Source of the DNA: Bacteroidota bacterium
Lineage (GTDB): Bacteria > Bacteroidota > Bacteroidia > Cytophagales > Cyclobacteriaceae
Assembly: GCA_018266395.1 (NCBI GenBank)
Contig: JAFEAM010000043.1
Coordinates: 1-64,000, forward strand
Length of the DNA: 64,000 bases
Reading direction: 5' to 3'
Shown here: piece after piece, positions 1 to 64,000 of the stretch
How positions within the stretch are numbered: the stretch's first letter is position 1
Layout of the letters: the number at the start of each line of letters is the position of its first letter
The notes under the pieces: generated by a model
Seen by the model: only the letters and a program-made list of their open reading frames with translations
What the model was told of the DNA's origin: nothing
Databases searched by the model: none
Program-made: the position numbers and the translations under genes

Positions 1-29
1 GCAAAGTCATATGCACCAACGTTGCCAGC
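1..29 (+). repeat. attC-like site E0, right arm only
   Basis: The window opens inside an attC-like element. The right arm GTCATATGCAC resembles those of E3 and E9, and the terminal box GTTGCCAGC lies at 21-29. This box opens cassette A and is complementary at 8 of 9 positions to the closing box of cassette A (603-611). The left arm is outside the window. Confidence 0.8.
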
Positions 30-38
30 AATGCGTTT

Positions 39-629
39 ATGAAGATTCAGTTATTTGGACTGACCCTGGTACTTATGACAGCTGTTTTTACTGACAGCTT
101 TTCTTGTATGTGCAACAAGGTCAAGAGCAGGAAAATGTATAAGGATTCTGACTATGTCATTATTGGAAGAGCGTTAAAGAATCTACGCCTAGACTCAATG
201 GTCGGGAAACTTCTTGATCTTAAGGGAGGTGGAGGAAACGTTTCTTTTCAGATTCAAAAAGTCTTGAAAGGAACCATTGACAAGGAAATAGTAGCGATAA
301 TCCAAGACGGAAGTAGCTGTACCATGTGGTTTAAGTTTGGCGATAGTTATTTAATATTTGGAAAGAAAAGGGAACATATGTACGATTCGATGGACGTCTA
401 TTCTCCAATACTTCAGTTTGACTCAACAGATACAATAACTGACGAGGAAATTATTCAAATAAGGAAAACTGAATTTGCAATCGAAAGACAATTTGAGGAT
501 AGTATAAAGGCGGAGTATGGATTAATGATCAATACTGATATGTGCTTGTGTTTCTACGAACAAGGAAAGACGTTCAAGAAATATATGCGCAGAAAACGCA
601 CTGCTGACAACAAAATGTATAAGCCATAG
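39..629 (+). CDS. Cassette A: exported TIMP/NTR-like protein
   Basis: This 196-residue protein has an N-terminal hydrophobic segment (residues 4-20) followed by SCMC at 22-25, so it is probably secreted or lipid-anchored. The pattern after the signal (C-x-C, then DYVIIGRAL, a VSFQIQKVLKG stretch, a SSC near residue 95 and GDSYLIFGK) resembles bacterial TIMP/netrin-like (NTR) domains, which form an OB-like fold. The biochemical role is unknown. A further Cys pair (CLC) lies near residue 170. The start ATG is 10 bp after the preceding GTT box and overlaps the stop of a four-codon ORF (31-42). The last residues are encoded by the left arm of site E1, a common arrangement in integron cassettes. 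Family assignment is tentative. Confidence 0.75.
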   Translation: MKIQLFGLTLVLMTAVFTDSFSCMCNKVKSRKMYKDSDYVIIGRALKNLRLDSMVGKLLDLKGGGGNVSFQIQKVLKGTIDKEIVAIIQDGSSCTMWFKFGDSYLIFGKKREHMYDSMDVYSPILQFDSTDTITDEEIIQIRKTEFAIERQFEDSIKAEYGLMINTDMCLCFYEQGKTFKKYMRRKRTADNKMYKP

Positions 630-772
630 CGGGCGAGTATTGTAAATTTTTAGTTTTATCTTTCATTTCAGAGTATTTGTCGTAGGACAGCTCGCACCAG
701 TCGGCCCTGGCATGCTTCGCATTTACCAGTTCCTCCAATGCCCGCTACGACTTATACATCGACGTTATGGGC
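603..772 (+). repeat. attC-like site E1
   Basis: This is a 170-bp inverted-repeat element. The outer boxes are GCTGACAAC (603-611) and GTTATGGGC (764-772). The next stem is ATGTATAAG (615-623) against CTTATACAT (751-759), with unpaired spacers AAA and CGAC between. After CCA (624-626) against CGA (748-750), the inner stem TAGCGGGC (627-634) pairs with GCCCGCTA (740-747). A626 faces C748, an A-C mismatch that is a G-T wobble on the other strand. The terminal region holds a CTGG...CCAG hairpin, so this is a long-class site. Confidence 0.85.
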
Positions 773-788
773 AACCTTTTTTGGACAG

Positions 789-1679
789 ATGGCAACTGAC
801 GGAATAAAAATAATTGACGGGGACACAGCTCATGATACTTATTGGGGCATCATGGACTTGTACGACAATGACGCGGACTTTGAACTAATCAAAAAAGAAT
901 TTCCACTCATTCAAAATGACTACGCTGATAATTTTGACAACGAAGTTTATGTTACCAGTTGTGGGCTTGCATATTGGGAATTAGGGATTCTTTCAACTAG
1001 CGATCGACAATTTATAAAAGAGGTCGTGGACAAAGGAGCAACGATTGCCGAGTGGACCAAAGAAAATGAGAAAGAAGGAAAAGCGCGAGAGAAGGAACTT
1101 GACAAGTTTTTGAAAAAGATAAGTCAACCAAATAAAAAGGTAAGGGCGAGAAAAAAATACAGAAAGATTGCAAATCTTTACTTTCAGCAAGGTGACATTT
1201 TAACTTTCCAACTTGAAGATAAAAAGTATAGAGCCGTTATTTGCTCTGCAGTTGACCAGTATCGAGGAGCTTGTAATTATTTCTTAACTCCGACAACTTA
1301 CAACGCTATCAAGAAGCCAGATTTTAAGGACATTTTGAATAGCGAGATACTTGGTCGACAAATCAGCGCCAGCTCAGACGAAGCTGGAATCAGATCGGAG
1401 CAACCCGGAATTGAAAAAATTTGGGACTATGTTGGACATGGAAATTTCTTTTTTGGACTAACGATAATGGCTGTTCCACACAAGGATGTAATGACCTTCA
1501 AGGACAATTTTGAAAAGATTGGAACATTGGAAATAATTGAAAGCCTCAAGCAAGTTGGTACACTAAGTTACGAATCCAGTTTTGACCGCTTCCAAAATAT
1601 ATTTGGTGACTTGGACGGACACATTGAAGCATTCAGACTAAAAAGATTCCCGACAAAAGTTATTGCCGACTTGGAGTAA
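789..1679 (+). CDS. Cassette B: hypothetical protein with possible Imm26-like domain
   Basis: This is a 296-residue soluble protein when started at the ATG at 789. An upstream in-frame ATG at 738 lies inside the attC arm and would read through recombination-site sequence, so it is less likely. The N-terminal third is acidic and begins MATDGIKIIDGD; residues about 85-130 are lysine/glutamate rich and probably helical. The following segment FQQGDILTFQLEDKKYRAV is reminiscent of Imm26-type immunity domains (a GD-x-hydrophobic start followed by short strands), but the match is weak. No catalytic motif or signal peptide is visible. It is the only gene in its cassette and has no visible promoter. 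A function cannot be assigned from sequence alone. Confidence 0.75.
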   Translation: MATDGIKIIDGDTAHDTYWGIMDLYDNDADFELIKKEFPLIQNDYADNFDNEVYVTSCGLAYWELGILSTSDRQFIKEVVDKGATIAEWTKENEKEGKAREKELDKFLKKISQPNKKVRARKKYRKIANLYFQQGDILTFQLEDKKYRAVICSAVDQYRGACNYFLTPTTYNAIKKPDFKDILNSEILGRQISASSDEAGIRSEQPGIEKIWDYVGHGNFFFGLTIMAVPHKDVMTFKDNFEKIGTLEIIESLKQVGTLSYESSFDRFQNIFGDLDGHIEAFRLKRFPTKVIADLE

Positions 1680-1688
1680 AAAAAGGCT

Positions 1689-1862
1689 GCCCATAACAAT
1701 GTGCATGAGCCATAGCGGGGTTCAGTGTTACTTGTAGTTTTGTTTCTTAAATTCGTTTCGGTGTGTGGGACAAGTCGCAGCAGGTCGGCCTTGGCATTCC
1801 GCTTCGCTTCATTGCCAAGTCCTCCTAAACCCCGCTACGGCTCATGCACTCACGTTGTAGGC
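1689..1862 (+). repeat. attC-like site E2
   Basis: This is a 174-bp element. The closing box of cassette B, GCCCATAAC (1689-1697), is the exact reverse complement of that cassette's opening box GTTATGGGC (764-772). The stem GTGCATGAG (1701-1709) pairs with CTCATGCAC (1841-1849), and TAGCGGGGTT (1713-1722) with AACCCCGCTA (1828-1837). A1712 faces C1838. The terminal region contains a CTTGGCA...TGCCAAG hairpin (long class) and the conserved GTTTCTTAA and GTGGGACAA blocks. The opening box of cassette C is GTTGTAGGC (1854-1862). Confidence 0.88.
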
Positions 1863-1913
1863 CATTCACTGAGAAAGAGTCGGCACAGGCGACAAACCGA
1901 CACATAAAATTAA

Positions 1914-2561
1914 ATGAGGTACTTCTACATCATTTTGACAATAACTTTGACCAGTTGCCAAGTTAAAACAGATAACAATCCTCAATCGGATAGAGACGAA
2001 GACGACATGATTTTAAGAAAAGAAGCCGAAGTCTTTGGCGACACATTAAAAGTCATTTACGAGTACCACGGGGATACAGTCATTCAACATAGAATTGACC
2101 TAAAAGGAACTACAGACGATGGCTTTGATAACAGTTTTACTGTTAAGTCAGTATGGTCTACTAAGAACACTACTGACCTGACCTGTTCTAAAAAATTAAA
2201 AATAAAGCAGGACGGAGTGCACTTCTATTTTTGCCTTGATGATGTTATTCAGAAGGTTACAAGAGATATTAACACCTCAGACCAGCCTGGACTTGTTGAC
2301 CGGCTAACTATAAATAGGGCTGAGTTAATAAATATCAAAAACGGAGAGGCCGACTCATTATTGACAGAAACCTATTATTTAACATTTGACCTATTGCAGT
2401 CTATAGATTTTTCTATTGTCGACACTAAAACAAAATCAAAGGTTAAAAAAGTAAGGATTGAACAGTACGAGACAGATTTTTCAGGCGGAAATATTTACTA
2501 TTTGATCGGGGACAAAAAAGATACTTTAGCAAGGTTCGATGTAAACGACTGGATAAGGTAA
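1914..2561 (+). CDS. Cassette C: lipoprotein, function unknown
   Basis: This 215-residue protein starts with a short signal peptide and a lipobox-like LTSC (Cys15), so it is probably an outer-membrane or periplasmic lipoprotein. The rest is hydrophilic, with alternating beta-prone stretches (KVIYEYHGDTVI, TYYLTFDLLQSIDF, GNIYYLIGD) resembling small Bacteroidota lipoproteins of DUF4738 type; I cannot confirm that family. No catalytic motif is seen. It lies alone between sites E2 and E3, whose facing boxes (1854-1862 and 2606-2614) are perfectly complementary. The start ATG is 51 bp after the GTT box, and no strong ribosome-binding site is visible. Confidence 0.8.
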   Translation: MRYFYIILTITLTSCQVKTDNNPQSDRDEDDMILRKEAEVFGDTLKVIYEYHGDTVIQHRIDLKGTTDDGFDNSFTVKSVWSTKNTTDLTCSKKLKIKQDGVHFYFCLDDVIQKVTRDINTSDQPGLVDRLTINRAELINIKNGEADSLLTETYYLTFDLLQSIDFSIVDTKTKSKVKKVRIEQYETDFSGGNIYYLIGDKKDTLARFDVNDWIR

Positions 2562-2605
2562 AGACATGACCACGGCCCCGTATGAAGTAACGGTGGACGC
2601 GAACG

Positions 2606-2736
2606 GCCTACAACAATGTGCATATGCCATTGCCGGGGTTCGAGTTAAATCGTAGATTAGTTTCTTAACAACACTCGGCATGTACGAAGCCGTGAACCAG
2701 GTCCCGGCAACGTCATATGCACTGGGCGTTGTGGGC
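2606..2736 (+). repeat. attC-like site E3
   Basis: At 131 bp this is the shortest complete element. Box GCCTACAAC (2606-2614) is the exact complement of GTTGTAGGC (1854-1862). Stem GTGCATATG pairs with CATATGCAC, and TTGCCGGG with CCCGGCAA, with the conserved CCA/CGT step between. The terminal region is closely related to that of E9 but lacks the hairpin insertion. The opening box of cassette D is GTTGTGGGC (2728-2736). Confidence 0.88.
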
Positions 2737-2753
2737 AATAAAAACTTGGGACA

Positions 2754-3110
2754 ATGAAGGCCACATTAATTTTACTACTCATAATTCCGTTCGGACTCTT
2801 TGGACAAGGAACTACTGGGGACAAAGTCAAAATAAAATTAATGGCCGACAAGGAACCACTAAGAGGCGCGACTCTACTAATTAAGGGCTCCAATCCCCCG
2901 CAAGGGACAACCTCGGACATGAATGGAGAAGCTGAGTTACTAATACCACAAGAATTTAAAACAATAGAGATTAGTTTCTTGGGACCGTACACAGCTTTGG
3001 AAATAATAAGGCCAGTAGACTCAATTTACTTTGACATTTCTTCTAAGACCGCGACTTACTACCTGAACAAGAAGAAACTGAAAAGGAAAAAACAAATTGT
3101 AAATAATTGA
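2754..3110 (+). CDS. Cassette D: exported carboxypeptidase-regulatory-like domain protein
   Basis: This is a 118-residue protein with a cleavable-looking signal peptide (hydrophobic residues 4-16, FGLFGQG). The mature part matches the small beta-sandwich of CarboxypepD_reg-like domains: a PLRGATLLIKG strand, a GTTSDMNGEAEL turn (the typical T-D-x-x-G-x-a pattern) and an IEISFLGPY strand. In Bacteroidota this module usually precedes TonB-dependent receptors; here it stands alone, so it is probably a periplasmic or surface binding module. The C-terminus is lysine-rich (KKKLKRKKQ). ATG follows GGGACA directly. The cassette boxes (2728-2736, 3125-3133) are perfectly complementary. Confidence 0.8.
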   Translation: MKATLILLLIIPFGLFGQGTTGDKVKIKLMADKEPLRGATLLIKGSNPPQGTTSDMNGEAELLIPQEFKTIEISFLGPYTALEIIRPVDSIYFDISSKTATYYLNKKKLKRKKQIVNN

Positions 3111-3124
3111 GTAAAGTTTTTACT

Positions 3125-3257
3125 GCCCACAACAAAAGCTATAAAACATATGCTGTATCGTAGGTTCTTAAAGTGCGTGGTGTTAAATTTAGTTAGCAAC
3201 GTGGGACAAAGACGTGCGTACTTAAAGGCATACGTTTTATAGCCAGACGTTGGCTGC
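3125..3257 (+). repeat. attC-like site E4
   Basis: This is a 133-bp element with boxes GCCCACAAC (3125-3133) and GTTGGCTGC (3249-3257). The stem GCTATAAAAC pairs with GTTTTATAGC, a sequence unrelated to the other sites but still palindromic. Structure is therefore kept while sequence changes. The A-C mismatch is retained just inside the stem, before TATGC/GCATA. The terminal region has TTAAATTTAG and the conserved GTGGGACAAAGACG block. Confidence 0.88.
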
Positions 3258-3273
3258 AATGGCCGCAGGACAG

Positions 3274-3966
3274 ATGAGACAACTAATAAACATTGGACTT
3301 TTAATTCTTGTTTCATGCGGGACACCGACTGAGACGGTTGACAATTCATTCTACACAGACAAAAGACTCAGTTTTTACGACCCGTCAGACGAAAATTTTA
3401 GTCTGAATGTCTGGATCAGAAAACCTGAAAACATTCGGACTCTTCACGAGACATTTAAAAAGTACGGTTACAGTAAAATATTTTCAGACTACGACTTGTC
3501 ATCGAATCCGTGCATGATCTGGAGTTACATAAACAAACCATGTTCGACATTGATTGACAGCCTAATTCTAACTTATCCTCAATCAGACAAAGCACCAAAA
3601 TATTATAAAGAGTTTTGGGATAGACGAAAAGCAGAACAGAATGACACGACTGTTTTTGCAGTTCTTAAAGAGGTCAAAGACGAACTGATAAATAAGAACA
3701 AGGTGACGTTCAACGACCGACAAACAAACGACACCATATATAATCTTTTGAGAATAAAGTTTAAGCAACCTGACAATGAAGCAGAGGCAACTGACAACTT
3801 TAACTACTTGCTAAAAGTTGGACTGAATCTTTCCGCGTATAACCTGTTGTACGAGGCAGGTTGGTATGAAAACTTAACGTGGGACAGGGAAAAAATGAAA
3901 CAAAAATTAAAGACGGACACGGTTGACAATTCTTTTTATCCAATAATTGTTGATGACACGAAATGA
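3274..3966 (+). CDS. Cassette E: lipoprotein, function unknown
   Basis: This is a 230-residue protein when started at ATG 3274, giving a compact lipoprotein signal MRQLINIGLLILVSC with Cys at 15. Longer in-frame starts (TTG 3250, ATG 3259) fall in or against the attC arm and would place polar residues before the hydrophobic core. The mature protein is hydrophilic, with paired helical segments (for example residues 130-200), and has no motif that I recognise. It is the only gene of the cassette. The flanking boxes GTTGGCTGC (3249) and GCACCCAAC (3986) are complementary at 8 of 9 positions. Confidence 0.78.
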   Translation: MRQLINIGLLILVSCGTPTETVDNSFYTDKRLSFYDPSDENFSLNVWIRKPENIRTLHETFKKYGYSKIFSDYDLSSNPCMIWSYINKPCSTLIDSLILTYPQSDKAPKYYKEFWDRRKAEQNDTTVFAVLKEVKDELINKNKVTFNDRQTNDTIYNLLRIKFKQPDNEAEATDNFNYLLKVGLNLSAYNLLYEAGWYENLTWDREKMKQKLKTDTVDNSFYPIIVDDTK

Positions 3967-3985
3967 GATTGGTGTAGCGGCCACA

Positions 3986-4118
3986 GCACCCAACAAAATG
4001 TTTGCGCAATGGTGGGGTGATGTGTAAGTTCAAAGGGATATCTTCGTTCAACATTTGGTTACGTGGGACAAATACGTTTTCAAAAGCCCACCACTGCGCA
4101 AACACAAACGTTGTATGC
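3986..4118 (+). repeat. attC-like site E5
   Basis: This is a 133-bp element with boxes GCACCCAAC (3986-3994) and GTTGTATGC (4110-4118). The stem GTTTGCGCA pairs with TGCGCAAAC and the inner stem TGGTGGG with CCCACCA, separated by a single A facing C. Spacers are AAAAT on the left and ACAAAC on the right. The stem sequence differs from all other sites, again conserving structure over sequence. Confidence 0.88.
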
Positions 4119-4140
4119 AATGCCCCTTGGGACAAATTGA

Positions 4141-4560
4141 ATGAGAAAAATATCATCAGACTTTACAGCCCTTCTTAAATATGTTGCTCCGTGGGCAATT
4201 ATTTTCTTCCTGACCTTAGGGACAATTGGGGCATTTGTCGCGGGACAATTTTATCTGGGACTTGGAGTAATAATAGTCGGAGCACCAATCATTGGTTTCA
4301 CTCGGAGTATGTTGATGAATCTTAAGAATGTTTTTCTGGACAAAGAGAATAAAGTAATAATTGTTAAGGGACAGAAAGTTGAATCGATACCTTATGGAGA
4401 TATTAAAGAGATACTGAGACCTTGGACTCCTCCGTACATCGCGACTGTACAACTGACTAAGGACTATTCATTTGGAAGAACATTCACATTTATTCCTGAC
4501 GACCATCCGCTTTTTTGGGACAATTATGACGAGGACTTAAAAACAAAAATTAGGAAGTAA
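4141..4560 (+). CDS. Cassette F: two-helix membrane protein, unknown function
   Basis: This 139-residue protein has two hydrophobic segments near residues 15-35 and 38-58 joined by a short turn. A soluble C-terminal half follows, with short strands (VFLDKENKVIIVKGQKVESIPYGDIK, given here in outline only as alternating hydrophobic residues), as in membrane-anchored PH-like (bPH) proteins. That assignment is tentative. The start ATG directly abuts the stop of a six-codon leader ORF (4120-4140), so coupled translation is possible. The cassette boxes GTTGTATGC (4110) and GCATACAAC (4569) are perfectly complementary. Confidence 0.75.
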   Translation: MRKISSDFTALLKYVAPWAIIFFLTLGTIGAFVAGQFYLGLGVIIVGAPIIGFTRSMLMNLKNVFLDKENKVIIVKGQKVESIPYGDIKEILRPWTPPYIATVQLTKDYSFGRTFTFIPDDHPLFWDNYDEDLKTKIRK

Positions 4561-4568
4561 GGGGCACT

Positions 4569-4704
4569 GCATACAACATTGTGTTTATGCCAGCTGCGGG
4601 TGAAGTGTTAAATTGAGGTCTAGTTTCTTATAATTCATTTCGGCACGTGGGAAAAGACGCAGCTTCGAAAGCCGCAGCCGTCACAAACACGGGCCGTTAT
4701 GCGT
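4569..4704 (+). repeat. attC-like site E6
   Basis: This is a 136-bp element with left box GCATACAAC (4569-4577) and right box GTTATGCGT (4696-4704). Stems are GTGTTTATG against CGTCACAAACAC (imperfect) and GCTGCGG against CCGCAGC, with the CCA/CG step retained. The terminal region carries a clear copy of the conserved core (TAGTTTCTTA, TTCATTTCGG, GTGGGAAAAGACGCAGC). Confidence 0.85.
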
Positions 4705-4732
4705 CAGCTTTTTGGACAAAGAAGACAAACAA

Positions 4733-5233
4733 ATGAAAATTCACGGACTACTGATTTTAATCTTTTTATGGAGCTGCGGACAAAAGACACCAAAGCAGGA
4801 AAGCCCTCTAACTGATTCAGTAACCGCAGACAAAGCGGTAAATAACGAGTCACCAAAAACAAAAATTATTCTGGACAGTTTTACGAACATACCTGATGAG
4901 ATTCAAGGGTGTTCATGCTTCTATTCTGAGTCAGAAGATAAACATCTCAAGAATGAATACTTTTTTGTTGCGGGCTTTGACAGCACAGCTTTCATTTCTA
5001 TTGACAATAAACTATTAAAATTGAAACTGGTTTCAACTGGACGAGAACCCAATACCTTCGGTGACAATGATCATACAGACATTTATAAGACTGACGATTA
5101 TCAAATAACGTTGGACATAAAATACTTGAAACAAGAAGGAGATGAAGGATGGCTAAATACTGGAACCATAACTATTCAAAGTAAAGACGGACTAAAAGAA
5201 ATTATTAAGTTCTATGGAGGTTGCGGATGCTGA
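4733..5233 (+). CDS. Cassette G: cysteine-containing lipoprotein, unknown function
   Basis: This is a 166-residue protein from ATG 4733, with the signal MKIHGLLILIFLWSC and lipobox Cys at 15. A TTG start at 4712 would add seven polar residues and is less plausible. After a Ser/Thr/Lys-rich linker, the mature domain carries GCSC near residue 60 and ends in GGCGC, so there are two closely spaced Cys pairs that could form disulfides or bind metal. No family is recognised. The flanking boxes GTTATGCGT (4696) and ACGCATAAC (5248) are perfectly complementary although they depart from the usual GTTGnnnGC form. This is strong evidence that the unit moved as one cassette. Confidence 0.8.
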   Translation: MKIHGLLILIFLWSCGQKTPKQESPLTDSVTADKAVNNESPKTKIILDSFTNIPDEIQGCSCFYSESEDKHLKNEYFFVAGFDSTAFISIDNKLLKLKLVSTGREPNTFGDNDHTDIYKTDDYQITLDIKYLKQEGDEGWLNTGTITIQSKDGLKEIIKFYGGCGC

Positions 5234-5247
5234 GAATAAAAAGCCGA

Positions 5248-5382
5248 ACGCATAACACAGCGCATATGCCACGTCTGGCGGAAGAGTTGATTTAAAGTTT
5301 TGGTTTTCTAAATTTGTTCTGTGCCGTGGATAAAGACGCAGCTCCGAAAACCAGCCGCGCCATATGCGCGCACGTTGGCAGC
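5248..5382 (+). repeat. attC-like site E7
   Basis: This is a 135-bp element with boxes ACGCATAAC (5248-5256) and GTTGGCAGC (5374-5382). The stem GCGCATATG pairs with CATATGCGC; the inner arm CGTCTGG pairs imperfectly with CCAGCCG, and the CCA step again places A against C. The terminal region holds the conserved core (GTTTTCTAAATTTG, CGTGGATAAAGACGCAGC). Confidence 0.85.
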
Positions 5383-5392
5383 AAGCAGCTAA

Positions 5393-5491
5393 ATGAAAAT
5401 ACTCCTACCAATAATATTTATTTTAATTGTGGCTTGCGACAGCAAACCCAAGACAGCTACGTTGACAGGTGACCTTGTCTTAGCCCCCTAA
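5393..5491 (+). pseudogene. Cassette H: truncated lipoprotein gene
   Basis: ATG at 5393 opens a typical lipoprotein signal, MKILLPIIFILIVAC (Cys15), and the reading frame stops after 32 residues at 5489-5491. From about 5492 the sequence is the interior of an attC-like site (GTAGTTTCAGTTTCTTAA), so the rest of the gene and the left arm of the site appear to have been removed by one deletion. What the intact lipoprotein did cannot be told. Confidence 0.65.
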
Positions 5492-5619
5492 GTAGTTTCA
5501 GTTTCTTAATTTCGTTTCGGTGCATGGGACAGTACGCAGCAGGTCGGCCTTAGCATTCCTAACGTCATTGCTAAGTCCTCCTAAACCCCGCTACGTCATA
5601 TGCACAGAACGTTGAGCGC
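5492..5619 (+). repeat. attC-like site E8, left arm deleted
   Basis: The conserved terminal region (GTTTCTTAATTTCGTTTCGG, then ATGGGACAGTACGCAGC), the CTTAGCA...TGCTAAG hairpin of the long class and a normal right arm CCCCGCTACGTCATATGCAC with box GTTGAGCGC (5611-5619) are present. No left arm with TGCATATGACGTAGCGGGG-type sequence or AAC box occurs upstream, so the folded site cannot form and this copy should be inactive as a recombination partner for excision of cassette H. Confidence 0.8.
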
Positions 5620-5669
5620 AAGGCGGCCGGACAAAAAAGTGACGCCAAAATTTATTAAATTTGGATACT

Positions 5670-5906
5670 ATGAAAACAGGGACATATAATATAGACTTAG
5701 AATTCAGCCAAATCTTGGAGTTGGTCAGACAGCTATCAAAAAAGGAAAAAATCAGACTGTCAAAGGAGCTTGAAAAAGAGATAATTGACGTAAAACTGAC
5801 TTCCTTATTAAAAGCCTTCAAAACGGACGAGCTTGACCAAGCAACAATTGACCAAGAAGTTGAAATTGTAAGAGCTGAATTATATGCCAAGTCAAAAGCC
5901 AAGTAA
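5670..5906 (+). CDS. Cassette I: antitoxin-like protein upstream of a PIN toxin fragment
   Basis: This small acidic-basic helical protein has 78 residues from ATG 5670 (a TTG at 5661 is possible but less likely). It begins MKTGTYNIDLEFSQIL, followed by a long charged helix (VRQLSKKEKIRLSKELEKEI) of the kind seen in antitoxins paired with PIN-domain toxins in Bacteroidota. Its 3' end overlaps the start of a PIN-type toxin reading frame by 23 bp (5884-5906), the usual antitoxin-then-toxin arrangement. It would normally bind and neutralise the toxin and autoregulate the operon. With the toxin truncated, its present role is doubtful. Confidence 0.7.
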   Translation: MKTGTYNIDLEFSQILELVRQLSKKEKIRLSKELEKEIIDVKLTSLLKAFKTDELDQATIDQEVEIVRAELYAKSKAK

Positions 5907-5997
5907 AATAATCATAGACACCAATGTTTGGATTAGCTTCTTAATTGGCAAGACCAGCCGCCAACATTGCATATGCCATTGCCGGGGCTCGAGTTAA
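5884..5997 (+). pseudogene. Cassette I: PIN-domain toxin, truncated by cassette end
   Basis: ATG 5884 opens a frame reading KIIIDTNVWISFLIGK, the signature first strand and catalytic aspartate (D in IDTNV) of PIN-domain ribonuclease toxins. After the TSR following this motif the frame runs into the left arm of site E9 and stops at 5995-5997 after 37 codons. A PIN toxin is usually about 130-150 residues and needs further acidic residues, so this is a dead fragment. The closing box GCCGCCAAC (5957) does not match the opening box GTTGAGCGC (5611), so the original cassette end has been replaced. Confidence 0.8.
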
Positions 5998-6139
5998 ATC
6001 GTAGATTAGTTTCTTAGCAACACTCGGCATGCACGAAGCCGTGGACCAGTCGCGCTTGGCATTCCCCCAACGATAGATTTCGGAATCATTTGCCAGGCGC
6101 TCCTATCCGGCAACGTCATATGCGCTGGGCGTTGTGGGG
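5957..6139 (+). repeat. attC-like site E9
   Basis: At 183 bp this is the longest complete site. Boxes are GCCGCCAAC (5957-5965) and GTTGTGGGG (6131-6139). The stem GCATATG pairs with CATATGC and TTGCCGG with CCGGCAA, with the CCA/CGT step. Its flanks are nearly identical to E3, but a block of about 55 bp forming the hairpin GCGCTTGGCA (6052-6061) against TGCCAGGCGC (6091-6100) is inserted before the right arm. Confidence 0.86.
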
Positions 6140-6200
6140 CATAGACATCGACGAACCAACCGACAAGGAAAATTCGTAAATTCGAAATAAAATCAGTCGC

Positions 6201-6434
6201 ATGGGAACAATACAATTGAAATCCAACCTTCATAAGATGGTTGACAAAATAGAGAATGAAGAACTGCTGCGGACAATCCACGACTTTTTGAAATTGCGCG
6301 AGAATTCTAAAGAAGGCCGAATCTGGAAAAGCCTTACAGAGGAACAAAAAAGAGAAGTATTTCTTGCATACGAAGAATCTGAGGACGACAACAACCTCAT
6401 AAGCTGGGAAGAAGTGAAGAAGAATATGAAATGA
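6201..6434 (+). CDS. Cassette J: antitoxin of a ParE/RelE-type module
   Basis: This 77-residue protein begins MGTIQLKSNLHKMVDKIENE and ends in an acidic stretch (AYEESEDDNNLISWEEVKKN). That layout is typical of the small antitoxins found before RelE/ParE toxins in Bacteroidota: an N-terminal helical dimerisation region and a C-terminal toxin-binding tail. It overlaps the toxin start by four bases (ATGA, 6431-6434), so the two would be translationally coupled. It should neutralise the toxin and repress its own operon. Because the toxin frame is disrupted, the module as sequenced is probably inactive. Confidence 0.8.
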   Translation: MGTIQLKSNLHKMVDKIENEELLRTIHDFLKLRENSKEGRIWKSLTEEQKREVFLAYEESEDDNNLISWEEVKKNMK

Positions 6435-6714
6435 AAGTATTCATCTCGAGAAGAGCCCTTCGCAATTACAACGCTATAAAGAATATATCACTGAACAATT
6501 CGGAGCAAAGACTTCAGAGGCCTTCACTAGAAAGACTGATGAGACCTTTCAACTCCTTGAAGACTTTCCTGAGATGGGCTCAATTGAAAATAATGACATC
6601 CGCGGCTTTCAATTATCCCGGCAATCCAGAATCCTTTATCGGATAAAACGTGAAAAGATCATAATCCTTTCACTCTTTGATGTAAGGCAGAATCCAAAGA
6701 AAAAGCCTAAGTAG
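6431..6714 (+). pseudogene. Cassette J: ParE/RelE-family toxin with a frameshift
   Basis: The frame opened at 6431 reads MKVFISRRALRNYNAIK, a typical RelE/ParE start, then loses homology after codon 17. In the next frame from 6484 it continues YITEQFGAKTSEAF and further on RGFQLSRQSRILYRIKR and IIILSLFDVRQNPKKKPK, the characteristic C-terminal core strands of ParE toxins, ending at TAG 6712-6714. One A missing from a run of A at about 6478-6480 would account for the shift. Repaired, the protein would be about 94 residues, normal for the family. It may be a real inactivating mutation or a homopolymer sequencing error. Confidence 0.8.
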
Positions 6715-6735
6715 CGCGCTTGGCATTCTCCCGAC
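6714..6735 (+). repeat. attC-like site E10, small remnant at the array edge
   Basis: GCGCGCTTGGCATTCTCCCGAC matches the hairpin block of E9 (6050-6070) at about 18 of 22 positions. Neither arm nor box is present. It directly follows the toxin stop codon and marks the right boundary of the array before the ordinary chromosome. The next 90 bp hold a small hairpin (AGAGTC against GACTCT, about 6760-6780) and no gene. Confidence 0.65.
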
Positions 6736-6827
6736 AAGAGTGACAAATATTTCGTCGCAGAGTCCCTGAAGGAGACTCTTAGGGGAAGGCTATTAGTAAA
6801 TTTGGCTATAAAACGAGGAGAATTGCC

Positions 6828-7355
6828 ATGGACAACATAATTCTAAGAAGGGTTACTCTCAGCGACCTTGCCTTGTTACAAGAGATCGGCAGGCAGACTT
6901 TTTCCGAAACCTTTGCTGAAGGAAATACAGAAGAAAATATGAAGAGCTATCTCGAAGAAGGATTCTCCGAGGTAAAACTCACATCAGAACTCAATGACAA
7001 GGAATCAGAATTCTACTTTGCCATGCTGGGTGACAAGGTGGTTGGTTACCTGAAGCTGAATTCCGGGCAATCGCAGACGGAACTGAAAGACACCAAGGCC
7101 CTCGAGATTGAGCGGATATACGTGCTGAAGGAGTTCCATGGCAAGAAAGTAGGGCAAGTGCTTTACGACAAGGCCCTGCAGGTAGCCAGGCAGAAGAATG
7201 CAGACTATATGTGGCTGGGGGTCTGGGAGAAGAACCCCAGGGCGATCAGCTTCTACCGCAAAAACGGCTTTGTTGAGTTTGATAAACACATTTTCAAGCT
7301 CGGCGATGACGAGCAGACGGACATCATGATGAAGCTTCCTTTGAAGGGACAGTAG
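6828..7355 (+). CDS. GNAT family N-acetyltransferase (PaiA-like)
   Basis: This is a 175-residue single-domain acyl-CoA-dependent N-acetyltransferase. Motif A is visible as EIERIYVLKEFHGKKVGQVL (residues 93-112), where acetyl-CoA pyrophosphate binds; the usual second small residue of the Q/RxxGxG/A loop is Gln here. Motif B (WEKNPRAISFYRKNGF, 123-138) contains the conserved Tyr. The overall pattern is nearest to PaiA/spermidine acetyltransferase-type members, but the substrate is not known. A good ribosome-binding site (GAGGAG) precedes the ATG. It is the first ordinary chromosomal gene after the cassette array and stands alone. Confidence 0.88.
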   Translation: MDNIILRRVTLSDLALLQEIGRQTFSETFAEGNTEENMKSYLEEGFSEVKLTSELNDKESEFYFAMLGDKVVGYLKLNSGQSQTELKDTKALEIERIYVLKEFHGKKVGQVLYDKALQVARQKNADYMWLGVWEKNPRAISFYRKNGFVEFDKHIFKLGDDEQTDIMMKLPLKGQ

Positions 7356-7392
7356 CCCTGATCGATGACGAATGTCATTGACCAGACCTAAC

Positions 7393-7429
7393 GGTTTTGG
7401 TAAGCTTTACACTTCACCAACCCAAAACC
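7393..7429. promoter_or_regulatory. Inverted repeat immediately before a start codon
   Basis: GGTTTTGG (7393-7400) and CCAAAACC (7422-7429) form an 8-bp inverted repeat ending one base before ATG 7431. An inner alternative pairing TTGGT/ACCAA exists. It could be an operator or a hairpin occluding the ribosome-binding region. Inference only. Confidence 0.35.
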
Positions 7430-7430
7430 T

Positions 7431-7847
7431 ATGGCTTCAAACAAGAATATGGGCGCACAGATCTATGGATATGCCGTGTGCCTTGTTGCTGTCGTAACCT
7501 TTATCATGGCGATGACGGCCTTCGTCACTGCGCTCATGAGCATGTCAGATTCACAATATGTCAGTGGCTCGTATGGATCTTCCGAACTAAGCCTGGCTTC
7601 CTTTGACACCTACAAACTGGATGTCCAGCGGTCCTTGCAGGGATCCGGAGGCAGTGTGCAGGTGCCGGATGACCAAACACTCAAATCAATGTACGAGGCG
7701 GCTAAAAATGACAAGATTGCAACCGAGCGTCGCCAGGCCATCAAGAGTATGACTGTTTCCGGTATGCTGATCTTCATCAGCATCGTGCTCTTCTTCGTTC
7801 ACTGGCGTTGGATGAAGAGAATTTCGGCTGAACCTGTAGTAGCCTAG
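7431..7847 (+). CDS. Two-transmembrane-segment protein, unknown function
   Basis: This 138-residue protein has a hydrophobic helix at residues 11-35 and a second at about 107-126, separated by a roughly 70-residue hydrophilic loop rich in Ser, Gly and charged residues. The C-terminus is short and basic (WRWMKRISAEP). The topology suggests an inner-membrane protein with one extramembrane loop. I recognise no family. The stop codon is two bases from the stop of the convergent CorA gene, with no obvious terminator between them. Confidence 0.75.
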   Translation: MASNKNMGAQIYGYAVCLVAVVTFIMAMTAFVTALMSMSDSQYVSGSYGSSELSLASFDTYKLDVQRSLQGSGGSVQVPDDQTLKSMYEAAKNDKIATERRQAIKSMTVSGMLIFISIVLFFVHWRWMKRISAEPVVA

Positions 7848-7849
7848 CC

Positions 7850-8815
7850 TCACTTAAACCATCCGCTCCGGTAGAAGATGTAAAGCTCTATTGCTGTAAT
7901 GGAGATCATCAGGCCTATTGCATAGTAGTAGCCACCCTGCCATTGCAGTTCCGGCATGTTGGCAAAGTTCATCCCATAAAGACCTGCAACAAAAGTGATG
8001 GGGACGAAAATAGATTGAATCACTGTTAGTAAATTGATCCGCCGGTTAGTCTGGTCCTGGATGTCGTATAGATATTTCTCATGAACGTCATCCAGTTTGT
8101 CTTCGATGCGTTCCGCCATCCGCTGAAGATGCTCCACAGCTTTCACAAGCCTTTCCAACCGTTCTGCGTTGCCCTGATCTTGTGCCATGAAGTGAACGGG
8201 CAGCAATCCGAATGCAGCATATTGATTCTCCAGAACTTCCTGGTAGAGAATGGTTCTCTGCTTCAGCCTGAGTACTTCCCCGGAGTAACTCTGATTGCTT
8301 CCGCCTTTCTGCAGAACCAATTGCGAGTATTGCGCCGTCTGCGCATTCAAATCCTGAGCCTGGCGCGTATCATTGTCAATGACGGAATTGAAGAAACCGA
8401 AGGCCAGCAGCCTGGGAGTCAATCCCGCGCTTTGCCCGATGCTCTGCCATTCACGGTTGGCCTGCTCCAGATAGTTGGTTCCTTCGGGTGTTACGGTAAT
8501 GACCATGTCCTTCAGGAAGATCATGGTAATAAAGTGCGAACGGGCCTCCCTCGGATCCGGAAACAGATTCAAATCCACTATGCCCTGATCTGCGGCGCCA
8601 CGAAGGCGAACATGCTGGCCAGGATGCTGAAGTGCTTCGAGGATGTCGGTTCTGATGTTAAGAGGAGTGAGTGCTTGCTGGACCGCCTTCCTGTCCTCTG
8701 AACAAAAGTCCACCCAAAGCACGGGGTGCGTTTGCAAAAGTTCCGGAAGAGATGTATCCGGTACACTCTGAAGCTGTAAACCGGTTGAATCAACGGAAAC
8801 ACTTGTGCACTTCAT
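7850..8815 (-). CDS. corA: CorA-family divalent cation transporter
   Basis: This is a 321-residue magnesium/cobalt transporter of the CorA/MIT family, an inner-membrane pentameric channel. The large N-terminal cytoplasmic domain is followed by a long helix (residues about 180-250) and two C-terminal transmembrane helices. The signature GMN sits in YGMNFANMPE at about residue 280, at the end of the first helix, and the chain ends in the short basic tail YRSGWFK typical of the family. It starts two bases after the stop of the upstream BNR-propeller gene, so the two are probably cotranscribed. A second CorA homologue lies at 29406-30419. Confidence 0.9.
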   Translation of the reverse strand: MKCTSVSVDSTGLQLQSVPDTSLPELLQTHPVLWVDFCSEDRKAVQQALTPLNIRTDILEALQHPGQHVRLRGAADQGIVDLNLFPDPREARSHFITMIFLKDMVITVTPEGTNYLEQANREWQSIGQSAGLTPRLLAFGFFNSVIDNDTRQAQDLNAQTAQYSQLVLQKGGSNQSYSGEVLRLKQRTILYQEVLENQYAAFGLLPVHFMAQDQGNAERLERLVKAVEHLQRMAERIEDKLDDVHEKYLYDIQDQTNRRINLLTVIQSIFVPITFVAGLYGMNFANMPELQWQGGYYYAIGLMISITAIELYIFYRSGWFK

Positions 8816-8817
8816 GT

Positions 8818-11800
8818 CTATTGCATGCTCTTGAGTTTTCCGAATTGCTGAAACACTGTTTCTGTCCGGGTCTTCAATTCAGCGTAACGTTGATAGGCAT
8901 CCTTATTTGGTTTTTGATCTGCCTGATCCAGCATGCCCCGTAAATAATTCAACTGGTCGATCAGCATGGGCTTTTGGTAGGAGCCCTCCCTTGTGATCAA
9001 CTGCTCTTCAACCTGGGCCCAGTCTTTATCCGCTGTCTTTTGCGCTTCGGTAGCTTTCTGTTCCTTAACCAGTTTGGCGATGCTCTCACGCTGTTTGCTG
9101 ATGTGCGCCGCTATACGCTTGCAGCTGTCTTCCAACTGCTGCACCTGGAGACCCAGTTCCTCTTGTGCCCGCATATCTTCCTGTGACACCGATCCCTTTA
9201 TCCTTGGGTCGGCCAGCACCTTGAAGGGTTGAGTCAGTATTTGAGACCCTACGCTTAAACGCACTGAGTATTCTCCGGGGCTCACCGGTACTCCACCTCT
9301 TTTTCTTCTTGCCGGATCCTTGTCCCAGGGTCCTTCATGCTGCATATCCCAGCGGAAGCGGTGGTTACCTGCTGTCTTATCAAGATCTGCCTTCACAGTT
9401 GTGGAAGACCCATTGCGTCCTTCGGCTTTTGTTGTGTCCTTTGGAGGGACGATGCTGGTGTATGTGCGAATGACTTTTCCACCGGAGAGAATTTCAATTT
9501 TGATGTCACCCGCAGGCTTTGATTTAATATAGTAGTCAATGATTACCGAAGGTGCCGGATAGGAGGGAACCGAAGTCGTTCCTGTGCCCTGGTAGTGGTA
9601 ACGATAAGTATCGGAAGGTTTGAATAGATAGGCATCTGTTTTCCTGGCAGCTGCAAGCTGACGCAATGGCGAGATGTTATCCAGTATCCAGAAGGAACGG
9701 CCCATGGTCGAAACGATGAGGTCATTTCTGAATACTTTGATGTCCGTAACGGGAGTAACAGGAAGATTTTGCTGGAAAGTCTGCCAGTGCTGTCCATCAT
9801 CAAACGAAACAAAAATCCCTGCTTCTGTTCCTGCAAACAGGAGTCCCTCCATCTGAGGATCTTCTCTTATGACCCTGACCGGCTGGTCGGCAGGCATCCC
9901 ATTGGTGCCTGTGGTCAGCAACGCCCATGTCTTTCCATAATCTGTTGTTTTGTAAAGCAGAGGCCGCCAGTCACCCAGTTGATAACGCAGTGATGCAAAG
10001 TATGCCTTGCCCACCTGATGAGGTGATGGCTCCACGCAGTCGATGCGGCCGCCAGGGAGCAAATCCTTCGGCGTAACATTCTGCCAGTTCTTGCCGCCGT
10101 CCTGGGTAACATGCACAGGGCCATCGTTGGCGCCCACCCAAATCAGTCCTTCCTTTAATACAGATTCCTTTACATCATAAATGGTACTGTAGAATTCCTC
10201 ACCGGTAACGTCTCGGGTGATGGGTGTCCCGGAGACAACCTGTTTGTCTGCTTCATGCGCCGTGAGATCAGGCGAGATGGTTTCCCATGTGACGCCTTCA
10301 TCCGTTGTCTTGTGCAGATACTGTGACGCATGGTACACGACGCCCGAGTTATGTGGAGATACGTGAATGGGGGACACTCTTTGAAATCGGTATTTGAGTT
10401 CATCAGGATCATGCCCATACAAGTTTTCACCTCCAACCACATACAGTTTCTCTTGCCCGGTCTTCTTGTTAAAGACCCCAAATCTTCCTTTGCAATTGGA
10501 GTACACCACGTCTGGATCGCCAGGCTTGGGAATTGCCGGTCCCGTCTCACATCCTCCGACCGACATCCAGAAACTTGCTGCGCCGCTCACCATATCGGTC
10601 GGCGGCAACGAAGGCACCGCTATGGTGGTATTGTCCTGCTGACCTGCATATAACCAGTACGGGTATTGATCATCTGTTTCCAACTGGTAGAGCTCGGCGG
10701 TAGGTTGGTTGTGTTGTGTGGACCATGTCTTACCTCCGTTAACAGTGATATTGGCTCCGCCGTCGTTGGATTGAATCATGATTGAGGTGTCGCGCTTGCT
10801 GATCCAGAGATCATGGTTGTCGCCATGCGGAGGAATGACTCTCTTCCACGACTTGCCAGCATTGCCGGACTTCCAGAACTCGGTAGCCATCACAAAAATG
10901 ACATCGGCATTGAGGGGATTGGCTTCGATGTTGCAGTAATAGAAGGGGCGATCAACCAGTTCTTTTTTGTCGCTGACCAGCTTGAATGATTCTCCGAGAT
11001 CGTCGGACCTGTAAACACCACCTTCACCTTTTGGCGCTTCTACTAGGGCATAAACCCGTTTGGGATCGGCGTCACTGACAGCAAGATCAATTTTACCGAT
11101 AAGTTTGGAAGGAAGTCCCGCAGTTATTTTCTTCCATGTGCTGCCGCCATCGGTAGATTTGTAGAATCCTCCAGTTTGCATTCCACCGCTGATGATGGTC
11201 CACGGCTTACGCTCGGCGCGCCACATGGTGGCATATACTATATCGGGATTGCCAGGCGCGAACTCAAGATCCACCGCGCCGATGGAGTCGGCCAGATATA
11301 AAACCTGCTCCCAATTTTTGCCTCCATCGCGCGTACGGTAAACTCCTCTTTCTTTGTTGGCCTGGAAAGGTTGGCCGACTGCAGCTACAAACACCGTGTC
11401 TGCATGTTGGGGATGGATTTCAATTGCGCCAATCTGGCCCACACGTTCCAGTCCGATATGTTTCCACTTCTTGCCAGCGTCCACAGACTTGTACACACCT
11501 TTGCCTGCGATTACATTAGATCTTATTCCATCAGAACCTGTACCCACATAGACGATCGCGGGGTTGCGCTGAAATACCCGGATTGCGCCAATGGATGGCG
11601 TAGCGAAATAGCCATCGGAAATATTCTTCCAGGTGGCACCAAAGTCTTCTGTTTTCCAGAGTCCTCCGCCTGTTGCACCCATATAATAGGTTGATGGGAC
11701 TGAATGGATTCCCTCAACTGCCGTCACACGCCCGCCTCTTGTGGGCCCCGCATTGCGCCACAGCATTGGTTTGAAGAAGGCTGTATCAACGGGTGATTGC

Positions 11801-11901
11801 TGCACCTGGGTGGCAGTTGAAGACTTGCCCTTCTTTTGAGCAAGGGAGGGTATCAGGGAGGAAATGGTTGCAAACAGCAACAGGACAAGATATCTGGTCA
11901 T
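8818..11901 (-). CDS. Exported VPS10/sortilin-like BNR-repeat glycosidase-like protein
   Basis: This 1027-residue protein has a signal peptide (residues 1-21, ending SLAQ) and many Asp-box/BNR motifs (S/T-x-D-x-G-x-T/N-W): TEDFGATW, SVDAGKKW, TRDGGKNW, STDGGSTW, TTDEGVTW, TQDGGKNW and TTDYGKTW. These mark two stacked beta-propellers like those of sortilin/VPS10 and of xyloglucan-type GH74 enzymes. A beta-sandwich region (PVSPGEYSVRL near residue 900) and a C-terminal coiled coil (about 925-1010) follow. Such proteins are abundant in Bacteroidota, and their substrates are mostly unknown. It is a paralogue of the gene at 55423-58665 with the same architecture. No catalytic residue is certain. 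Confidence 0.88.
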   Translation of the reverse strand: MTRYLVLLLFATISSLIPSLAQKKGKSSTATQVQQSPVDTAFFKPMLWRNAGPTRGGRVTAVEGIHSVPSTYYMGATGGGLWKTEDFGATWKNISDGYFATPSIGAIRVFQRNPAIVYVGTGSDGIRSNVIAGKGVYKSVDAGKKWKHIGLERVGQIGAIEIHPQHADTVFVAAVGQPFQANKERGVYRTRDGGKNWEQVLYLADSIGAVDLEFAPGNPDIVYATMWRAERKPWTIISGGMQTGGFYKSTDGGSTWKKITAGLPSKLIGKIDLAVSDADPKRVYALVEAPKGEGGVYRSDDLGESFKLVSDKKELVDRPFYYCNIEANPLNADVIFVMATEFWKSGNAGKSWKRVIPPHGDNHDLWISKRDTSIMIQSNDGGANITVNGGKTWSTQHNQPTAELYQLETDDQYPYWLYAGQQDNTTIAVPSLPPTDMVSGAASFWMSVGGCETGPAIPKPGDPDVVYSNCKGRFGVFNKKTGQEKLYVVGGENLYGHDPDELKYRFQRVSPIHVSPHNSGVVYHASQYLHKTTDEGVTWETISPDLTAHEADKQVVSGTPITRDVTGEEFYSTIYDVKESVLKEGLIWVGANDGPVHVTQDGGKNWQNVTPKDLLPGGRIDCVEPSPHQVGKAYFASLRYQLGDWRPLLYKTTDYGKTWALLTTGTNGMPADQPVRVIREDPQMEGLLFAGTEAGIFVSFDDGQHWQTFQQNLPVTPVTDIKVFRNDLIVSTMGRSFWILDNISPLRQLAAARKTDAYLFKPSDTYRYHYQGTGTTSVPSYPAPSVIIDYYIKSKPAGDIKIEILSGGKVIRTYTSIVPPKDTTKAEGRNGSSTTVKADLDKTAGNHRFRWDMQHEGPWDKDPARRKRGGVPVSPGEYSVRLSVGSQILTQPFKVLADPRIKGSVSQEDMRAQEELGLQVQQLEDSCKRIAAHISKQRESIAKLVKEQKATEAQKTADKDWAQVEEQLITREGSYQKPMLIDQLNYLRGMLDQADQKPNKDAYQRYAELKTRTETVFQQFGKLKSMQ

Positions 11902-12011
11902 AGGGTTTAGGGTTCGCAGTCTGCAAAATATTGGGAATTATGAGAAGAACCAATGAAATGGGTTTGATCGGCGGGTCGTCAATCCCATAGCTGTCCAGCC
12001 CGAAGGTTTGT

Positions 12012-12019
12012 TATCTTTG
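12012..12019 (+). promoter_or_regulatory. Putative Bacteroidota promoter -7 box for the ABC-F gene
   Basis: TATCTTTG fits the Bacteroidota -7 consensus TAnnTTTG. It lies 25 bp before the GTG proposed as the start of the ABC-F gene, leaving room for a short leader. A convincing -33 TTTG is not evident. Confidence 0.5.
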
Positions 12020-12043
12020 CGCCTCATTTTTGGAAAAAAGCGC

Positions 12044-13912
12044 GTGAATTATCTGTCTGCCGAATCGGTATCAAAGTCATTCCACGACAAGTGGCTGTTT
12101 AAAGACATCAGTTTTGGGATATCCCAGGGCGAGAAAATTGCATTGGTTGGAAACAACGGGGTGGGGAAATCCACTCTGTTAAAAATACTTACAGGGGAAC
12201 TTCAGACCGACACAGGCGAAGTAGTCGTCAGGGAAGGCATCCGCCTGGGCTTTCTTACGCAGCAGCCTGAGGTGGCGGCGGATGTGCCGGTGAAAGACAT
12301 TTTGTTTGATCCTTCGAACAAGGTCGCCGCCGCCGTCAAGGAATATGAAGACTGTCTTCACCATCCGGATGTTGGCGCTGAACGGATGCAGGCGGCACTG
12401 GAGAAGATGGAGGAATACGGAGCGTGGGACTATGACGCAAAAGTGCAGGAGATTACCGCACGACTGGACGTGCCTGATCTGGACAAACGCTTTGGTGAAT
12501 TGTCCGGGGGTCAGAAGAAGAGAATATTCCTGGCCCAGCTCTTATTGGCTCAGCCCGATCTCATCATTATGGATGAGCCCACCAATCATCTTGATCTGGG
12601 CGCCATCGAATGGCTTGAAAACTACCTGGCGAGTCCGCAGGTCACACTCATTATGGTTACGCATGACCGTTATTTTCTTGATAATGTCGTCAATGAGATT
12701 GTAGAACTGGATCGCGGAAAGCTTTTCACTTACAGGGGCAACTATGCATACTTCCTGGAGAAGAAGTCGGAACGGGAAGAAATGTTGAAGACAGAGGTGG
12801 CCAAGGCGCGGAACCTGATGAAGAAGGAGCTGGAGTGGATGCGCAAACAACCCAAGGCGAGGGGCACGAAAGCCAAGTACAGAGTTGAAGCCTTTTACGA
12901 ACTGCAGGAGAAGGCCAACCAGGATTTGCGCAAAGACAGGCTGGAGCTTGACATTAAAGAATCCCGCCAAGGAGGGAAGATCCTGGAGGTACATGATATC
13001 TCGAAAGGTTTTGGAGGTAACAAAGTCATCGATCACTTTTCATACATCTTCAAGAAATATGATCGCATCGGTGTGGTGGGCAAGAATGGAATCGGCAAGT
13101 CCACTTTCCTGAATATCATCACACAGCGGATGAAGCCCGACCAGGGCGAGGTTATTCCCGGGGTGACCACCAAATTCGGCTACTTTACCCAGGACACCAT
13201 GAGTCTGAATCCGAATAACCGGATCATCGAGGAAGTGAAGCAGATTGCCGAGTTTATCACACTTTCGGACGGCAGCCAGGTTTCAGCATCAAAGTTCCTG
13301 GATAACTTCCTTTTCCCTCCGGAGAAGCAATACACTTTTGTTGAAAAGTTAAGCGGCGGAGAGAAGAAGCGGTTGCAGTTATTGAAACTGCTGGTCACCA
13401 GTCCCAATTTCCTGGTGCTGGACGAGCCCACTAATGATTTTGATATTGATACCCTCAATGTACTGGAAGACTTCCTGGATAAGTTTACAGGTTGTTTGGT
13501 GTTGGTCTCACATGACAGGTATTTCATGGACCACCTGGTGGACCAATTGTTCGTATTTGAAGGCAATGGAAAGATAAGATTGTTCAACGGCAACTACACC
13601 GACTACCGTGCCTCGATAGAGGAAGAGACTTACGTTGAACCGGTTAAGTCTGAAGTTAAAGTGCCGGCAGAAAACGGTTCAGCCTCAAAAGAGCAGAAGA
13701 AGTCGTTGTCATTCAAGGAGAAGAAGGAGTACGAAGAACTTGACCAGGCCATTAAGGAATTGGAGGCAGAGAAAGACAACCTGTCCGCGCAGTTGAATAG
13801 TATTCAGGGTGACTTCGAGTCCATCAACCGGCTGTCTGTTCAGATTGGGGAAGTTCAAAAGCAAATAGATAACAAGACCGAACGCTGGTTGTCGCTCGCT
13901 GAGCGAATTTGA
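12044..13912 (+). CDS. ABC-F family ATPase (Uup-like)
   Basis: This is a 622-residue soluble protein with two ABC ATPase domains and no membrane segment. Domain 1 has Walker A GNNGVGKST, signature LSGGQKKR and Walker B LIIMDEPTNHLD; domain 2 has GKNGIGKST, LSGGEKKR and LVLDEPTND. Between them is the charged P-site tRNA-interaction motif linker (about residues 240-300), and the C-terminus is a lysine/glutamate coiled coil as in Uup. ABC-F proteins act on ribosomes or DNA rather than in transport. The start is taken as GTG 12044 because homologues begin at NYLSAE and a -7 box lies upstream; a TTG at 12008 would start inside the promoter. Confidence 0.9.
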   Translation: MNYLSAESVSKSFHDKWLFKDISFGISQGEKIALVGNNGVGKSTLLKILTGELQTDTGEVVVREGIRLGFLTQQPEVAADVPVKDILFDPSNKVAAAVKEYEDCLHHPDVGAERMQAALEKMEEYGAWDYDAKVQEITARLDVPDLDKRFGELSGGQKKRIFLAQLLLAQPDLIIMDEPTNHLDLGAIEWLENYLASPQVTLIMVTHDRYFLDNVVNEIVELDRGKLFTYRGNYAYFLEKKSEREEMLKTEVAKARNLMKKELEWMRKQPKARGTKAKYRVEAFYELQEKANQDLRKDRLELDIKESRQGGKILEVHDISKGFGGNKVIDHFSYIFKKYDRIGVVGKNGIGKSTFLNIITQRMKPDQGEVIPGVTTKFGYFTQDTMSLNPNNRIIEEVKQIAEFITLSDGSQVSASKFLDNFLFPPEKQYTFVEKLSGGEKKRLQLLKLLVTSPNFLVLDEPTNDFDIDTLNVLEDFLDKFTGCLVLVSHDRYFMDHLVDQLFVFEGNGKIRLFNGNYTDYRASIEEETYVEPVKSEVKVPAENGSASKEQKKSLSFKEKKEYEELDQAIKELEAEKDNLSAQLNSIQGDFESINRLSVQIGEVQKQIDNKTERWLSLAERI

Positions 13913-13977
13913 TTGAGTCGAGCCTTAGAATAAAACCATTTATACTGCGTCATTGTTAGCATAAAACAATTGCTCGC

Positions 13978-15021
13978 ATGCTGTACAAGCCATTCGGAAA
14001 ACTACCCAGCGGAAAGAGACTTGAGCGTATCAGGGAATCCAGGGCATTTGTGGACGGCCAGTTCCGCAATGTGCAGGAGACCGTGATGCTTGCCCCGGGC
14101 GCGTCCTACCCGAAGTTGATGTACAAATTCTTCTTTGGACGTACTCCTGAAAGGGAGCCTGTCAAGCCTATTCCTCTTGTTCATGGCGATCTTCACCAAC
14201 GTGCTTCGGATGAGCCCTCCATCGTTTGGTTCGGACATTCATCGTATCTGCTCACCATAGACGGAAAACGAATACTGGTCGATCCTGTCTTCAGCGGGCA
14301 CGCTTCACCTTTCAGCCTGGTGGGAGTAAAGGAGTTTCCCTTTGTGAAGAGGGTTACCATACAAGATTTTCCCGCCATCGATATTGTGCTGCTCACGCAT
14401 GATCACTATGATCATCTGGATTATGAAAGCATCGCCGGATTGTACCCGCGGGTGGGAAAATTCTATACGACACTTGGGGTGGGTGAGCACCTGGAGTATT
14501 GGGGGATTGAAAAATCCAGCATCGTTGAGTTTGACTGGTGGGAGTCAGCCATGCTTTGGCCCGGAGCCGAACTCACTGCTGCGCCATCCAGGCATTTCTC
14601 AGGCCGCACATTCAACCGCAATAAATCGTTGTGGGCTTCGTTCATCCTTAAGACCTCGTCGATAAAATTATACCTGGGCGGAGACTCAGGTTACAGTCAG
14701 ACCTTTAAGGAATTGGGAGAAAGGTTCGGACCCTTTGATCTTGCCATATTGGAATGCGGACAATATGATCCGATGTGGCCCATGATTCACATGGCGCCTG
14801 AAGAAACGATACAGGCAGGAGTAGATCTCAAGGCAGCAAGGGTGATGCCGGTGCATTGGGGCAAATTTGCGCTTGCCAATCATGCATGGAAGGATCCGAT
14901 TGTGCGGGCAGTGAAAAAGGCTGGAGAACTTAATGTTCCGTTGCTTACTCCACCGATTGGTCAGATGCAAAGTCTTGCGAGCGTGGGAGAGCAGCGGGCG
15001 TGGTGGACTGGAGAATTTTGA
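13978..15021 (+). CDS. MBL-fold metallo-hydrolase, UlaG/NAPE-PLD-like
   Basis: This is a 347-residue metallo-beta-lactamase-fold enzyme. The zinc-binding signature is HDHYDHLD at residues 141-148, preceded by the usual WFGHSSYLLTIDGKRILVDP strand pattern (84-103). Further ligands are likely His196 (SRHFSGR), the aspartate in GGDSGY and the late His in MPVHWGKF. This arrangement is closest to the NAPE-phospholipase D/RomA-like branch, so a lipid or lactone substrate is possible but not shown. It has no signal peptide, so it is cytoplasmic. It follows the ABC-F gene by 65 bp and may be cotranscribed or independent. Confidence 0.87.
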   Translation: MLYKPFGKLPSGKRLERIRESRAFVDGQFRNVQETVMLAPGASYPKLMYKFFFGRTPEREPVKPIPLVHGDLHQRASDEPSIVWFGHSSYLLTIDGKRILVDPVFSGHASPFSLVGVKEFPFVKRVTIQDFPAIDIVLLTHDHYDHLDYESIAGLYPRVGKFYTTLGVGEHLEYWGIEKSSIVEFDWWESAMLWPGAELTAAPSRHFSGRTFNRNKSLWASFILKTSSIKLYLGGDSGYSQTFKELGERFGPFDLAILECGQYDPMWPMIHMAPEETIQAGVDLKAARVMPVHWGKFALANHAWKDPIVRAVKKAGELNVPLLTPPIGQMQSLASVGEQRAWWTGEF

Positions 15022-15479
15022 ACAGATGAATGTTGAATTTTGAATATTTTGAATTTCGAAGCCCAGAGTAGTCGGGTGTCAATTAATTGGGAGCGTACAA
15101 TTATTGGATCACTGGCCAGAAGCCAGAAGCCAGTAGCCAGGACCCTTTCGAATTTTGAACAGAAGAATTCAGAAGAATTTTGAATTAATGTTGAATATTG
15201 AATTTCCAAGTCCAGGGTAGTCGGGTGTCAATTAATCTGTTCAATATTCAAAAGTCCCCTGATCATGCATGGGTGTTCTTAGTCTTCTACAAGCGTAGCT
15301 CAGGCACGCGTCGAAGACGCCGCGCCAGAATAGTGCAATTTGATTCACTTAAAACCTTTAGATCATTTACCAGCAGCCAGAACCCAGAAGCGAGCAGCCC
15401 TTTTGAATGTTGAAATCTGAAATCTGAAATCATTCTTGATCAACAATATCAACAATTCACAATTAGCAATTATTAGCAA
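15022..15479. repeat. Gene-free 458-bp gap with low-complexity and direct repeats
   Basis: I see no convincing gene here. The gap holds reiterated GAATTTTGAA/TTGAATATT words, a CCAGAAGCCAGAAGCCAGTAGCCAGG-type tract (about 15116-15141), and a direct repeat of 37 bp (15051-15087 and 15200-15236, about 34 identities) centred on GTAGTCGGGTGTCAATTAAT. At 15449-15470 is TCAACAATTCACAATTAGCA, nearly the same as a sequence at 59650-59671. These look like dispersed intergenic repeats. Confidence 0.7.
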
Positions 15480-17801
15480 TCATATATTCGATCTTGTCGC
15501 AATCGGTGCACCAAGCAACCCATCCGGAATCCCGAAAGCATCCACCAAGGGAACAGCATCCTGGCGGATATCCCAGCATAACTGGTTTACAAGTTTGCGA
15601 ATCGCTTTTGTTTTACTCCCTTCCATGTAACCTGTTTCCAGGTACCAGCCCTTGTTCTTTTCAATCTGGCTGAGTGCGAAAAGCTGGCAAAGTTTTGTAA
15701 GGATTGATTTGCAGCCGGCATCCTGTGTGGTATTCACCTGTTCGATGAATCGCTCGAGGATGACACGCTCCACATGCGCGAACCCAACCTGAACGAGGTG
15801 GTGCTGACTCACATTGAAGGCATCGAATGAATCCATCCCACCTTTGATATGTTTTCGCAGCCGGTTTGCCGCTGAGATCAGGATATGTCTTTCCCTGTAT
15901 TCAAAAGCCTCAAGTAAGAACTTGAAATCCATAAGGTGATCTTCATCCGTCTTCCGGGCAAAGAACGGGTTGAGTGTGGACAATGAATCTCCCGCCTGTT
16001 CGGCCATAAAATTGATGACCCCCCTCAGTTTCATGTGGCTGAACTCCTCTTTGAATTCAGAGAGACGCCCCTTGGCTACCAACTGCATTAGAACCATGTT
16101 GTCACCTTCGAAGGTGGTGTAGATGTCGGAATCGTTCTTAAGGCGGTCTATTCTATTTTCTGAGAGGTATCCCTTACCGCCACAACTCTCGCGGCATTCC
16201 TGGAGGGTAGAGGTACAATTCCAGGTGGCAAAGGCTTTTAATCCTGCCGCCAGCGCTTCAATCTCCTGCATGTCGTCTTCCTTCCTGTGAATAAATCGGC
16301 TGGTGAGGTATTGCAACGCAAAGTGCAATGCATATGCATTAGCCAGCAAAGGCATCAGCCGGCGCTGGTGGGTTCTGTAATTCAGAATTGGGACTTCTGG
16401 GCTTCCTTCAGGTCCAAACTGGGGGCGCTGATCTCCGTAACGTATGGCAATGGTCAATCCAGATTTGGATGCACTCAGTCCGGAGCGCGGAATACCGATT
16501 CGTCCGCCTACGAGTGTTCCCAGCATGGTGAAGAAACGACGGTTGTCGCTGGCGATAGGACTTACAAATTTCCCTTCAGCAGAGATTGATGCAAAGCGAT
16601 CAAGCAAATTGTCATAAGGCACCTTGACATGATCGAAATGAATTTTCCCGTTGTCCACACCATTCAATCCCATTTTCCTTCCACAGTCTTCGATGGTGAC
16701 ACCCGGGAATAAGCTGCCATCGATGTTTCTCAGGGGAACAAGAATGGCGACCACTCCGTAGTCTTTTCCATCTAGCAACAGCTTGGCAAACACGGTTGCC
16801 ATCCTGCCATGGAGTGCAGCATTACCAATGTATTCCTTCTTTGCCAGGGCATTGGGTGTGTGAATGTCAAATGTTCGCGTGGCAGGTTCAAAGGTTGCCG
16901 TGGTCTCAATGCCTCGTACATTCGATCCATGCCCGGTTTCCGTCATGGCGAAACAGCCAGGCAAGTCGAGTGTACCGATGGACTGCAAATATTTCCGATG
17001 GTGCTTCTCTGTTCCCAGGAAGTAGATGCTCATACCGAAGAGACCAAACTGCACACCAAATTTCACTACCATGCTGAGGTCATGGTAGCTGAGTGTTTCC
17101 ATGATGGTGAAGTATTTCTCCATGTCGCAGGAGCCTCCATATTCTTTCGGATAGGCGGCTGCGCCATAACCTTGTTCGGCAAGGAGTTTGCACCACTTCA
17201 GCACCTGCGTGCGGTATTCAAGAAGGCTGTCAGTTTCGATATACCGAAAGGCAGGATCCGTGAGCAGGGTTTTTACTTTTCTGATGGTTTCGGCCTGGCT
17301 TCCGTCCAGCAGGACACTCATGGCAGCAATATCAAAACTGCTTGTCGTCTGATGGGTGGCAGTAATCGTCTTCCTTCTTTCCGGGAAGTAGTTGAACAGC
17401 AGTTCACCCGGAATGAGTCCCAGTTGATCATCAATATCGGAGAGGCCTGATAGTGCTGACTCAGCAACATCCTGCCTAAAGGCTCCATTAGCTTTCTCTC
17501 GTGTGAGCATGATGCCAAGGTCGACGAGCTTTATTGAAGAATGCCGATCAGCATCTTTAATGACGCTCTTGATCCGAGCACTCCATTCTTTGAGCTCATC
17601 AGGAGTGGGAGGGTTGGCAGGGTCCAGTAATTGAAGAAGAAATTGCTTCTCGGCGCCAGAAAGCCAATGCTGCGTATCCAGGCTCCAGCGCAGTGTCTTG
17701 ATCTCACTTGGTGTAAGAATGCTATCCGACCACACGGTATGGAGGATAGGGAGGAAGATGAGAAGATGGGGATTTTTCTCGACTAACGAAGAGTGAATCA
17801 T
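15480..17801 (-). CDS. Acyl-CoA dehydrogenase/oxidase family protein
   Basis: This 773-residue FAD enzyme is expected to oxidise fatty acyl-CoA at the alpha-beta position. It is much longer than a standard 380-residue dehydrogenase and resembles acyl-CoA oxidases: FAMTETGHGSNVRGIET (residues 284-300) is the oxidase-type FAD/substrate motif and CGGKGYLSENR (about 553-563) the flavin-binding C-terminal motif. The first 125 residues form an extra helical region. The C-terminal 150 residues are also helical, as in ACOX. It is cytoplasmic; no signal is seen. The cyclophilin gene lies upstream on the same strand, separated by about 80 bp. Confidence 0.88.
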   Translation of the reverse strand: MIHSSLVEKNPHLLIFLPILHTVWSDSILTPSEIKTLRWSLDTQHWLSGAEKQFLLQLLDPANPPTPDELKEWSARIKSVIKDADRHSSIKLVDLGIMLTREKANGAFRQDVAESALSGLSDIDDQLGLIPGELLFNYFPERRKTITATHQTTSSFDIAAMSVLLDGSQAETIRKVKTLLTDPAFRYIETDSLLEYRTQVLKWCKLLAEQGYGAAAYPKEYGGSCDMEKYFTIMETLSYHDLSMVVKFGVQFGLFGMSIYFLGTEKHHRKYLQSIGTLDLPGCFAMTETGHGSNVRGIETTATFEPATRTFDIHTPNALAKKEYIGNAALHGRMATVFAKLLLDGKDYGVVAILVPLRNIDGSLFPGVTIEDCGRKMGLNGVDNGKIHFDHVKVPYDNLLDRFASISAEGKFVSPIASDNRRFFTMLGTLVGGRIGIPRSGLSASKSGLTIAIRYGDQRPQFGPEGSPEVPILNYRTHQRRLMPLLANAYALHFALQYLTSRFIHRKEDDMQEIEALAAGLKAFATWNCTSTLQECRESCGGKGYLSENRIDRLKNDSDIYTTFEGDNMVLMQLVAKGRLSEFKEEFSHMKLRGVINFMAEQAGDSLSTLNPFFARKTDEDHLMDFKFLLEAFEYRERHILISAANRLRKHIKGGMDSFDAFNVSQHHLVQVGFAHVERVILERFIEQVNTTQDAGCKSILTKLCQLFALSQIEKNKGWYLETGYMEGSKTKAIRKLVNQLCWDIRQDAVPLVDAFGIPDGLLGAPIATRSNI

Positions 17802-17880
17802 GAATCCTGGACTTGGTTGGGATCAATAAGTTACGAATTGTCCGCAATTCCAGGAAGCAGGAGTCAAATCCCCATGATTG

Positions 17881-18324
17881 TCAGTCCGGGATTTCGACAA
17901 TCTTTACAGATTCCATCAAGTCACCCTGGCGGATCTGATCGATGACGTCCAGGCCTTCGTACACTTTACCGAAGACCGTGTGGTTGCGGTCCAGGTGCTT
18001 GGTGTTCTCCCGGTTATGGCAGATAAAGAATTGAGAGCCGCCGGTATTTCGTCCGCGGTGGGCCATGGAGATGACTCCTCGATCGTGGTATTGATTGTCA
18101 CCTGTCAGTTCACATTCGATGGTATATCCGGGGCCGCCGCTGCCGATGCCGTCTGGGCATCCCCCCTGGATCATGAAGTTGGGAATGACACGATGAAATA
18201 TAAGTCCGTTGTAAAAGCCCTTGTTGGCAAGATCAATAAAGTTCTTGACGGTCTTGGGAGCATCCTTTTCGAAAAACTTAATTTTCATGACGCCCTTTTT
18301 TGTGTGAATTTCAGCTACCTTCAT
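17881..18324 (-). CDS. Cyclophilin-type peptidyl-prolyl cis-trans isomerase
   Basis: This is a 147-residue cyclophilin without signal peptide, so a cytoplasmic proline isomerase. The fold signatures are GLIFHRVIPNFMIQGG (catalytic Arg within FHRVI), the GSQFFI strand and HTVFGKVYEGLDVID. The open frame extends further 5', but homology begins at MKVAEIHTKKG, so the start is put at 18324. It is divergent from the gene at 18358, with only 33 bp between them that must hold both promoters or leaders. Confidence 0.92.
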   Translation of the reverse strand: MKVAEIHTKKGVMKIKFFEKDAPKTVKNFIDLANKGFYNGLIFHRVIPNFMIQGGCPDGIGSGGPGYTIECELTGDNQYHDRGVISMAHRGRNTGGSQFFICHNRENTKHLDRNHTVFGKVYEGLDVIDQIRQGDLMESVKIVEIPD

Positions 18325-18357
18325 TATTGAACGAATTAGAATTAAGGCGCGAAGATA

Positions 18358-18615
18358 ATGATTAAGTGTGTTTCCAATAAGGTAGGCTATCCGTCGGCAT
18401 CTATAGCCGAAGAGGCGCTGCTGGAGACACACATCCGTTATGATTTTGGCAAAACGACAGGACCGGTGAATATTTACCGGTGTGAAGAGTGCGGACAATA
18501 CCATCTGACTTCCTCTGGATTGATGAATGAGCGCCTGGCCTCCTTCATCAAAGAAGGAGAACTCGACAAACACAGGAAAGCCATGCAATGGGTTAACAAA
18601 CTGAAGAGATTATGA
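18358..18615 (+). CDS. Small zinc-ribbon-like protein, unknown function
   Basis: This 85-residue basic protein contains a C-x-x-C pair (CEECGQYHLTSSG, residues 42-54) with His at 49, and Cys4 near the start, a pattern like a minimal zinc ribbon. The region YDFGKTTGPVNIYRCEEC resembles small conserved Bacteroidota proteins predicted to bind RNA or DNA; this is a guess. The stop overlaps the start of the downstream SemiSWEET gene by four bases (ATGA), so the two are translationally coupled. Confidence 0.78.
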   Translation: MIKCVSNKVGYPSASIAEEALLETHIRYDFGKTTGPVNIYRCEECGQYHLTSSGLMNERLASFIKEGELDKHRKAMQWVNKLKRL

Positions 18616-18881
18616 ATTGGATTGAAGCCATGGGGCATTTCGGCGCATTGCTTACCAGTGTGACCTTCATTCCGCAAGTGTATAAGGTTTGGAAAACAAA
18701 AAGTGTCAAGGACCTGAGCCTGGCCATGATGCTTATCGTAGTTCTGAGCACAATTGTATGGCTTACCTATGCTTTTGCGCTCATGCTTTGGCCGGTTATT
18801 CTTGCCAACAGTATAGTCTTTATACTCAGTCTCATGCTGATCTACTTCAAGTTTGCCTTCTCGGGAAAGGAAGGACAATAG
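18612..18881 (+). CDS. SemiSWEET-type PQ-loop sugar transporter
   Basis: This is an 89-residue three-helix membrane protein. The first helix carries the PQ motif in TFIPQVYKVWKTKS (residues 18-31), the hinge of SemiSWEET half-transporters, which dimerise to pass mono- or disaccharides. Helices 2 and 3 cover about residues 36-56 and 60-80. Length and motif fit the family well. It is translationally coupled to the zinc-ribbon-like gene upstream; the sugar is not predictable. Confidence 0.9.
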   Translation: MNWIEAMGHFGALLTSVTFIPQVYKVWKTKSVKDLSLAMMLIVVLSTIVWLTYAFALMLWPVILANSIVFILSLMLIYFKFAFSGKEGQ

Positions 18882-18942
18882 GGACCGGAATCTTATAAAG
18901 CATCAAGTGGCCGAGAAGCCGGGATCATTTTATTCCATCTGA

Positions 18943-18950
18943 AATTTTTG
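18943..18950 (+). promoter_or_regulatory. Possible promoter -7 box before the SPFH gene
   Basis: AATTTTTG followed by CAC matches the TAnnTTTG consensus at seven of eight positions and lies 31 bp before the ATG. No clear -33 box was found, so this is a weak call. Confidence 0.3.
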
Positions 18951-18981
18951 CACATTTAGTACGTCATCAAAATCCCACCTT

Positions 18982-19917
18982 ATGGAACCCCTCATATTAT
19001 TCGTCATTGTCATTATTTTCTTCTTTTCTTGTTTCGTGACCGTCAAACAGGGCACCATCACGGTAATCACCGTCTTTGGCAAGTACAACAAGATCATGCG
19101 GCCGGGTCTGAACTTCAAGATTCCGCTCATTCAGAGAGTCTACAAGAGAATCTCAATTCAGAACCGTTCTGTTGAACTTGAATTTCAGGCCACTACTATT
19201 GACCAGGCTAATGTGAATTTCAAGGCCATGTTGCTGTATGCTGTTTTGAACCAGGAGGAAGAGACCATCAAGAATGTGGCATTCAAGTTTATGGATGAGA
19301 AGAGCTTCATGCAGGCGCTTATCCGCACCATTGAGGGCTCCATCCGGAGTTTTGTTGCAACAAAGAAGCAGGCCGAGATACTTTCCCTGAGAACTGAAAT
19401 CGTTCAGGAAGTCAAGGGCCAGCTCGATCACACCCTGGAGGGTTGGGGTTTCCACCTGCTGGATCTCCAGTTGAATGATATCGCCTTTGATGATGCCATC
19501 ATGAAGTCCATGGCGCAAGTCGTGGCATCCAATAACCTGAGGGCCGCTGCTGAAAACGAAGGTCAGGCTTTGCTGATCACCAAAACGAAGGCTGCCGAAG
19601 CAGAAGGCAATGCCATCAAGATTGCGGCCGAGGCGGAACGGGTGGCTTCGCAATTGAGAGGACAAGGTGTGGCGCTGTTCCGCGAAGAAGTTGCCAAAGG
19701 CATGTCGTCTGCGGCTAAAGAAATGCAGAGTGCCAACCTGGATGCCTCATTTATTCTGTTCTCCATGTGGACGGAATCCATCAAGCACTTCGCAGAGCAA
19801 GGGCAGGGTAATACGATCTTCCTTGATGGATCTTCCGATAATATGCAAAGAACCATGCGTGAGCTGATGTCGGTGAGCAAAGGAACCGGTCTTCACGGAG
19901 AAACCAGCCCGTCCTGA
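18982..19917 (+). CDS. SPFH/Band 7 (prohibitin-stomatin) domain protein
   Basis: This 311-residue protein has an N-terminal membrane anchor (residues 2-20) and an SPFH domain that starts at KQGTITVITVFGKYNKIMRP, the typical Band 7 opening. A glutamate/alanine-rich coiled coil (about 185-235, with KTKAAEAEGNAIKIAAEAE) then mediates oligomerisation. Such proteins form large ring or cage assemblies on the inner membrane and scaffold proteases or microdomains. It is shorter than HflK/HflC pairs, and no NfeD-like partner is adjacent, so the partner is unknown. Confidence 0.88.
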   Translation: MEPLILFVIVIIFFFSCFVTVKQGTITVITVFGKYNKIMRPGLNFKIPLIQRVYKRISIQNRSVELEFQATTIDQANVNFKAMLLYAVLNQEEETIKNVAFKFMDEKSFMQALIRTIEGSIRSFVATKKQAEILSLRTEIVQEVKGQLDHTLEGWGFHLLDLQLNDIAFDDAIMKSMAQVVASNNLRAAAENEGQALLITKTKAAEAEGNAIKIAAEAERVASQLRGQGVALFREEVAKGMSSAAKEMQSANLDASFILFSMWTESIKHFAEQGQGNTIFLDGSSDNMQRTMRELMSVSKGTGLHGETSPS

Positions 19918-19997
19918 TCCGGAAACCGAACCCATGCTCTTTAAGCCAGATGGATAATTCCTGTCTGAGAGATGGGGAATTTTGAATATTTTGGCTC

Positions 19998-22187
19998 ATG
20001 CATATAACCAAATCATACCGATTCTTCTTTCTGCTGCTCCTGGCTATTCCGGCCGGTGCACAATCTTTCACAGACGCTGAAATTGCGCGCTGGAAGCAGC
20101 AAGCTGCCAGCGTAACCATTATCCGGGATCGATGGGGAGTACCGCATATTTATGGCAAGTCGGACGCGGATGCTGTATTCGGCATGCTTTACGCCCAATG
20201 TGAAAACGACTTCCCCAGGGTGGAGCGGAACTACATAGTGGCCGAAGGAAGACTTGCTGAAGCGGAAGGTGAAGCTTATCTGTATAATGATCTTAGAATG
20301 AGGCTACTTCAGGATTCAACAAAAGCTATTCAGCAATACATTGCGAGTCCTCCCTGGCTCAGCAAACTATGCGTCGCTTTTGCTGATGGCGTGAACTATT
20401 ACCTGTATACTCATCCGGAGGTCAAGCCCAAACTGCTTAAGCGGTTCCAACCCTGGATGCCGTTCCTTTTCAGTGAAGGCAGTATCGGTGGCGACATTGA
20501 GAATATTTCCGTGAACGAAGTCAGGGCTTTCTACGGTAAGGAAAAGGGAAAGGTGAAAGAGGAGAACAATGACGATGGCATCGAAAGCAATCCCAGGGGA
20601 TCCAATGGATTTGCCATCGCCCCGTCCAAAACGACTGGGGGGCATTCGCTTTTAATGATCAATCCTCACACGACGTTTTATTTCCGGTCTGAGCTTCATA
20701 TGGCGAGTGAGGAAGGGCTGAACGCCTATGGCGCTTCCACCTGGGGGCAGTTCTTCATCTACCAGGGATTCAATGAGCACTGTGGCTGGATGCACACCAG
20801 CAGCAGGGCGGATGTATTTGATGAGTACCTGGAAACGGTTATTGACAAGAACGGCAAGAAGTTCTACCTGTATGGGGGTATGCAGCGCGAGATGATAGAA
20901 GAGCCAGTGACGTTAAAAGTAAAGGGAGGCTCAAGCCGCAATTTCACCATTTACAGGACCCATCATGGACCCATTACAGGAGATCGCGATGGGAAATGGG
21001 TGGCAGCAAAGATGATGTACGAGCCTGTCAAAGCATTGTCGCAATCTTATCTCAGGACAAAGGCGGCTGGGTTGGAAGACTTCAGGAAAGTAATGGAATA
21101 CTACACCAATTCATCCAACAATACGGTCTACGCCGATGACAAAGGGAACATCGCGTATTGGCACGGAGACTTTATGCCAAAGCGTGACCAGCGGTTCAAC
21201 TGGTTGAAGCCGGTTGATGGAAATGATGCATCGACAGAGTGGCAAGGTCTGCACAAGCTCGATGAGATAGTCCAGGTAATCAATCCAGCCAGCGGTTGGA
21301 TTCAGAACTGCAATTCGACTCCGTTCACCGTATCAGGTCCCAGCAGTCCGAATCCAAAATCCTTTCCAGTCTATATGGCTCCTGATGATGAGAATCCGCG
21401 AGGCATACACGCCGTACGCGTGCTGAAGGATGAGAAGGCCTTCACCATCGACAAACTTATCGCGGCTGCTTACGACTCATACCTGCCTGCATTTGAAACA
21501 CTCATCCCGCCATTGGTAAAAGCTTATGATAACCAGTCACTGCAGTCCGATACGCTCAAAGTGAAATACAAGGAGCCCATGCAGATGCTAAGGCAGTGGA
21601 ATTTCCGTTTCTCTGCTTCGTCAATACCGACGGCTCTTGCAATTTACTGGGCTGAACAATTACGAAATGATGTGCTTTCGCGCATTCCGGCAGGCACCAC
21701 CCATCTCGGTCTGCTGGACTTCCTGGCAACTCAAACCACCGACCAGGAAAAGATGAAGGCTCTTGCAGCGGCGACCGCGAGGCTGCAGCGTGATTTCGGA
21801 ACGTGGAAGCAGCCATGGGGAGAGTTGAATCGCTTCCAGCGCATCACCAATAACATTGAACCCAGTTTCGAAGACAATAAGCCAAGCGTGGCGGTTGGAT
21901 TCACTTCCGCCTTTTGGGGGTCGTTAGCGGCTTATTCGAGCAAGCGCTATCCCAATACAAAGAAACTTTACGGGAACGTCGGCAACAGTTTTGTGGCCGC
22001 TGTTGAGTTTGGCCCCAGGGTGAAAGCCAAATCCATTGTTACCGGCGGTTCCAGCAGCGACCCGGCTTCGCCTCACTTCAATGATCAGGGGCCCATGTAT
22101 GCAAAGGGTGAGTTCAAGGATGTGCTCTTTTACAAGGAAGACATCCAGAAGAAGGCTGAGCGGACCTATCATCCTGGCGACAAGTAA
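19998..22187 (+). CDS. Penicillin acylase family (Ntn hydrolase) protein
   Basis: This is a 729-residue periplasmic Ntn hydrolase with a signal peptide (residues 1-21). Autocatalytic cleavage should occur before Ser202 in PRGSNGFAIAPS, freeing the N-terminal nucleophile serine. The upstream part is the alpha subunit (WGVPHIYGKSDADAVFG, 46-62, is its conserved start) and the downstream part the beta subunit. Family members hydrolyse amides such as beta-lactams or acyl-homoserine lactones; this one's substrate is unknown. The stop overlaps the methyltransferase start by one base (TAATG), indicating an operon with the next two genes. Confidence 0.9.
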   Translation: MHITKSYRFFFLLLLAIPAGAQSFTDAEIARWKQQAASVTIIRDRWGVPHIYGKSDADAVFGMLYAQCENDFPRVERNYIVAEGRLAEAEGEAYLYNDLRMRLLQDSTKAIQQYIASPPWLSKLCVAFADGVNYYLYTHPEVKPKLLKRFQPWMPFLFSEGSIGGDIENISVNEVRAFYGKEKGKVKEENNDDGIESNPRGSNGFAIAPSKTTGGHSLLMINPHTTFYFRSELHMASEEGLNAYGASTWGQFFIYQGFNEHCGWMHTSSRADVFDEYLETVIDKNGKKFYLYGGMQREMIEEPVTLKVKGGSSRNFTIYRTHHGPITGDRDGKWVAAKMMYEPVKALSQSYLRTKAAGLEDFRKVMEYYTNSSNNTVYADDKGNIAYWHGDFMPKRDQRFNWLKPVDGNDASTEWQGLHKLDEIVQVINPASGWIQNCNSTPFTVSGPSSPNPKSFPVYMAPDDENPRGIHAVRVLKDEKAFTIDKLIAAAYDSYLPAFETLIPPLVKAYDNQSLQSDTLKVKYKEPMQMLRQWNFRFSASSIPTALAIYWAEQLRNDVLSRIPAGTTHLGLLDFLATQTTDQEKMKALAAATARLQRDFGTWKQPWGELNRFQRITNNIEPSFEDNKPSVAVGFTSAFWGSLAAYSSKRYPNTKKLYGNVGNSFVAAVEFGPRVKAKSIVTGGSSSDPASPHFNDQGPMYAKGEFKDVLFYKEDIQKKAERTYHPGDK

Positions 22188-22954
22188 TGGATCAAAAGCG
22201 CCATTGGAACAAGATCGCTCCCAGTTACGAGGAAGAGATTTTTGATGTCTTCCGCAGCGAACGTCATTCGCTCATTCCCTCCATAATCAGGAGGCACGAA
22301 AAGAAAAAGGGCCTGGCTATTGACTTCGGATGCGGCACCGGGAAGGCGTTTCCTATGTTGTCGCCTGCATTTGGTGAAGTACTGGCGTTGGATATTTCAG
22401 AAGGCGTAATACGCACCGCCAGGGAGAGGAACTATTCCAATATTAAGTTTCGTCAGGCAGACTTGTCTGACAGGAAAGTTGAATTACCAATGGCGGACTT
22501 CCTTTTCTGCTGCAATGTCATCATGCTTCCTGAAGTGGAAAAGAACAGACAGATGTTTGCAAACATCTCACGCGCACTCAAACAAGATGGCCATGCAGCG
22601 GTAGTTTTGCCTTCGCTGGAATCCATGATGTTTGCCTCATGGCGTCTGATGGATTGGTACCGCAGGGAAAAAGTGAGACCAGAGGATATCCCTGACGACG
22701 AATTTCAGTATTTCAAGTCGTCGAAGCGCGACATTGTCAACGGCATTATTCATATTGATGGTGTCCCCACCAAACACTACTCAAGAGAGGAAATTGAGGC
22801 CATGCTCCCCGAATGCGGACTGGCTGTAGTCTCGATCCAGAAACTCGAGTATGGCTGGAACACAGAATTTGCTGACCCGCCAGTTTGGATGCAGGCGCCC
22901 TATCCGTGGGACTGGATGGTGGAGGTCCGGCGTCGAAAAAAGAAAGCATCATGA
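22187..22954 (+). CDS. Class I SAM-dependent methyltransferase
   Basis: This 255-residue methyltransferase of Rossmann type has motif I IDFGCGTGKAF (about residues 44-54), motif II acidic residue in LALDISEG and motif IV-like FLFCCNVIMLPE. The substrate is unknown; the C-terminal region rich in Trp and Tyr suggests a small molecule. It overlaps the acylase stop by one base and the next gene's start by four bases (ATGA at 22951-22954), so the three genes are translationally linked. Confidence 0.87.
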   Translation: MDQKRHWNKIAPSYEEEIFDVFRSERHSLIPSIIRRHEKKKGLAIDFGCGTGKAFPMLSPAFGEVLALDISEGVIRTARERNYSNIKFRQADLSDRKVELPMADFLFCCNVIMLPEVEKNRQMFANISRALKQDGHAAVVLPSLESMMFASWRLMDWYRREKVRPEDIPDDEFQYFKSSKRDIVNGIIHIDGVPTKHYSREEIEAMLPECGLAVVSIQKLEYGWNTEFADPPVWMQAPYPWDWMVEVRRRKKKAS

Positions 22955-23901
22955 CGCTGGATAAATTGTTGGGGATAGATGATCCCATTATTGTCGCCCC
23001 AATGTTCCTGATCTCCAATGTAAAGATGGTCAAAGCTGCGCTGGCCAGTGGCGTTACTGCTGCTTTTCCCGCACTGAACTACCGGACAGATGATGAATTG
23101 AGGAGCGCTATCAATGAAATCAAAGCAGCTTCAAACAAGCCATTCGGCGTCAACCTAATCGTAAACAAATCGAATCCGAAGTATCGCAAGCAACTGGAAA
23201 CACTGCTTGAGCTTCGTGTGCCGTTTATCATCACGTCATTGGGCAACCCCAGTGAGGTGATTCAAAAGGCTCATGCGCTTGGCATAAAAGTATTCTGTGA
23301 CGTAACAGACCTGAACTATGCAAAGAAGGTGGAAGCGCTTGGTGCAGATGCCCTGGTAGCAGTAAACAGCAGGGCAGGAGGTCATGCGGGGAGTATCCCA
23401 CCGAAGGAACTGGTAACCCTTCTGAAAGAAAACTGTTCCATTCCCATTATCTCTGCGGGCGGCGTGGGGACCACTGACCAGGTAAAAGAAGCTCTGGAAT
23501 GGGGAGCAGCCGGCGTTCAGGTCGGCACCATTTTCATCGCCAGCGAAGAAGCGGAAATATCGCCTGAGTACAAACAGGCGTTAATCGACTACGGCGAAAA
23601 AGATATTGTGCGCACAACGAAGCTCTCGGGGTCTCCACTAACCGTGATTAACACGCCGGCCGTGCAGGAAATGGGAACCAAGGCCAACTGGCTCGAGTGG
23701 ATACTTAATAACAACCGCACCTTGAAGAAGTGGGCCAAGATGGTGCTGGCCTATAAGGGAATGAACCTCATAAGGAAATCTGCTCTTGGCGCCACCTATA
23801 AAAACATATGGTGTGCCGGTCCGGCCATCGAGTATGTTCACAGGGTCAGACCTATGAAAGAAATCATCAAAGACCTGACTGCCGGGTTAGCCAGAAACTA
23901 G
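22951..23901 (+). CDS. Nitronate monooxygenase/2-nitropropane dioxygenase-like FMN enzyme
   Basis: This is a 316-residue TIM-barrel FMN protein from ATG 22951; a longer frame from 22885 would overlap the methyltransferase and is not preferred. Family landmarks are PIIVAPMFLISN at the first strand, AVNSRAGGHAG (FMN and active-site region) and IISAGGVGTTDQV (phosphate-binding loop). Homologues oxidise nitronates or act as enoyl reductase-like (FabK-type) enzymes; which applies cannot be told here. It is translationally coupled to the methyltransferase. Confidence 0.85.
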   Translation: MTLDKLLGIDDPIIVAPMFLISNVKMVKAALASGVTAAFPALNYRTDDELRSAINEIKAASNKPFGVNLIVNKSNPKYRKQLETLLELRVPFIITSLGNPSEVIQKAHALGIKVFCDVTDLNYAKKVEALGADALVAVNSRAGGHAGSIPPKELVTLLKENCSIPIISAGGVGTTDQVKEALEWGAAGVQVGTIFIASEEAEISPEYKQALIDYGEKDIVRTTKLSGSPLTVINTPAVQEMGTKANWLEWILNNNRTLKKWAKMVLAYKGMNLIRKSALGATYKNIWCAGPAIEYVHRVRPMKEIIKDLTAGLARN

Positions 23902-23913
23902 AAACCAGAACCA

Positions 23914-25536
23914 ATGAATTTATTCTCCACCCTTGATTGGATTGTCATAGCAGGATACTTCCTTGTTATTGCTGCGATTTCTGTGTGGTCTATCCGCAAG
24001 AGCAAAGATTCACCCTCCGACTATTTTCTTGCGAACCGTAATCTGGGTTGGTTCGTCATTGGCGCCTCCATTCTTGCTTCCAACATTGGCTCTGAACATG
24101 TGGTCGGCCTCGCCGGCACCGCTGCACGATCCGGACTCACAATGGGGCACTATGAACTGCACAGCTGGGTGATCCTCATGCTGGGTTGGGTTTTTGTTCC
24201 CTTTTACATGAGAAGCAGCGTGTACACCATGCCGGAGTTTCTGGAACGGAGGTATAATTCTCAGTCGCGAATGCTTTTATCCATCATCCAGCTGCTGAGT
24301 TATATCATCGCCAAAGTATCGGTGACCATTTATGCGGGTGCGCTGGTGGTTACCACTTTCCTTGGAGTGGACTTCTGGACAGGGGCCATCGTGTTGGTGG
24401 TGATCACAGGAATCTATACTGTACTTGGCGGGCTCCATGCAGTTGTGTACACTGAGACTTTGCAGGCGATCATCATTATAATCGGTTCGCTGACGTTGAT
24501 GATCATAGGGCTTGACAAAGTTGGAGGTTGGGATGCCCTCATTACGTCATTGCCCAAAGAGAAGCTCAACATGTTCCCACCTTTATCTGATCCGGATTTT
24601 CCATGGCTTGGGATTCTGTTTGCATCACCGATCGTCGGTGTTTGGTATTGGTGCACCGACCAGCATATTGTTCAGCGATGTCTCGCAGGAAGGGATGAAC
24701 AGCAGGCCAGGAGAGGTACCATCTTCGCTGCGTATTTGAAGTTGTTCCCCTTCTTCATTTTCATGATCCCCGGGATCATCGCTTTTTCACTTGCACAGCA
24801 GGGCAAGATCGACCTGCCCAACACAGACCAGGCGTTTCCAACACTGGTGAGAGAGTTTATGCCGACCGGTTTGAGAGGCTTGCTGGCGGGAGGGCTCTTG
24901 GCCGCGCTGATGAGTTCGCTGGCCGCTGTGTACAACGCCTGCTCCACATTGTTTACGATGGACATTTACCAGAAGATCAAACCCGGTTCAAGCAACCACG
25001 AACTAGTTACTGTGGGCCGCATTGCCACCGGGATTGCTGTAGTACTCGGTATGATCTGGATCCCGATCATGAAGAACATATCCGGTGTGTTGTATCAGTA
25101 TTTGCAGAGCGTTCAATCCTATCTCGCTCCGCCTATTGCTGCCGTCTTCCTGCTTGGCATCTTCTACCAAAGACTCAATGCCAAAGGTGCCATGGCCGCC
25201 CTGACGACGGGGTTTGCGATAGGCCTGCTACGCATCATTCTGGAACTGAACAAAGACATTACGAGCGGCTTTTTCCACGCTTTTGCCACAATCAATTTCC
25301 TCTATTTCTGCATCCTGTTATTTCTTTTCAGCATAGCAGTATTGGTGGTGGTCAGCCTCGCGACACCGCCGCCTTCCGGGGAACAGATCAAGGGCCTCAC
25401 TTACGCGACCACTGTAGCCGAAGACCGTGAGCGCTCACGTGCAAGCTGGAACAGGAGTGATGTGGTGCTTTCGCTGATCGTGATCGTCATTGTCATCATC
25501 GTTTTCACCTACTTCTCGCCGCTCGGTGTTGCCTGA
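23914..25536 (+). CDS. Sodium:solute symporter (SSS/SLC5 family)
   Basis: This 540-residue inner-membrane protein has about 14 hydrophobic helices. The N-terminal part with WFVIGASILASNIGSEH and the later RCLAGRDEQQARRG loop are typical of SLC5 sodium/glucose-type symporters. The substrate is likely a sugar or similar small solute, taken up with Na+. It starts 12 bp after the FMN-enzyme gene and may belong to the same transcript. The gap contains CCAGAAACTAGAAACCAGAACC-like text, a repeat type seen in other gaps of this window. Confidence 0.9.
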   Translation: MNLFSTLDWIVIAGYFLVIAAISVWSIRKSKDSPSDYFLANRNLGWFVIGASILASNIGSEHVVGLAGTAARSGLTMGHYELHSWVILMLGWVFVPFYMRSSVYTMPEFLERRYNSQSRMLLSIIQLLSYIIAKVSVTIYAGALVVTTFLGVDFWTGAIVLVVITGIYTVLGGLHAVVYTETLQAIIIIIGSLTLMIIGLDKVGGWDALITSLPKEKLNMFPPLSDPDFPWLGILFASPIVGVWYWCTDQHIVQRCLAGRDEQQARRGTIFAAYLKLFPFFIFMIPGIIAFSLAQQGKIDLPNTDQAFPTLVREFMPTGLRGLLAGGLLAALMSSLAAVYNACSTLFTMDIYQKIKPGSSNHELVTVGRIATGIAVVLGMIWIPIMKNISGVLYQYLQSVQSYLAPPIAAVFLLGIFYQRLNAKGAMAALTTGFAIGLLRIILELNKDITSGFFHAFATINFLYFCILLFLFSIAVLVVVSLATPPPSGEQIKGLTYATTVAEDRERSRASWNRSDVVLSLIVIVIVIIVFTYFSPLGVA

Positions 25537-25616
25537 TTTTACGGTTAATTGCCAAAAGTCATTGGTGCTGGTATTTACTTTTCCTTATTTTGACTTTGTC
25601 CTAAATACCCGCATGT

Positions 25617-27068
25617 ATGATCAGATCTCTACTTATTCTTGCAATCATGCTTTCTGCTGCCTGCCGACTGCAGGCGCAGGATTCTCATTACTGGACACAG
25701 CAATACGGTACCAAGTCCATGTTGCTCAGTGGTTCGGTTATCGGGGGTGTGGAAGACCTCGGCGCAGTGTACTATAACCCTGCCCGGCTGGCTACCATCG
25801 AAAATCCTGCCTTCTTGTTAAGTGCCAATGTATATGAATACAACAGTCTGAGTGTGACCGATGCATTTGGCAACGCCAAGAACAGCTCCAAGTCCACACT
25901 GAAAGGTGTTCCCACCCTGGCAGCAGGTACGTTCAAGATTAAGCAGTGGCCCAAGCATCACTTTGCCTATGCGATACTGACCCGCCAGAGTTCTGATTTC
26001 TCATTTGGTTATCGTGATGAGGTCTATAAAGATGTATTCCCAACGCTGCCAGGAAACGAATATTTTGGGGCTGAAATTTCGCTGACAGGTACCTCAATGG
26101 AGCAGTGGACGGGGATAACGTGGGCTTACAGTGTGAGTCCTAAACTCAGTGTGGGGGTGACCACGAATTACGTAATCAACAACCAGGGTCGGAATAATCT
26201 CATCAGCCTCCAGGCCATGTCGGCAGCTAATGAAGTTGCCGTTTACCGTTATAACCGTTCTTACGACTATAAAGAGACAGGGTTTCTTTGGAAAATGGCA
26301 TTGGCTTCAGAACTGGGTAAGTGGAAACTTGGATTGACCATGACCACGCCGATGTTATCCCTGACTGGGAAAGGCAACTACCGGTATGAAGAATTCTACA
26401 GCACCATTCCCGGGCTTGGGCCGAAGCCGGAAGTTTATGCATCAACCTATCAAAAAGGGCTGGCCATAAACACCCGTTCTCCTTTTTCTGTGGGCTTTGG
26501 CGCCTCCAGAAACATCGGCAAGAACAAACTTCATTTGAGTACGGAATGGTTTCAGGCCATCAACAAGTATACCGTCATGACAGCTGCTGACTTTGCCACC
26601 CAGAGCAGTCCGGACAGCATCAATAGTTTTCGCCTGACGGACCAGGTGAAAAGTGTCTGGAACTTTGGTGTGGGTGCCGAGATCTACATCAATCCCCAGA
26701 TATCAGGATTTCTCAGTTTCAGCTCTGACTTCAGTGCGGCACAAAGCGACCTGGTACGGTTCAGCGAACGATCTCCCGAGGCCAGCAACAGTACCTGGAA
26801 TTCAGACTTCTATCATGTGGGCGGCGGCTTCGTCCTCGATTTCAAGTGGGCCGATTTGACGCTGGGTGCCACACATACGGGTGCTCAGCAAACCATTCCA
26901 AGGCCAGTTAATTTTCCTGAAAAGGCCGGCGACAAGATTTTCGGAACAGGGGACACCGCAGATGTGACTTGGGACCGATGGCGTTTTGTTTTCTCTTTCT
27001 CATTTCCTTTCCTGAAGGAATATGCGAAGAAACTGGAGGAGAAGGGTTCGAAGAAGGATGACAAATAA
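25617..27068 (+). CDS. Outer-membrane FadL/OmpP1-like transport protein
   Basis: This 483-residue protein has a signal peptide (residues 1-20) and a long beta-barrel with alternating hydrophobic residues. The start of the mature part, GSVIGGVEDLGAVYYNPARLA, is the FadL/OmpP1 signature (a gap in the barrel and a D-x-x-a-x-x-x-NPA turn). Such porins import long-chain fatty acids and other hydrophobic compounds. It sits before the convergent fatty acid desaturase and acyltransferase genes, consistent with lipid metabolism, but the substrate is inferred only from family. Confidence 0.82.
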   Translation: MIRSLLILAIMLSAACRLQAQDSHYWTQQYGTKSMLLSGSVIGGVEDLGAVYYNPARLATIENPAFLLSANVYEYNSLSVTDAFGNAKNSSKSTLKGVPTLAAGTFKIKQWPKHHFAYAILTRQSSDFSFGYRDEVYKDVFPTLPGNEYFGAEISLTGTSMEQWTGITWAYSVSPKLSVGVTTNYVINNQGRNNLISLQAMSAANEVAVYRYNRSYDYKETGFLWKMALASELGKWKLGLTMTTPMLSLTGKGNYRYEEFYSTIPGLGPKPEVYASTYQKGLAINTRSPFSVGFGASRNIGKNKLHLSTEWFQAINKYTVMTAADFATQSSPDSINSFRLTDQVKSVWNFGVGAEIYINPQISGFLSFSSDFSAAQSDLVRFSERSPEASNSTWNSDFYHVGGGFVLDFKWADLTLGATHTGAQQTIPRPVNFPEKAGDKIFGTGDTADVTWDRWRFVFSFSFPFLKEYAKKLEEKGSKKDDK

Positions 27069-27080
27069 TAACTCAGCCGG

Positions 27081-28055
27081 TCAGAGTGGTGTCAGTTCAC
27101 CTTTCTCTTCATCCCACACTTTGAGGCGGAGGCAACGGTAAACTTCCAGAGGATTCCACGATGTGGTGCCTGCGCCATGAAGTTCAGGCATGGTATGCAA
27201 TGCTTCTTCAAGGCGGTAGAATGGTATTCTGGAATTGAGGTGGTGAACATGGTGAAAACCGATGCTGGCAGTAAACCAGCGCATTACGGGACTCATGACC
27301 ATAAAGCTGGTCGACTGCAGTGCTGCGTTGATGTAACTCCACTGCTGACCTTCTGCAAAGCGGGCGCCCGGAAAATTGTGCTGGCAATAAAAGAGATAGG
27401 CCCCCATGGCAGACATGATAAAGAATGGCACGACCCATGCGAGCAGTGCCGTTGCCGGACCTGCGTACATCCAAATTATTGCAATGGCCGACCCGTGCAG
27501 CAACAATGAACCCAAGGAATCAAAATGCCTGCGCGGGCTTTCCATGAAGGACTTAAGATTGAGCCAGTATACAAACAGGGTCAGGTATCCAAACAGGATC
27601 GTAAGCGGGTGCCGGTTGACAAGGTAGAGTTTGCGTTGGGCGGGAGTCAGGGTATTGAACCGTGTCTTGCTGATAGTAGGATAAGATCCAATTCCCGACA
27701 TGGTCAGTTTCGAGTTATTGTTATGGTGGTGTTCGTGCGACCTGTTCCATATTTGTTCAGGTGCCAACACCCACAATCCGATGAACTTCATCAGGACTGG
27801 GGCAATAATTGAATTCTTCAGGATGGCCCTGTGCCGGTAATCATGGTAGATCACAAAGAGACGGACATAAAGGAGCCCGCATAGAACACTGAGGGGAATC
27901 CTTATCAGGAGGTTATCAAACAGGAAAATCATCGACAAGGTGCCCGCCAACGCTGCCAACGTAATCAGGAGTTCCAGCCAGCTTCGGATGGGGCTTTCAA
28001 CAGCAAACTCCTTGCTGGCAAGTATGAGTTCTCTCTCGGATCGCATGACCGGCAT
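27081..28055 (-). CDS. Membrane fatty acid desaturase
   Basis: This is a 324-residue membrane-bound di-iron desaturase/hydroxylase. The three histidine boxes are HDYRH (71-75), HEHHH (107-111) and HHVHH late in the protein (about 270), with hydrophobic helices between. It should insert a double bond or hydroxyl into acyl chains or a carotenoid-like lipid, using O2. The LpxL-like acyltransferase gene lies just upstream on the same strand, separated by 56 bp, so a shared lipid-remodelling role is plausible but inferred. Confidence 0.9.
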   Translation of the reverse strand: MPVMRSERELILASKEFAVESPIRSWLELLITLAALAGTLSMIFLFDNLLIRIPLSVLCGLLYVRLFVIYHDYRHRAILKNSIIAPVLMKFIGLWVLAPEQIWNRSHEHHHNNNSKLTMSGIGSYPTISKTRFNTLTPAQRKLYLVNRHPLTILFGYLTLFVYWLNLKSFMESPRRHFDSLGSLLLHGSAIAIIWMYAGPATALLAWVVPFFIMSAMGAYLFYCQHNFPGARFAEGQQWSYINAALQSTSFMVMSPVMRWFTASIGFHHVHHLNSRIPFYRLEEALHTMPELHGAGTTSWNPLEVYRCLRLKVWDEEKGELTPL

Positions 28056-28111
28056 TTAGGTAAGAGTAAGACAGCAATATTAGGCTAACGTGACCAATTT
28101 CACCTAATATA

Positions 28112-28984
28112 TTATTCAACTGGCGGTCGTTTGTATTTCCATCTTTTGTGGGACCAGAGCCAGGGTACCGGGTCTTTAATAATGTCGCGCTCCAGCTTTG
28201 CCATAAAGGTATGGGCGATTGTATTCTCAGGTTCCAGTGATGGCTTCTCAGAGATCAACTCAAAATGCAGGTCATAGTAACCCCTTCGCGGGCGGCTGAT
28301 TTTAAGGTAAACCACCGGGTAGTCAAATTTCGCTGCCAGCTTTTCAAACCCTGTAAATACAGCGGTATCCTGATGCAGGAAGTTCATCCAATAACTCTTG
28401 TCGGCTGGTGCTGACTGATCGGCAATAAATGCGGTAGAAGTCAATAGGGTCCGGTTTGCCACCATATCCCGGAGCGTTTGGGCCACAGGGGTAATCCTAG
28501 TGCCGAAACGGGTCCGCATGCGCACCATCATTTTTTCAAATGGAAGGCTGGACAGCGGTCTGTAGATCACTACCAATTGGAAGCCACTGTTCAGCGTAAA
28601 GCCCGGACCTGCCCATTCCCAGTTTCCATAATGTCCTAAAACAAGGATGACGCTCTGCTTTTCTGAACGGAATCGTTCCATGAAATCGGTCGTATGATAG
28701 GTGACTCTTTTGCGAACCTCATGCTCGGGCATCCTCAGGGTTTTGATGGTCTCAACAACGAGGTCGCAGAGATACCTGTAATAGTTCCGGGCCAGAGCCA
28801 GGATCTCTTCATCACTCCTGTCCGGGAAAGAATTTCGCAGATTCTGAAGCACTACCTCCTTACGATAACCGGTTGCCCAAAGAATGTAAAAACAGAAGTC
28901 CGAGAGAGCGTAAAGAAGAAAAAATGGCAAAGAAGATATAGTCAGGAACAAGGCGTAGACGCCGTAGAAATACAAGGTTTGCAC
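28112..28984 (-). CDS. LpxL-like lysophospholipid/lipid A acyltransferase
   Basis: This 290-residue inner-membrane protein has an N-terminal hydrophobic anchor. The catalytic H-x4-E/D motif is in GHYGNWEWAG (about residues 117-126); the substrate-binding strand VVIYRPLSSLPFEKMM and the ADQSAPADKSYWMNFL block follow. It matches the lipid A late acyltransferase (HtrB/MsbB) superfamily, which acylates Kdo-lipid A or ornithine/other lipids in Bacteroidota. Expression may be coupled to the desaturase downstream. Confidence 0.88.
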   Translation of the reverse strand: MQTLYFYGVYALFLTISSLPFFLLYALSDFCFYILWATGYRKEVVLQNLRNSFPDRSDEEILALARNYYRYLCDLVVETIKTLRMPEHEVRKRVTYHTTDFMERFRSEKQSVILVLGHYGNWEWAGPGFTLNSGFQLVVIYRPLSSLPFEKMMVRMRTRFGTRITPVAQTLRDMVANRTLLTSTAFIADQSAPADKSYWMNFLHQDTAVFTGFEKLAAKFDYPVVYLKISRPRRGYYDLHFELISEKPSLEPENTIAHTFMAKLERDIIKDPVPWLWSHKRWKYKRPPVE

Positions 28985-29113
28985 AGGCAGGTATTAGGTA
29001 TTGGACTGAGAATCCGACAACAACCGCCAAACTAAACAGACCTGGGCAACAATAAGAAATAATTGCAGATTATTTCAATGGTCCATTGTTACAGTACAAA
29101 GGGTGACCTGTGC

Positions 29114-29335
29114 TCAACCCATTACCTTCCATTTCCCATCCGGGTCCTTTGTATAGGACACCCCGTTGCTCATTTCCAAAATTGTCCAGCCGTTATTGTC
29201 CCGGTGGCTTTTCCTCTCATACACTGGAATACCATTGTTCTCCCTGGTCAGGAACTTCAGGAGGGCGGGCAGGGTAGGTGGAATTTCATCCAGCCAGGAA
29301 GGCTCGTCTCCGTCGGTAACAAAAGCGCGGCTCAT
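29114..29335 (-). CDS. Small conserved-looking hypothetical protein
   Basis: This 73-residue soluble protein of mixed composition carries SWLDEIPPTLPALLKFLTRENN and SYTKDPDGKWKV. It has no signal, no membrane segment and no motif of known function. It lies between the acyltransferase and second CorA genes, in a spot otherwise without features, and is called because its composition and codon use look normal. Confidence is moderate. Confidence 0.55.
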   Translation of the reverse strand: MSRAFVTDGDEPSWLDEIPPTLPALLKFLTRENNGIPVYERKSHRDNNGWTILEMSNGVSYTKDPDGKWKVMG

Positions 29336-29405
29336 GGTGCAAGGTAAGAATTACAATAGAGGTTGAAGAAGCTTTACCTGCATGCTGCAATTTCCTACTT
29401 TTATC

Positions 29406-30419
29406 ATGGTCATGGAGAAGAAACACAGTGTCATAGAGTTGCCAGCCTCAGAGAGCGTAATCAATTGTGCCGCCTATTGTGAGGGTGTGAGGGTGGGGAG
29501 TATTGAGATCGATCAGATCAGTGAGGTTCTAAAGCAACCGGACCGGTTTGTATGGATTGGCCTGCGTGAACCGGACGCCGAGATGCTCCGCAAGATCCAG
29601 AAACAATTCGACCTCCATGAACTGGCTATTGAAGATGCCCATAGTGCGCATCAACGACCCAAAATAGAGTCCTACGGTGAGTCGCTTTTCATAGTGATGC
29701 GTACAGCGCACATGAAAGATCAGCGTATTGAAATGGGAGAGACCCACTTCTTCCTGGGAAAGAACTTTATCGTCACCATACGCCATGGCTCTTCACTTTC
29801 CTACTCCGAGGTACGTCAACGCTGCGAGAGTTCACCCAACCTTTTGAAGAAGGGCCCGGGCTTCGCGTTATATGCCGTAATGGACTCCATTGTAGACCAC
29901 TATTTCCCGGTGATTGACGAGCTGGAGCGTGAACTCTCCAACCTCGAAGCGAAAGTGTTCCGGGAAAAATTCAGACGTGAAACGACAGCCAAGATTTACC
30001 GGTTGAAAAGGCAGGTACTCGAAATAAAGAGGATCGTATCACCCTTGATCGATATCTGCAACCGTCTGATGCGGTTTGATCTCAAAATGATCGATGATGA
30101 TACCAAGCCGTATTTCAGGGATATCTATGACCACACCATCAGGATCAATGAGATGATCGACAATACGCGGGAATTGCTTTCTGCGGCGCTGGAAGCCAAC
30201 CTTTCCATGCTCTCGATCTCACAAAGTGAAATATCAAAAAGCTTTGCAGGCTGGGCGGCGCTGATCGGTATTCCAACCATGGTGGCAGGAATCTACGGTA
30301 TGAATTTCAAGTACATGCCTGAACTTGATTGGAAATATGGATACCCGGCAGTGATGACAGTCACAGTGGGGCTTTGCGTGGCGCTTTATCTGAGGTTTAA
30401 GAAGTCAGGGTGGCTGTAG
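29406..30419 (+). CDS. corA: CorA-family divalent cation transporter (second copy)
   Basis: This is a 337-residue CorA-family magnesium/cobalt channel. GMN occurs in YGMNFKYMPELDWKYG near residue 290, followed by the second transmembrane helix and a short basic tail FKKSGWL. The long central helix (about 170-240) forms the funnel. ATG 29406, ATG 29412 and ATG 29382 are all possible starts; 29406 is chosen because homologues begin close to the EKKHSVIELP segment. It is divergent in sequence from the copy at 7850-8815 (SGWL versus SGWF tail, different N-terminal domain), so it is not a recent duplication. Confidence 0.88.
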   Translation: MVMEKKHSVIELPASESVINCAAYCEGVRVGSIEIDQISEVLKQPDRFVWIGLREPDAEMLRKIQKQFDLHELAIEDAHSAHQRPKIESYGESLFIVMRTAHMKDQRIEMGETHFFLGKNFIVTIRHGSSLSYSEVRQRCESSPNLLKKGPGFALYAVMDSIVDHYFPVIDELERELSNLEAKVFREKFRRETTAKIYRLKRQVLEIKRIVSPLIDICNRLMRFDLKMIDDDTKPYFRDIYDHTIRINEMIDNTRELLSAALEANLSMLSISQSEISKSFAGWAALIGIPTMVAGIYGMNFKYMPELDWKYGYPAVMTVTVGLCVALYLRFKKSGWL

Positions 30420-30473
30420 TCTAAATTTCAGATTATAGATATTTCAGATCTCAGATATCTCAGATTTCAAATT
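30420..30473. repeat. AGAT-rich low-complexity intergenic tract
   Basis: About 50 bp of TTCAGAT, ATAGATATTTCAGATCTC and CAGATTTCAAATTC words fill the gap between the convergent CorA and amidohydrolase genes. It resembles the CAGAT/GAATTTC text in other intergenic gaps of this window and shows no gene. Confidence 0.55.
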
Positions 30474-32168
30474 CTAGTTTCTGGTTTCAGATTGGTAGAT
30501 AACCCTGCCGTCAAAGATGGTCATCCACACTTTCGTCTTGGCAATATCCATCGGAGGAATGGTGAAAAGATCCTGCGAAAGCACTACAAGATCTGCGAGA
30601 TAGCCCGGCTTGATCTGACCCTTTACGTTTTCCTCGAATGATGAGATGGCACCGGCTCGTGTATAGGCGAGAAGTGCCTCTTTTACTGTGATGGCCTGTT
30701 CAGGCACATAGCCACCTTCCGGATATCCATCCGGCGTTCTGCGGTTCACTGCAATGTGAATGCCATGCAGCGGATCCACGTTGATACAGGCCGGCCAGTC
30801 ACTTCCATAAACCAGTGATGCGCCGGCCTTCATCAATGAATTCCATGCAAACGCGTACCTGGTTCTCTCCGGGCCTGCAGCCCTGGTCCAGACCGCGCTG
30901 GTGCCTGGATCCGCATGGATGGGTTGCATGCTGGCCCAAACACCCAATGTCTTGAATCGTGGAATATCAACGGGCGACACGGATTCTATGTGCTCTATGC
31001 GGTGTCTGCGCTCTCGCGCCGGATTCTGCCTTGTCGCCAGTTCATAAGCATCAAGCGCTTCCCTGACCGCGCCATCGCCGATGGCATGAACAGTCAAGTG
31101 AAATCCCTTTGCATCCAGTTGCTGAACCCTTGACCGGTATTGATCTGCAGGCCAGGAGAGCGTTCCCTTCTCGCCGTGACTCACATCGCTATAGGGCTCG
31201 AGCATAGCACCGGTATGTGATTCGATTACACCGTCGATCATGAATTTGATCGCGTCGGCCTTGAGCATCGGGTTGGCGGTGCCCAATGAATCACGGATGA
31301 GCACTACACTGTCCATGTATGAATCTGTTGCGTCCTTACCGATGGAGAAAGAAGAACGATAGCGGATGGTCAATTCATTGCCGGAAAGCAATTCGCGATA
31401 AAGCGACAGTTCAGCAGGATCACCGTTGGCATTGTGTACGCTGGTGATGCCAAGACGGGCGGCCATCTTCAGGCCCAGCCGGATGGCATCGAGGTTTTCT
31501 TTTCGGGTGGGGTCAGGAATGAACTTACTTACAAGTCGTTTGGCACCTTCCAATAGAGCACCGGTGGGCTGTCGCCTGGTGTCAATGATGACTTTGCCAA
31601 AACCATCGAAAGGGGTATTACTGTCCACACCGGCCAACTTAAGGGCAGCACGATTTGCCCATGCGCTGTGACCGTCATAAGCAGTAAGGAACACCGGGCG
31701 GTGAACAGTGTCAATGGCATGAAGGGTGGTTGCATCCGGCATTCCGGATTCAAAACTTGTGTATTGCCATCCGCGGCCCATAATCCATTGCGATTCAGGA
31801 TGATCCTTCGCAAACGCCAGTACCTTTTCAGCGATCTCCATTGGTGTCCTGGCATCATTCAGGTCCACCCGGGCCAGTCCCAGGGACCCGCTCAGGAAAT
31901 GAATGTGTGCATCGTTGAATCCGGGAATAACGAGGCGGCCATGCAGATCAACCACCGTGGTGTTTTTTCCAGCCAACTTCGAAATTTCTGCGGAGTTTCC
32001 GGTTTGAAGAATCTTGTTCCCCCTGATGGCAACAGCCTCTGCAAAAGATCCTTCATCATCGGCGGTCCAGATCTTTCCGTTAGTGAGGACCAAGTCAGGT
32101 GCAGCTGAATCTTTGCTGCAAGACGATAGGAGCGTAAGTGCCAGGAGATATAGAAGTACTACACGCAT
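30474..32168 (-). CDS. Lipoprotein amidohydrolase (YtcJ-like)
   Basis: This is a 564-residue metal-dependent hydrolase of the amidohydrolase superfamily. The start is put at 32168 (MRVVLLYLLALTLLSSC), which gives a lipoprotein signal with Cys17; a longer frame adds non-homologous residues. Metal ligands are likely the HIH in FNDAHIHFLSG, the later HAIGDGA and IEHIES histidines, and an aspartate in VYGSDWPACI. YtcJ-like enzymes hydrolyse amides or formamides of unknown substrate. It follows the SDR gene by 32 bp and may share its transcript. Confidence 0.85.
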   Translation of the reverse strand: MRVVLLYLLALTLLSSCSKDSAAPDLVLTNGKIWTADDEGSFAEAVAIRGNKILQTGNSAEISKLAGKNTTVVDLHGRLVIPGFNDAHIHFLSGSLGLARVDLNDARTPMEIAEKVLAFAKDHPESQWIMGRGWQYTSFESGMPDATTLHAIDTVHRPVFLTAYDGHSAWANRAALKLAGVDSNTPFDGFGKVIIDTRRQPTGALLEGAKRLVSKFIPDPTRKENLDAIRLGLKMAARLGITSVHNANGDPAELSLYRELLSGNELTIRYRSSFSIGKDATDSYMDSVVLIRDSLGTANPMLKADAIKFMIDGVIESHTGAMLEPYSDVSHGEKGTLSWPADQYRSRVQQLDAKGFHLTVHAIGDGAVREALDAYELATRQNPARERRHRIEHIESVSPVDIPRFKTLGVWASMQPIHADPGTSAVWTRAAGPERTRYAFAWNSLMKAGASLVYGSDWPACINVDPLHGIHIAVNRRTPDGYPEGGYVPEQAITVKEALLAYTRAGAISSFEENVKGQIKPGYLADLVVLSQDLFTIPPMDIAKTKVWMTIFDGRVIYQSETRN

Positions 32169-32200
32169 AAGGATGTGCTGATTACAGATGAAACAGTAAG

Positions 32201-32866
32201 TCAATTCTTTGAAGCAAGCTCAACAATGTCTTTCACCTCCAGCACGGATTTGTCATAACCCAGCCGCACGCAGTTGATCATTGCCTTTCCCAATTCAGCA
32301 AGGGTACTGACGCTTCCCGGAAATAGTTTACGCAAAGCAGGGTACATCCATCCGATATATTTGTAGAACGACAAGACATTTTTCAGCCCGGGAGTAGGGT
32401 GCATATAGCCAGGCCTGAAGTTATAGACTTTCCTGAACGGGAGCTTCATCAGGTCATTTTCAGTTTTTCCCTTAACGCGTGCCCACATTACCCTGCCCTG
32501 TTCGGTGCTGTCGGTACCTGCACCTGAAACATAAGTGAAAATCATGTCCGGATTCAGCTTTGACAGTACGCCGGCCACGTGCAGGGTCAGGTCATAAGTA
32601 AGATGACGGTACTGATCTTCTTTCATGCCAACCGAAGATACACCCAGGCAAAAGAAGCAAGCCTGGTATCCTGACAGCTGAGCCTGAAGAGGAGTGATGT
32701 CATGGAAGTCTGAGTGAATTATCTCTTTCAATTTGGGGTGTTGTACCCCGCAACTGCGACGGTTAATTACCAATACCAATTGAACATCGGCGTGCTGAAG
32801 GCACTCATGCAAGACTCCTTCTCCCACCATCCCTGTCGCACCTGTAATGATTACGTTAAAGCCCAT
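32201..32866 (-). CDS. Atypical SDR / NAD(P)-binding protein
   Basis: This 221-residue protein has the nucleotide-binding loop GATGMVGEG at residues 10-18 and an HTATIP2-like (atypical short-chain dehydrogenase) pattern without the usual YxxxK catalytic pair; a CLGVSSVGMKED segment follows. The role is unknown; such proteins often act as redox sensors or epimerase-like enzymes. It heads the amidohydrolase operon. Confidence 0.8.
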   Translation of the reverse strand: MGFNVIITGATGMVGEGVLHECLQHADVQLVLVINRRSCGVQHPKLKEIIHSDFHDITPLQAQLSGYQACFFCLGVSSVGMKEDQYRHLTYDLTLHVAGVLSKLNPDMIFTYVSGAGTDSTEQGRVMWARVKGKTENDLMKLPFRKVYNFRPGYMHPTPGLKNVLSFYKYIGWMYPALRKLFPGSVSTLAELGKAMINCVRLGYDKSVLEVKDIVELASKN

Positions 32867-32891
32867 TTTTTGCCCTTTTATACGGACGTGC

Positions 32892-32899
32892 CAAAGTTA
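32892..32899 (-). promoter_or_regulatory. Putative -7 box for the SDR gene
   Basis: On the minus strand TAACTTTG fits TAnnTTTG, with TTTTGG about 23 bases upstream as a possible -33 element (spacing slightly longer than usual). The box lies about 26 bp before the SDR start codon. Moderate confidence. Confidence 0.45.
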
Positions 32900-33007
32900 C
32901 AGCTTTCATGACCGATGACTTCCAAAATCCTCTTCCACTCATAACAATTGTCATGCGCGCGCCCCTGTTTTTTTTATTAACTTTCACCAGCATAAACTAC
33001 AACTATC

Positions 33008-33469
33008 ATGGCGCATTACAAGTTGCAGATCAATGGCAAGTCGGTTGAGACGGACGTTGAACCAGACACCCCGTTGTTGTGGGTGCTCCGGGATCATCTG
33101 GGAATGGTGGGCACCAAGTACGGCTGCGGTATAGGGCAATGCGGAGCCTGCACGGTTCACTTCAACGGGAACGCAGTAAAGTCCTGCAGCCTCCCGGTTT
33201 CGGCAGTGGGTACCAACAAGATCACCACGATTGAAGGGCTTTCCGAGAAGGGAGATCATCCCCTGCAACTGGCATGGGATGAGGTCGATGTTCCACAGTG
33301 TGGCTATTGCCAGGCTGGTCAGATCATGACCGCTGCTGCCTTACTGAACAAGAATCCCAGGCCCTCTGGAGAGGAAATTGACAATGCCATGAATGGCAAT
33401 ATCTGCCGTTGCGGTACCTATCACCGCATTCACGAGGCAGTTGTTCTCGCCAGCACTAAAATGAAATAA
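33008..33469 (+). CDS. (2Fe-2S) subunit of molybdenum hydroxylase (IorA-like)
   Basis: This 153-residue small subunit has two [2Fe-2S] clusters. The plant-ferredoxin-type cysteines are C40, C45, C48 and C60; the helical-domain cluster uses C98, C101, C133 and C135 (PQCGYCQAGQ and NICRCGTY). It passes electrons from the molybdopterin subunit, as in isoquinoline 1-oxidoreductase. It lies three bases before the large-subunit gene, with which it forms one operon. A TAACTTTC box at 32978-32985 may be its promoter. Confidence 0.93.
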   Translation: MAHYKLQINGKSVETDVEPDTPLLWVLRDHLGMVGTKYGCGIGQCGACTVHFNGNAVKSCSLPVSAVGTNKITTIEGLSEKGDHPLQLAWDEVDVPQCGYCQAGQIMTAAALLNKNPRPSGEEIDNAMNGNICRCGTYHRIHEAVVLASTKMK

Positions 33470-33471
33470 CC

Positions 33472-35625
33472 ATGCAAACCAACTATACATCTAGCAGGCG
33501 TAACTTCCTGAAATTGACCGCTGCTGCAGGCGGAGGCCTTATGTTAGGCTTCACGTGGAGTATGAAGGCCATGGCCGACAGTGTGGATGGTCTGGCACCG
33601 GCAGGTGAGCTGACCTTTAACAGCTACCTCGCTATTTCGCCCGATGATATTATCACCATCTATTCACCAAATCCGGAATTGGGTCAGAACATAAAGACAT
33701 CGTTCCCGATGATCGTAGCCGATGAGTTGGATGCAGACTGGTCCAAGGTAAAAGTGGTCCAGGCTGCCCTGGACACCAAGAAATATGAACGGCAACTCAC
33801 CGGTGGAAGCGGAGCAGTTCCGCACAGTTGGGAAAGACTGCGAAAGGCCGGAGCCACAGCCCGTCAAATGCTGATGGAGGCAGGCGCCAAACGCTGGAAC
33901 ACTTCCATTGACAATGTGACAACCGACAACGGCTTTGTGGTCAACAAATCCAACGGCCAGAAATTGACTTATGGTGCGCTCGCAACAGACGCTGCAAAAG
34001 GCGTAGTCCCTGCCGATGTGAAATTGAAAGACCGGAAGGATTTCAAACTCATTGGCAAGTTTGTGCGGGGGGTGGACAACAAGGCAATGATAACAGGGAA
34101 ACCTCTGTTTGGCCTTGACTTCTACCGGGAAGGGATGCTCTATGCCATGGTGGTGAGGCCGGAAGCCTTTGGTCAGAAATTGAAAGGATTTGACGCTACC
34201 GCTGCCAAAGCTGTCCCCGGGATTATCGATGTTGTATCCTTTAAAAACAGTGTCGCGGTTGTTGGCAAGTCAACCTGGCAAGTCAACAAGGCCAGGAAAC
34301 TCCTGAAGATTGAGTACGAGATTGAGACTCCCCTTGAGAGCACACCCGATCATGATAAACTCTTCAAAGACCTGCTTGAAAGCAAGGACGCTACTGCACG
34401 TCGTAAAGATGGCGATGTAGAGGCTGCATTTAAGAGCGCTGCCAAAGTGATCAAGGCAGAATATCAGTGTCCCTTCCTTTCTCACTCTCCAATGGAGCCC
34501 ATGAACTTCTTTGCCCATGTGAAGGAGAACAGTTGCGAACTGATCGGCCCATCGCAGACTCCGGACATGGCGCGGCAGGAGACGGCTAAACTATTGGGTA
34601 TTCCTCCTGATAATATCACACTGGAACTCACAAGATTAGGTGGCGGTTTTGGAAGAAGATTAAAGGCTGATTATGTACTGGAGGCCGTCGAGGTTTCGAG
34701 GCTCATGAAGGCTCCGGTGAAAGTAATATGGACACGCGAGGATGACATGACTGGTGGCAGCTACAGACCAGCAGTACGTTATCGTTTTGAAGCAGCCCTC
34801 GATGCTTCCAACAACCTGACAGGGTACCGCCTTAGGGGTGTGGGCATAAACAGTGGGAATCCGACCAGAGAAGACAATTTTCCTTCAGGGGCAGTTGACA
34901 ACCTTCTGATTGAATCGGTGGAGTACAAATCGCCGATCACTACTGGGGCGTGGCGCGCACCTATTACCAATTTCCTTGCGTTTGCAGAACAGTCTTTCCT
35001 GGATGAAGTGGCCCAGATCGTGGGCATGGATCCGGTGCAATTCCGTCTCAAACTCCTGGATCGCGCCAAGCAGAACCCGGTTGGAGCAATCAAGTATGAC
35101 ATCGACCGTATGAAGGCTGTTATCCAACTTGCAGCAGACAAGGCGGGCTGGGGTAAGAAGCCCAATATTGCTCAGGGGTTCAGTGTTTATTTCTCTCACC
35201 GTTCCTATGTGGCACAGGTGGCTGAAATAGAAATGAAGCAGAACAAACCCGTGCTGAAGAAAATTTATGCTGCAGCCGACTGCGGCGTAGTGATCAATCA
35301 AAGTGGCTCACTACAACAGGTGAAAGGAGGAATAGTGGATGGGCTTGGACATGCCATGTTTGGAAGCCTGACGTTCAAGAATGGCGTGCCTGAGCAAAAT
35401 AACTTTAACAACTACAGGCTTATCCGGATGAAGGAGGTACCTGAAGTGGAAGTGCATTTTGTGGACAACGGGATTGATCCTACAGGACTTGGTGAGCCTG
35501 CGTTGCCTCCCACAGGCGGTGCGGTAGCAAACGCGTACTACAAAGCAACCGGGAAACGCCTTCATGATCAGCCTTTTATCAGGCAGGAAGAAATGAAAGG
35601 AGTGACCCTGGGAGAGCGCATGTGA
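33472..35625 (+). CDS. Molybdopterin-binding subunit of molybdenum hydroxylase (IorB-like)
   Basis: This 717-residue protein has a Tat signal (SRRNFLKLTAAAGGG, residues 8-22), so it folds with cofactor in the cytoplasm and is exported with its partner. It matches the xanthine-oxidase-family aldehyde oxidase/IorB subunit: the cofactor segments LGGGFGRRLKADYV (about residue 390), GAWRAPITNFLAFAEQSF and a C-terminal GEPALPPTGGAVANA are visible. It hydroxylates an N-heterocycle or aldehyde of unknown identity. No CoxM/FAD subunit is adjacent, as expected for the periplasmic two-subunit type. Confidence 0.92.
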   Translation: MQTNYTSSRRNFLKLTAAAGGGLMLGFTWSMKAMADSVDGLAPAGELTFNSYLAISPDDIITIYSPNPELGQNIKTSFPMIVADELDADWSKVKVVQAALDTKKYERQLTGGSGAVPHSWERLRKAGATARQMLMEAGAKRWNTSIDNVTTDNGFVVNKSNGQKLTYGALATDAAKGVVPADVKLKDRKDFKLIGKFVRGVDNKAMITGKPLFGLDFYREGMLYAMVVRPEAFGQKLKGFDATAAKAVPGIIDVVSFKNSVAVVGKSTWQVNKARKLLKIEYEIETPLESTPDHDKLFKDLLESKDATARRKDGDVEAAFKSAAKVIKAEYQCPFLSHSPMEPMNFFAHVKENSCELIGPSQTPDMARQETAKLLGIPPDNITLELTRLGGGFGRRLKADYVLEAVEVSRLMKAPVKVIWTREDDMTGGSYRPAVRYRFEAALDASNNLTGYRLRGVGINSGNPTREDNFPSGAVDNLLIESVEYKSPITTGAWRAPITNFLAFAEQSFLDEVAQIVGMDPVQFRLKLLDRAKQNPVGAIKYDIDRMKAVIQLAADKAGWGKKPNIAQGFSVYFSHRSYVAQVAEIEMKQNKPVLKKIYAAADCGVVINQSGSLQQVKGGIVDGLGHAMFGSLTFKNGVPEQNNFNNYRLIRMKEVPEVEVHFVDNGIDPTGLGEPALPPTGGAVANAYYKATGKRLHDQPFIRQEEMKGVTLGERM

Positions 35626-35692
35626 CATTGCACCTTTGACGTTTGGAATGCGTTAATAGAAGTAGAGATTACTAGGACCTAAGACGTGTTAT

Positions 35693-36232
35693 ATGAGTTA
35701 CTATCAGACAATCAATGGCAAAACCCTTGACGGAAGTTTGCTGGACATGGCAGACAATGCCATCAAGGGTGCAGGAGACGGAAGAATTTCGAAGGCTGAT
35801 GCCGAAAAGCTTTTGGCGGCCATCCTGTATGACAATGCCTACTCAGATGTTGAACGGGAGACCGTGGAATATCTGTATGGGCATTATAAATGGACCGAGG
35901 CAGCCGAGAAGTGGTTCAAGTCAGAACTGGAGACCTTCCAGAAGAAGGGGGAAAATCTCGTCAAGATGACCCCGGCAGAAATTGCCAAGCAGAAGTTTCC
36001 AAAGTATGACGTTCTGACCACAGAAATGGCAAGGGCCTCCAGAATGGTGGACCTGAAAGCTGCAACAGCCGAGACGCACCAGGATCACGAAGATATCGGG
36101 ATTATCGTCAGGCTGGAAAGTGGTGAAAGGGCGGAAGTATTCTCCAACCTCATCACCCTCCAGGGCCATTTGGTAGAATTAAAAGGGGGTCATGCGATTC
36201 CTTTTTCTGCCATTGAAAAAGTTGAAATTTAG
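35693..36232 (+). CDS. Hypothetical protein, possible EF-hand-like motif
   Basis: This is a 179-residue soluble protein. Residues 24-36 (GAGDGRISKADAE) are spaced like a calcium-binding loop, but the usual first aspartate pattern is incomplete. The middle (about 45-95) is helical with aromatic residues; the C-terminal part (110-175) has beta-prone strands including DIGIIVRLESGERAEVF. No signal peptide is seen. It lies between the molybdenum hydroxylase and the aminotransferase genes and might share a transcript; its role is unknown. Confidence 0.75.
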   Translation: MSYYQTINGKTLDGSLLDMADNAIKGAGDGRISKADAEKLLAAILYDNAYSDVERETVEYLYGHYKWTEAAEKWFKSELETFQKKGENLVKMTPAEIAKQKFPKYDVLTTEMARASRMVDLKAATAETHQDHEDIGIIVRLESGERAEVFSNLITLQGHLVELKGGHAIPFSAIEKVEI

Positions 36233-36246
36233 TCAACAGGCTGAGG

Positions 36247-37473
36247 ATGACTTCCCGCAGGGAATTCTTGAAAAGGGCTGGCGCTGTCGGCGGACTGGCT
36301 GCATTGCCTCTTCTTTCGGAGGGTAATAACCTGATGCCCGGAAGTGACCCAACTTCGCCTTCCTTTACGCCTGAAGAAATAAGGCGATCCCTTCTTGTAC
36401 CTCCCGGGCGCATCTATCTCAATACCGGGAGTCTTGGCCCCATGCCAAAGCCATTGCTGGACAACATCTTCGCGTTGATGCAGCAGCTCGAGCAGAATCC
36501 TGTGTCCGAAAATTGGGGGCCTCTAGGCACCCGGATGGAGGAAGTCAGGGGCATCGTTGCAGAATTCATCCATGCGGAAAAGGATGAGATCATTCTTACA
36601 CGAAACACAACAGAGGGCCTTGAACTGGTATGTCAGTCTCTTCGTCTTGGTGCGGGAGATGAAATCCTTACGACTACCCTTGAGCATGGCGGTGGAGAGG
36701 TGGGACTTGAGTTTCTGGAAAAGATACAGGGTGCCGTTGTGCGCAAGGTTGAATTGCCTTTGCCACCCAACAAGGAAGATGAGATTTTAAAGGCCATTTC
36801 GGCAGCCATCACTCCGAAAACCCGCCTGGTTATGCTCAGTCATGTCAACACCGTGACCGGGCTTTTGATGCCGATGGACAAAGTAGCTGCCCTGACAAGA
36901 CCTAAAGGCATATTCCTGTTATGTGACGGCGCTCAGGCTCCAGGGCTCACACCCATTGATGTAAAGAAGCTGAATGTCGACGCCTATGCTTCATCAGGGC
37001 ATAAGTGGTTGTTAGGTCCAAAGGAGACAGGTTTCCTTTACATCAGGAAAGACGCACAGTCACTCTTTAATCCGGTATTCACTTCATCAGGGTTTGACAG
37101 CTACTCAAAATCCTCTGGCACAAGGAATGTGGCTTTGATTATTGGCCTTGGTCAAGCCATCCGTTGGCACCAGCAATTGGGCCCGGATCAAACGCTTCAA
37201 TACACAACCAAACTCCGAGATCACTGTCAGAGGGAACTAGCCAAACTAAAAGGTCTCCGAATGATAAGCCCGGAAACCGGACCTCTATCAACCTCCATTG
37301 TCAGTTTCTCTCTTGAGTCCGCCAAGAACCACGAGATTTACGAGCATCTAAAGGCAGCGGACATCATTGTCAAAGTATTGCCTCAGCATAACGCAATCAG
37401 AATTTCATGCCATTTCTTCGTTTCGATGCAGGACATCGATAAATTTATTAGCAGTCTGCAGCCTTTACTGTAG
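36247..37473 (+). CDS. Class V aminotransferase (isopenicillin N epimerase-like)
   Basis: This 408-residue PLP enzyme has a Tat-like signal (SRREFLKRAGAVGG, residues 3-16). The PLP lysine is K253 in YASSGHKWLLGPKETG; an aspartate-containing CDGAQAPG block (226-233) contacts the cofactor. It matches the cysteine-desulfurase-like epimerase/aminotransferase group often found as exported enzymes in Bacteroidota; the substrate is unknown. It begins 14 bp after the preceding unknown gene. Confidence 0.87.
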   Translation: MTSRREFLKRAGAVGGLAALPLLSEGNNLMPGSDPTSPSFTPEEIRRSLLVPPGRIYLNTGSLGPMPKPLLDNIFALMQQLEQNPVSENWGPLGTRMEEVRGIVAEFIHAEKDEIILTRNTTEGLELVCQSLRLGAGDEILTTTLEHGGGEVGLEFLEKIQGAVVRKVELPLPPNKEDEILKAISAAITPKTRLVMLSHVNTVTGLLMPMDKVAALTRPKGIFLLCDGAQAPGLTPIDVKKLNVDAYASSGHKWLLGPKETGFLYIRKDAQSLFNPVFTSSGFDSYSKSSGTRNVALIIGLGQAIRWHQQLGPDQTLQYTTKLRDHCQRELAKLKGLRMISPETGPLSTSIVSFSLESAKNHEIYEHLKAADIIVKVLPQHNAIRISCHFFVSMQDIDKFISSLQPLL

Positions 37474-37492
37474 TACGCCTGCACCAGAATCT

Positions 37493-39232
37493 ATGACGAA
37501 ATTCCTTCGGAACCTTTTGGTAGGAGAGAAGAATATCTCTTCCCTGATGGAATTCAAGTATGCCATGCTTCGCGGGGAGTATGCACTAATCATGCTACTG
37601 GCTTGTATCTTTTACATCATACTTGATTCCGTAAATGGGGTATTTGAATTCATCCCATTCTATGTGTCCGCCATTGTTTCCGGTCTCCTTATCGTCCACC
37701 TCAACAGAATTGAACACTATAAATGGTCCACTGCTGTACTGCTCCTGACCGCCAATACTGTTGTGTTTTTGTTCGCCGATGCCGATCATCCTTCAGGCGG
37801 GGTGTATTTTTTCTATGCCGCCTGCTCTGTAATCGGAATCGTGCTCGTAGGATATTACAGCACCTTGGGAGGCTGGCTTGCTGGTCTGTTGCCGATAGCC
37901 CTGGGGTACTTGTCCTACCTGATACCCTTCAATATCATCCCAAGACCTTCGTTTAACCTGGACATGCTGACCATCAACTTCCTGTCCAATTTCACTATTG
38001 GGCTGGCGGTGTCGGTCTTCTCCGTTCAGTTCCTGATCAGGCGCAACAAGTTGGCCGAAAAATCACTGCTTGAAAGTGAGCGTCATCTGGTAAACACTAC
38101 CAATGAACTTAGAAAAAGTGAAGAAAGATTCGAACTTGCCTTAAAAGGAACACGCGCCGGAATCTATGAATGGGACATGGTCACCAACCACGTCTACGTG
38201 AGTGACTATTGGAAGAGTCTGCTCGGTTACCGGCCTGAAGAAATCGTGACTGTTACACTTGAGAATTTTCTTGAGCGTGTGCATCCGGATGACCTTCAAC
38301 GAACGACCGAATCAGTAAGAAATGTAGTGGACACTCATCACGTCCTGTATCAGAACGAAGTCAGACTGAAGACAAAGACCGGTGACTACAAGTGGTTCCT
38401 GGACAGCGGGATCGTAAAGACCGACGATAAGGGAGTCCCGCTCATGTCCGTGGGATCTCTGATTGATATTCAGGAACGAAAAACAGCCGAAGAAAAGATA
38501 AGGCAGCAGAATGAACTGCTTGCAAAGGCTAATCAGGAACTTGACTACTTTGTCTACAGCGTGTCACACGACTTGCGGGCGCCATTGAGTTCCATCCTGG
38601 GGTTAACAAACATCTATTCGCTGACGGACAATTCACAGGAAAGAGATCAAATTGTCAAAATGATCAGCAATCGCGCTTTTGCCCTGGACGATTTCATACG
38701 CGAGGTGCTTGATTATTCCCGTAATAGTCGTGTGGAAGTCAAATATAAAACTCTTCTGTTACGGCAGTCAGTGGCTGAAGTACTCGAGGGTCTCAGCCAC
38801 ATGCAGGGATTTGACCAGGTGGACATCATTAACCAGGTTCCCGCCGAACTTGAGGTGGTAACGGACCCGGACAGGCTTAAGGTCATGTTAAGCAACCTGA
38901 TTGCCAACGCGGTGAACTACCGTGATCAGTCAAAGAGTTCCTATATCAGGATCTGCGCAGAGCGGTTAAGCCGCTGGTGGTCCTTTTCCGTCGAAGACAA
39001 CGGGATTGGCATCAAGCCTGAACACCATGAAAAAATCTTTGACATGTTCTACAAAGCACACGATCGTGGAAATGGAAGCGGTCTCGGTCTCTATATTGTA
39101 AGGGAGGCACTGGGTCGCCTGAAAGGAAAAATTGAGGTCAAATCAGACTATGGTAAAGGTTCCACTTTCCAGGTCACGCTGCCAGTGGCCACTGTAAATG
39201 AAACTGTGGAGGCCGCAGTGAATCATTCTTAA
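37493..39232 (+). CDS. PAS-domain sensor histidine kinase, membrane bound
   Basis: This is a 579-residue kinase from ATG 37493; a longer frame from 37367 overlaps the aminotransferase and is rejected. About six transmembrane helices occupy residues 25-185. A PAS domain (YEWDMVTNHVYVSDYWKSLL and PDD segments, about 215-330) is followed by the dimerisation/phosphoacceptor box SHDLRAPLSSILG (near residue 358) and the ATPase N box (LSNLIANAVNYRD), G1 (DNGIGIK) and G2 (GSGLGLYIV). There is no receiver domain or adjacent response regulator, so the partner is elsewhere; the sensed signal is unknown. Confidence 0.9.
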   Translation: MTKFLRNLLVGEKNISSLMEFKYAMLRGEYALIMLLACIFYIILDSVNGVFEFIPFYVSAIVSGLLIVHLNRIEHYKWSTAVLLLTANTVVFLFADADHPSGGVYFFYAACSVIGIVLVGYYSTLGGWLAGLLPIALGYLSYLIPFNIIPRPSFNLDMLTINFLSNFTIGLAVSVFSVQFLIRRNKLAEKSLLESERHLVNTTNELRKSEERFELALKGTRAGIYEWDMVTNHVYVSDYWKSLLGYRPEEIVTVTLENFLERVHPDDLQRTTESVRNVVDTHHVLYQNEVRLKTKTGDYKWFLDSGIVKTDDKGVPLMSVGSLIDIQERKTAEEKIRQQNELLAKANQELDYFVYSVSHDLRAPLSSILGLTNIYSLTDNSQERDQIVKMISNRAFALDDFIREVLDYSRNSRVEVKYKTLLLRQSVAEVLEGLSHMQGFDQVDIINQVPAELEVVTDPDRLKVMLSNLIANAVNYRDQSKSSYIRICAERLSRWWSFSVEDNGIGIKPEHHEKIFDMFYKAHDRGNGSGLGLYIVREALGRLKGKIEVKSDYGKGSTFQVTLPVATVNETVEAAVNHS

Positions 39233-39303
39233 TACTTTGGTGATCATATCCTGCTTTTGATTCTGACAAGGATTCCGGAAATTGAGCCATTACCGAATTT
39301 CCT

Positions 39304-41706
39304 ATGAAGCCTTTTCTGTTTTGTGTGCTGATGATCATTCAATCTGTGGTCCTGGCACAAGTCCCGGGACCCATCATGCTTCCCAACGGCTGGAAACTTA
39401 CACCGGCCGGCAAAAGTACGGGCCTGGGCGACCTGCCCCTTAACCTTGCCATTTCGCCCGACAAGCAATACATCGTTGCCACAAACAATGGGTATGGTGC
39501 TCATACGCTGCAACTTCTGGATGCACAGACAAAGACCCTTCTCGACACCCGTGACATAGGAAAGGCATGGTACGGACTGGCTTTCTCTGCGGACTCAAAG
39601 ACTATTTATGCTTCTGGCGGCTATAACAACCAGGTCGTAAAAGTGCAAATCCGCGAAAAGCGGCTGTCTGTGGTTGATTCCATCCCTCTTGGAAAGCCAT
39701 GGCCCGATAAGATAGGTGTGGCAGGACTTGCACTTGACGACAAAACACACAGGTTGTTTGCCGTGACTCATGACGATGGTGCCCTTTATGTTCTCGATAC
39801 TGAAACAAAGAAGATTCTCTCCAGGACCCAGCTGGAGGGAGAGGCCTATACTTGCCTGCTGTCAAAAGATCATAAGACCCTCTACATTTCATGCTGGGGT
39901 TGTGACAAGATACTTTTGTATGACATAGGCTCAGGTCAAATAAGAAAAAGTATTCAGGTGGGTGACAACCCCAATGAAATGGTGCTTTCTTCAAACGGAA
40001 AGTACCTGTACGCCGCGGTGGCCAACGATAATGCGGTTGCTGTTCTGGACGCCCGCTCAGGCAAATTGCTGGAAGTGTTGAATGCCGCGCTCTATCCAGG
40101 TTCGCCGAGCGGAAGTACCTCCAACGGCGTTGCGCTCAGCGAAGACAACAAGTCTCTCTTTGTAGCCAATGCGGACAACAACTGTGTTGCCGTTTTTGAC
40201 GTGAGCAGGCCCGGCGCCAGCAAGGGCAAGGGATTTATCCCGGTAGGATGGTACCCAACTTCGGTTCGGGTGTTGGGCAATGAGTTGTTGGTAGCCAACG
40301 GAAAGGGGTTCTCGTCATTCCCCAATCCACATGGTCCAAACCCAACCGTGCGAAGACAACGTGTACAGCATCAGGCTAACACAACTGAGATGGAAGTGCA
40401 ATACATTGGTGGTATGCTGCTGGGCACCCTCAGTACGATCCTCATTCCTGATGCTGCCCAACTTGCTGAATATTCCAAAGCCGTTTACGCCAACACGCCT
40501 TATCGGAAGGAAACCGAATTGACATCGCCAACAGGTCAAAGTCCGATTCCTTCAAAAGTAGGAGATTCGTCGCCCATCAAATATGTCTTTTACATTGTGA
40601 AGGAGAACCGTACCTACGATCAGGTGCTAGGAGACATCCCGGACGGTAATGGTGACCCCTCACTCGTCTTGTTTGGAAAAGATGTGACACCCAATCAGCA
40701 TGCATTGGCCCAACAGTTCGTGCTGTTTGATAATTTCTATGTAAACGGTGAGGTCAGTGCGGATGGCCACAACTGGAGCCTGGGGGCTTACGCCGATGAT
40801 TACCTTGAGAAAACCTGGCCCACCAGTTACGGTGGAAAGGGTGGGAATTATTCAGCGGAGGGCAACCGCAAGATTGCCAACAACAAGAATGGATTCATCT
40901 GGGATTATGCCCAACGGGCAGGAGTCAGCTACCGGACCTATGGAGAATTTGCTGATAATGGGAAAGCCAACCTACCCGTTCTGGAAGGTCATTTCTGCAA
41001 GAAGTATACGAGTTGGGATGAGAGCGTGATGGACACTACACGTTTCCACCAGTGGCGCCGTGACTTCGATTCCCTTAAAGCGATCCATCAAATTCCCAGA
41101 CTCAACACCCTACGCTTTATAAACGATCATACGGAGGGGTTACGCCTCGGTAAACACTCGCCAAAAGCACATGTTGCCGATAATGACTATGCTGTAGGGC
41201 TCTTTATTGAATATCTTAGCAAGAGCAGCATTTGGAATGAGACAGTTGTGTTCATCGTTGAAGATGACGCACAAAATGGTCCCGATCATGTCGACGCACA
41301 CAGAAGTACACTGTATGTGGCCGGCGGAATGGTCAAAAGAAAATATGTAGACCACACCATGTACTCCACGGCTTCCGTGCTGCGAACCATTGAATTGATC
41401 CTGGGGCTGCCTCCCATGAGTCAGTATGATGCGTCTGCCGAACCCATCTGGAGAAGTTTCAACAACCAGCCTGATGCTACGCCGTTTGTATCAATCCCCG
41501 CTAGAGTTGATCTTACCGAAAGGAATGTGGCCATGAACATCTGGCAACGCAAGAGCGAAAAGTTCGATTTCCACAAAGAGGATCGCGCACCGGACGAAGA
41601 GTTCAACCAGGTACTTTGGTATGCTGTGTATGGCAATACCAACTTTCCCGTTCCCCGGAGGGCGGCTTTTGTGAATGCACGGGAAGAAGGGGATGACGAC
41701 GATTGA
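39304..41706 (+). CDS. YncE-like propeller fused to alkaline phosphatase-like domain
   Basis: This 800-residue exported protein has a signal peptide (residues 1-19) and an N-terminal YVTN-type beta-propeller (about 35-330, with repeats such as NLAISPDKQYIVA, GLAFSADSKTIYASG and EMVLSSNGKYLYAAV). The C-terminal half is an alkaline-phosphatase/AcpA-like phosphoesterase domain (YVFYIVKENRTYDQVLGD, DNFYVNGEVSADGHNW, EDDAQNGPDHVDAHR). It is probably a periplasmic or surface phosphohydrolase; the substrate is unknown. It follows the kinase gene by 71 bp. Confidence 0.88.
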   Translation: MKPFLFCVLMIIQSVVLAQVPGPIMLPNGWKLTPAGKSTGLGDLPLNLAISPDKQYIVATNNGYGAHTLQLLDAQTKTLLDTRDIGKAWYGLAFSADSKTIYASGGYNNQVVKVQIREKRLSVVDSIPLGKPWPDKIGVAGLALDDKTHRLFAVTHDDGALYVLDTETKKILSRTQLEGEAYTCLLSKDHKTLYISCWGCDKILLYDIGSGQIRKSIQVGDNPNEMVLSSNGKYLYAAVANDNAVAVLDARSGKLLEVLNAALYPGSPSGSTSNGVALSEDNKSLFVANADNNCVAVFDVSRPGASKGKGFIPVGWYPTSVRVLGNELLVANGKGFSSFPNPHGPNPTVRRQRVQHQANTTEMEVQYIGGMLLGTLSTILIPDAAQLAEYSKAVYANTPYRKETELTSPTGQSPIPSKVGDSSPIKYVFYIVKENRTYDQVLGDIPDGNGDPSLVLFGKDVTPNQHALAQQFVLFDNFYVNGEVSADGHNWSLGAYADDYLEKTWPTSYGGKGGNYSAEGNRKIANNKNGFIWDYAQRAGVSYRTYGEFADNGKANLPVLEGHFCKKYTSWDESVMDTTRFHQWRRDFDSLKAIHQIPRLNTLRFINDHTEGLRLGKHSPKAHVADNDYAVGLFIEYLSKSSIWNETVVFIVEDDAQNGPDHVDAHRSTLYVAGGMVKRKYVDHTMYSTASVLRTIELILGLPPMSQYDASAEPIWRSFNNQPDATPFVSIPARVDLTERNVAMNIWQRKSEKFDFHKEDRAPDEEFNQVLWYAVYGNTNFPVPRRAAFVNAREEGDDDD

Positions 41707-41777
41707 TTTGGATTTGTAATAGGAGCTTCCTGACATCCGTCATCAGTTTTTGTGGTCTGCCTCACTATGTTCGCCTT

Positions 41778-42497
41778 ATGAACCTCCTTCGCAGAAACCG
41801 TGAATTCTGGACTCATGAGCGCAGCCTTTCGGCCTTGCTCATCTACTTGTCTCTCATGCTCCTTCTATGGATGCCGGCCTCAGGACATACCTGGCTGGAG
41901 TTTATTTTCAAGGACCTTCTCTTCATTCTCATCACCGTAGCAGGCGTATATTCGGTATTGACCAACTGGAAACGGCAGCTGTTTTTCATCGGGCTCGCTA
42001 GCCTGGCGGCGGCACTGCGGGTAGTCAATTTTCTTACACCCAGCGTCAACCTGAATGCAGTCAATGATGCGTTGACTATCCTTTTCTTCGTATTCCTTAG
42101 CTACTTTGTTCTGCATCACATCTTCAAAGACGGGCCGGTGAATTTCTACCGCATTCAGGGTTCACTGGTCGTGTTTATGATTATGGGCTTCTTCTGGGCC
42201 TTTCTGTACCACCTCCTGGAAGACGTCAATCCAGGCTCGTTCGCCACGATGAAAGGTCCTGTTACGCTTGATTATGGTCAATATGTATACTTCAGCTTTG
42301 TGACCATGACAACATTGGGCTACGGCGACATTACGGCTGTTCACCCCATTGCGCGCTCGCTTGTTGTTTTTGAAGGTATGATCGGGCTGCTCTATCCAAC
42401 TGTAATGGTCGCCCGGTTGGTTGCAATGGAGCTGGAGCACAGCCGGAGTACCTGGGTGCACAAGGAGCATGGCAAGGAAAACAAGAATGAGGGATAG
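41778..42497 (+). CDS. Potassium channel-like protein (two-TM pore)
   Basis: This is a 239-residue membrane protein from ATG 41778; an upstream in-frame ATG at 41703 overlaps the preceding stop and is unlikely. Four or five hydrophobic helices precede a pore loop with the selectivity filter TMTTLGYGDI near residue 190, followed by a last helix (VVFEGMIGLLYPTVMVARLV). The filter TLGYGD marks a K+-selective ion channel. There is no RCK/TrkA domain, so gating is not obvious. Confidence 0.85.
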   Translation: MNLLRRNREFWTHERSLSALLIYLSLMLLLWMPASGHTWLEFIFKDLLFILITVAGVYSVLTNWKRQLFFIGLASLAAALRVVNFLTPSVNLNAVNDALTILFFVFLSYFVLHHIFKDGPVNFYRIQGSLVVFMIMGFFWAFLYHLLEDVNPGSFATMKGPVTLDYGQYVYFSFVTMTTLGYGDITAVHPIARSLVVFEGMIGLLYPTVMVARLVAMELEHSRSTWVHKEHGKENKNEG

Positions 42498-42544
42498 TTG
42501 TTCATCTGCTCCTAAGTATTCGAGTTTATCAAAACAAAATTAAG

Positions 42545-45007
42545 ATGCGATCTTTCCTGTTTGTTTTATCATGCCTTGTTGCCTTTTCGGCACAGGCGCA
42601 AGACGACCGGATATGGTACCGGGAACCGGCCAAACAATTCGGGGAGGCATTGCCGCTCGGAAACGGAAGAATCGGATTGATGGTTTATGGTGATCCCTTG
42701 CACGAGAAAGTACATCTTAATGAAGCAACGCTGTGGGCGGGTGGACCAGCCACCCTCGCACCGAATCCTGGCGTGTATCAGTATTTGCCAGAAATTAGAA
42801 GGGCACTTTTCAATCATGAGCTCAGGAAGGCAGACTCGCTTACCAAAAAACTTCAGGGACTCTACACAGAGTCATATGCACCGCTGGGTGATCTGCAGAT
42901 TGATTTTCAACATACGGGGGCCATACAACAATATACCAGGACGCTGGACCTCCGTAATGCAACTGCAACTATTCAATACAAAGTCGGCATTGTGGCTTTT
43001 ACCCGGGAAATGTTTGTGAGTGCCGCAGATCAGGTGGCGGTAATTCGGTTCAGAAGCAGCAGCAAAGGTGCCCTTAACTTATCCATGAGGCAATCAAGCC
43101 AGTTGAAGCCTCAGTTCGCTTTAATGGAAAACGGCTTGGTGATGAAAGGGAAGTCTCCTGCACACGCAGACCCGAACTACTTGGGCGAAAAACCGGAGGC
43201 CATCATTTGGAACGATCCATCAGGTTGCCGGGGAGTGAGATTTGAGTCCCGCTTGAAGGTGATTCAAACCGATGGAACCGTCAGGGGAAAAGACGGAGCG
43301 TTGGAAGTGCATAACGCCTCGGCGGTCGTCGTTCTGATTTCCATTGCAACCAGCTTCAACGGGTTTGACAAATGTCCCGACAAAGACGGAAAAGATGAAT
43401 CTGCGCTGGCTCAGACAGCGTTGGAGAATGCATCTGCGAAGACATATGACGCCTTATTGCAGAACCATCAGCACGATTATCGTCACCTGTTTGATCGCGT
43501 AGCCATAGAGCTCCCTGCTGACCCCAATTCCAAACTTCCCACCAATGAGCGGCTAAAGGCTCACACTAATGGTGCGCCAGACCGTTCATTTGCTGCTCTC
43601 TATCTGCAATATGGTCGATACCTGCTGATCTCCAGTTCCAGAACATCAGGTGCTCCGTCCAATCTTCAGGGAATCTGGAATCAATTGATGCGGCCTCCAT
43701 GGAGTTCCAACTACACCACCAATATCAACGCGGAAATGAACTACTGGCCCGCGGAAGTTTGCAACCTGACTGAAATGCATTTGCCCATGATCGGCCTCAT
43801 CGGGAACATGGCTATAACCGGCGCCGCCACGGCCAGGGAATTTTACGGAATCAATGAGGGCTGGTCTCTCAATCACAACAGTGACCTATGGGCCACAACC
43901 AATCCTGTAGGAAATAAGGGTGAAGGATCTCCACAATGGGCCACCTTTCCGCTGGGTGGTGCTTGGGCCTGCAAGGACTTGTTTGACCATTATCAGTTCA
44001 CCGGCGACAAGGCATATCTGAAAGATGTTGCCTATCCTTTGATGAAATCACAGGCACAGTTTGTGAGCAAGTGGTTGATTTCAGACCGACAAGGCAGGCT
44101 GGTGACGGCACCTTCAACGTCCCCGGAAAATGAGTATTACCAACCTGGAACCAAAGAGCATTATCAGACGTCCATTGCGTCCACCTGCGACATGTCCCTT
44201 GTCTGGGACCTTTATACGAATGTGATTGAAGCATCTGAAGTGCTTTCCACAGACAAAGAATTAAGAGAAGATCTCATACGGCAGCGGGCCAAACTCTTTC
44301 CATTGACCATCAACAGTGCGGGTCTGTTGCAGGAATGGTATGAGGATTATGAAGACGTGGATCCGCAGCACCGGCACTTGTCGCATCTGGTGGGACTTTA
44401 TCCCGGAAGACAGATATCACCACGCATTGATCCCGTAATTGCACTTGGCGCCCAGAAGGCACTGGAGAAAAGAGGTGACGGCGGAACCGGCTGGGCTAAA
44501 TCCTGGAAGATCAGTCTTTGGGCAAGATTGTATGACGGCAAACATGCCTACAAGCTATTCAAAGAACTTCTTCATTATACAGAAGACGGAGGAACCATCA
44601 GCTACGCGGGAAAGGGAGGGACTTACCCAAACCTCTTTTGCGCACATCCGCCATTTCAGATAGACGGGAATTTCGGCGGTACAGCCGGCATTGCAGAGAT
44701 GCTGCTGCAAAGCCATCTCGGGTACATCGATGTGTTGCCTGCCATCCCGGATGACTGGAGTGACGGCCGCTTCGATGGCCTGGTCGCACGCGGTAATGTG
44801 GTAGTCGGCGCAACATGGAAGAAAGGCAAAACAACAGAAATCAGATTGACTGCCAGGCAGGCTGGAAGGATCTTGTTAAAAAATCCTTTCGCACCTTCGA
44901 CCAGTATTTACGCAAATGGGAAGTTGATTGATGGATTCACTGCGGAGGGTCTCATCGTTCTGGAAATGAAGCAGGGAGAGTCCATGAGAATAGGAGCAAA
45001 AAACTAG
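42545..45007 (+). CDS. Glycoside hydrolase family 95 (alpha-L-fucosidase-like)
   Basis: This 820-residue periplasmic enzyme has a signal peptide (residues 1-18). The start of the mature domain, WYREPAKQFGEALPLGNGRIG, and the HLNEATLWAGGP block are typical of GH95, which removes alpha-1,2-linked fucose or galactose from glycans by inversion. The catalytic (alpha/alpha)6 barrel covers about residues 300-700, with PAEVCNL and GNFGGTAGIAEMLLQS as conserved active-site-region segments. No SusCD or sulfatase genes are adjacent, so it is not part of a visible polysaccharide locus. Confidence 0.9.
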   Translation: MRSFLFVLSCLVAFSAQAQDDRIWYREPAKQFGEALPLGNGRIGLMVYGDPLHEKVHLNEATLWAGGPATLAPNPGVYQYLPEIRRALFNHELRKADSLTKKLQGLYTESYAPLGDLQIDFQHTGAIQQYTRTLDLRNATATIQYKVGIVAFTREMFVSAADQVAVIRFRSSSKGALNLSMRQSSQLKPQFALMENGLVMKGKSPAHADPNYLGEKPEAIIWNDPSGCRGVRFESRLKVIQTDGTVRGKDGALEVHNASAVVVLISIATSFNGFDKCPDKDGKDESALAQTALENASAKTYDALLQNHQHDYRHLFDRVAIELPADPNSKLPTNERLKAHTNGAPDRSFAALYLQYGRYLLISSSRTSGAPSNLQGIWNQLMRPPWSSNYTTNINAEMNYWPAEVCNLTEMHLPMIGLIGNMAITGAATAREFYGINEGWSLNHNSDLWATTNPVGNKGEGSPQWATFPLGGAWACKDLFDHYQFTGDKAYLKDVAYPLMKSQAQFVSKWLISDRQGRLVTAPSTSPENEYYQPGTKEHYQTSIASTCDMSLVWDLYTNVIEASEVLSTDKELREDLIRQRAKLFPLTINSAGLLQEWYEDYEDVDPQHRHLSHLVGLYPGRQISPRIDPVIALGAQKALEKRGDGGTGWAKSWKISLWARLYDGKHAYKLFKELLHYTEDGGTISYAGKGGTYPNLFCAHPPFQIDGNFGGTAGIAEMLLQSHLGYIDVLPAIPDDWSDGRFDGLVARGNVVVGATWKKGKTTEIRLTARQAGRILLKNPFAPSTSIYANGKLIDGFTAEGLIVLEMKQGESMRIGAKN

Positions 45008-45012
45008 TTTGT

Positions 45013-47160
45013 CTAGTTAAAGAATATTTCGTCAACCATTAGCCACCCCTTGTCTTTTGGGGCCTTCCTGAATGCAGGAAGTTTGGTCAGCGGCTTTGCA
45101 ATAACTTTGTAAGTTGTGTAAGACGTGCCAAGGGGAACAACAATCCCCTCGTTCTGGTTCGTTCCGTATTCAGCAGGCTGGGTGGGTACCACCTTGCGGA
45201 TGAGCGTCAAATGCGAGTCATCGTTCCCTCCATATATCTCCATCCATTCGGGCGGCATGGTCTCGGCGCCAACATCCTTTGCGAAACTGATCGTCACTGA
45301 ATTGATTTTGGGACGAGTAGGGAAGTGGAACACCGCTTCAAGTGGATTATCCCTGAAGGCCATCCAGGAGGGATCTCTGAAGAAGTCCATGAAACCTTTG
45401 CGACTGTCAATCAATGTGTTAATTCCGTTGCCTGGATACTTCTTGTCTGATGGTGTCAGCAAGGTTGCCTTTTCAGGAGCCAGTCCTTTGCAAAAGAACC
45501 CTAATGTTGCCGTTGCACTGCTCTTCCATCCTTCCCGGTATGCTTTTGCTTTGATCAGCGTGTAGGAACTGATAGAAACAGGGCCATTGTAGACCGGAGA
45601 CTTCACACTATCAGGTTCCGATCCGTCTGTTGTGTAGCGGATTACTGCTCCGGGAATCGTTGCTTTTAGTTTGATGGGTTCACCTGGTTGTAGCAATTGA
45701 CTCTCATTGACAGCAAGCGGCGCACTCAATTGCAATACCTCCCTTGAATTTGGAACATATCCGGTTTGCCAATTGATGTTAGCATACTTCCTGCCAGCTG
45801 CATCAGCAGACGCCTGGGTAATTTTCGTATTCCAGATGAAGACATCGCGCAATCCGGGCATTGAAGCCAACTGATCAATTGCTGCCTCGCTAACTGCGGT
45901 TCCTGAAAGTGCGAGTGATTGAAGTGAGCTTATGCGTTTCAGTGCCTGCACTCCTTTGTCTGTTACATCGGTATTATTGAGAATGAGCTTTTCAAGGTGC
46001 ACAAACTTTGACATCATGCTAAGATCCTCGTCTTTCACAGGCATGTTCGTCAGGTTGATAGATACAATTTGATCAGCTACTGCTGAAAGTTCTTCGATGG
46101 ACTCCGGCCTGAAGGCCTGCCTTACAAAAAAGTCCGCCTGAAGAGCTGGTTCAGATATGGCCACCTGTGACACAAACCTGAAGGGAGTATTCAGCATTTG
46201 TATCTCTTCAGCGGACGCAAATGCAAAATGGTATCGCTGATCTGCTGTGTGCTTCTTTAAATAAGTAGAGCCAACGGAAAGAGCCAACCCTCTGAGAGAG
46301 TCATTCGTCGGCATAGCATTGAGTTTGATGTTCATATCAGCTCCCACAGCTATCCAACGATTAATCAACTTCATTTCAGACGCAGTCAGCTGGGGCTTGT
46401 CCTTTGGAGGCATATGATTCTTTTCGTCGATGCCGAGTTCGAGGCGCTGAATGATCAGGCTGCCGGACGGATCTCCCGGTTTCCACAGGGATCCATGCTT
46501 GCCACCTTTTAGGATACTTTCAGCCGAAGTGAGCACGAGATCACCCTTAGCCTTGCTCCGGTTGTGGCATCCAAAGCATTTGGCTTCCATCACTTTGCCA
46601 ATGGACTGGCTGAACATCGTGCTGTCCACTTTGTAAGTCTCCGATCCTGACTTCCCAAAAAGTGGAGCGGTAAGATACCCTTCACCATGGGTCAGGGTTG
46701 CACCCAGATGACCTGCAATGACTACTGCGAGAGTGGAGAGCGCAGCAGATGATCGAATCACCTGGCGTGAGCGCCCACTGGAAATTGCGTAGTAAAGAAT
46801 TGCACTCAGAATGGATAGCATCACACCGGCCCATCTGTGATAGGTCAGAACATCATCATCATAACCGCCCTCCTTTGACAGAAAGAATCCGGAAATTGCA
46901 GTGAGCGATGAAGTGAGAGCAGCAGCAAGAAGCACCGTCTGCAAAAGCGGACGTGAGGATTCCGATTGTGCAAATATCAGGAAGCCGACTCCCAGCAAAA
47001 CCAGGGTTACAGGAAAATGAACCAGCAAGGGGTGAAGTCGGCCGCCAATCTGCAGCCACGAAGGCACCACCAACCATTGATTGGTGAATAGCAGAAATAC
47101 TGCCAGTATATTCAGCGCGAAGACCGCATTTTCAAGAATTCGTTTGAAGGACTGCATCAA
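45013..47160 (-). CDS. Membrane DUF2231-like/cytochrome-c-domain protein with LRR and chitobiase-like C-terminal modules
   Basis: This is a 715-residue multi-domain protein with four N-terminal transmembrane helices (about 10-165) of DUF2231-like type. A haem-binding CFGCHNRSKAKGDL (CxxCH near residue 195) of planctomycete-type cytochrome PSCyt1 follows, then leucine-rich repeats (about 380-460), a CHB_HEX_C-like strand region (PGAVIRYTTDGSEPDS) and a discoidin-like C-terminus. It is last in a four-gene minus-strand cluster with NHL-repeat, DUF1501 and PSCyt1/DUF1553 proteins, which suggests a joint respiratory or degradative role. The function is unknown. Confidence 0.85.
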   Translation of the reverse strand: MMQSFKRILENAVFALNILAVFLLFTNQWLVVPSWLQIGGRLHPLLVHFPVTLVLLGVGFLIFAQSESSRPLLQTVLLAAALTSSLTAISGFFLSKEGGYDDDVLTYHRWAGVMLSILSAILYYAISSGRSRQVIRSSAALSTLAVVIAGHLGATLTHGEGYLTAPLFGKSGSETYKVDSTMFSQSIGKVMEAKCFGCHNRSKAKGDLVLTSAESILKGGKHGSLWKPGDPSGSLIIQRLELGIDEKNHMPPKDKPQLTASEMKLINRWIAVGADMNIKLNAMPTNDSLRGLALSVGSTYLKKHTADQRYHFAFASAEEIQMLNTPFRFVSQVAISEPALQADFFVRQAFRPESIEELSAVADQIVSINLTNMPVKDEDLSMMSKFVHLEKLILNNTDVTDKGVQALKRISSLQSLALSGTAVSEAAIDQLASMPGLRDVFIWNTKITQASADAAGRKYANINWQTGYVPNSREVLQLSAPLAVNESQLLQPGEPIKLKATIPGAVIRYTTDGSEPDSVKSPVYNGPVSISSYTLIKAKAYREGWKSSATATLGFFCKGLAPEKATLLTPSDKKYPGNGINTLIDSRKGFMDFFRDPSWMAFRDNPLEAVFHFPTRPKINSVTISFAKDVGAETMPPEWMEIYGGNDDSHLTLIRKVVPTQPAEYGTNQNEGIVVPLGTSYTTYKVIAKPLTKLPAFRKAPKDKGWLMVDEIFFN

Positions 47161-47178
47161 TGTACGATGAACTTCAGG

Positions 47179-48198
47179 TCAGGCCCGGTTGAACTTGTAG
47201 GGATATACTTTGCCCGAAGCCCATTGTGCCACGTAGAGGTTGTCGTCGGCGTCTACGCAGACGTCGTGTGGATGCACGAGAATCTTCTCGGCTTGTGACA
47301 TGGGCTGAAGTTTGCCCTCATTGTTATACTGCGGTGCTGATCCACCCAGGTTGGATACCACCTTGTTTTGCTTGTCCAGAATGGTGACGAATCCTGTCTT
47401 CTCCGCGTCAAGGGATGGTGAGCGGAGTACGGCGGCATACAGATAATCACCCTTGATGACCGGCCTGCAGACACAGGCACCAGGTAGTTGAACGACTTCC
47501 AGTAGCTTACCTTCAAGACTGTATCGCTTGAAGCAGGTACGCGTGCGGTCCGTCACAAGAAGAGTTGGTGATGTCTGGCGGGTATCAAGGCAAATGCCAT
47601 GCGCATTGTCCAACTTCTCATCTCCCTCACCACGTCCGCCGAAATAACCCAGCAACCGGCCGGTGGCATCGTAGTGAAGTACATACTGGGATCCGTAGCC
47701 GTCTGCGACAAAGAAATCTCCGGAAGGCATTACTGTGGTCTCCGTAGGGACAAACAACTCAGGTTTAGGATAAAGACCATCTTCCTTTGGGGCATCAATG
47801 GTTAACAGGATCTCTCCCTTCATGCTCACTTTGAATACCTGATGCCTCACGGTATCCGTAACATACAGTACGTCGCCGGATAAGGTAAGACCATGCGCGC
47901 CAGGAAAATCGTGACCCCAGCTTTCAAGCAGTTTTCCTGAAGTATTGAAAACAAGAACATTGTTCCTGGTCTCGTTGGTCAGCAAAATGATTCGTCCCTT
48001 TGCATCCTGCACCATTTCATGGCAGTCGTTGACAGGATTACGGAGGGGATCAGCTTTCGCCCATTGGTTGTCGAGGACATATTGCATCCCATTGTGCCCG
48101 TATACAAGGCCCTTGTCGCGAGCAATGAGATGTTGGAAAATGGAAACACTCCCAATTGCTGACAAGCCCGCTTTACTTAGAAAATCTCTTCGTCGCAT
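47179..48198 (-). CDS. Exported NHL/six-bladed beta-propeller protein
   Basis: This 339-residue protein has a Tat-like signal (MRRRDFLSKAGLSAIG, residues 1-16). The mature part carries NHL-type propeller repeats such as MVQDAKGRIILLTNE, GLTLSGDVLYVTDTV and NAHGICLDTRQTSPTLLVTD. It is likely a periplasmic scaffold or enzyme. It sits 22 bp after the DUF1501 gene and 18 bp before the cytochrome-domain gene, in one operon. Confidence 0.86.
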   Translation of the reverse strand: MRRRDFLSKAGLSAIGSVSIFQHLIARDKGLVYGHNGMQYVLDNQWAKADPLRNPVNDCHEMVQDAKGRIILLTNETRNNVLVFNTSGKLLESWGHDFPGAHGLTLSGDVLYVTDTVRHQVFKVSMKGEILLTIDAPKEDGLYPKPELFVPTETTVMPSGDFFVADGYGSQYVLHYDATGRLLGYFGGRGEGDEKLDNAHGICLDTRQTSPTLLVTDRTRTCFKRYSLEGKLLEVVQLPGACVCRPVIKGDYLYAAVLRSPSLDAEKTGFVTILDKQNKVVSNLGGSAPQYNNEGKLQPMSQAEKILVHPHDVCVDADDNLYVAQWASGKVYPYKFNRA

Positions 48199-48220
48199 AA
48201 CTATGAACCAGAAATCTCAA

Positions 48221-49672
48221 TCAAGCCATTATCCCGGGCACCAGCTTCCCCGCAACATCGGTAAGTCTGTAACGCCGGCCCAGGTGTTTAAAAGTCAACC
48301 GTTCATGATCCAGACCCATCAGGTGCAGTGCAGTCGCATGGAAATCATTTACATGCACGGGATCTTTTACAATATTATAACCGAATTCATCCGTCTCGCC
48401 GTAAGTGATACCCGGTTTTACGCCGCCACCGGCAAGCCAGATTGTGAAGCACCTGGGGTGATGGTCTCTTCCGTAATTCTTATCGCTCAGGTCGCCCTGA
48501 CAGTAGTTCGTACGGCCAAACTCGCCGCCCCATATTACCAGTGTCTCATCCAGCAGTCCGCGTTGCTTCAGGTCCCTGATGAGTGCTGCTGAAGGTCGGT
48601 CCACATCTTTAGCCTGAAGGGGCATTTCCCCGGTAAGGTTGCCATGCTGGTCCCATCCCTGATGGTACAACTGCACGAAACGGACGCCGGCTTCTGATAA
48701 TTTTCTTGCAAGAAGGCAGTTCGCAGCGTACGTGCCGGGGATCAGGCATTCCGGCCCGTACATTTTCACAATATGATCAGGTTCACGGGATACATCCGTC
48801 AATTCAGGCACTGCAGTTTGCATCCGGTAGGCCATTTCATACTGCTGAACCCTGGCGTTAATCTCAGGGTCGCCAAAATTTTCAAACGCCATTCCGTTCA
48901 ATTCACCCAACTTATCCAGCATTTGCCTGCGGCTCTGTTTATCGCTGCCAGCAGGGTTATTTAGATAAAGGACTGCCTCTTCGCTGTTGCTGAATTGGAC
49001 ACCCTGATGAACGCTATCCAGGAATCCGTTTGTCCACAGTTTGGAATACACACCTTGCCCGTTCCCACGACCACGGGACAGCAACACACAAAAGGCAGGA
49101 AGATTTCTGTTCTCACTACCAAGGCCATAGCTCATCCAGGCGCCAAAGCTCGGGCGATTGCCCTGCTGTGCACCTGTCTGCATGAAGGTCAAAGCAGGGT
49201 CATGGTTAATGGCCTCTGTATGCATGGTCTTGATGAAACAAAGTTCATCGGCAATGCCGGCAATGTTGGGAAACATCTCACTCACCCAGGCCCCAGAATG
49301 CCCGTGCTGCTGAAACTTGAAATAAGAGCCCACAAGAGGGAACTTCTTTTGGTTGGACGTCATCCCGGTCAGCCGCTGACCCTGACGAACCGACTCCGGA
49401 AGATCCTGTCCCCGCATTTTATTGAGTGTAGGCTTGTAGTCAAAACTCTCCAGTTGTGATGGCGCGCCATTTTGAAACAGATATATGATGCGCTTGGCTT
49501 TCGGTGCGAAATGCGGCAGCCCGAGGCTCGAGGTAACCTCTCCATCACCTGATTTGAACAAGTCGGGTATCAACAAACTCCCCAGTGCCACCGAGCCCAC
49601 ACCCAGACTGAGCTTCCCCAGGAAATGTCTGCGGTTTACGTTGAGTCTGTTCTCCAAAAATTCCCTTGCCAT
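48221..49672 (-). CDS. DUF1501 domain protein (sulfatase-fold)
   Basis: This is a 483-residue exported protein with a Tat-like N-terminus (NVNRRHFLGKLSLGVG, residues 12-27). It matches DUF1501, an alkaline-phosphatase/sulfatase-fold family: YLFQNGAPSQLESFDYK near residue 66, and later IWGGEFGRT and GRDHHPRCF segments contribute the metal site. In Planctomycetes DUF1501 genes sit beside PSCyt1/DUF1553 genes, exactly as here (the partner gene ends two bases upstream). The substrate is unknown. Confidence 0.9.
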   Translation of the reverse strand: MAREFLENRLNVNRRHFLGKLSLGVGSVALGSLLIPDLFKSGDGEVTSSLGLPHFAPKAKRIIYLFQNGAPSQLESFDYKPTLNKMRGQDLPESVRQGQRLTGMTSNQKKFPLVGSYFKFQQHGHSGAWVSEMFPNIAGIADELCFIKTMHTEAINHDPALTFMQTGAQQGNRPSFGAWMSYGLGSENRNLPAFCVLLSRGRGNGQGVYSKLWTNGFLDSVHQGVQFSNSEEAVLYLNNPAGSDKQSRRQMLDKLGELNGMAFENFGDPEINARVQQYEMAYRMQTAVPELTDVSREPDHIVKMYGPECLIPGTYAANCLLARKLSEAGVRFVQLYHQGWDQHGNLTGEMPLQAKDVDRPSAALIRDLKQRGLLDETLVIWGGEFGRTNYCQGDLSDKNYGRDHHPRCFTIWLAGGGVKPGITYGETDEFGYNIVKDPVHVNDFHATALHLMGLDHERLTFKHLGRRYRLTDVAGKLVPGIMA

Positions 49673-49674
49673 GA

Positions 49675-51975
49675 TTATTTGGTTATGGCCTCATCCAGAT
49701 TGTAAATGGTGTGAATCACCTGCATCAATGCGGCTGTCTCCGGAACATCACCCATATTTTCATGCCTGTATTCTCCTGCCTGCAAAAATGCTGCGGCCTG
49801 GTCAGGATGTTCCCTGAATCTCTTCACTTCCCCCTCATAATAGACACTAAGAGCAGATTTCTCCTTGCTGTTCGGATTACGGCACAGAATCAGGCGGAAA
49901 GCTTTTTCAATACTCTCATCTTTTGCGGGTTTCTCCATCATGATCCGCTCAGACAATACACGTGCCCCTTCCAATACCATTGGATCATTCATCATCACCA
50001 ATGCCTGCAGGGGAGTGTTGGTACGCAAACGTCTCACTTCGCATTGATCGCGACTGCTCGCATCAAACATCAGCATGGACGGAGGCGGAACAGTTCGCTT
50101 TATAAAATTGTACATACCCCTGCGATATAACTTTTCGTCATGATCCTGGATATAATGGGAGAGCCCCCGGCCCGATGTCGAGGCTTCCCAGATGCCAGGA
50201 GGCTGGTAGGGCTTCACACTGGGTCCGCCAATCTCGTCTGTCAGAAGTCCGCTGCTCGCTAGAACGAGATCTTTTATGGACTCTGAAGTTAATCGAACTC
50301 TTGGTGCGTGTGAGAGCCAGATATTTTCAGGATCGATTTCTCTTGCCGTTTCTGTAGTTGAAGCTGACTGCCGGTATGTTGACGACATTACAATCTGTTT
50401 CACCAACCGCTTTATATTCCACCCATTATTCATGAAATCCAGGGCGAGCCAATCAAGAAGCTGCGGGTGGCTTGGCAGATCTCCCTGCATGCCGAAATCA
50501 CCGGCAGTCTTCACAATTCCCCTGCCGAAGAACTCCTGCCAGATTCTGTTGACAAATACCCTGGCGGTAAGGGGATTATCCTTGCTCAGAAGCCACTGAG
50601 CCAGCCCCAGGCGATTTGCAGGATAGGCGCTCGTATCAAACGGGAGCACCGCAGCAGGCACGCCCTGATGCACAATTTCGCCATGGTTGTCATAAGCACC
50701 TCTCACCAGCAGGTAAGTCGGACGGACAACACTGCTGTCCTTCATGATCATAACCTCAACCGGAAATTGCTGTTTCCTGTTGATGAAGTTCAGAATACCG
50801 TCAACGTCTTCTTTTGTGATATACATCTTTGGCGGGTCGGCCATCGAGTTAAGCATGATATCGCCAACAAGACCTTTTTCAGGTACCTGGTTGAAGAAGG
50901 CAAATGTGCTGAAATAGTCCTTCTGGCTGATGGGATCATACTTGTGGTCATGGCACTTCGCGCATTCAAGTGTGAGGGCAAGGAATGCCTTGCCGAAAGT
51001 ATTCGTGCGGTCTGTGACGTATTCTACCCTGTACTCTTCATCGATGACGCCGCCTTCCTGTGTGATCTTATGATTGCGGTTGAAACCGGTGGCCAGCAGC
51101 ATTTCCCTGTTTGGATTGGGGAGCAGGTCACCGGCCAGCTGCCACATTACAAATTTGTCGAAGGGATAATTCTCATTGAATGCGTGGATCACCCAGTCGC
51201 GCCATGGCCACATGGTGCGAAGCCCGTCATCCTGGTAACCGTGCGAATCGGCATAGCGGGCAACGTCAAGCCAGGGCAATGCCAATCGCTCACCGAAATG
51301 CTTATCTGCCAGAAGGGAATCCACCATCTTTTCATAAGCGTCTGCTGACTCATTCTTCAGAAATGATTCCTGTCGCTGTAAGGAAGGCGGAAGGCCTGTC
51401 AGGTCAAATGAGACTCGTTTAAGCAGCAGTTCCTTACCCGCTTCATCAGAAGGACTCAGTCCGTGCTCTTCAAGCTTCTCAAAGATGAACCGGTCGATCT
51501 CGTTTCGCGCCCATTGCCGATCACTAATTTCAGGAACAATTACGGGCTTGGGAGGAATGAAGGCCCAGTGCTTTTGATATTTTGCACCCTGGCTGATCCA
51601 TTTGCCTATGAGCTTTATCTCATGGTCTGTGAGAGAAAGTCTGGAAGTGGGAGGAGGCATCACTTCGGCAGTATCACCCGAAGCTATTCTACGGTACAAT
51701 TCAGAGTGATCTGGTTCGCCTGGAACAATTACCCTGCCATCGGGATTGTCCTTCAAAGCAGCATAAAGGCCGTCTTCCGTATCGAGTCTGAGGTTTGCTT
51801 TTCGTTGCCTCGCATCAGGACCGTGACACTTGAAGCACCGGTCAGAGATAATGGGCCGGATGTGAAAGTTGTATTCGACGACATCGGGCAGGCGCTCCGA
51901 GCTTTGCCTTCCGCATGAAGACAACATCAAGGTTCCAGAAACAAGAAGAATTAACAGGATACCCCGGGCCACCAT
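49675..51975 (-). CDS. PSCyt1/DUF1549/DUF1553 domain protein
   Basis: This is a 766-residue lipoprotein-like protein (LLSSCGR near residue 20). The N-terminal planctomycete cytochrome domain has the haem motif CFKCHGPDARQRK (about residues 47-59); DUF1549 (ERLALPWLDVARYADSHGYQDD) and DUF1553 (NPLTARVFVNRIWQEFFGRG) follow. These proteins are typical of Planctomycetes and Verrucomicrobia and also occur in Bacteroidota; they always pair with DUF1501. It is first gene of the cluster 51975-45013. Confidence 0.92.
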   Translation of the reverse strand: MVARGILLILLVSGTLMLSSCGRQSSERLPDVVEYNFHIRPIISDRCFKCHGPDARQRKANLRLDTEDGLYAALKDNPDGRVIVPGEPDHSELYRRIASGDTAEVMPPPTSRLSLTDHEIKLIGKWISQGAKYQKHWAFIPPKPVIVPEISDRQWARNEIDRFIFEKLEEHGLSPSDEAGKELLLKRVSFDLTGLPPSLQRQESFLKNESADAYEKMVDSLLADKHFGERLALPWLDVARYADSHGYQDDGLRTMWPWRDWVIHAFNENYPFDKFVMWQLAGDLLPNPNREMLLATGFNRNHKITQEGGVIDEEYRVEYVTDRTNTFGKAFLALTLECAKCHDHKYDPISQKDYFSTFAFFNQVPEKGLVGDIMLNSMADPPKMYITKEDVDGILNFINRKQQFPVEVMIMKDSSVVRPTYLLVRGAYDNHGEIVHQGVPAAVLPFDTSAYPANRLGLAQWLLSKDNPLTARVFVNRIWQEFFGRGIVKTAGDFGMQGDLPSHPQLLDWLALDFMNNGWNIKRLVKQIVMSSTYRQSASTTETAREIDPENIWLSHAPRVRLTSESIKDLVLASSGLLTDEIGGPSVKPYQPPGIWEASTSGRGLSHYIQDHDEKLYRRGMYNFIKRTVPPPSMLMFDASSRDQCEVRRLRTNTPLQALVMMNDPMVLEGARVLSERIMMEKPAKDESIEKAFRLILCRNPNSKEKSALSVYYEGEVKRFREHPDQAAAFLQAGEYRHENMGDVPETAALMQVIHTIYNLDEAITK

Positions 51976-52110
51976 AATCGCTCAAAGTAGGAATTTGGGC
52001 ATCAATTGACAATGGCTATGTCGAAGACTGCATCATGAAGATGAGGAATGGGCTGATTGGGAATGAAGAAGGGGAATCAGGATAACCGATGCTACAGATG
52101 CTGAATCTCC

Positions 52111-54183
52111 TTATTCGATAATCAATTCCTGTATTCCGAACTTCTCTGGCCGGAATATCAAAATACGCTGTTCCTCATCCCATGCAAACTTCCCAGGTGA
52201 ACTGTAGATCTTAAACCCTTTGGCATAGTGAAATTCAGGCACGAAGATTTCGGTCGGGGCCTGGATAAGGGGATCCGCCTTGTACTTCAGATAGAAACGG
52301 TGATGGTCTTTGTCGAAGAAATACCGCAGCGGTTGTCCTGCGATCTTGTAAGGATAGGGACGGATTGCCGCTGCCAACGCCCGCCCACCTGAATAGCTAG
52401 AAACGGCAGCTTGTTGCTCAGACTTGCTGTAGATGGAAAGGTCTTCGCCATTCCACTGATCACCTCGTTCATGATCGTTATCAGACGAGTAGACCCATAG
52501 GGTATAACTCATCAGGTTGGACTCAAGCGGACGGATAGACCGGTCGAGTGCGTCCTCCTGATCGGCGTAGTCGCCATCCTTAAATGCATTCCGGTCCCCC
52601 AAATCCATTGGCACACCAAATTCACCGAGAAGGGTAGGACGCAATCCCATGGTTTCTTCCGTTTCTTTCCTGAGGTCCTGCATCTGTGAATGAAACATTT
52701 CGCGGATACCTGTCTTGCCGAACACCACCTTCAAGTCTCTCACATCCACGTTCATCCAGCTGTTGTATTTCTTTGTGAGCAGTGTGACCACATCATAAGA
52801 ATGGCTTGCATGCACAAGCGTTCTGGCTTCGGCTGGAGTAAACCGGGGGAGTTTGAGAAGAGACGGGCGCTCCACAAAAATAAGCCAGGTACTATCAATC
52901 GAATTCATTTCTTTAGCAAAGCGCACAACGAAGGGGCGGTAATAGTCAAGCGAAAATTCCACGTCACGGCCTTTTGCCGTGGTAAAATATCTGGGCTTCT
53001 TTAAGGCAGGTTTTCCCGCTGCATCTAATCCCCAAACGCCTGCCTTTCGCCACACGTCAGCCTCGGGGCTTTTCCAAACCGAGACGCCCATGGGATTGAG
53101 TTTGACTTTCCCAATCTCCTTTGCTGTGGGTACATCAAATTCATAGTAAGGAACTTCGACCGGAATGCCTGCGCCGGCAACCATTCCCTGGAAAGGTGTC
53201 GGCATCGCTCCATTTTTATAAATCCCTTCAGCCAGCAAATCACTTGCACCAATCAGTCCGGAGGTCGGCTCGTTCATTACATCAAACCCAATTACATTGG
53301 GAAGCCCCTTCAATTTCAATGCGACCTGCTTGATGGCATTGATATAGTGTGACTGCAGATACTCCTGCGCACTTACTCCCCCCACTTTGAGGTCAGGTGC
53401 AAAGTCTTCACTTCCAAAGAACAGGGCGAACATGGTTGAAGTACCAAGCTTGAAGTAATTCGTAGACCAAAGCATTGATGGCAGAGGGTCACCTTCCCAT
53501 TGGTGTAATACCGCAGCACCTGTTTCGTGCATATGGATAGGATTGAACCCTACAACCTCAAGGGTCCAATAAGGGGCACCATCGCCGCCTGTGAATCGGC
53601 TCCACGCGTCCTGGTGTGGATCAATGAAAACATTGATATGATATTGAGCAGACTTGATGACAAGCGCTCTCAGGTATTCCAGATATTCTTCATCGTAAAT
53701 CCCCGGCCCTGCATGCTCAACAGCCTCCCAAGATACGAGGAGTCGCAGAAAGCGGTATCCCCACCGGTTCAGGCGCGAGAAATGTTCATCGGCTTCTTCA
53801 ATCGGGAAAGGCCTTCCGGTAAAGGAGACTGTGTACGCGCACTCCAGGAAATTCTCCTTCACGTGGGTGGGCAGGGAAGGCTTGAACGGCACTTTTACAT
53901 TTCCGCCCACATTGATCCCGTTGAGGATCATGGTTCTCCCTGCTGCATCCTTAAACCAGATTCCCTCGCTGTGAATGTTCCTGGTAAGGCTGTCACCAAC
54001 AAAATCGACTGATTGTCCTGCCTGGATATCAACTGAATGGGTCAGGACAAGTTTATCCTTATCAACAGTTGGAAATGGGGTGTCGTGGAAAAGATAAACG
54101 GCTGTGGCCAATGCGAATGACACAAGAAGCAGTCCAGCCCAAATGCTGATGCGGGCTTTCTTTGAAAGTGCGTTGTGCTGCAT
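52111..54183 (-). CDS. Glycoside hydrolase family 5, endoglycoceramidase-like
   Basis: This is a 690-residue enzyme with an N-terminal membrane anchor or signal (residues 13-31). The TIM-barrel GH5 signature FDVMNEPTSG (about residue 305) contains the acid/base glutamate, and LLGEFGVPMD (about 515) the nucleophile. The RLLVSWEAVEHAGPGIYDE and FIDPHQDAWSRFTGGDGAP segments resemble endoglycoceramidase/EGCrP-type GH5 enzymes, which cleave glycolipids. A C-terminal beta-sandwich follows. Its start overlaps the aminotransferase stop by one base (TAATG), so the two genes are translationally coupled. Confidence 0.85.
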   Translation of the reverse strand: MQHNALSKKARISIWAGLLLVSFALATAVYLFHDTPFPTVDKDKLVLTHSVDIQAGQSVDFVGDSLTRNIHSEGIWFKDAAGRTMILNGINVGGNVKVPFKPSLPTHVKENFLECAYTVSFTGRPFPIEEADEHFSRLNRWGYRFLRLLVSWEAVEHAGPGIYDEEYLEYLRALVIKSAQYHINVFIDPHQDAWSRFTGGDGAPYWTLEVVGFNPIHMHETGAAVLHQWEGDPLPSMLWSTNYFKLGTSTMFALFFGSEDFAPDLKVGGVSAQEYLQSHYINAIKQVALKLKGLPNVIGFDVMNEPTSGLIGASDLLAEGIYKNGAMPTPFQGMVAGAGIPVEVPYYEFDVPTAKEIGKVKLNPMGVSVWKSPEADVWRKAGVWGLDAAGKPALKKPRYFTTAKGRDVEFSLDYYRPFVVRFAKEMNSIDSTWLIFVERPSLLKLPRFTPAEARTLVHASHSYDVVTLLTKKYNSWMNVDVRDLKVVFGKTGIREMFHSQMQDLRKETEETMGLRPTLLGEFGVPMDLGDRNAFKDGDYADQEDALDRSIRPLESNLMSYTLWVYSSDNDHERGDQWNGEDLSIYSKSEQQAAVSSYSGGRALAAAIRPYPYKIAGQPLRYFFDKDHHRFYLKYKADPLIQAPTEIFVPEFHYAKGFKIYSSPGKFAWDEEQRILIFRPEKFGIQELIIE

Positions 54184-55313
54184 TACCGGTGTTTACTGAT
54201 TAATTCCTCCATCACGTATTCTTCAAAGCGGCCCAACGCCTCAGGCATGTTTCTCCGGCCGAAACCTACCCTGAAAAAGCCGGGTTCATCATATACTTCT
54301 CCGGGAAGGATTAATACATTCTTCTTTTTGACAATATCTTCGGCCAAAGCCATGCCATCAAGGTCCAACTTCCATTTGGCAAAGCCGATGGAACCTGCCG
54401 ATGGACAATGCCAATGGAAAATATCAGGAAACCGACTGAAAAAGTCGTTGAGCAGGGGAAGGTTGTGACGGATGATATCGAGATTTCTGTTCAGCAGATG
54501 ATGCCGGTTACGCAACGCCACCTCGGCCAGAAATTCACTGGGCGCAGCGTTGCAGATGGTGGTGTATTCCTTCAGCATGGCACAATGTCTTAACAGTGTA
54601 TCATCCTTTGATGCCAGCCAGCCAATGCGCAGGCCAGCCAACCCGTAAGCCTTAGACATCACACCAATCGACACGCCTTTTTCATACACATCGACAATTG
54701 CAGGCAATCGTGATGAAGGGTCCAACTCCAATTCCCTGTAAACTTCATCAGAGATCAGAACGGCTCCTGCAGACTGGCATAATGATACTATCTCCGTGTA
54801 CTGCCGTTCATCAAAATGATAACCGGTTGGGTTGTGAGGGCTGTTGATGTATACCGCCCTCGTCTTCGGACTAATCAATCTTCTCAATTCAGAGATGTCA
54901 AAGAAGGGAGCGCCATTTTCAAACCTGGCCCGCCATGGCTTCACTTTGCATCCTATGGACTCGGGTACCGAGGCAGCCGACTGATAACAGGGGAATTGCA
55001 CAATCACCTCATCTTCGGCTTCAAGCAAGGCGTGCCATAACAGGAAGATCGGCTCTTCTGCACCGCTAAATACCAATACCTGAGCGGGACTTGCCGACGA
55101 ATAGAGCTTCGTTATTTCCTCCCGCAACTTATGACTGCCTAGTGTTTCCGTGTAACCCAGCCATTGCTTCATGAATTTAACATGCGCACCCTCTTCCAGG
55201 CTGAGAAGGTCATGAATGTGCATGGCCTCGCAGTCGGAGCTGCAAAGAAGGTATTGGGTGGTGAATTCAAATCGGCTGTAAAACCTTTCCAGCCTGAACG
55301 CTTCGATTTTCAT
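54183..55313 (-). CDS. Class I/II aminotransferase
   Basis: This is a 376-residue PLP aminotransferase from ATG 55313; a longer frame from 55346 lacks homology. The PLP lysine is in MSKAYGLAGLRIGW (near residue 220), preceded by the NSPHNPTGYHFDE cofactor segment. The fold type I pattern fits the capreomycidine synthase/aspartate-aminotransferase-like group. Its role is unclear; coupling with the GH5 gene may only reflect shared transcription. Confidence 0.87.
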   Translation of the reverse strand: MKIEAFRLERFYSRFEFTTQYLLCSSDCEAMHIHDLLSLEEGAHVKFMKQWLGYTETLGSHKLREEITKLYSSASPAQVLVFSGAEEPIFLLWHALLEAEDEVIVQFPCYQSAASVPESIGCKVKPWRARFENGAPFFDISELRRLISPKTRAVYINSPHNPTGYHFDERQYTEIVSLCQSAGAVLISDEVYRELELDPSSRLPAIVDVYEKGVSIGVMSKAYGLAGLRIGWLASKDDTLLRHCAMLKEYTTICNAAPSEFLAEVALRNRHHLLNRNLDIIRHNLPLLNDFFSRFPDIFHWHCPSAGSIGFAKWKLDLDGMALAEDIVKKKNVLILPGEVYDEPGFFRVGFGRRNMPEALGRFEEYVMEELISKHR

Positions 55314-55422
55314 ATTGCTCTGCCATTCGCAAGTTAAATCAACCACAGGAAAGATTGATCTTTTGGATGCCTGAAGGAATCGCTAGATTGATAACATAAT
55401 AAAACCTTAACCTTTCCTTACT

Positions 55423-58400
55423 ATGAATCAACTCACAACGCGGACTGTTACGGCCTTCCGTCCGGTCTTATTGTTGCTGGTCTTTCTCTGGACAGTGACT
55501 GCATCCGGGCAGACGCTGAAGAAGGAGGACATTGAGCAACTGAAATTCCGTTATATCGGCCCTGTGGGAAACCGGGTTACCGGGACCGTGGGAATACCTG
55601 GCAACCGGATGGTCTACATCACCGGTGCTGCCACGGGCGGAATCTGGAAAACCACTGATGGTGGGATAACCTGGAAACCGGTTTTTGACGACAAGCCGGT
55701 ACATTCTATCGGTGCACTGGCCATTGCACCTTCTGATGCACAAGTAGTTTATGCCGGAACGGGTGAAAGCTTTATCCGCTCCAACGTTTCCATCGGTAAT
55801 GGTGTGTATAAGTCGACCGACCAGGGTGAAACCTGGAGTTCCTCGGGGCTGGAAAACACCGGGCGCATTTCCAAAGTGATTGTCCATCCTGATAATGCAG
55901 ACATCGTTTGGGTAGGTGCACTTGGGCATGCCTATGCGCCTCAAAAAGATCGTGGAGTATATAAAACTACAGACGGGGGAAAGACCTGGAAGCAGGTGCT
56001 CTTTGTTGATGAGAATACGGGGATTTCCGACATGGCGATTGATCCCAGCAATCCCCGCATTCTATATGCAGGTGCCTGGCAGATCGCACTTCGCACCTGG
56101 AACCGCACCAGCGGTGGGCCAGGAAGTGGGATTTATAAATCAACAGACGGTGGAGAGACCTGGTCCAAACTTACGGGTAGTGGTTTGCCCAGAGGGCCTG
56201 TTGGCAGAATTTCTGTGGCCACAACCAAAGCAGATCCCAACAAGGTTTACGCTATCATTGAAACCGGCGATGGTATCGAATCCATTGGCGGAGCCAAGCC
56301 CGATAACGGCGAATTCTGGAGTTCTGATGATCAGGGCAAGACCTGGAATCTCGTCAGCTACGACCACAGCCTGGGCGGTCGTCAGGCATACTATACCAGG
56401 GTGCGGGTTTCTCCCGACAATCCGAATGAAGTTTATTTCTGCAATACCAGTTTCCTCACCAGCATAGATGGTGGGAAGACTTTTAAAGCTGGAGCAGCCC
56501 AGCCCAATTGGGATCACCATGACGTATGGATTGACCCTACAGATGGCAATCATATGGCCGTTTCCGGTGATGGTGGTGTATCGATCTCTCACAACCGTGG
56601 AAAGTCCTGGTTCAAAATTCAGTTGCCGGTAGCACAGTTGTACCACGTGACCGTTGACAACAAAATTCCTTACAACGTTCTTACCAATCGTCAGGATGGT
56701 CCAAGTATGAAGGGCCCCAGCAGGAGCGGTAATGCCGGCTTCTTCGGCCCACCATTGATCACCTCTGGAATGTGGCATGATCTCGGCGGTGGAGAAAGCG
56801 GCTTTGCTACGCCAGACCCCGTGGATCCTGATATCATTTGGTCAAGTGCCTCAGGATCTGGCGCGCTTGGTGGCGTGATGGTCCGCTTTAACCAGAAGAA
56901 CATGCAGTTCCGCCAGGTGGAAATCTGGCCTGAATATGCCGGCGGCCACCCCGCTGCTGAAGTGAAATATCGCTTCCAATGGACGTTCCCCGTACTGGTC
57001 TCCAAACATGACCACAATCTTGTCTATGCCACGAGCCAGGTGGTACATCGTACCAACAATGGCGGTCAGACCTGGGAAGTCATCAGCCCTGACCTGACCA
57101 TGAATGACAAGAGCAAGCAGCAGATTTCAGGGGGACTTACACCGGATAACATTGGCGTGGAATATGCCAATGTGATCTATGCCTTTGAAGAATCACCGCT
57201 CAAGCAGGGTCTCTTCTGGGCTGGTACCAATGACGGGCTTGTTCAGATTTCACAGGATAATGGGAAGAACTGGACCAACGTAACCAAAAACCTGCCTGAA
57301 CTTCCACCACTGGGTACGGTACGAAATATCGAAGCGTCAAAGTGGAGTGAAGGGAAGGCCTACCTTGTCGTGGACTTGCATGAGGTTGGCAATTTCCAGC
57401 CGTTCGTTTACAAGACCACAGACTACGGCAAAACCTGGAAGAAGATTACCAAAGGCATTGAGCCTGGGAATCTCAACTATTGCCGCAGCATAAAGGAGGA
57501 CCCGGTTCGCAAAGGCCTCCTGTACCTTGGTACCGAAAGCACCTTGTACATCTCCTTCGACGAAGGAGAGAATTGGCAGGTGTTCATGAACAACCTTCCC
57601 CACACACCATTCTATTGGTTGGAGGTTCAAGAACACTTTAATGACTTGGTTATAGGTACCTATGGACGAGGCGCTTACATATTGGATGATATCAGTCCTC
57701 TTCAACAAATGCCTGCCAATCCCGCATCGGTTGCAGCTATGCTTTTCAGCCCGAAGGACGCGTATCGCTTCAGGCCAAAGACCAGCTTGCAGCAGTACAC
57801 CCCTGAGCCTCACTGGGGACAGGACCCGCCTTATGGGGCTTCCATCAACTATTGGGTAAATGCAGACAAGGATAGTGCAAAGCTTTACATCACACGTGCA
57901 CCTGGTGATACGGTCCGTACTTTCAAGATGAAGCCAAAGACGGGCATCAACCGCGTATGGTGGGATCTGGAAAGCAATCCGACCAAGAATTTCATTCTCC
58001 GCACACCACCTATTGGAGGCGATTGGGTTCAGCTGGACAAGAACCGTACACGGAAGGCAACTATTGCCGGTAGATTTGACGGCTACCTCGTTGCTCCGGG
58101 CAAGTACAACGTAACCCTCGTCGCCGGCGGTCAAACGTTCAATTCTACCATCAATATTCTAAAAGATCCGAATTCTGATGGAACCGTGGAGGACATCAAG
58201 GCGCAAACCGACTTTATTATTGGCATCTATAACGACCTGAACACGGCCGCCGACATCGTCAACCAGGCCGAGGTCATACGCCGTCAGATTCTTGATATGG
58301 CCGACATGGTGAAGACGAACGGAACACCAGGTGCCAAGCAATTCATTGCAGCGGCACAACGCCTGGACAGCACCATTCAGAAGGTTGAGGGAAAAGTTGT

Positions 58401-58665
58401 GCAGTTGAAATACAGCGGCACCGGTCAGGACCCAACCCGTTATCCCGAAATGATTGCGGGGAAAATGGGGTATCTGGCCAACACCGCTTCCATTGCAGAC
58501 TTCAAGCCGGGGGATTCATACAAAGAAGTTTATACGGTATTGAAGCAACGATTGGTGGAAGTGCAGAACGAATGGACCAAAATCATGAACCAGGATTTGC
58601 TTGAGTTCTTCAAGGTTCGTGATGCTAACAACATCAAGCCCATCGTATTGCCTAAGAAACAATAA
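55423..58665 (+). CDS. Exported VPS10/sortilin-like BNR-repeat protein (second copy)
   Basis: This is a 1080-residue exported propeller protein with a signal peptide (residues 1-30, ending SGQ). It contains many Asp-box motifs (TTDGGITW, STDQGETW, TTDGGKTW, STDGGETW, SDDQGKTW, SIDGGKTF, TNNGGQTW, SQDNGKNW, TTDYGKTW). As in the paralogue at 8818-11901, a beta-sandwich region (APGKYNVTL) and a helical C-terminus follow. Conserved details such as YVGTG/YAGTG and PGNPDIVYATMW/PSNPRILYAGAW show common descent. The substrate is unknown. A strong terminator lies 25 bp after the stop codon. Confidence 0.88.
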   Translation: MNQLTTRTVTAFRPVLLLLVFLWTVTASGQTLKKEDIEQLKFRYIGPVGNRVTGTVGIPGNRMVYITGAATGGIWKTTDGGITWKPVFDDKPVHSIGALAIAPSDAQVVYAGTGESFIRSNVSIGNGVYKSTDQGETWSSSGLENTGRISKVIVHPDNADIVWVGALGHAYAPQKDRGVYKTTDGGKTWKQVLFVDENTGISDMAIDPSNPRILYAGAWQIALRTWNRTSGGPGSGIYKSTDGGETWSKLTGSGLPRGPVGRISVATTKADPNKVYAIIETGDGIESIGGAKPDNGEFWSSDDQGKTWNLVSYDHSLGGRQAYYTRVRVSPDNPNEVYFCNTSFLTSIDGGKTFKAGAAQPNWDHHDVWIDPTDGNHMAVSGDGGVSISHNRGKSWFKIQLPVAQLYHVTVDNKIPYNVLTNRQDGPSMKGPSRSGNAGFFGPPLITSGMWHDLGGGESGFATPDPVDPDIIWSSASGSGALGGVMVRFNQKNMQFRQVEIWPEYAGGHPAAEVKYRFQWTFPVLVSKHDHNLVYATSQVVHRTNNGGQTWEVISPDLTMNDKSKQQISGGLTPDNIGVEYANVIYAFEESPLKQGLFWAGTNDGLVQISQDNGKNWTNVTKNLPELPPLGTVRNIEASKWSEGKAYLVVDLHEVGNFQPFVYKTTDYGKTWKKITKGIEPGNLNYCRSIKEDPVRKGLLYLGTESTLYISFDEGENWQVFMNNLPHTPFYWLEVQEHFNDLVIGTYGRGAYILDDISPLQQMPANPASVAAMLFSPKDAYRFRPKTSLQQYTPEPHWGQDPPYGASINYWVNADKDSAKLYITRAPGDTVRTFKMKPKTGINRVWWDLESNPTKNFILRTPPIGGDWVQLDKNRTRKATIAGRFDGYLVAPGKYNVTLVAGGQTFNSTINILKDPNSDGTVEDIKAQTDFIIGIYNDLNTAADIVNQAEVIRRQILDMADMVKTNGTPGAKQFIAAAQRLDSTIQKVEGKVVQLKYSGTGQDPTRYPEMIAGKMGYLANTASIADFKPGDSYKEVYTVLKQRLVEVQNEWTKIMNQDLLEFFKVRDANNIKPIVLPKKQ

Positions 58666-58685
58666 ACCACACCAGTGGTGAAAAG

Positions 58686-58723
58686 GAAAAAGGATCAGCG
58701 TGATGCGCTGGTCCTTTTTTTTT
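58686..58723. terminator. Rho-independent terminator between convergent genes
   Basis: AGGATCAGCG (58691-58700) and CGCTGGTCCT (58706-58715) form a 10-bp stem with one G-U pair and a five-base loop, followed by a T run (58716-58723) and preceded by an A-rich stretch. It lies between the convergent BNR-protein and HpaI-aldolase genes and could work in both directions. Confidence 0.9.
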
Positions 58724-58731
58724 CTGGCATT

Positions 58732-59502
58732 CTAACGAATTTTCGACTTTACCCGCCCGAGCTTTTCGCGAATAGCCTGCATCATCATCGAAGTTTCGTC
58801 CATGGGGGTAATGATATCAAATCCCATGGTAGCGAGGCGCCCTGCGTCTTCTTCCCCAAATGCGTGGACACAGGTGAGCAACTTGTGCTTCTTTGCGACG
58901 GAAAGCACTCGCTCCACCTGCTTCATAAAATCAGGGTTGGAGAAATCTGCAAGCTTTGTGTATCCGAGGTCAATGCTAAGGTCGTAGGGACCCAGATAAA
59001 GACCGGAAAGGTGAGGGGTGGAAGCGATTGCCTCAATATTTTCAAGCCCCGCCCTGGTTTCTATCTGGGCTATGGTGAGGATGTCTTCGTCATAATCCTT
59101 CATATAGGTTTCCCTGGGGGGCAGGTTGGCCCGGATGCTTCCATAACTGCGAATACCCTTGGGTGGATAGAAGCATGCAGATACAAAAGCTTCTGCGTCC
59201 TGCCGCGAGTTAATCATGGGACAAATGACCCCTTTTACGCCCACATCAAGTGCATACATGATTTGTGCCGGATCATTCCAGCTTAGGCGTGCCATCGGGT
59301 AGACTTCCTTTCGCAGGGCAGCCAGCATCAGCGCCATAGTCTCACGGCCGATCAGGCTGTGCTGAAGGTCCAGCGTGATGGAATCAAAATCCTGATGGCT
59401 GATCATTTCAGCCGTCCAGGGGTGAGGTATGCGCAGAAAAATGTTTAAGGAACTCCGGCCTTTGGCCAGGTTGTCAAAAAGCTTATAGGATGATCGTGCC
59501 AT
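58732..59502 (-). CDS. HpcH/HpaI-type aldolase
   Basis: This is a 256-residue class II pyruvate aldolase. The family segments DFDSITLDLQHSLIG (metal-site opening), ARLSWNDPAQIMYALDVGVKGVICPMINS and the YPPKGIRSYGS motif are all visible; IAQIETRAGLENIEAIA carries the metal-binding glutamate, and DLSIDLGY the aspartate. It would cleave a 2-keto-3-deoxy or related acid to pyruvate and an aldehyde. It is monocistronic, ending at the terminator at 58686-58723. Confidence 0.9.
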   Translation of the reverse strand: MARSSYKLFDNLAKGRSSLNIFLRIPHPWTAEMISHQDFDSITLDLQHSLIGRETMALMLAALRKEVYPMARLSWNDPAQIMYALDVGVKGVICPMINSRQDAEAFVSACFYPPKGIRSYGSIRANLPPRETYMKDYDEDILTIAQIETRAGLENIEAIASTPHLSGLYLGPYDLSIDLGYTKLADFSNPDFMKQVERVLSVAKKHKLLTCVHAFGEEDAGRLATMGFDIITPMDETSMMMQAIREKLGRVKSKIR

Positions 59503-59676
59503 AGAACAAAGTTAAATGAAGAGCGTAGATTGATGCTGCACCGCCGAATCTTCAGTCCAGGCATCGCTATCATCCGGAAACCAAAAGCTTGCTATATTGA
59601 AGTCCAAAATTGTCCTTGTTAGGACAGTTGGTAAAAAAGATTCAACGATTCAACAATTCACAATAAGCAATCAGCA

Positions 59677-61290
59677 ATGGCCAAGAAGAAACTACCCCGT
59701 GTCGCCTACTTCTGTATGGAGTATGGCCTTCAGTCAGACTTTAAAATCTACGCCGGCGGTCTCGGCATACTGGCTGGTGACTACCTCAAAGGAGCAAAGG
59801 ATCACGGGTATCCCATGGTGGGGATTGGCATCAAGTGGAAGCAAGGTTACACGGATCAGCGCATAACAACAGGTGACAAGGTGATCGACACTTTCCCCAT
59901 CTATAAGTATCCCTTCCTCAAAGACACCGGCGTTACGGTTACCGTAAAGATCCGCAACCGGGATGTCAAGTGTAAGGTCTGGCTGGATAATACCCATGGC
60001 AACGTGCCACTGTACCTGCTTGACACCGATGTACCCGGCAATGAAGATGGCTGGATCACGGGTCAGTTGTACGGCTGGTTTGGAGAGGAGCGTATTGCAC
60101 AGGAAATGGTGCTCGGGATCGGAGGAGTCAGGGCACTTCGGGCGTTGGGTATCAAGACCGATGTCTATCATTTCAATGAAGGTCACGCCTTGTTTGCGGG
60201 TTTTGAGTTGGTGAGAGAAAAGGTAAAGAAAGGGCAGTCTTTCAAAAAAGCGTTGAAGGCCACCCGTGAGGAGATTGTGTTTACAACCCATACTCCTGTT
60301 GTCCAGGGTAATGAGTCACATTATATTTCAAGATTGTTGTACATGGGCGCCGATAATGAGGTGTTCAGCAAGAAGAAGTTGAAAGAACTCGGAGGCTCGC
60401 CCTTCAATATGACCGTGGGTGCACTGCGGCTGTCTAGAAAGTCCAATGCCGTGGCCCAGCTTCACGCTGATACGGCCAACAAAATGTGGAGCAAGGTAAA
60501 GCGCCGTTCGGAGATCGTTGGCATCACCAATGCCATACACCGCCCCACATGGGTGGATTCGAAAATGATTGATGCAGCAGTCAATGGGGGCGATCTTTGG
60601 AAGACGCATCAGGAAAACAAGAAGAAGTTGCTTGCCTTTGTGAAAGAGCGCACTGGCGTTCAATTAAAACTTGATTCCCTGCTCATCGGTTTCTCCCGCC
60701 GTGCCGTGCGTTACAAACGCAGCGATTTCATATTCAGCGACCGCAAGAAAGTGGATGCCTTGTTCAAAACCGGAAAGCTGCAAATCATCTTCTCAGGAAA
60801 GGCGCACCCTCTGGATGATGGCGGAAAGCAGATTGTAGAGAATATCCTGGCATGGACACGACAATATCCCGAGTCAGTCGTCTTCCTTGAAAACTATGAC
60901 ATGACCATTGGGGCAATGCTGACACGGGGAGTGGACATCTGGCTGAACAACCCTCGCCGACCGCAGGAGGCCAGCGGCACTTCAGGCATGAAGGCTGCAA
61001 TGAATGGTGCCCTGAACCTCAGCATCCTCGATGGGTGGTGGCCTGAAGCGTGTCAGCATGGTGTAAACGGATGGCAGTTTGGGGACGGGTATGAACACAA
61101 GGATGAAAAGAAGCTTGACTCCAACGATCAGAAGGCGCTCTACAAGGTGCTCTTCAACGAAGTGATTCCGACGTATTACGAAGACAAGAAACGATGGGTG
61201 CAGATGATGCGCGCCAGCATCCTTACTACAAAAGATCAGTTTGCCGTAAAGCGAATGCTGGAGGAGTATTACGAAAAGCTGTATAAGTAA
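59677..61290 (+). CDS. glgP: Short-form alpha-glucan phosphorylase (GT35)
   Basis: This 537-residue cytoplasmic phosphorylase is shorter than the 800-residue glycogen phosphorylases but is a normal length for the bacterial alpha-glucan phosphorylase family. It opens with RVAYFCMEYGLQSDFKIYAGGLG, the conserved glucose-binding start, has HFNEGH (165-170) and FTTHTPVVQGNE, and the PLP lysine K439 in SGTSGMKAAMNG. It releases glucose 1-phosphate from storage glucan. The gap before it holds a repeat similar to one in the 15.0-15.5 kb gap. Confidence 0.92.
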   Translation: MAKKKLPRVAYFCMEYGLQSDFKIYAGGLGILAGDYLKGAKDHGYPMVGIGIKWKQGYTDQRITTGDKVIDTFPIYKYPFLKDTGVTVTVKIRNRDVKCKVWLDNTHGNVPLYLLDTDVPGNEDGWITGQLYGWFGEERIAQEMVLGIGGVRALRALGIKTDVYHFNEGHALFAGFELVREKVKKGQSFKKALKATREEIVFTTHTPVVQGNESHYISRLLYMGADNEVFSKKKLKELGGSPFNMTVGALRLSRKSNAVAQLHADTANKMWSKVKRRSEIVGITNAIHRPTWVDSKMIDAAVNGGDLWKTHQENKKKLLAFVKERTGVQLKLDSLLIGFSRRAVRYKRSDFIFSDRKKVDALFKTGKLQIIFSGKAHPLDDGGKQIVENILAWTRQYPESVVFLENYDMTIGAMLTRGVDIWLNNPRRPQEASGTSGMKAAMNGALNLSILDGWWPEACQHGVNGWQFGDGYEHKDEKKLDSNDQKALYKVLFNEVIPTYYEDKKRWVQMMRASILTTKDQFAVKRMLEEYYEKLYK

Positions 61291-63060
61291 CTATCGATTA
61301 CTGATTACTGGCAGAAGTATCCTGGATGGGTGCTTTGAATCATGGTGGATCCTGTTAGTAGCAGGCTTTAATACTTTTTCGGTTGCGATCTCGGTCCCGG
61401 TATTGGGATTGGGATCGTAATGAGGCGCCTTACTGCTGGTGATATAAATCCTGATACGGTGTCCTTTTCTGAACAGGTTGGAAGTGTAAGCCTGGTGAAT
61501 TCTCACATGATAGATTTCCGCCGGCTTCATCAGTTCCTGGTGATCTGTCCCGTTGCGGTATCTCATACGCAAATATCCAGCGTCAAGTCCATGGAGGTTG
61601 ATGGACTTCCCGTCCGGGAAGACATCACAAAGAGTGAATGAAAAGTCGGTGTCCGGTGCAGAGCTGCTTACGTACAGATCGGCAATGAGTTCACCGGTTA
61701 CCTCCAGATCCTTATCCAGAATTGCTGAAGTATAAACTGCCACATCGCTTCTCGATTCATTATTGCGCTGATCATACGGGTAAGACTTCTCATATGACAC
61801 GTCCCAGAAAGGATTGGACGGATCAAATACGTACGTATCGGGTGATTCATTCGAGGGCAGTGTCACACTCAACTTGCCTTCATTCTTATCAGATGCCGCT
61901 GCTCCATTGCTATGCAAATAGAACGACTGATTGACAGACCTCGCCAATGGCCATTCAGACTCACTGTGCCATTTGTTTTCACCCATAGTGAAGATGCTGA
62001 CCTTCGGAAGCTGGCTGCCTCCCATGCCTTCCTTCAGGATACCATCATACCACTTGAGTAATTCGGCATCGTAATCAAACCCTGCATTAGTGCCGAAGTT
62101 CACCTCACCAAATTTTGTCTTGCGCATATTCAGTGAAGTATGATTCCATGGCCCAAGCACCATGCGCGTTTGGCGCTTGGCTGTCTCACTGGGAGACTCT
62201 TTCATCATGCGGTTAAAGCCGCGGCGGACCCCCTCAGGACCGTAGGAGGCATCATACCAGCCGCTAAGCAACAGGACAGGGTTATTGAACTTTGAAAAGT
62301 CTCCTTCCACATTCAGAAAATTCCACCAGGCACTGGAATCCGGATGGCTAAGCCACTGGTAGTATTCCGGTGCATATTTCTTCAGAATCGGGATGTCTGC
62401 AAGCGGGCGATAGGCATACCATTTTCTTCTGTCGCTATGTTCCCATTCTTCCGTAGCCGGCTCGTCATCCCAGGGACCCGACATGTCGTTGGCACGCTTG
62501 CGTTTATCGGCCAGGATGTACGGCATGAACCAGTCCAGCCAGGGATGCGAGAAGGCGCCGCCATAATACATGAAGTGATGACTCCCTACCGGCGTCATTT
62601 CCGGGGCGGCCGCTGCCAGATGCGGTGGTGCCTGTGACATTGCCAGCCATTGCACTATCCCGGGATAGGATCCTCCATAGGTTCCCACTTTTCCGGTACA
62701 AAATGGGTGCTTGCCGACCCATTCAATCACATCATAACCGTCCTGTTTCTCATTGCGATAGGCCTCAAATTCACCCTCGCTGCGAAGGCGTCCACGCACA
62801 TCCACAAGGAATACCATGTAACCCTGTCTGGCTGCTTTAAGTGGAAACTCGGCATAGGCATCATAGTCGTCTACGCCATAGGGAGTCCGGTAAACAATTG
62901 CGGGATGTTTTTCGTCACCTTCTGGACGATAGAGGATGGCACCCAGCTTGATGCCATCCCGCATGGGGATCATCACCTCTTCACGGATGATGTTCAGCGA
63001 CTGGGCGGAAGTGTCTGTAAAAGAGTTGGTAATGAGGAGGAACAGGAAGATTTTACGCAT
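61291..63060 (-). CDS. CocE/NonD family alpha/beta hydrolase
   Basis: This is a 589-residue exported hydrolase from ATG 63060, with signal peptide MRKIFLFLLITNSFTDTSAQ. The nucleophile serine is in YGGSYPGIVQ (near residue 131); VDVRGRLRSEGEFE and the LGPWNHTS region are the other family hallmarks, and a jelly-roll C-terminal domain follows. CocE/NonD enzymes include X-prolyl dipeptidyl peptidases, cocaine esterase and glutaryl-7-ACA acylases; substrate unknown. The stop abuts that of the convergent glgP gene. Confidence 0.9.
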   Translation of the reverse strand: MRKIFLFLLITNSFTDTSAQSLNIIREEVMIPMRDGIKLGAILYRPEGDEKHPAIVYRTPYGVDDYDAYAEFPLKAARQGYMVFLVDVRGRLRSEGEFEAYRNEKQDGYDVIEWVGKHPFCTGKVGTYGGSYPGIVQWLAMSQAPPHLAAAAPEMTPVGSHHFMYYGGAFSHPWLDWFMPYILADKRKRANDMSGPWDDEPATEEWEHSDRRKWYAYRPLADIPILKKYAPEYYQWLSHPDSSAWWNFLNVEGDFSKFNNPVLLLSGWYDASYGPEGVRRGFNRMMKESPSETAKRQTRMVLGPWNHTSLNMRKTKFGEVNFGTNAGFDYDAELLKWYDGILKEGMGGSQLPKVSIFTMGENKWHSESEWPLARSVNQSFYLHSNGAAASDKNEGKLSVTLPSNESPDTYVFDPSNPFWDVSYEKSYPYDQRNNESRSDVAVYTSAILDKDLEVTGELIADLYVSSSAPDTDFSFTLCDVFPDGKSINLHGLDAGYLRMRYRNGTDHQELMKPAEIYHVRIHQAYTSNLFRKGHRIRIYITSSKAPHYDPNPNTGTEIATEKVLKPATNRIHHDSKHPSRILLPVISNR

Positions 63061-63178
63061 TGTCAAATATCCCAAATTTGTTTGGATACGCGTCTACCAG
63101 ATTCTTTCCTGATAACAAAAAAATGACATCTGCGTATATTGAAGGACTTTTGTCACTGCACTAAAATACCGTTAGCAC

Positions 63179-63763
63179 TTGAAGGCAGCCTCCAACGAAT
63201 ACTTTGCTGAGAAAGAGTTCAATGCGATTGACATTTCAAACGCGGGCTTTGTCAAAGGTGAGTATGAGTGCTGCACCTTCAGGAACAGTAACCTGTCTTC
63301 GGCCGATTTATCAGACAGCAAGTTCATCGATTGCAATTTTGATGCGTGTAACCTGAGCCTTGCCAACATCAGCAGGGTATTACTTCGGGAGGTGAAGTTC
63401 AAAGATTGTAAACTACTGGGCCTGCGGTTTGATACCTGCAATGCGTTCGGGATGGCATTTTCCTTCGAGGGATGTCAGCTGAATCATGCAAGCTTCTTCG
63501 GGACAAAGATCAGAAAGACATTGTTTACAAATTGTCAGCTTATTGAAACTGACTTCACAGCGTGCGACCTGAGCGGCTCAATTTTCAACAACTGCGACCT
63601 GAACCGGGCTGTGTTTGAAGACACTTCACTGGAGAAATGCGACTTCACGCGTTCGTTCAACATCGTGCTGGATCCGGAGAGGAACCGTATAAAGGATGCG
63701 ATGTTCTCGGTGGAAGGCGCATTGGGCTTGCTGAGCAAATACAACATTGAAATCGATAAATGA
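63179..63763 (+). CDS. Pentapeptide-repeat protein
   Basis: This is a 194-residue pentapeptide-repeat protein with A(D/N)LXX-type repeats throughout, for example CTFRNSNLSSADLSDSKFID, GSIFNNCDLNRAVFEDTSL and others. Such proteins form right-handed beta-helices; some (Qnr) protect DNA gyrase, but nothing here shows that. The only possible start is TTG 63179 because an in-frame TAG lies at 63173-63175 and no ATG occurs until far inside the repeats. It precedes the SRPBCC gene on the same strand. Confidence 0.85.
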   Translation: MKAASNEYFAEKEFNAIDISNAGFVKGEYECCTFRNSNLSSADLSDSKFIDCNFDACNLSLANISRVLLREVKFKDCKLLGLRFDTCNAFGMAFSFEGCQLNHASFFGTKIRKTLFTNCQLIETDFTACDLSGSIFNNCDLNRAVFEDTSLEKCDFTRSFNIVLDPERNRIKDAMFSVEGALGLLSKYNIEIDK

Positions 63764-63831
63764 CATTTTTCCACAGGAACACTACTGTGGTAAGACGAAA
63801 CGAAAGAGAACGGTAACTAAACCCTACATCC

Positions 63832-64000
63832 ATGCCCGGAACAAATATTACGGTTGAAGCTCTTGTTGGTGCAGACATCAAAAAGACTTGGGAATATTAC
63901 AATAATCCCGCCCATATCACACGCTGGAATTTCGCAACGGACGACTGGTGTTGTCCCAGATCCGAAAACGACCTTCGCGTTGGTGGCAAGCTGGTTAGCA
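63832..64000 (+). CDS. SRPBCC (AHSA1/START-like) domain protein, partial
   Basis: The first 56 residues read MPGTNITVEALVGADIKKTW and continue EYYNNPAHITRWNFATDDW, the N-terminal strand-helix of AHSA1-type SRPBCC proteins, which bind hydrophobic ligands in a deep cavity. The gene runs off the right edge. ATG 63832 follows the pentapeptide gene by about 69 bp. Partner or ligand unknown. Confidence 0.85.
   Translation, partial: MPGTNITVEALVGADIKKTWEYYNNPAHITRWNFATDDWCCPRSENDLRVGGKLVS

Follow-up and report, generated by a model that had tools for sequence, protein, structure and literature searches.

Integrons are gene-capture platforms best known for the spread of antibiotic resistance, and an insert specific to the integrase IntI is thought to define their enzymes. 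The window analyzed here (64,000 nucleotides, G000:C37:1-64000) starts where its contig starts, and opens with small genes punctuated by large inverted repeats. Are these genes mobile cassettes, and if so, what would move them? The sequence is best read as a system of the integron type whose integrase and site design are its own. Very probably, the start of the window belongs to a chromosomal cassette array of this type that works as proposed below. The parts of the array are listed here; sites E1 to E7 and E9 were each found by an AAC...GTT scan and a covariance model.

1–6740, + strand: gene-cassette array, distal part; contig edge at 1, ordinary genes after it
1–23, + strand: right half of a site, pairing with the end of cassette 1
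21–611, + strand: cassette 1; gene 39–629 (196 aa, no assigned function); mirrored ends 10/11
609–766, + strand: site E1
764–1697, + strand: cassette 2; gene 789–1679 (296 aa, no assigned function); mirrored ends 11/11
1695–1856, + strand: site E2, also folded
1854–2614, + strand: cassette 3; gene 1914–2561; mirrored ends 10/11
2612–2730, + strand: site E3
2728–3133, + strand: cassette 4; gene 2754–3110; mirrored ends 11/11
3131–3251, + strand: site E4
3249–3994, + strand: cassette 5; gene 3274–3966; mirrored ends 10/11
3992–4112, + strand: site E5
4110–4577, + strand: cassette 6; gene 4141–4560; mirrored ends 11/11
4575–4698, + strand: site E6
4696–5256, + strand: cassette 7; gene 4733–5233; ends match 10/14, failing the stricter mirror rule
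5254–5376, + strand: site E7
5459–5613, + strand: degenerate site E8, left end lost; model match 5459–5618 (21.6 bits, E 0.009), GTT at 5611–5613
5611–5965, + strand: decayed unit; VapB15-family antitoxin gene 5661–5906, then a PIN-like start truncated by E9
5963–6133, + strand: site E9
6715–6740: site remnant at the right end of the array

The first site is a half only because the contig begins there. With eight intact sites, one degenerate site, one half site and mirrored cassette ends, the cassette-like array of the original prediction is confirmed. About ten units with genes and sites all on one strand are present, as had been claimed, but those past position 5376 are decayed: a short stub, the antitoxin gene with the truncated PIN-like start, and a toxin-antitoxin-like pair with a disrupted frame. 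Among the nine sites named earlier, all stand as intact except E8. Their size, given as 131–183 bp, included flanks, and is 119–171 nt from core triplet to core triplet. The A/T-richness noted earlier is real (GC 0.40 in the array vs 0.50 in the rest of the window). The repeats bound genes and are not scattered single copies, the pattern that had been named as speaking against cassettes.

The two ends of a cassette are complementary across the gene and not across the site. Over 106 consecutive pairs, cassette ends match at a mean of 10.4 of 14 positions, compared with 5.2 within sites (n=148) and 5.1 by chance. Of 108 cassettes, 22 fall below 9 matches in 14, which counts against the best explanation, and the ends of the decayed unit at 5611–5965 fail to mirror (6/14). 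A mirror rule demanding A and C at position 8, with a threshold of 10/11 (9/11 for the first-cassette distances given below), recovered six cassettes in the array. It found none in the other 57.2 kb of the window on both strands, on the opposite strand of the array, or in 20 dinucleotide shuffles. In 20 loci of the class Bacteroidia, it gave 35 hits on the integrase strand and none on the opposite strand. Since mirrored pairs may overlap where loci are repetitive (L143, L054), these are candidates and not cassette counts. Seven of the 20 loci have no mirrored cassette, which again counts against the best explanation. The rule is not wholly specific in IntI neighborhoods, as three mirrored pairs at two loci (L161, L168) were found among ten such 20-kb comparators. 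The neighborhoods of two family homologues that lie outside the class (L171, L172) held no mirrored pairs. A crude classical attC scan provides no usable control, since it found sites in only 1 of 12 comparator regions.

Precise breakpoints are seen where a cassette is repeated. In genome G023, a 1 kb cassette is 99.8% identical between two arrays about 1 Mb apart, and at either end the identity stops at CGTT. Locus L052 has another pair of this kind (95%). In the L018 repeat, divergence starts inside the site and not at CGTT, which counts against the best explanation. Together with the linkage to an integrase, the end complementarity and the precise breakpoints support the cassette-array reading at the sequence level.

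The tandem cassettes carry folded attC-like sites with an AAC/GTT core, as in integrons. The eight intact sites of the window score 76.8–124 bits with the covariance model, and the sites overall are hairpins of 81–171 nt. The tabulated model matches number 157: those scoring about 45 bits and above, less three that contig ends truncate (L060, L092, and L095). AAC and GTT stand where expected in 149 of them and not in the other 8; folding and R-box counts took in 151. The outer stem comprises AAC/GTT and about 13 positions, one of which is never paired. This position 8 is unpaired in 86 of 86, mostly as C.A (80 of 86). The position table leaves out the 22 of 108 cassettes that fall below 9 matches, and this raises pairing in it, though not at position 8. 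The inner stem has 17 bp, and at least one double change was found in 14 of its 17 predicted pairs among 13 sites of this genome. The C.A mismatch of the top strand is a G.T wobble on the bottom strand, where the arms are more stable in 81 of 86; with the entire loop folded, this preference drops to 70 of 86, counting against the best explanation. For some of these sites the model also gives a weak match on the opposite strand (up to 34 bits), as near-palindromes should. Rfam gave no match for the sites at E up to 1.

This genome has two integrase genes, one on contig C18 and one on C19, neither within the window; cassettes lie directly behind each of them on the same strand. The names of homologues suggest a place for this genome in the Cyclobacteriaceae, class Bacteroidia. 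The array in the window probably continues one of these two. Across the class, 130 of 247 genomes carry the integrase family and 98 carry sites. Both occur in 78 genomes, only the integrase in 52, only sites in 20, and neither in 97 (association p 3e-12). The 52 of 130 integrase genomes without a listed site, at 11 candidates scored per genome, count against the best explanation. In 13 loci with both, the listed sites lie downstream of the integrase on its strand. Read by eye from matches within 20 kb on one contig, this arrangement holds on 15 of 17 contigs among the matches listed (p 7e-8 against 1 in 4), the upstream sides being barely sampled at most loci. Exceptions that speak against it are sites upstream of the integrase in L071 and on the opposite strand in G519:C9 and G681:C109. 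The first cassette begins 18–155 nt past the integrase stop codon in 19 of 49 loci, and this position points to an attI-like entry point beside the integrase gene.

The proposed system would consist of an array-linked tyrosine recombinase, an entry point shortly past its stop codon, and cassettes with one hairpin site each. Two sites would recombine inside the CGTT core, and the cassette would leave as a circle. In the circle, the joined cassette ends would complete the folded site, with its outer stem, unpaired spacer, 17-bp inner stem, and variable loop. The circle would then be reinserted, mostly near the integrase. An enzyme of the C18/C19 type presumably performs the recombination, with a folded single strand as the likely substrate. 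Of the two strands, the bottom one would be recombined, since it shows G.T wobbles where the top strand has its conserved C.A and A.C mismatches.

The cassettes and the enzyme could be as described while the sites are used double-stranded, the hairpins serving otherwise, such as in transcription termination. Such use would suit an enzyme without the insert by which, in the available text of Escudero et al. (PMC4792948), IntI reads folded sites. It would also suit the simple entry site, where a strong hairpin is absent in 13 of 19 loci. However, the double compensatory changes in the inner pairs and the outer position kept unpaired throughout point to a structure that is read, and double-stranded use appears unlikely. 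A palindromic entry site as a rule was rejected, since it beats all but 2 of 100 shuffles in only 6 of the 19.

Mobility by an integron integrase had also been predicted. A cassette array with a linked integrase is found, but the enzyme is not IntI in the strict sense. The array-linked recombinases score 209.1 and 206.4 bits with TIGR02249, below the cut-off of 265. The insert around patch III is missing: the distance between two motifs is 58–62 aa in the 28 of 33 family rows measured, versus 100 aa in 9 of 18 IntI rows, as the pattern failed to read the remainder; the difference can be seen in the alignment. In the tree, the integrase family (93/95) and IntI (100/100, with 18 IntI of the phylum) form separate clades. 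Unlike in sedentary chromosomal integrons with IntI, the integrase here carries an extra N-terminal domain, and its gene has the same orientation as the cassettes. The outer stem is much longer than the 7-bp R box and has a never-paired position. There is no conserved extrahelical bulge, the commonest single-base bulge occurring 13 times in 151 sites; wobble and mismatch positions are found instead. The attC R-box consensus is RYYYAAC and GTTRRRY, and the sites mostly depart from it (RYYYAAC in 13 of 151, GTTRRRY in 8 of 151, both in 1).

These departures bear on whether the locus is an ordinary CALIN, with classical attC cassettes made, or still served in trans, by a normal IntI. The overall logic and the AAC/GTT triplets are alike, the integrase family is related to IntI (closest solved relative 2a3v), and IntI occurs in 105 of 395 genomes of the phylum. 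As with CALINs, there are site clusters without an integrase, in 20 of the 117 class genomes that lack it and on C9 and C44 of this genome, where none is among the matches listed. The site design differs, however, and other arrays of the same genome adjoin the insert-less integrase, not IntI. A search for intI, as suggested earlier, yielded 11 TIGR02249 matches in this genome (97.6% complete), none above the cut-off, and a true IntI elsewhere in it was rejected; in the class, IntI was found in 1 of 98 genomes listed. An ordinary CALIN is thus quite improbable. Among the known systems closest to the present one is the "Integron-like" recombinase subgroup of Smyshlyaev et al. (2021); the available text (PMC8138268) describes no cassette arrays or sites for its members.

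Host Xer recombinases might move the cassettes like dif-bounded modules, with the neighboring integrase as a passenger. The integrases do match the archaeal XerA model, with 220.8 and 212.9 bits against a cut-off of 220, and XerC/D-like genes are present on C3 and C53. These two host genes branch apart (99/96) and are distinct from the array-linked genes. Dif-like sites are short (28 bp), unlike the long hairpins here, which are linked to a dedicated non-Xer integrase gene, and we regard action by Xer, which might occur in trans, as highly improbable. The idea that there are no cassettes, only palindromic repeats of the terminator or REP-like kind that homologous recombination has reshuffled, has next to no chance and is already contradicted: near-identical sites exist (E3/E9, 95% over 82 nt), but the outer arms pair across the gene, the breakpoints fall at one tetranucleotide though neighboring sites differ, and an integrase is linked.

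It is fairly probable that the integron-type system described here represents a separate cassette-capture lineage, common in Bacteroidia, which does not need the IntI insert to recombine folded single-stranded sites. The bottom-strand G.T wobbles would set strand choice and are perhaps read by the new N-terminal domain. Such a system would be either the insert-less intermediate called for by the "chicken-egg" argument on IntI or an independent invention of the integron. The available text of Escudero et al. (PMC4792948) asks how selection could have favored the site-reading domain before there were folded sites, or folded sites before there was such a domain. A system that has the folded sites but whose enzyme lacks the domain offers a direct experimental handle on this question.

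In surveys, integrons are recognized from the IntI insert and from attC models whose training sets came from other groups. As far as their available texts go, one survey counts just one complete integron, that of Salinibacter, for Bacteroidetes proper (PMC9024848), the attC models of another cover 11 taxa and no Bacteroidota (PMC8352920), and reviews count Bacteroidota among integron-bearing phyla (PMC8618304). With the integrase family in over half of the class genomes (130/247), current tools may be missing a large reservoir of mobile genes. No account of such a system was found in the literature searched, which excluded preprints and most subscription journals, and a report there is possible.

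For the N-terminal domain, the idea of a HARP-like domain was rejected, as no HARP and only weak, scattered hits came up when 17 pieces were searched against Pfam. A PDB profile search returned two matches at E about 0.5. In structure comparison, nearly all rows are limited to residues 84–353; two lambda integrase rows reach from residue 4 with an rmsd over 10. Carriage by plasmids or phages was dropped, since none of the matching records, 526 from plasmids (query C19 integrase) and 45 from phages (query P0006), covers 80% of the protein. Defense cargo was likewise dropped, PADLOC giving only weak matches for 2 of 10 cassette proteins. The protein of cassette 4 shows a weak carboxypeptidase-regulatory-like match below the cut-off, and that of cassette 2 has 517 homologues at E 1e-5.

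The contig carrying the window, C37, starts inside a cassette array, and the window covers its first 64 kb in an assembly of 56 contigs. Eight intact hairpin sites are located at 609-6133 on the forward strand, and the genes between them lie on the same strand. The GC content is 0.40 in the array and 0.50 in the remainder of the window. The array is decayed past 5376, and ordinary genes begin at approximately 6740. Its end contains two toxin-antitoxin-like remnants: at 5661-5965, an antitoxin of the VapB15 family followed by a truncated PIN-like start, and at 6201-6714, two small genes whose frame is disrupted. Alike sequence at the contig ends suggests that C37 may continue the array of C18 or C19, the contigs carrying the two integrase genes of this genome.

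The units are complementary across the gene. The outer arm of a site matches the opposite end of the cassette it belongs to at a mean of 10.4 of 14 positions (106 consecutive pairs), and 72% of these pairs have at least 10 matches. This is expected of a unit that previously existed as a circle joined at the site core. Plain palindromes would instead need pairing between the outer left and right arms of the same site, which match only at the random level (5.2/14 in 148 sites; random, 5.1). A search was based on GTT and AAC, complementary ends, and A and C at position 8, and on nothing else. This mirror rule found six cassettes in the window array, but none in the remaining 57.2 kb (both strands), on the opposite strand of the array, or in 20 shuffles. 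Of 108 cassettes, 84 have their longest ORF on the site strand and six on the other strand; 18 have no ORF of 60 aa.

Duplicated cassettes also break at the core. The genome G023 has a 1-kb cassette in two arrays separated by about 1 Mb, with 99.8% identity between the copies; the identity begins at the CGTT behind an unlike neighboring site and stops at the CGTT within the cassette's own site. A pair in locus L052 (95%) has CGTT breakpoints on both sides. In L091, the breakpoint is seen on the right only, since the left flanks are alike. An ORF-less cassette on C19 (L018:1-1250) is present in two copies with the left break at CGTT. These copies agree from CGTT to mid-site and diverge in the site's right half, a sequence pattern resembling recombination of the site itself.

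The core NCGTT is present in 150 of 151 sites, whereas the classical attC R-box consensus is seldom met. In 86 of the 108 cassettes, selected for well-matched ends, Watson-Crick pairing is 88-99% at outer-stem positions 1-6 and 9-13 and 58% at position 7. Position 8 is never paired (C.A in 80, G.A in five, A.A in one), and its right side is A in all 86. Of 151 sites, 128 share an A.C mismatch at a single inner-stem offset. These top-strand C.A and A.C mismatches become G.T wobbles on the bottom strand. With DNA parameters, the bottom strand was more stable in 81 of the 86 when only the arms were folded (mean -35.2 versus -32.0 kcal/mol) and in 70 with the whole loop. No single-base bulge is frequent, the commonest occurring in 13 of 151 sites. 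Strand choice in classical attC is described as acting mainly via extrahelical bases (PMC2727003), which are described as being read by the IntI insert (PMC4792948). In contrast to classical integrons, the sites here lack extrahelical bases and the integrase lacks the insert; this joint absence would fit one mechanism substituting for the other. Site length has a bimodal distribution across all arrays, with 82 of 151 sites in the 120s and 62 at 150-179 nt, and the long class has an additional hairpin-like stretch in the loop.

A covariance model (R1) derived from 13 sites in this genome found at least 25 sites genome-wide (best 49 of 724 candidates scored); among the matches listed, sites are on C37, C18, C19, C9, and C44. 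Of 49 integrase loci, 19 have a mirror-ended cassette that begins 18-155 nt past the integrase stop. In six of these 19, the first cassette is preceded by a hairpin whose strength exceeds that of nearly all shuffles, and such a palindrome is visible by eye in several more loci. Thirteen loci combine an integrase with listed sites; in these, the sites lie downstream of the integrase and on its strand, with none upstream, where sequence was often short, or on the opposite strand. Class-wide, this order holds in 15 of 17 contigs among the matches listed, the exceptions being G519:C9 and G681:C109. Locus L071 has two same-strand sites upstream of the integrase. In G278:C1:3223705-3286697, an integrase has sites on its own strand 18 to 63 kb further downstream among the matches listed, possibly a very long array.

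The sample for assessing spread includes many fragmented assemblies. The integrase was found in 50 of 96 relatives (E 1e-40 or better). Sites were found in 43 of 58 relatives, namely 28 of 31 with integrase versus 15 of 27 without (p 0.006). Among 247 genomes of the class Bacteroidia, 130 have the integrase (E 1e-60) and at least 98 have sites (E 0.001; 11 candidates scored per genome): 78 have both, 52 integrase only, 20 sites only, and 97 neither. The mirror rule, applied to 20 class loci, gave 35 pairs, all on the integrase strand and none on the opposite strand, with no pair in seven loci. Of 395 genomes from the phylum, 105 have a classical IntI above the TIGR02249 cut-off; among the 98 genomes of this class that are listed, one (G132) does. 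Acinetobacter plasmids carry a recombinase, named TnpF in one record, that shares 50% identity with the C19 integrase over residues 131-368 of the latter.

Among eight window cassette genes, NCBIfam gave one match, the VapB15 antitoxin, and Pfam just two, both below cut-off. The cassette 2 protein has 517 homologues (E 1e-5); the carriers named in the 120 listed are Flavobacterium, Pedobacter, Acetobacteroides, and Niabella (56-60% identity). Cassette bodies from the window and related loci (108 cassettes, 101 kb) favor GAC over GAT, and also GGACAA, in a strand-specific way; GGACAA occurs 238 times on the gene strand versus seven on the other. The GAC share is 0.65-0.83 on the top strand versus 0.14-0.35 on the bottom in 12 of 17 sets, and the bias is weaker (0.38-0.54) in G066, G092, G152, G590, and L072. 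The excess is frame-independent and present in all three frames. In 56 of 108 cassettes, GGACA first occurs inside the initial 60 nt, counted from the cassette start (e.g., window 764, 2728, and 4110); most often it lies 16-21 nt in, just past the outer stem. The bias might be the mark of a prolonged existence in single-stranded form, or a DNA signal.
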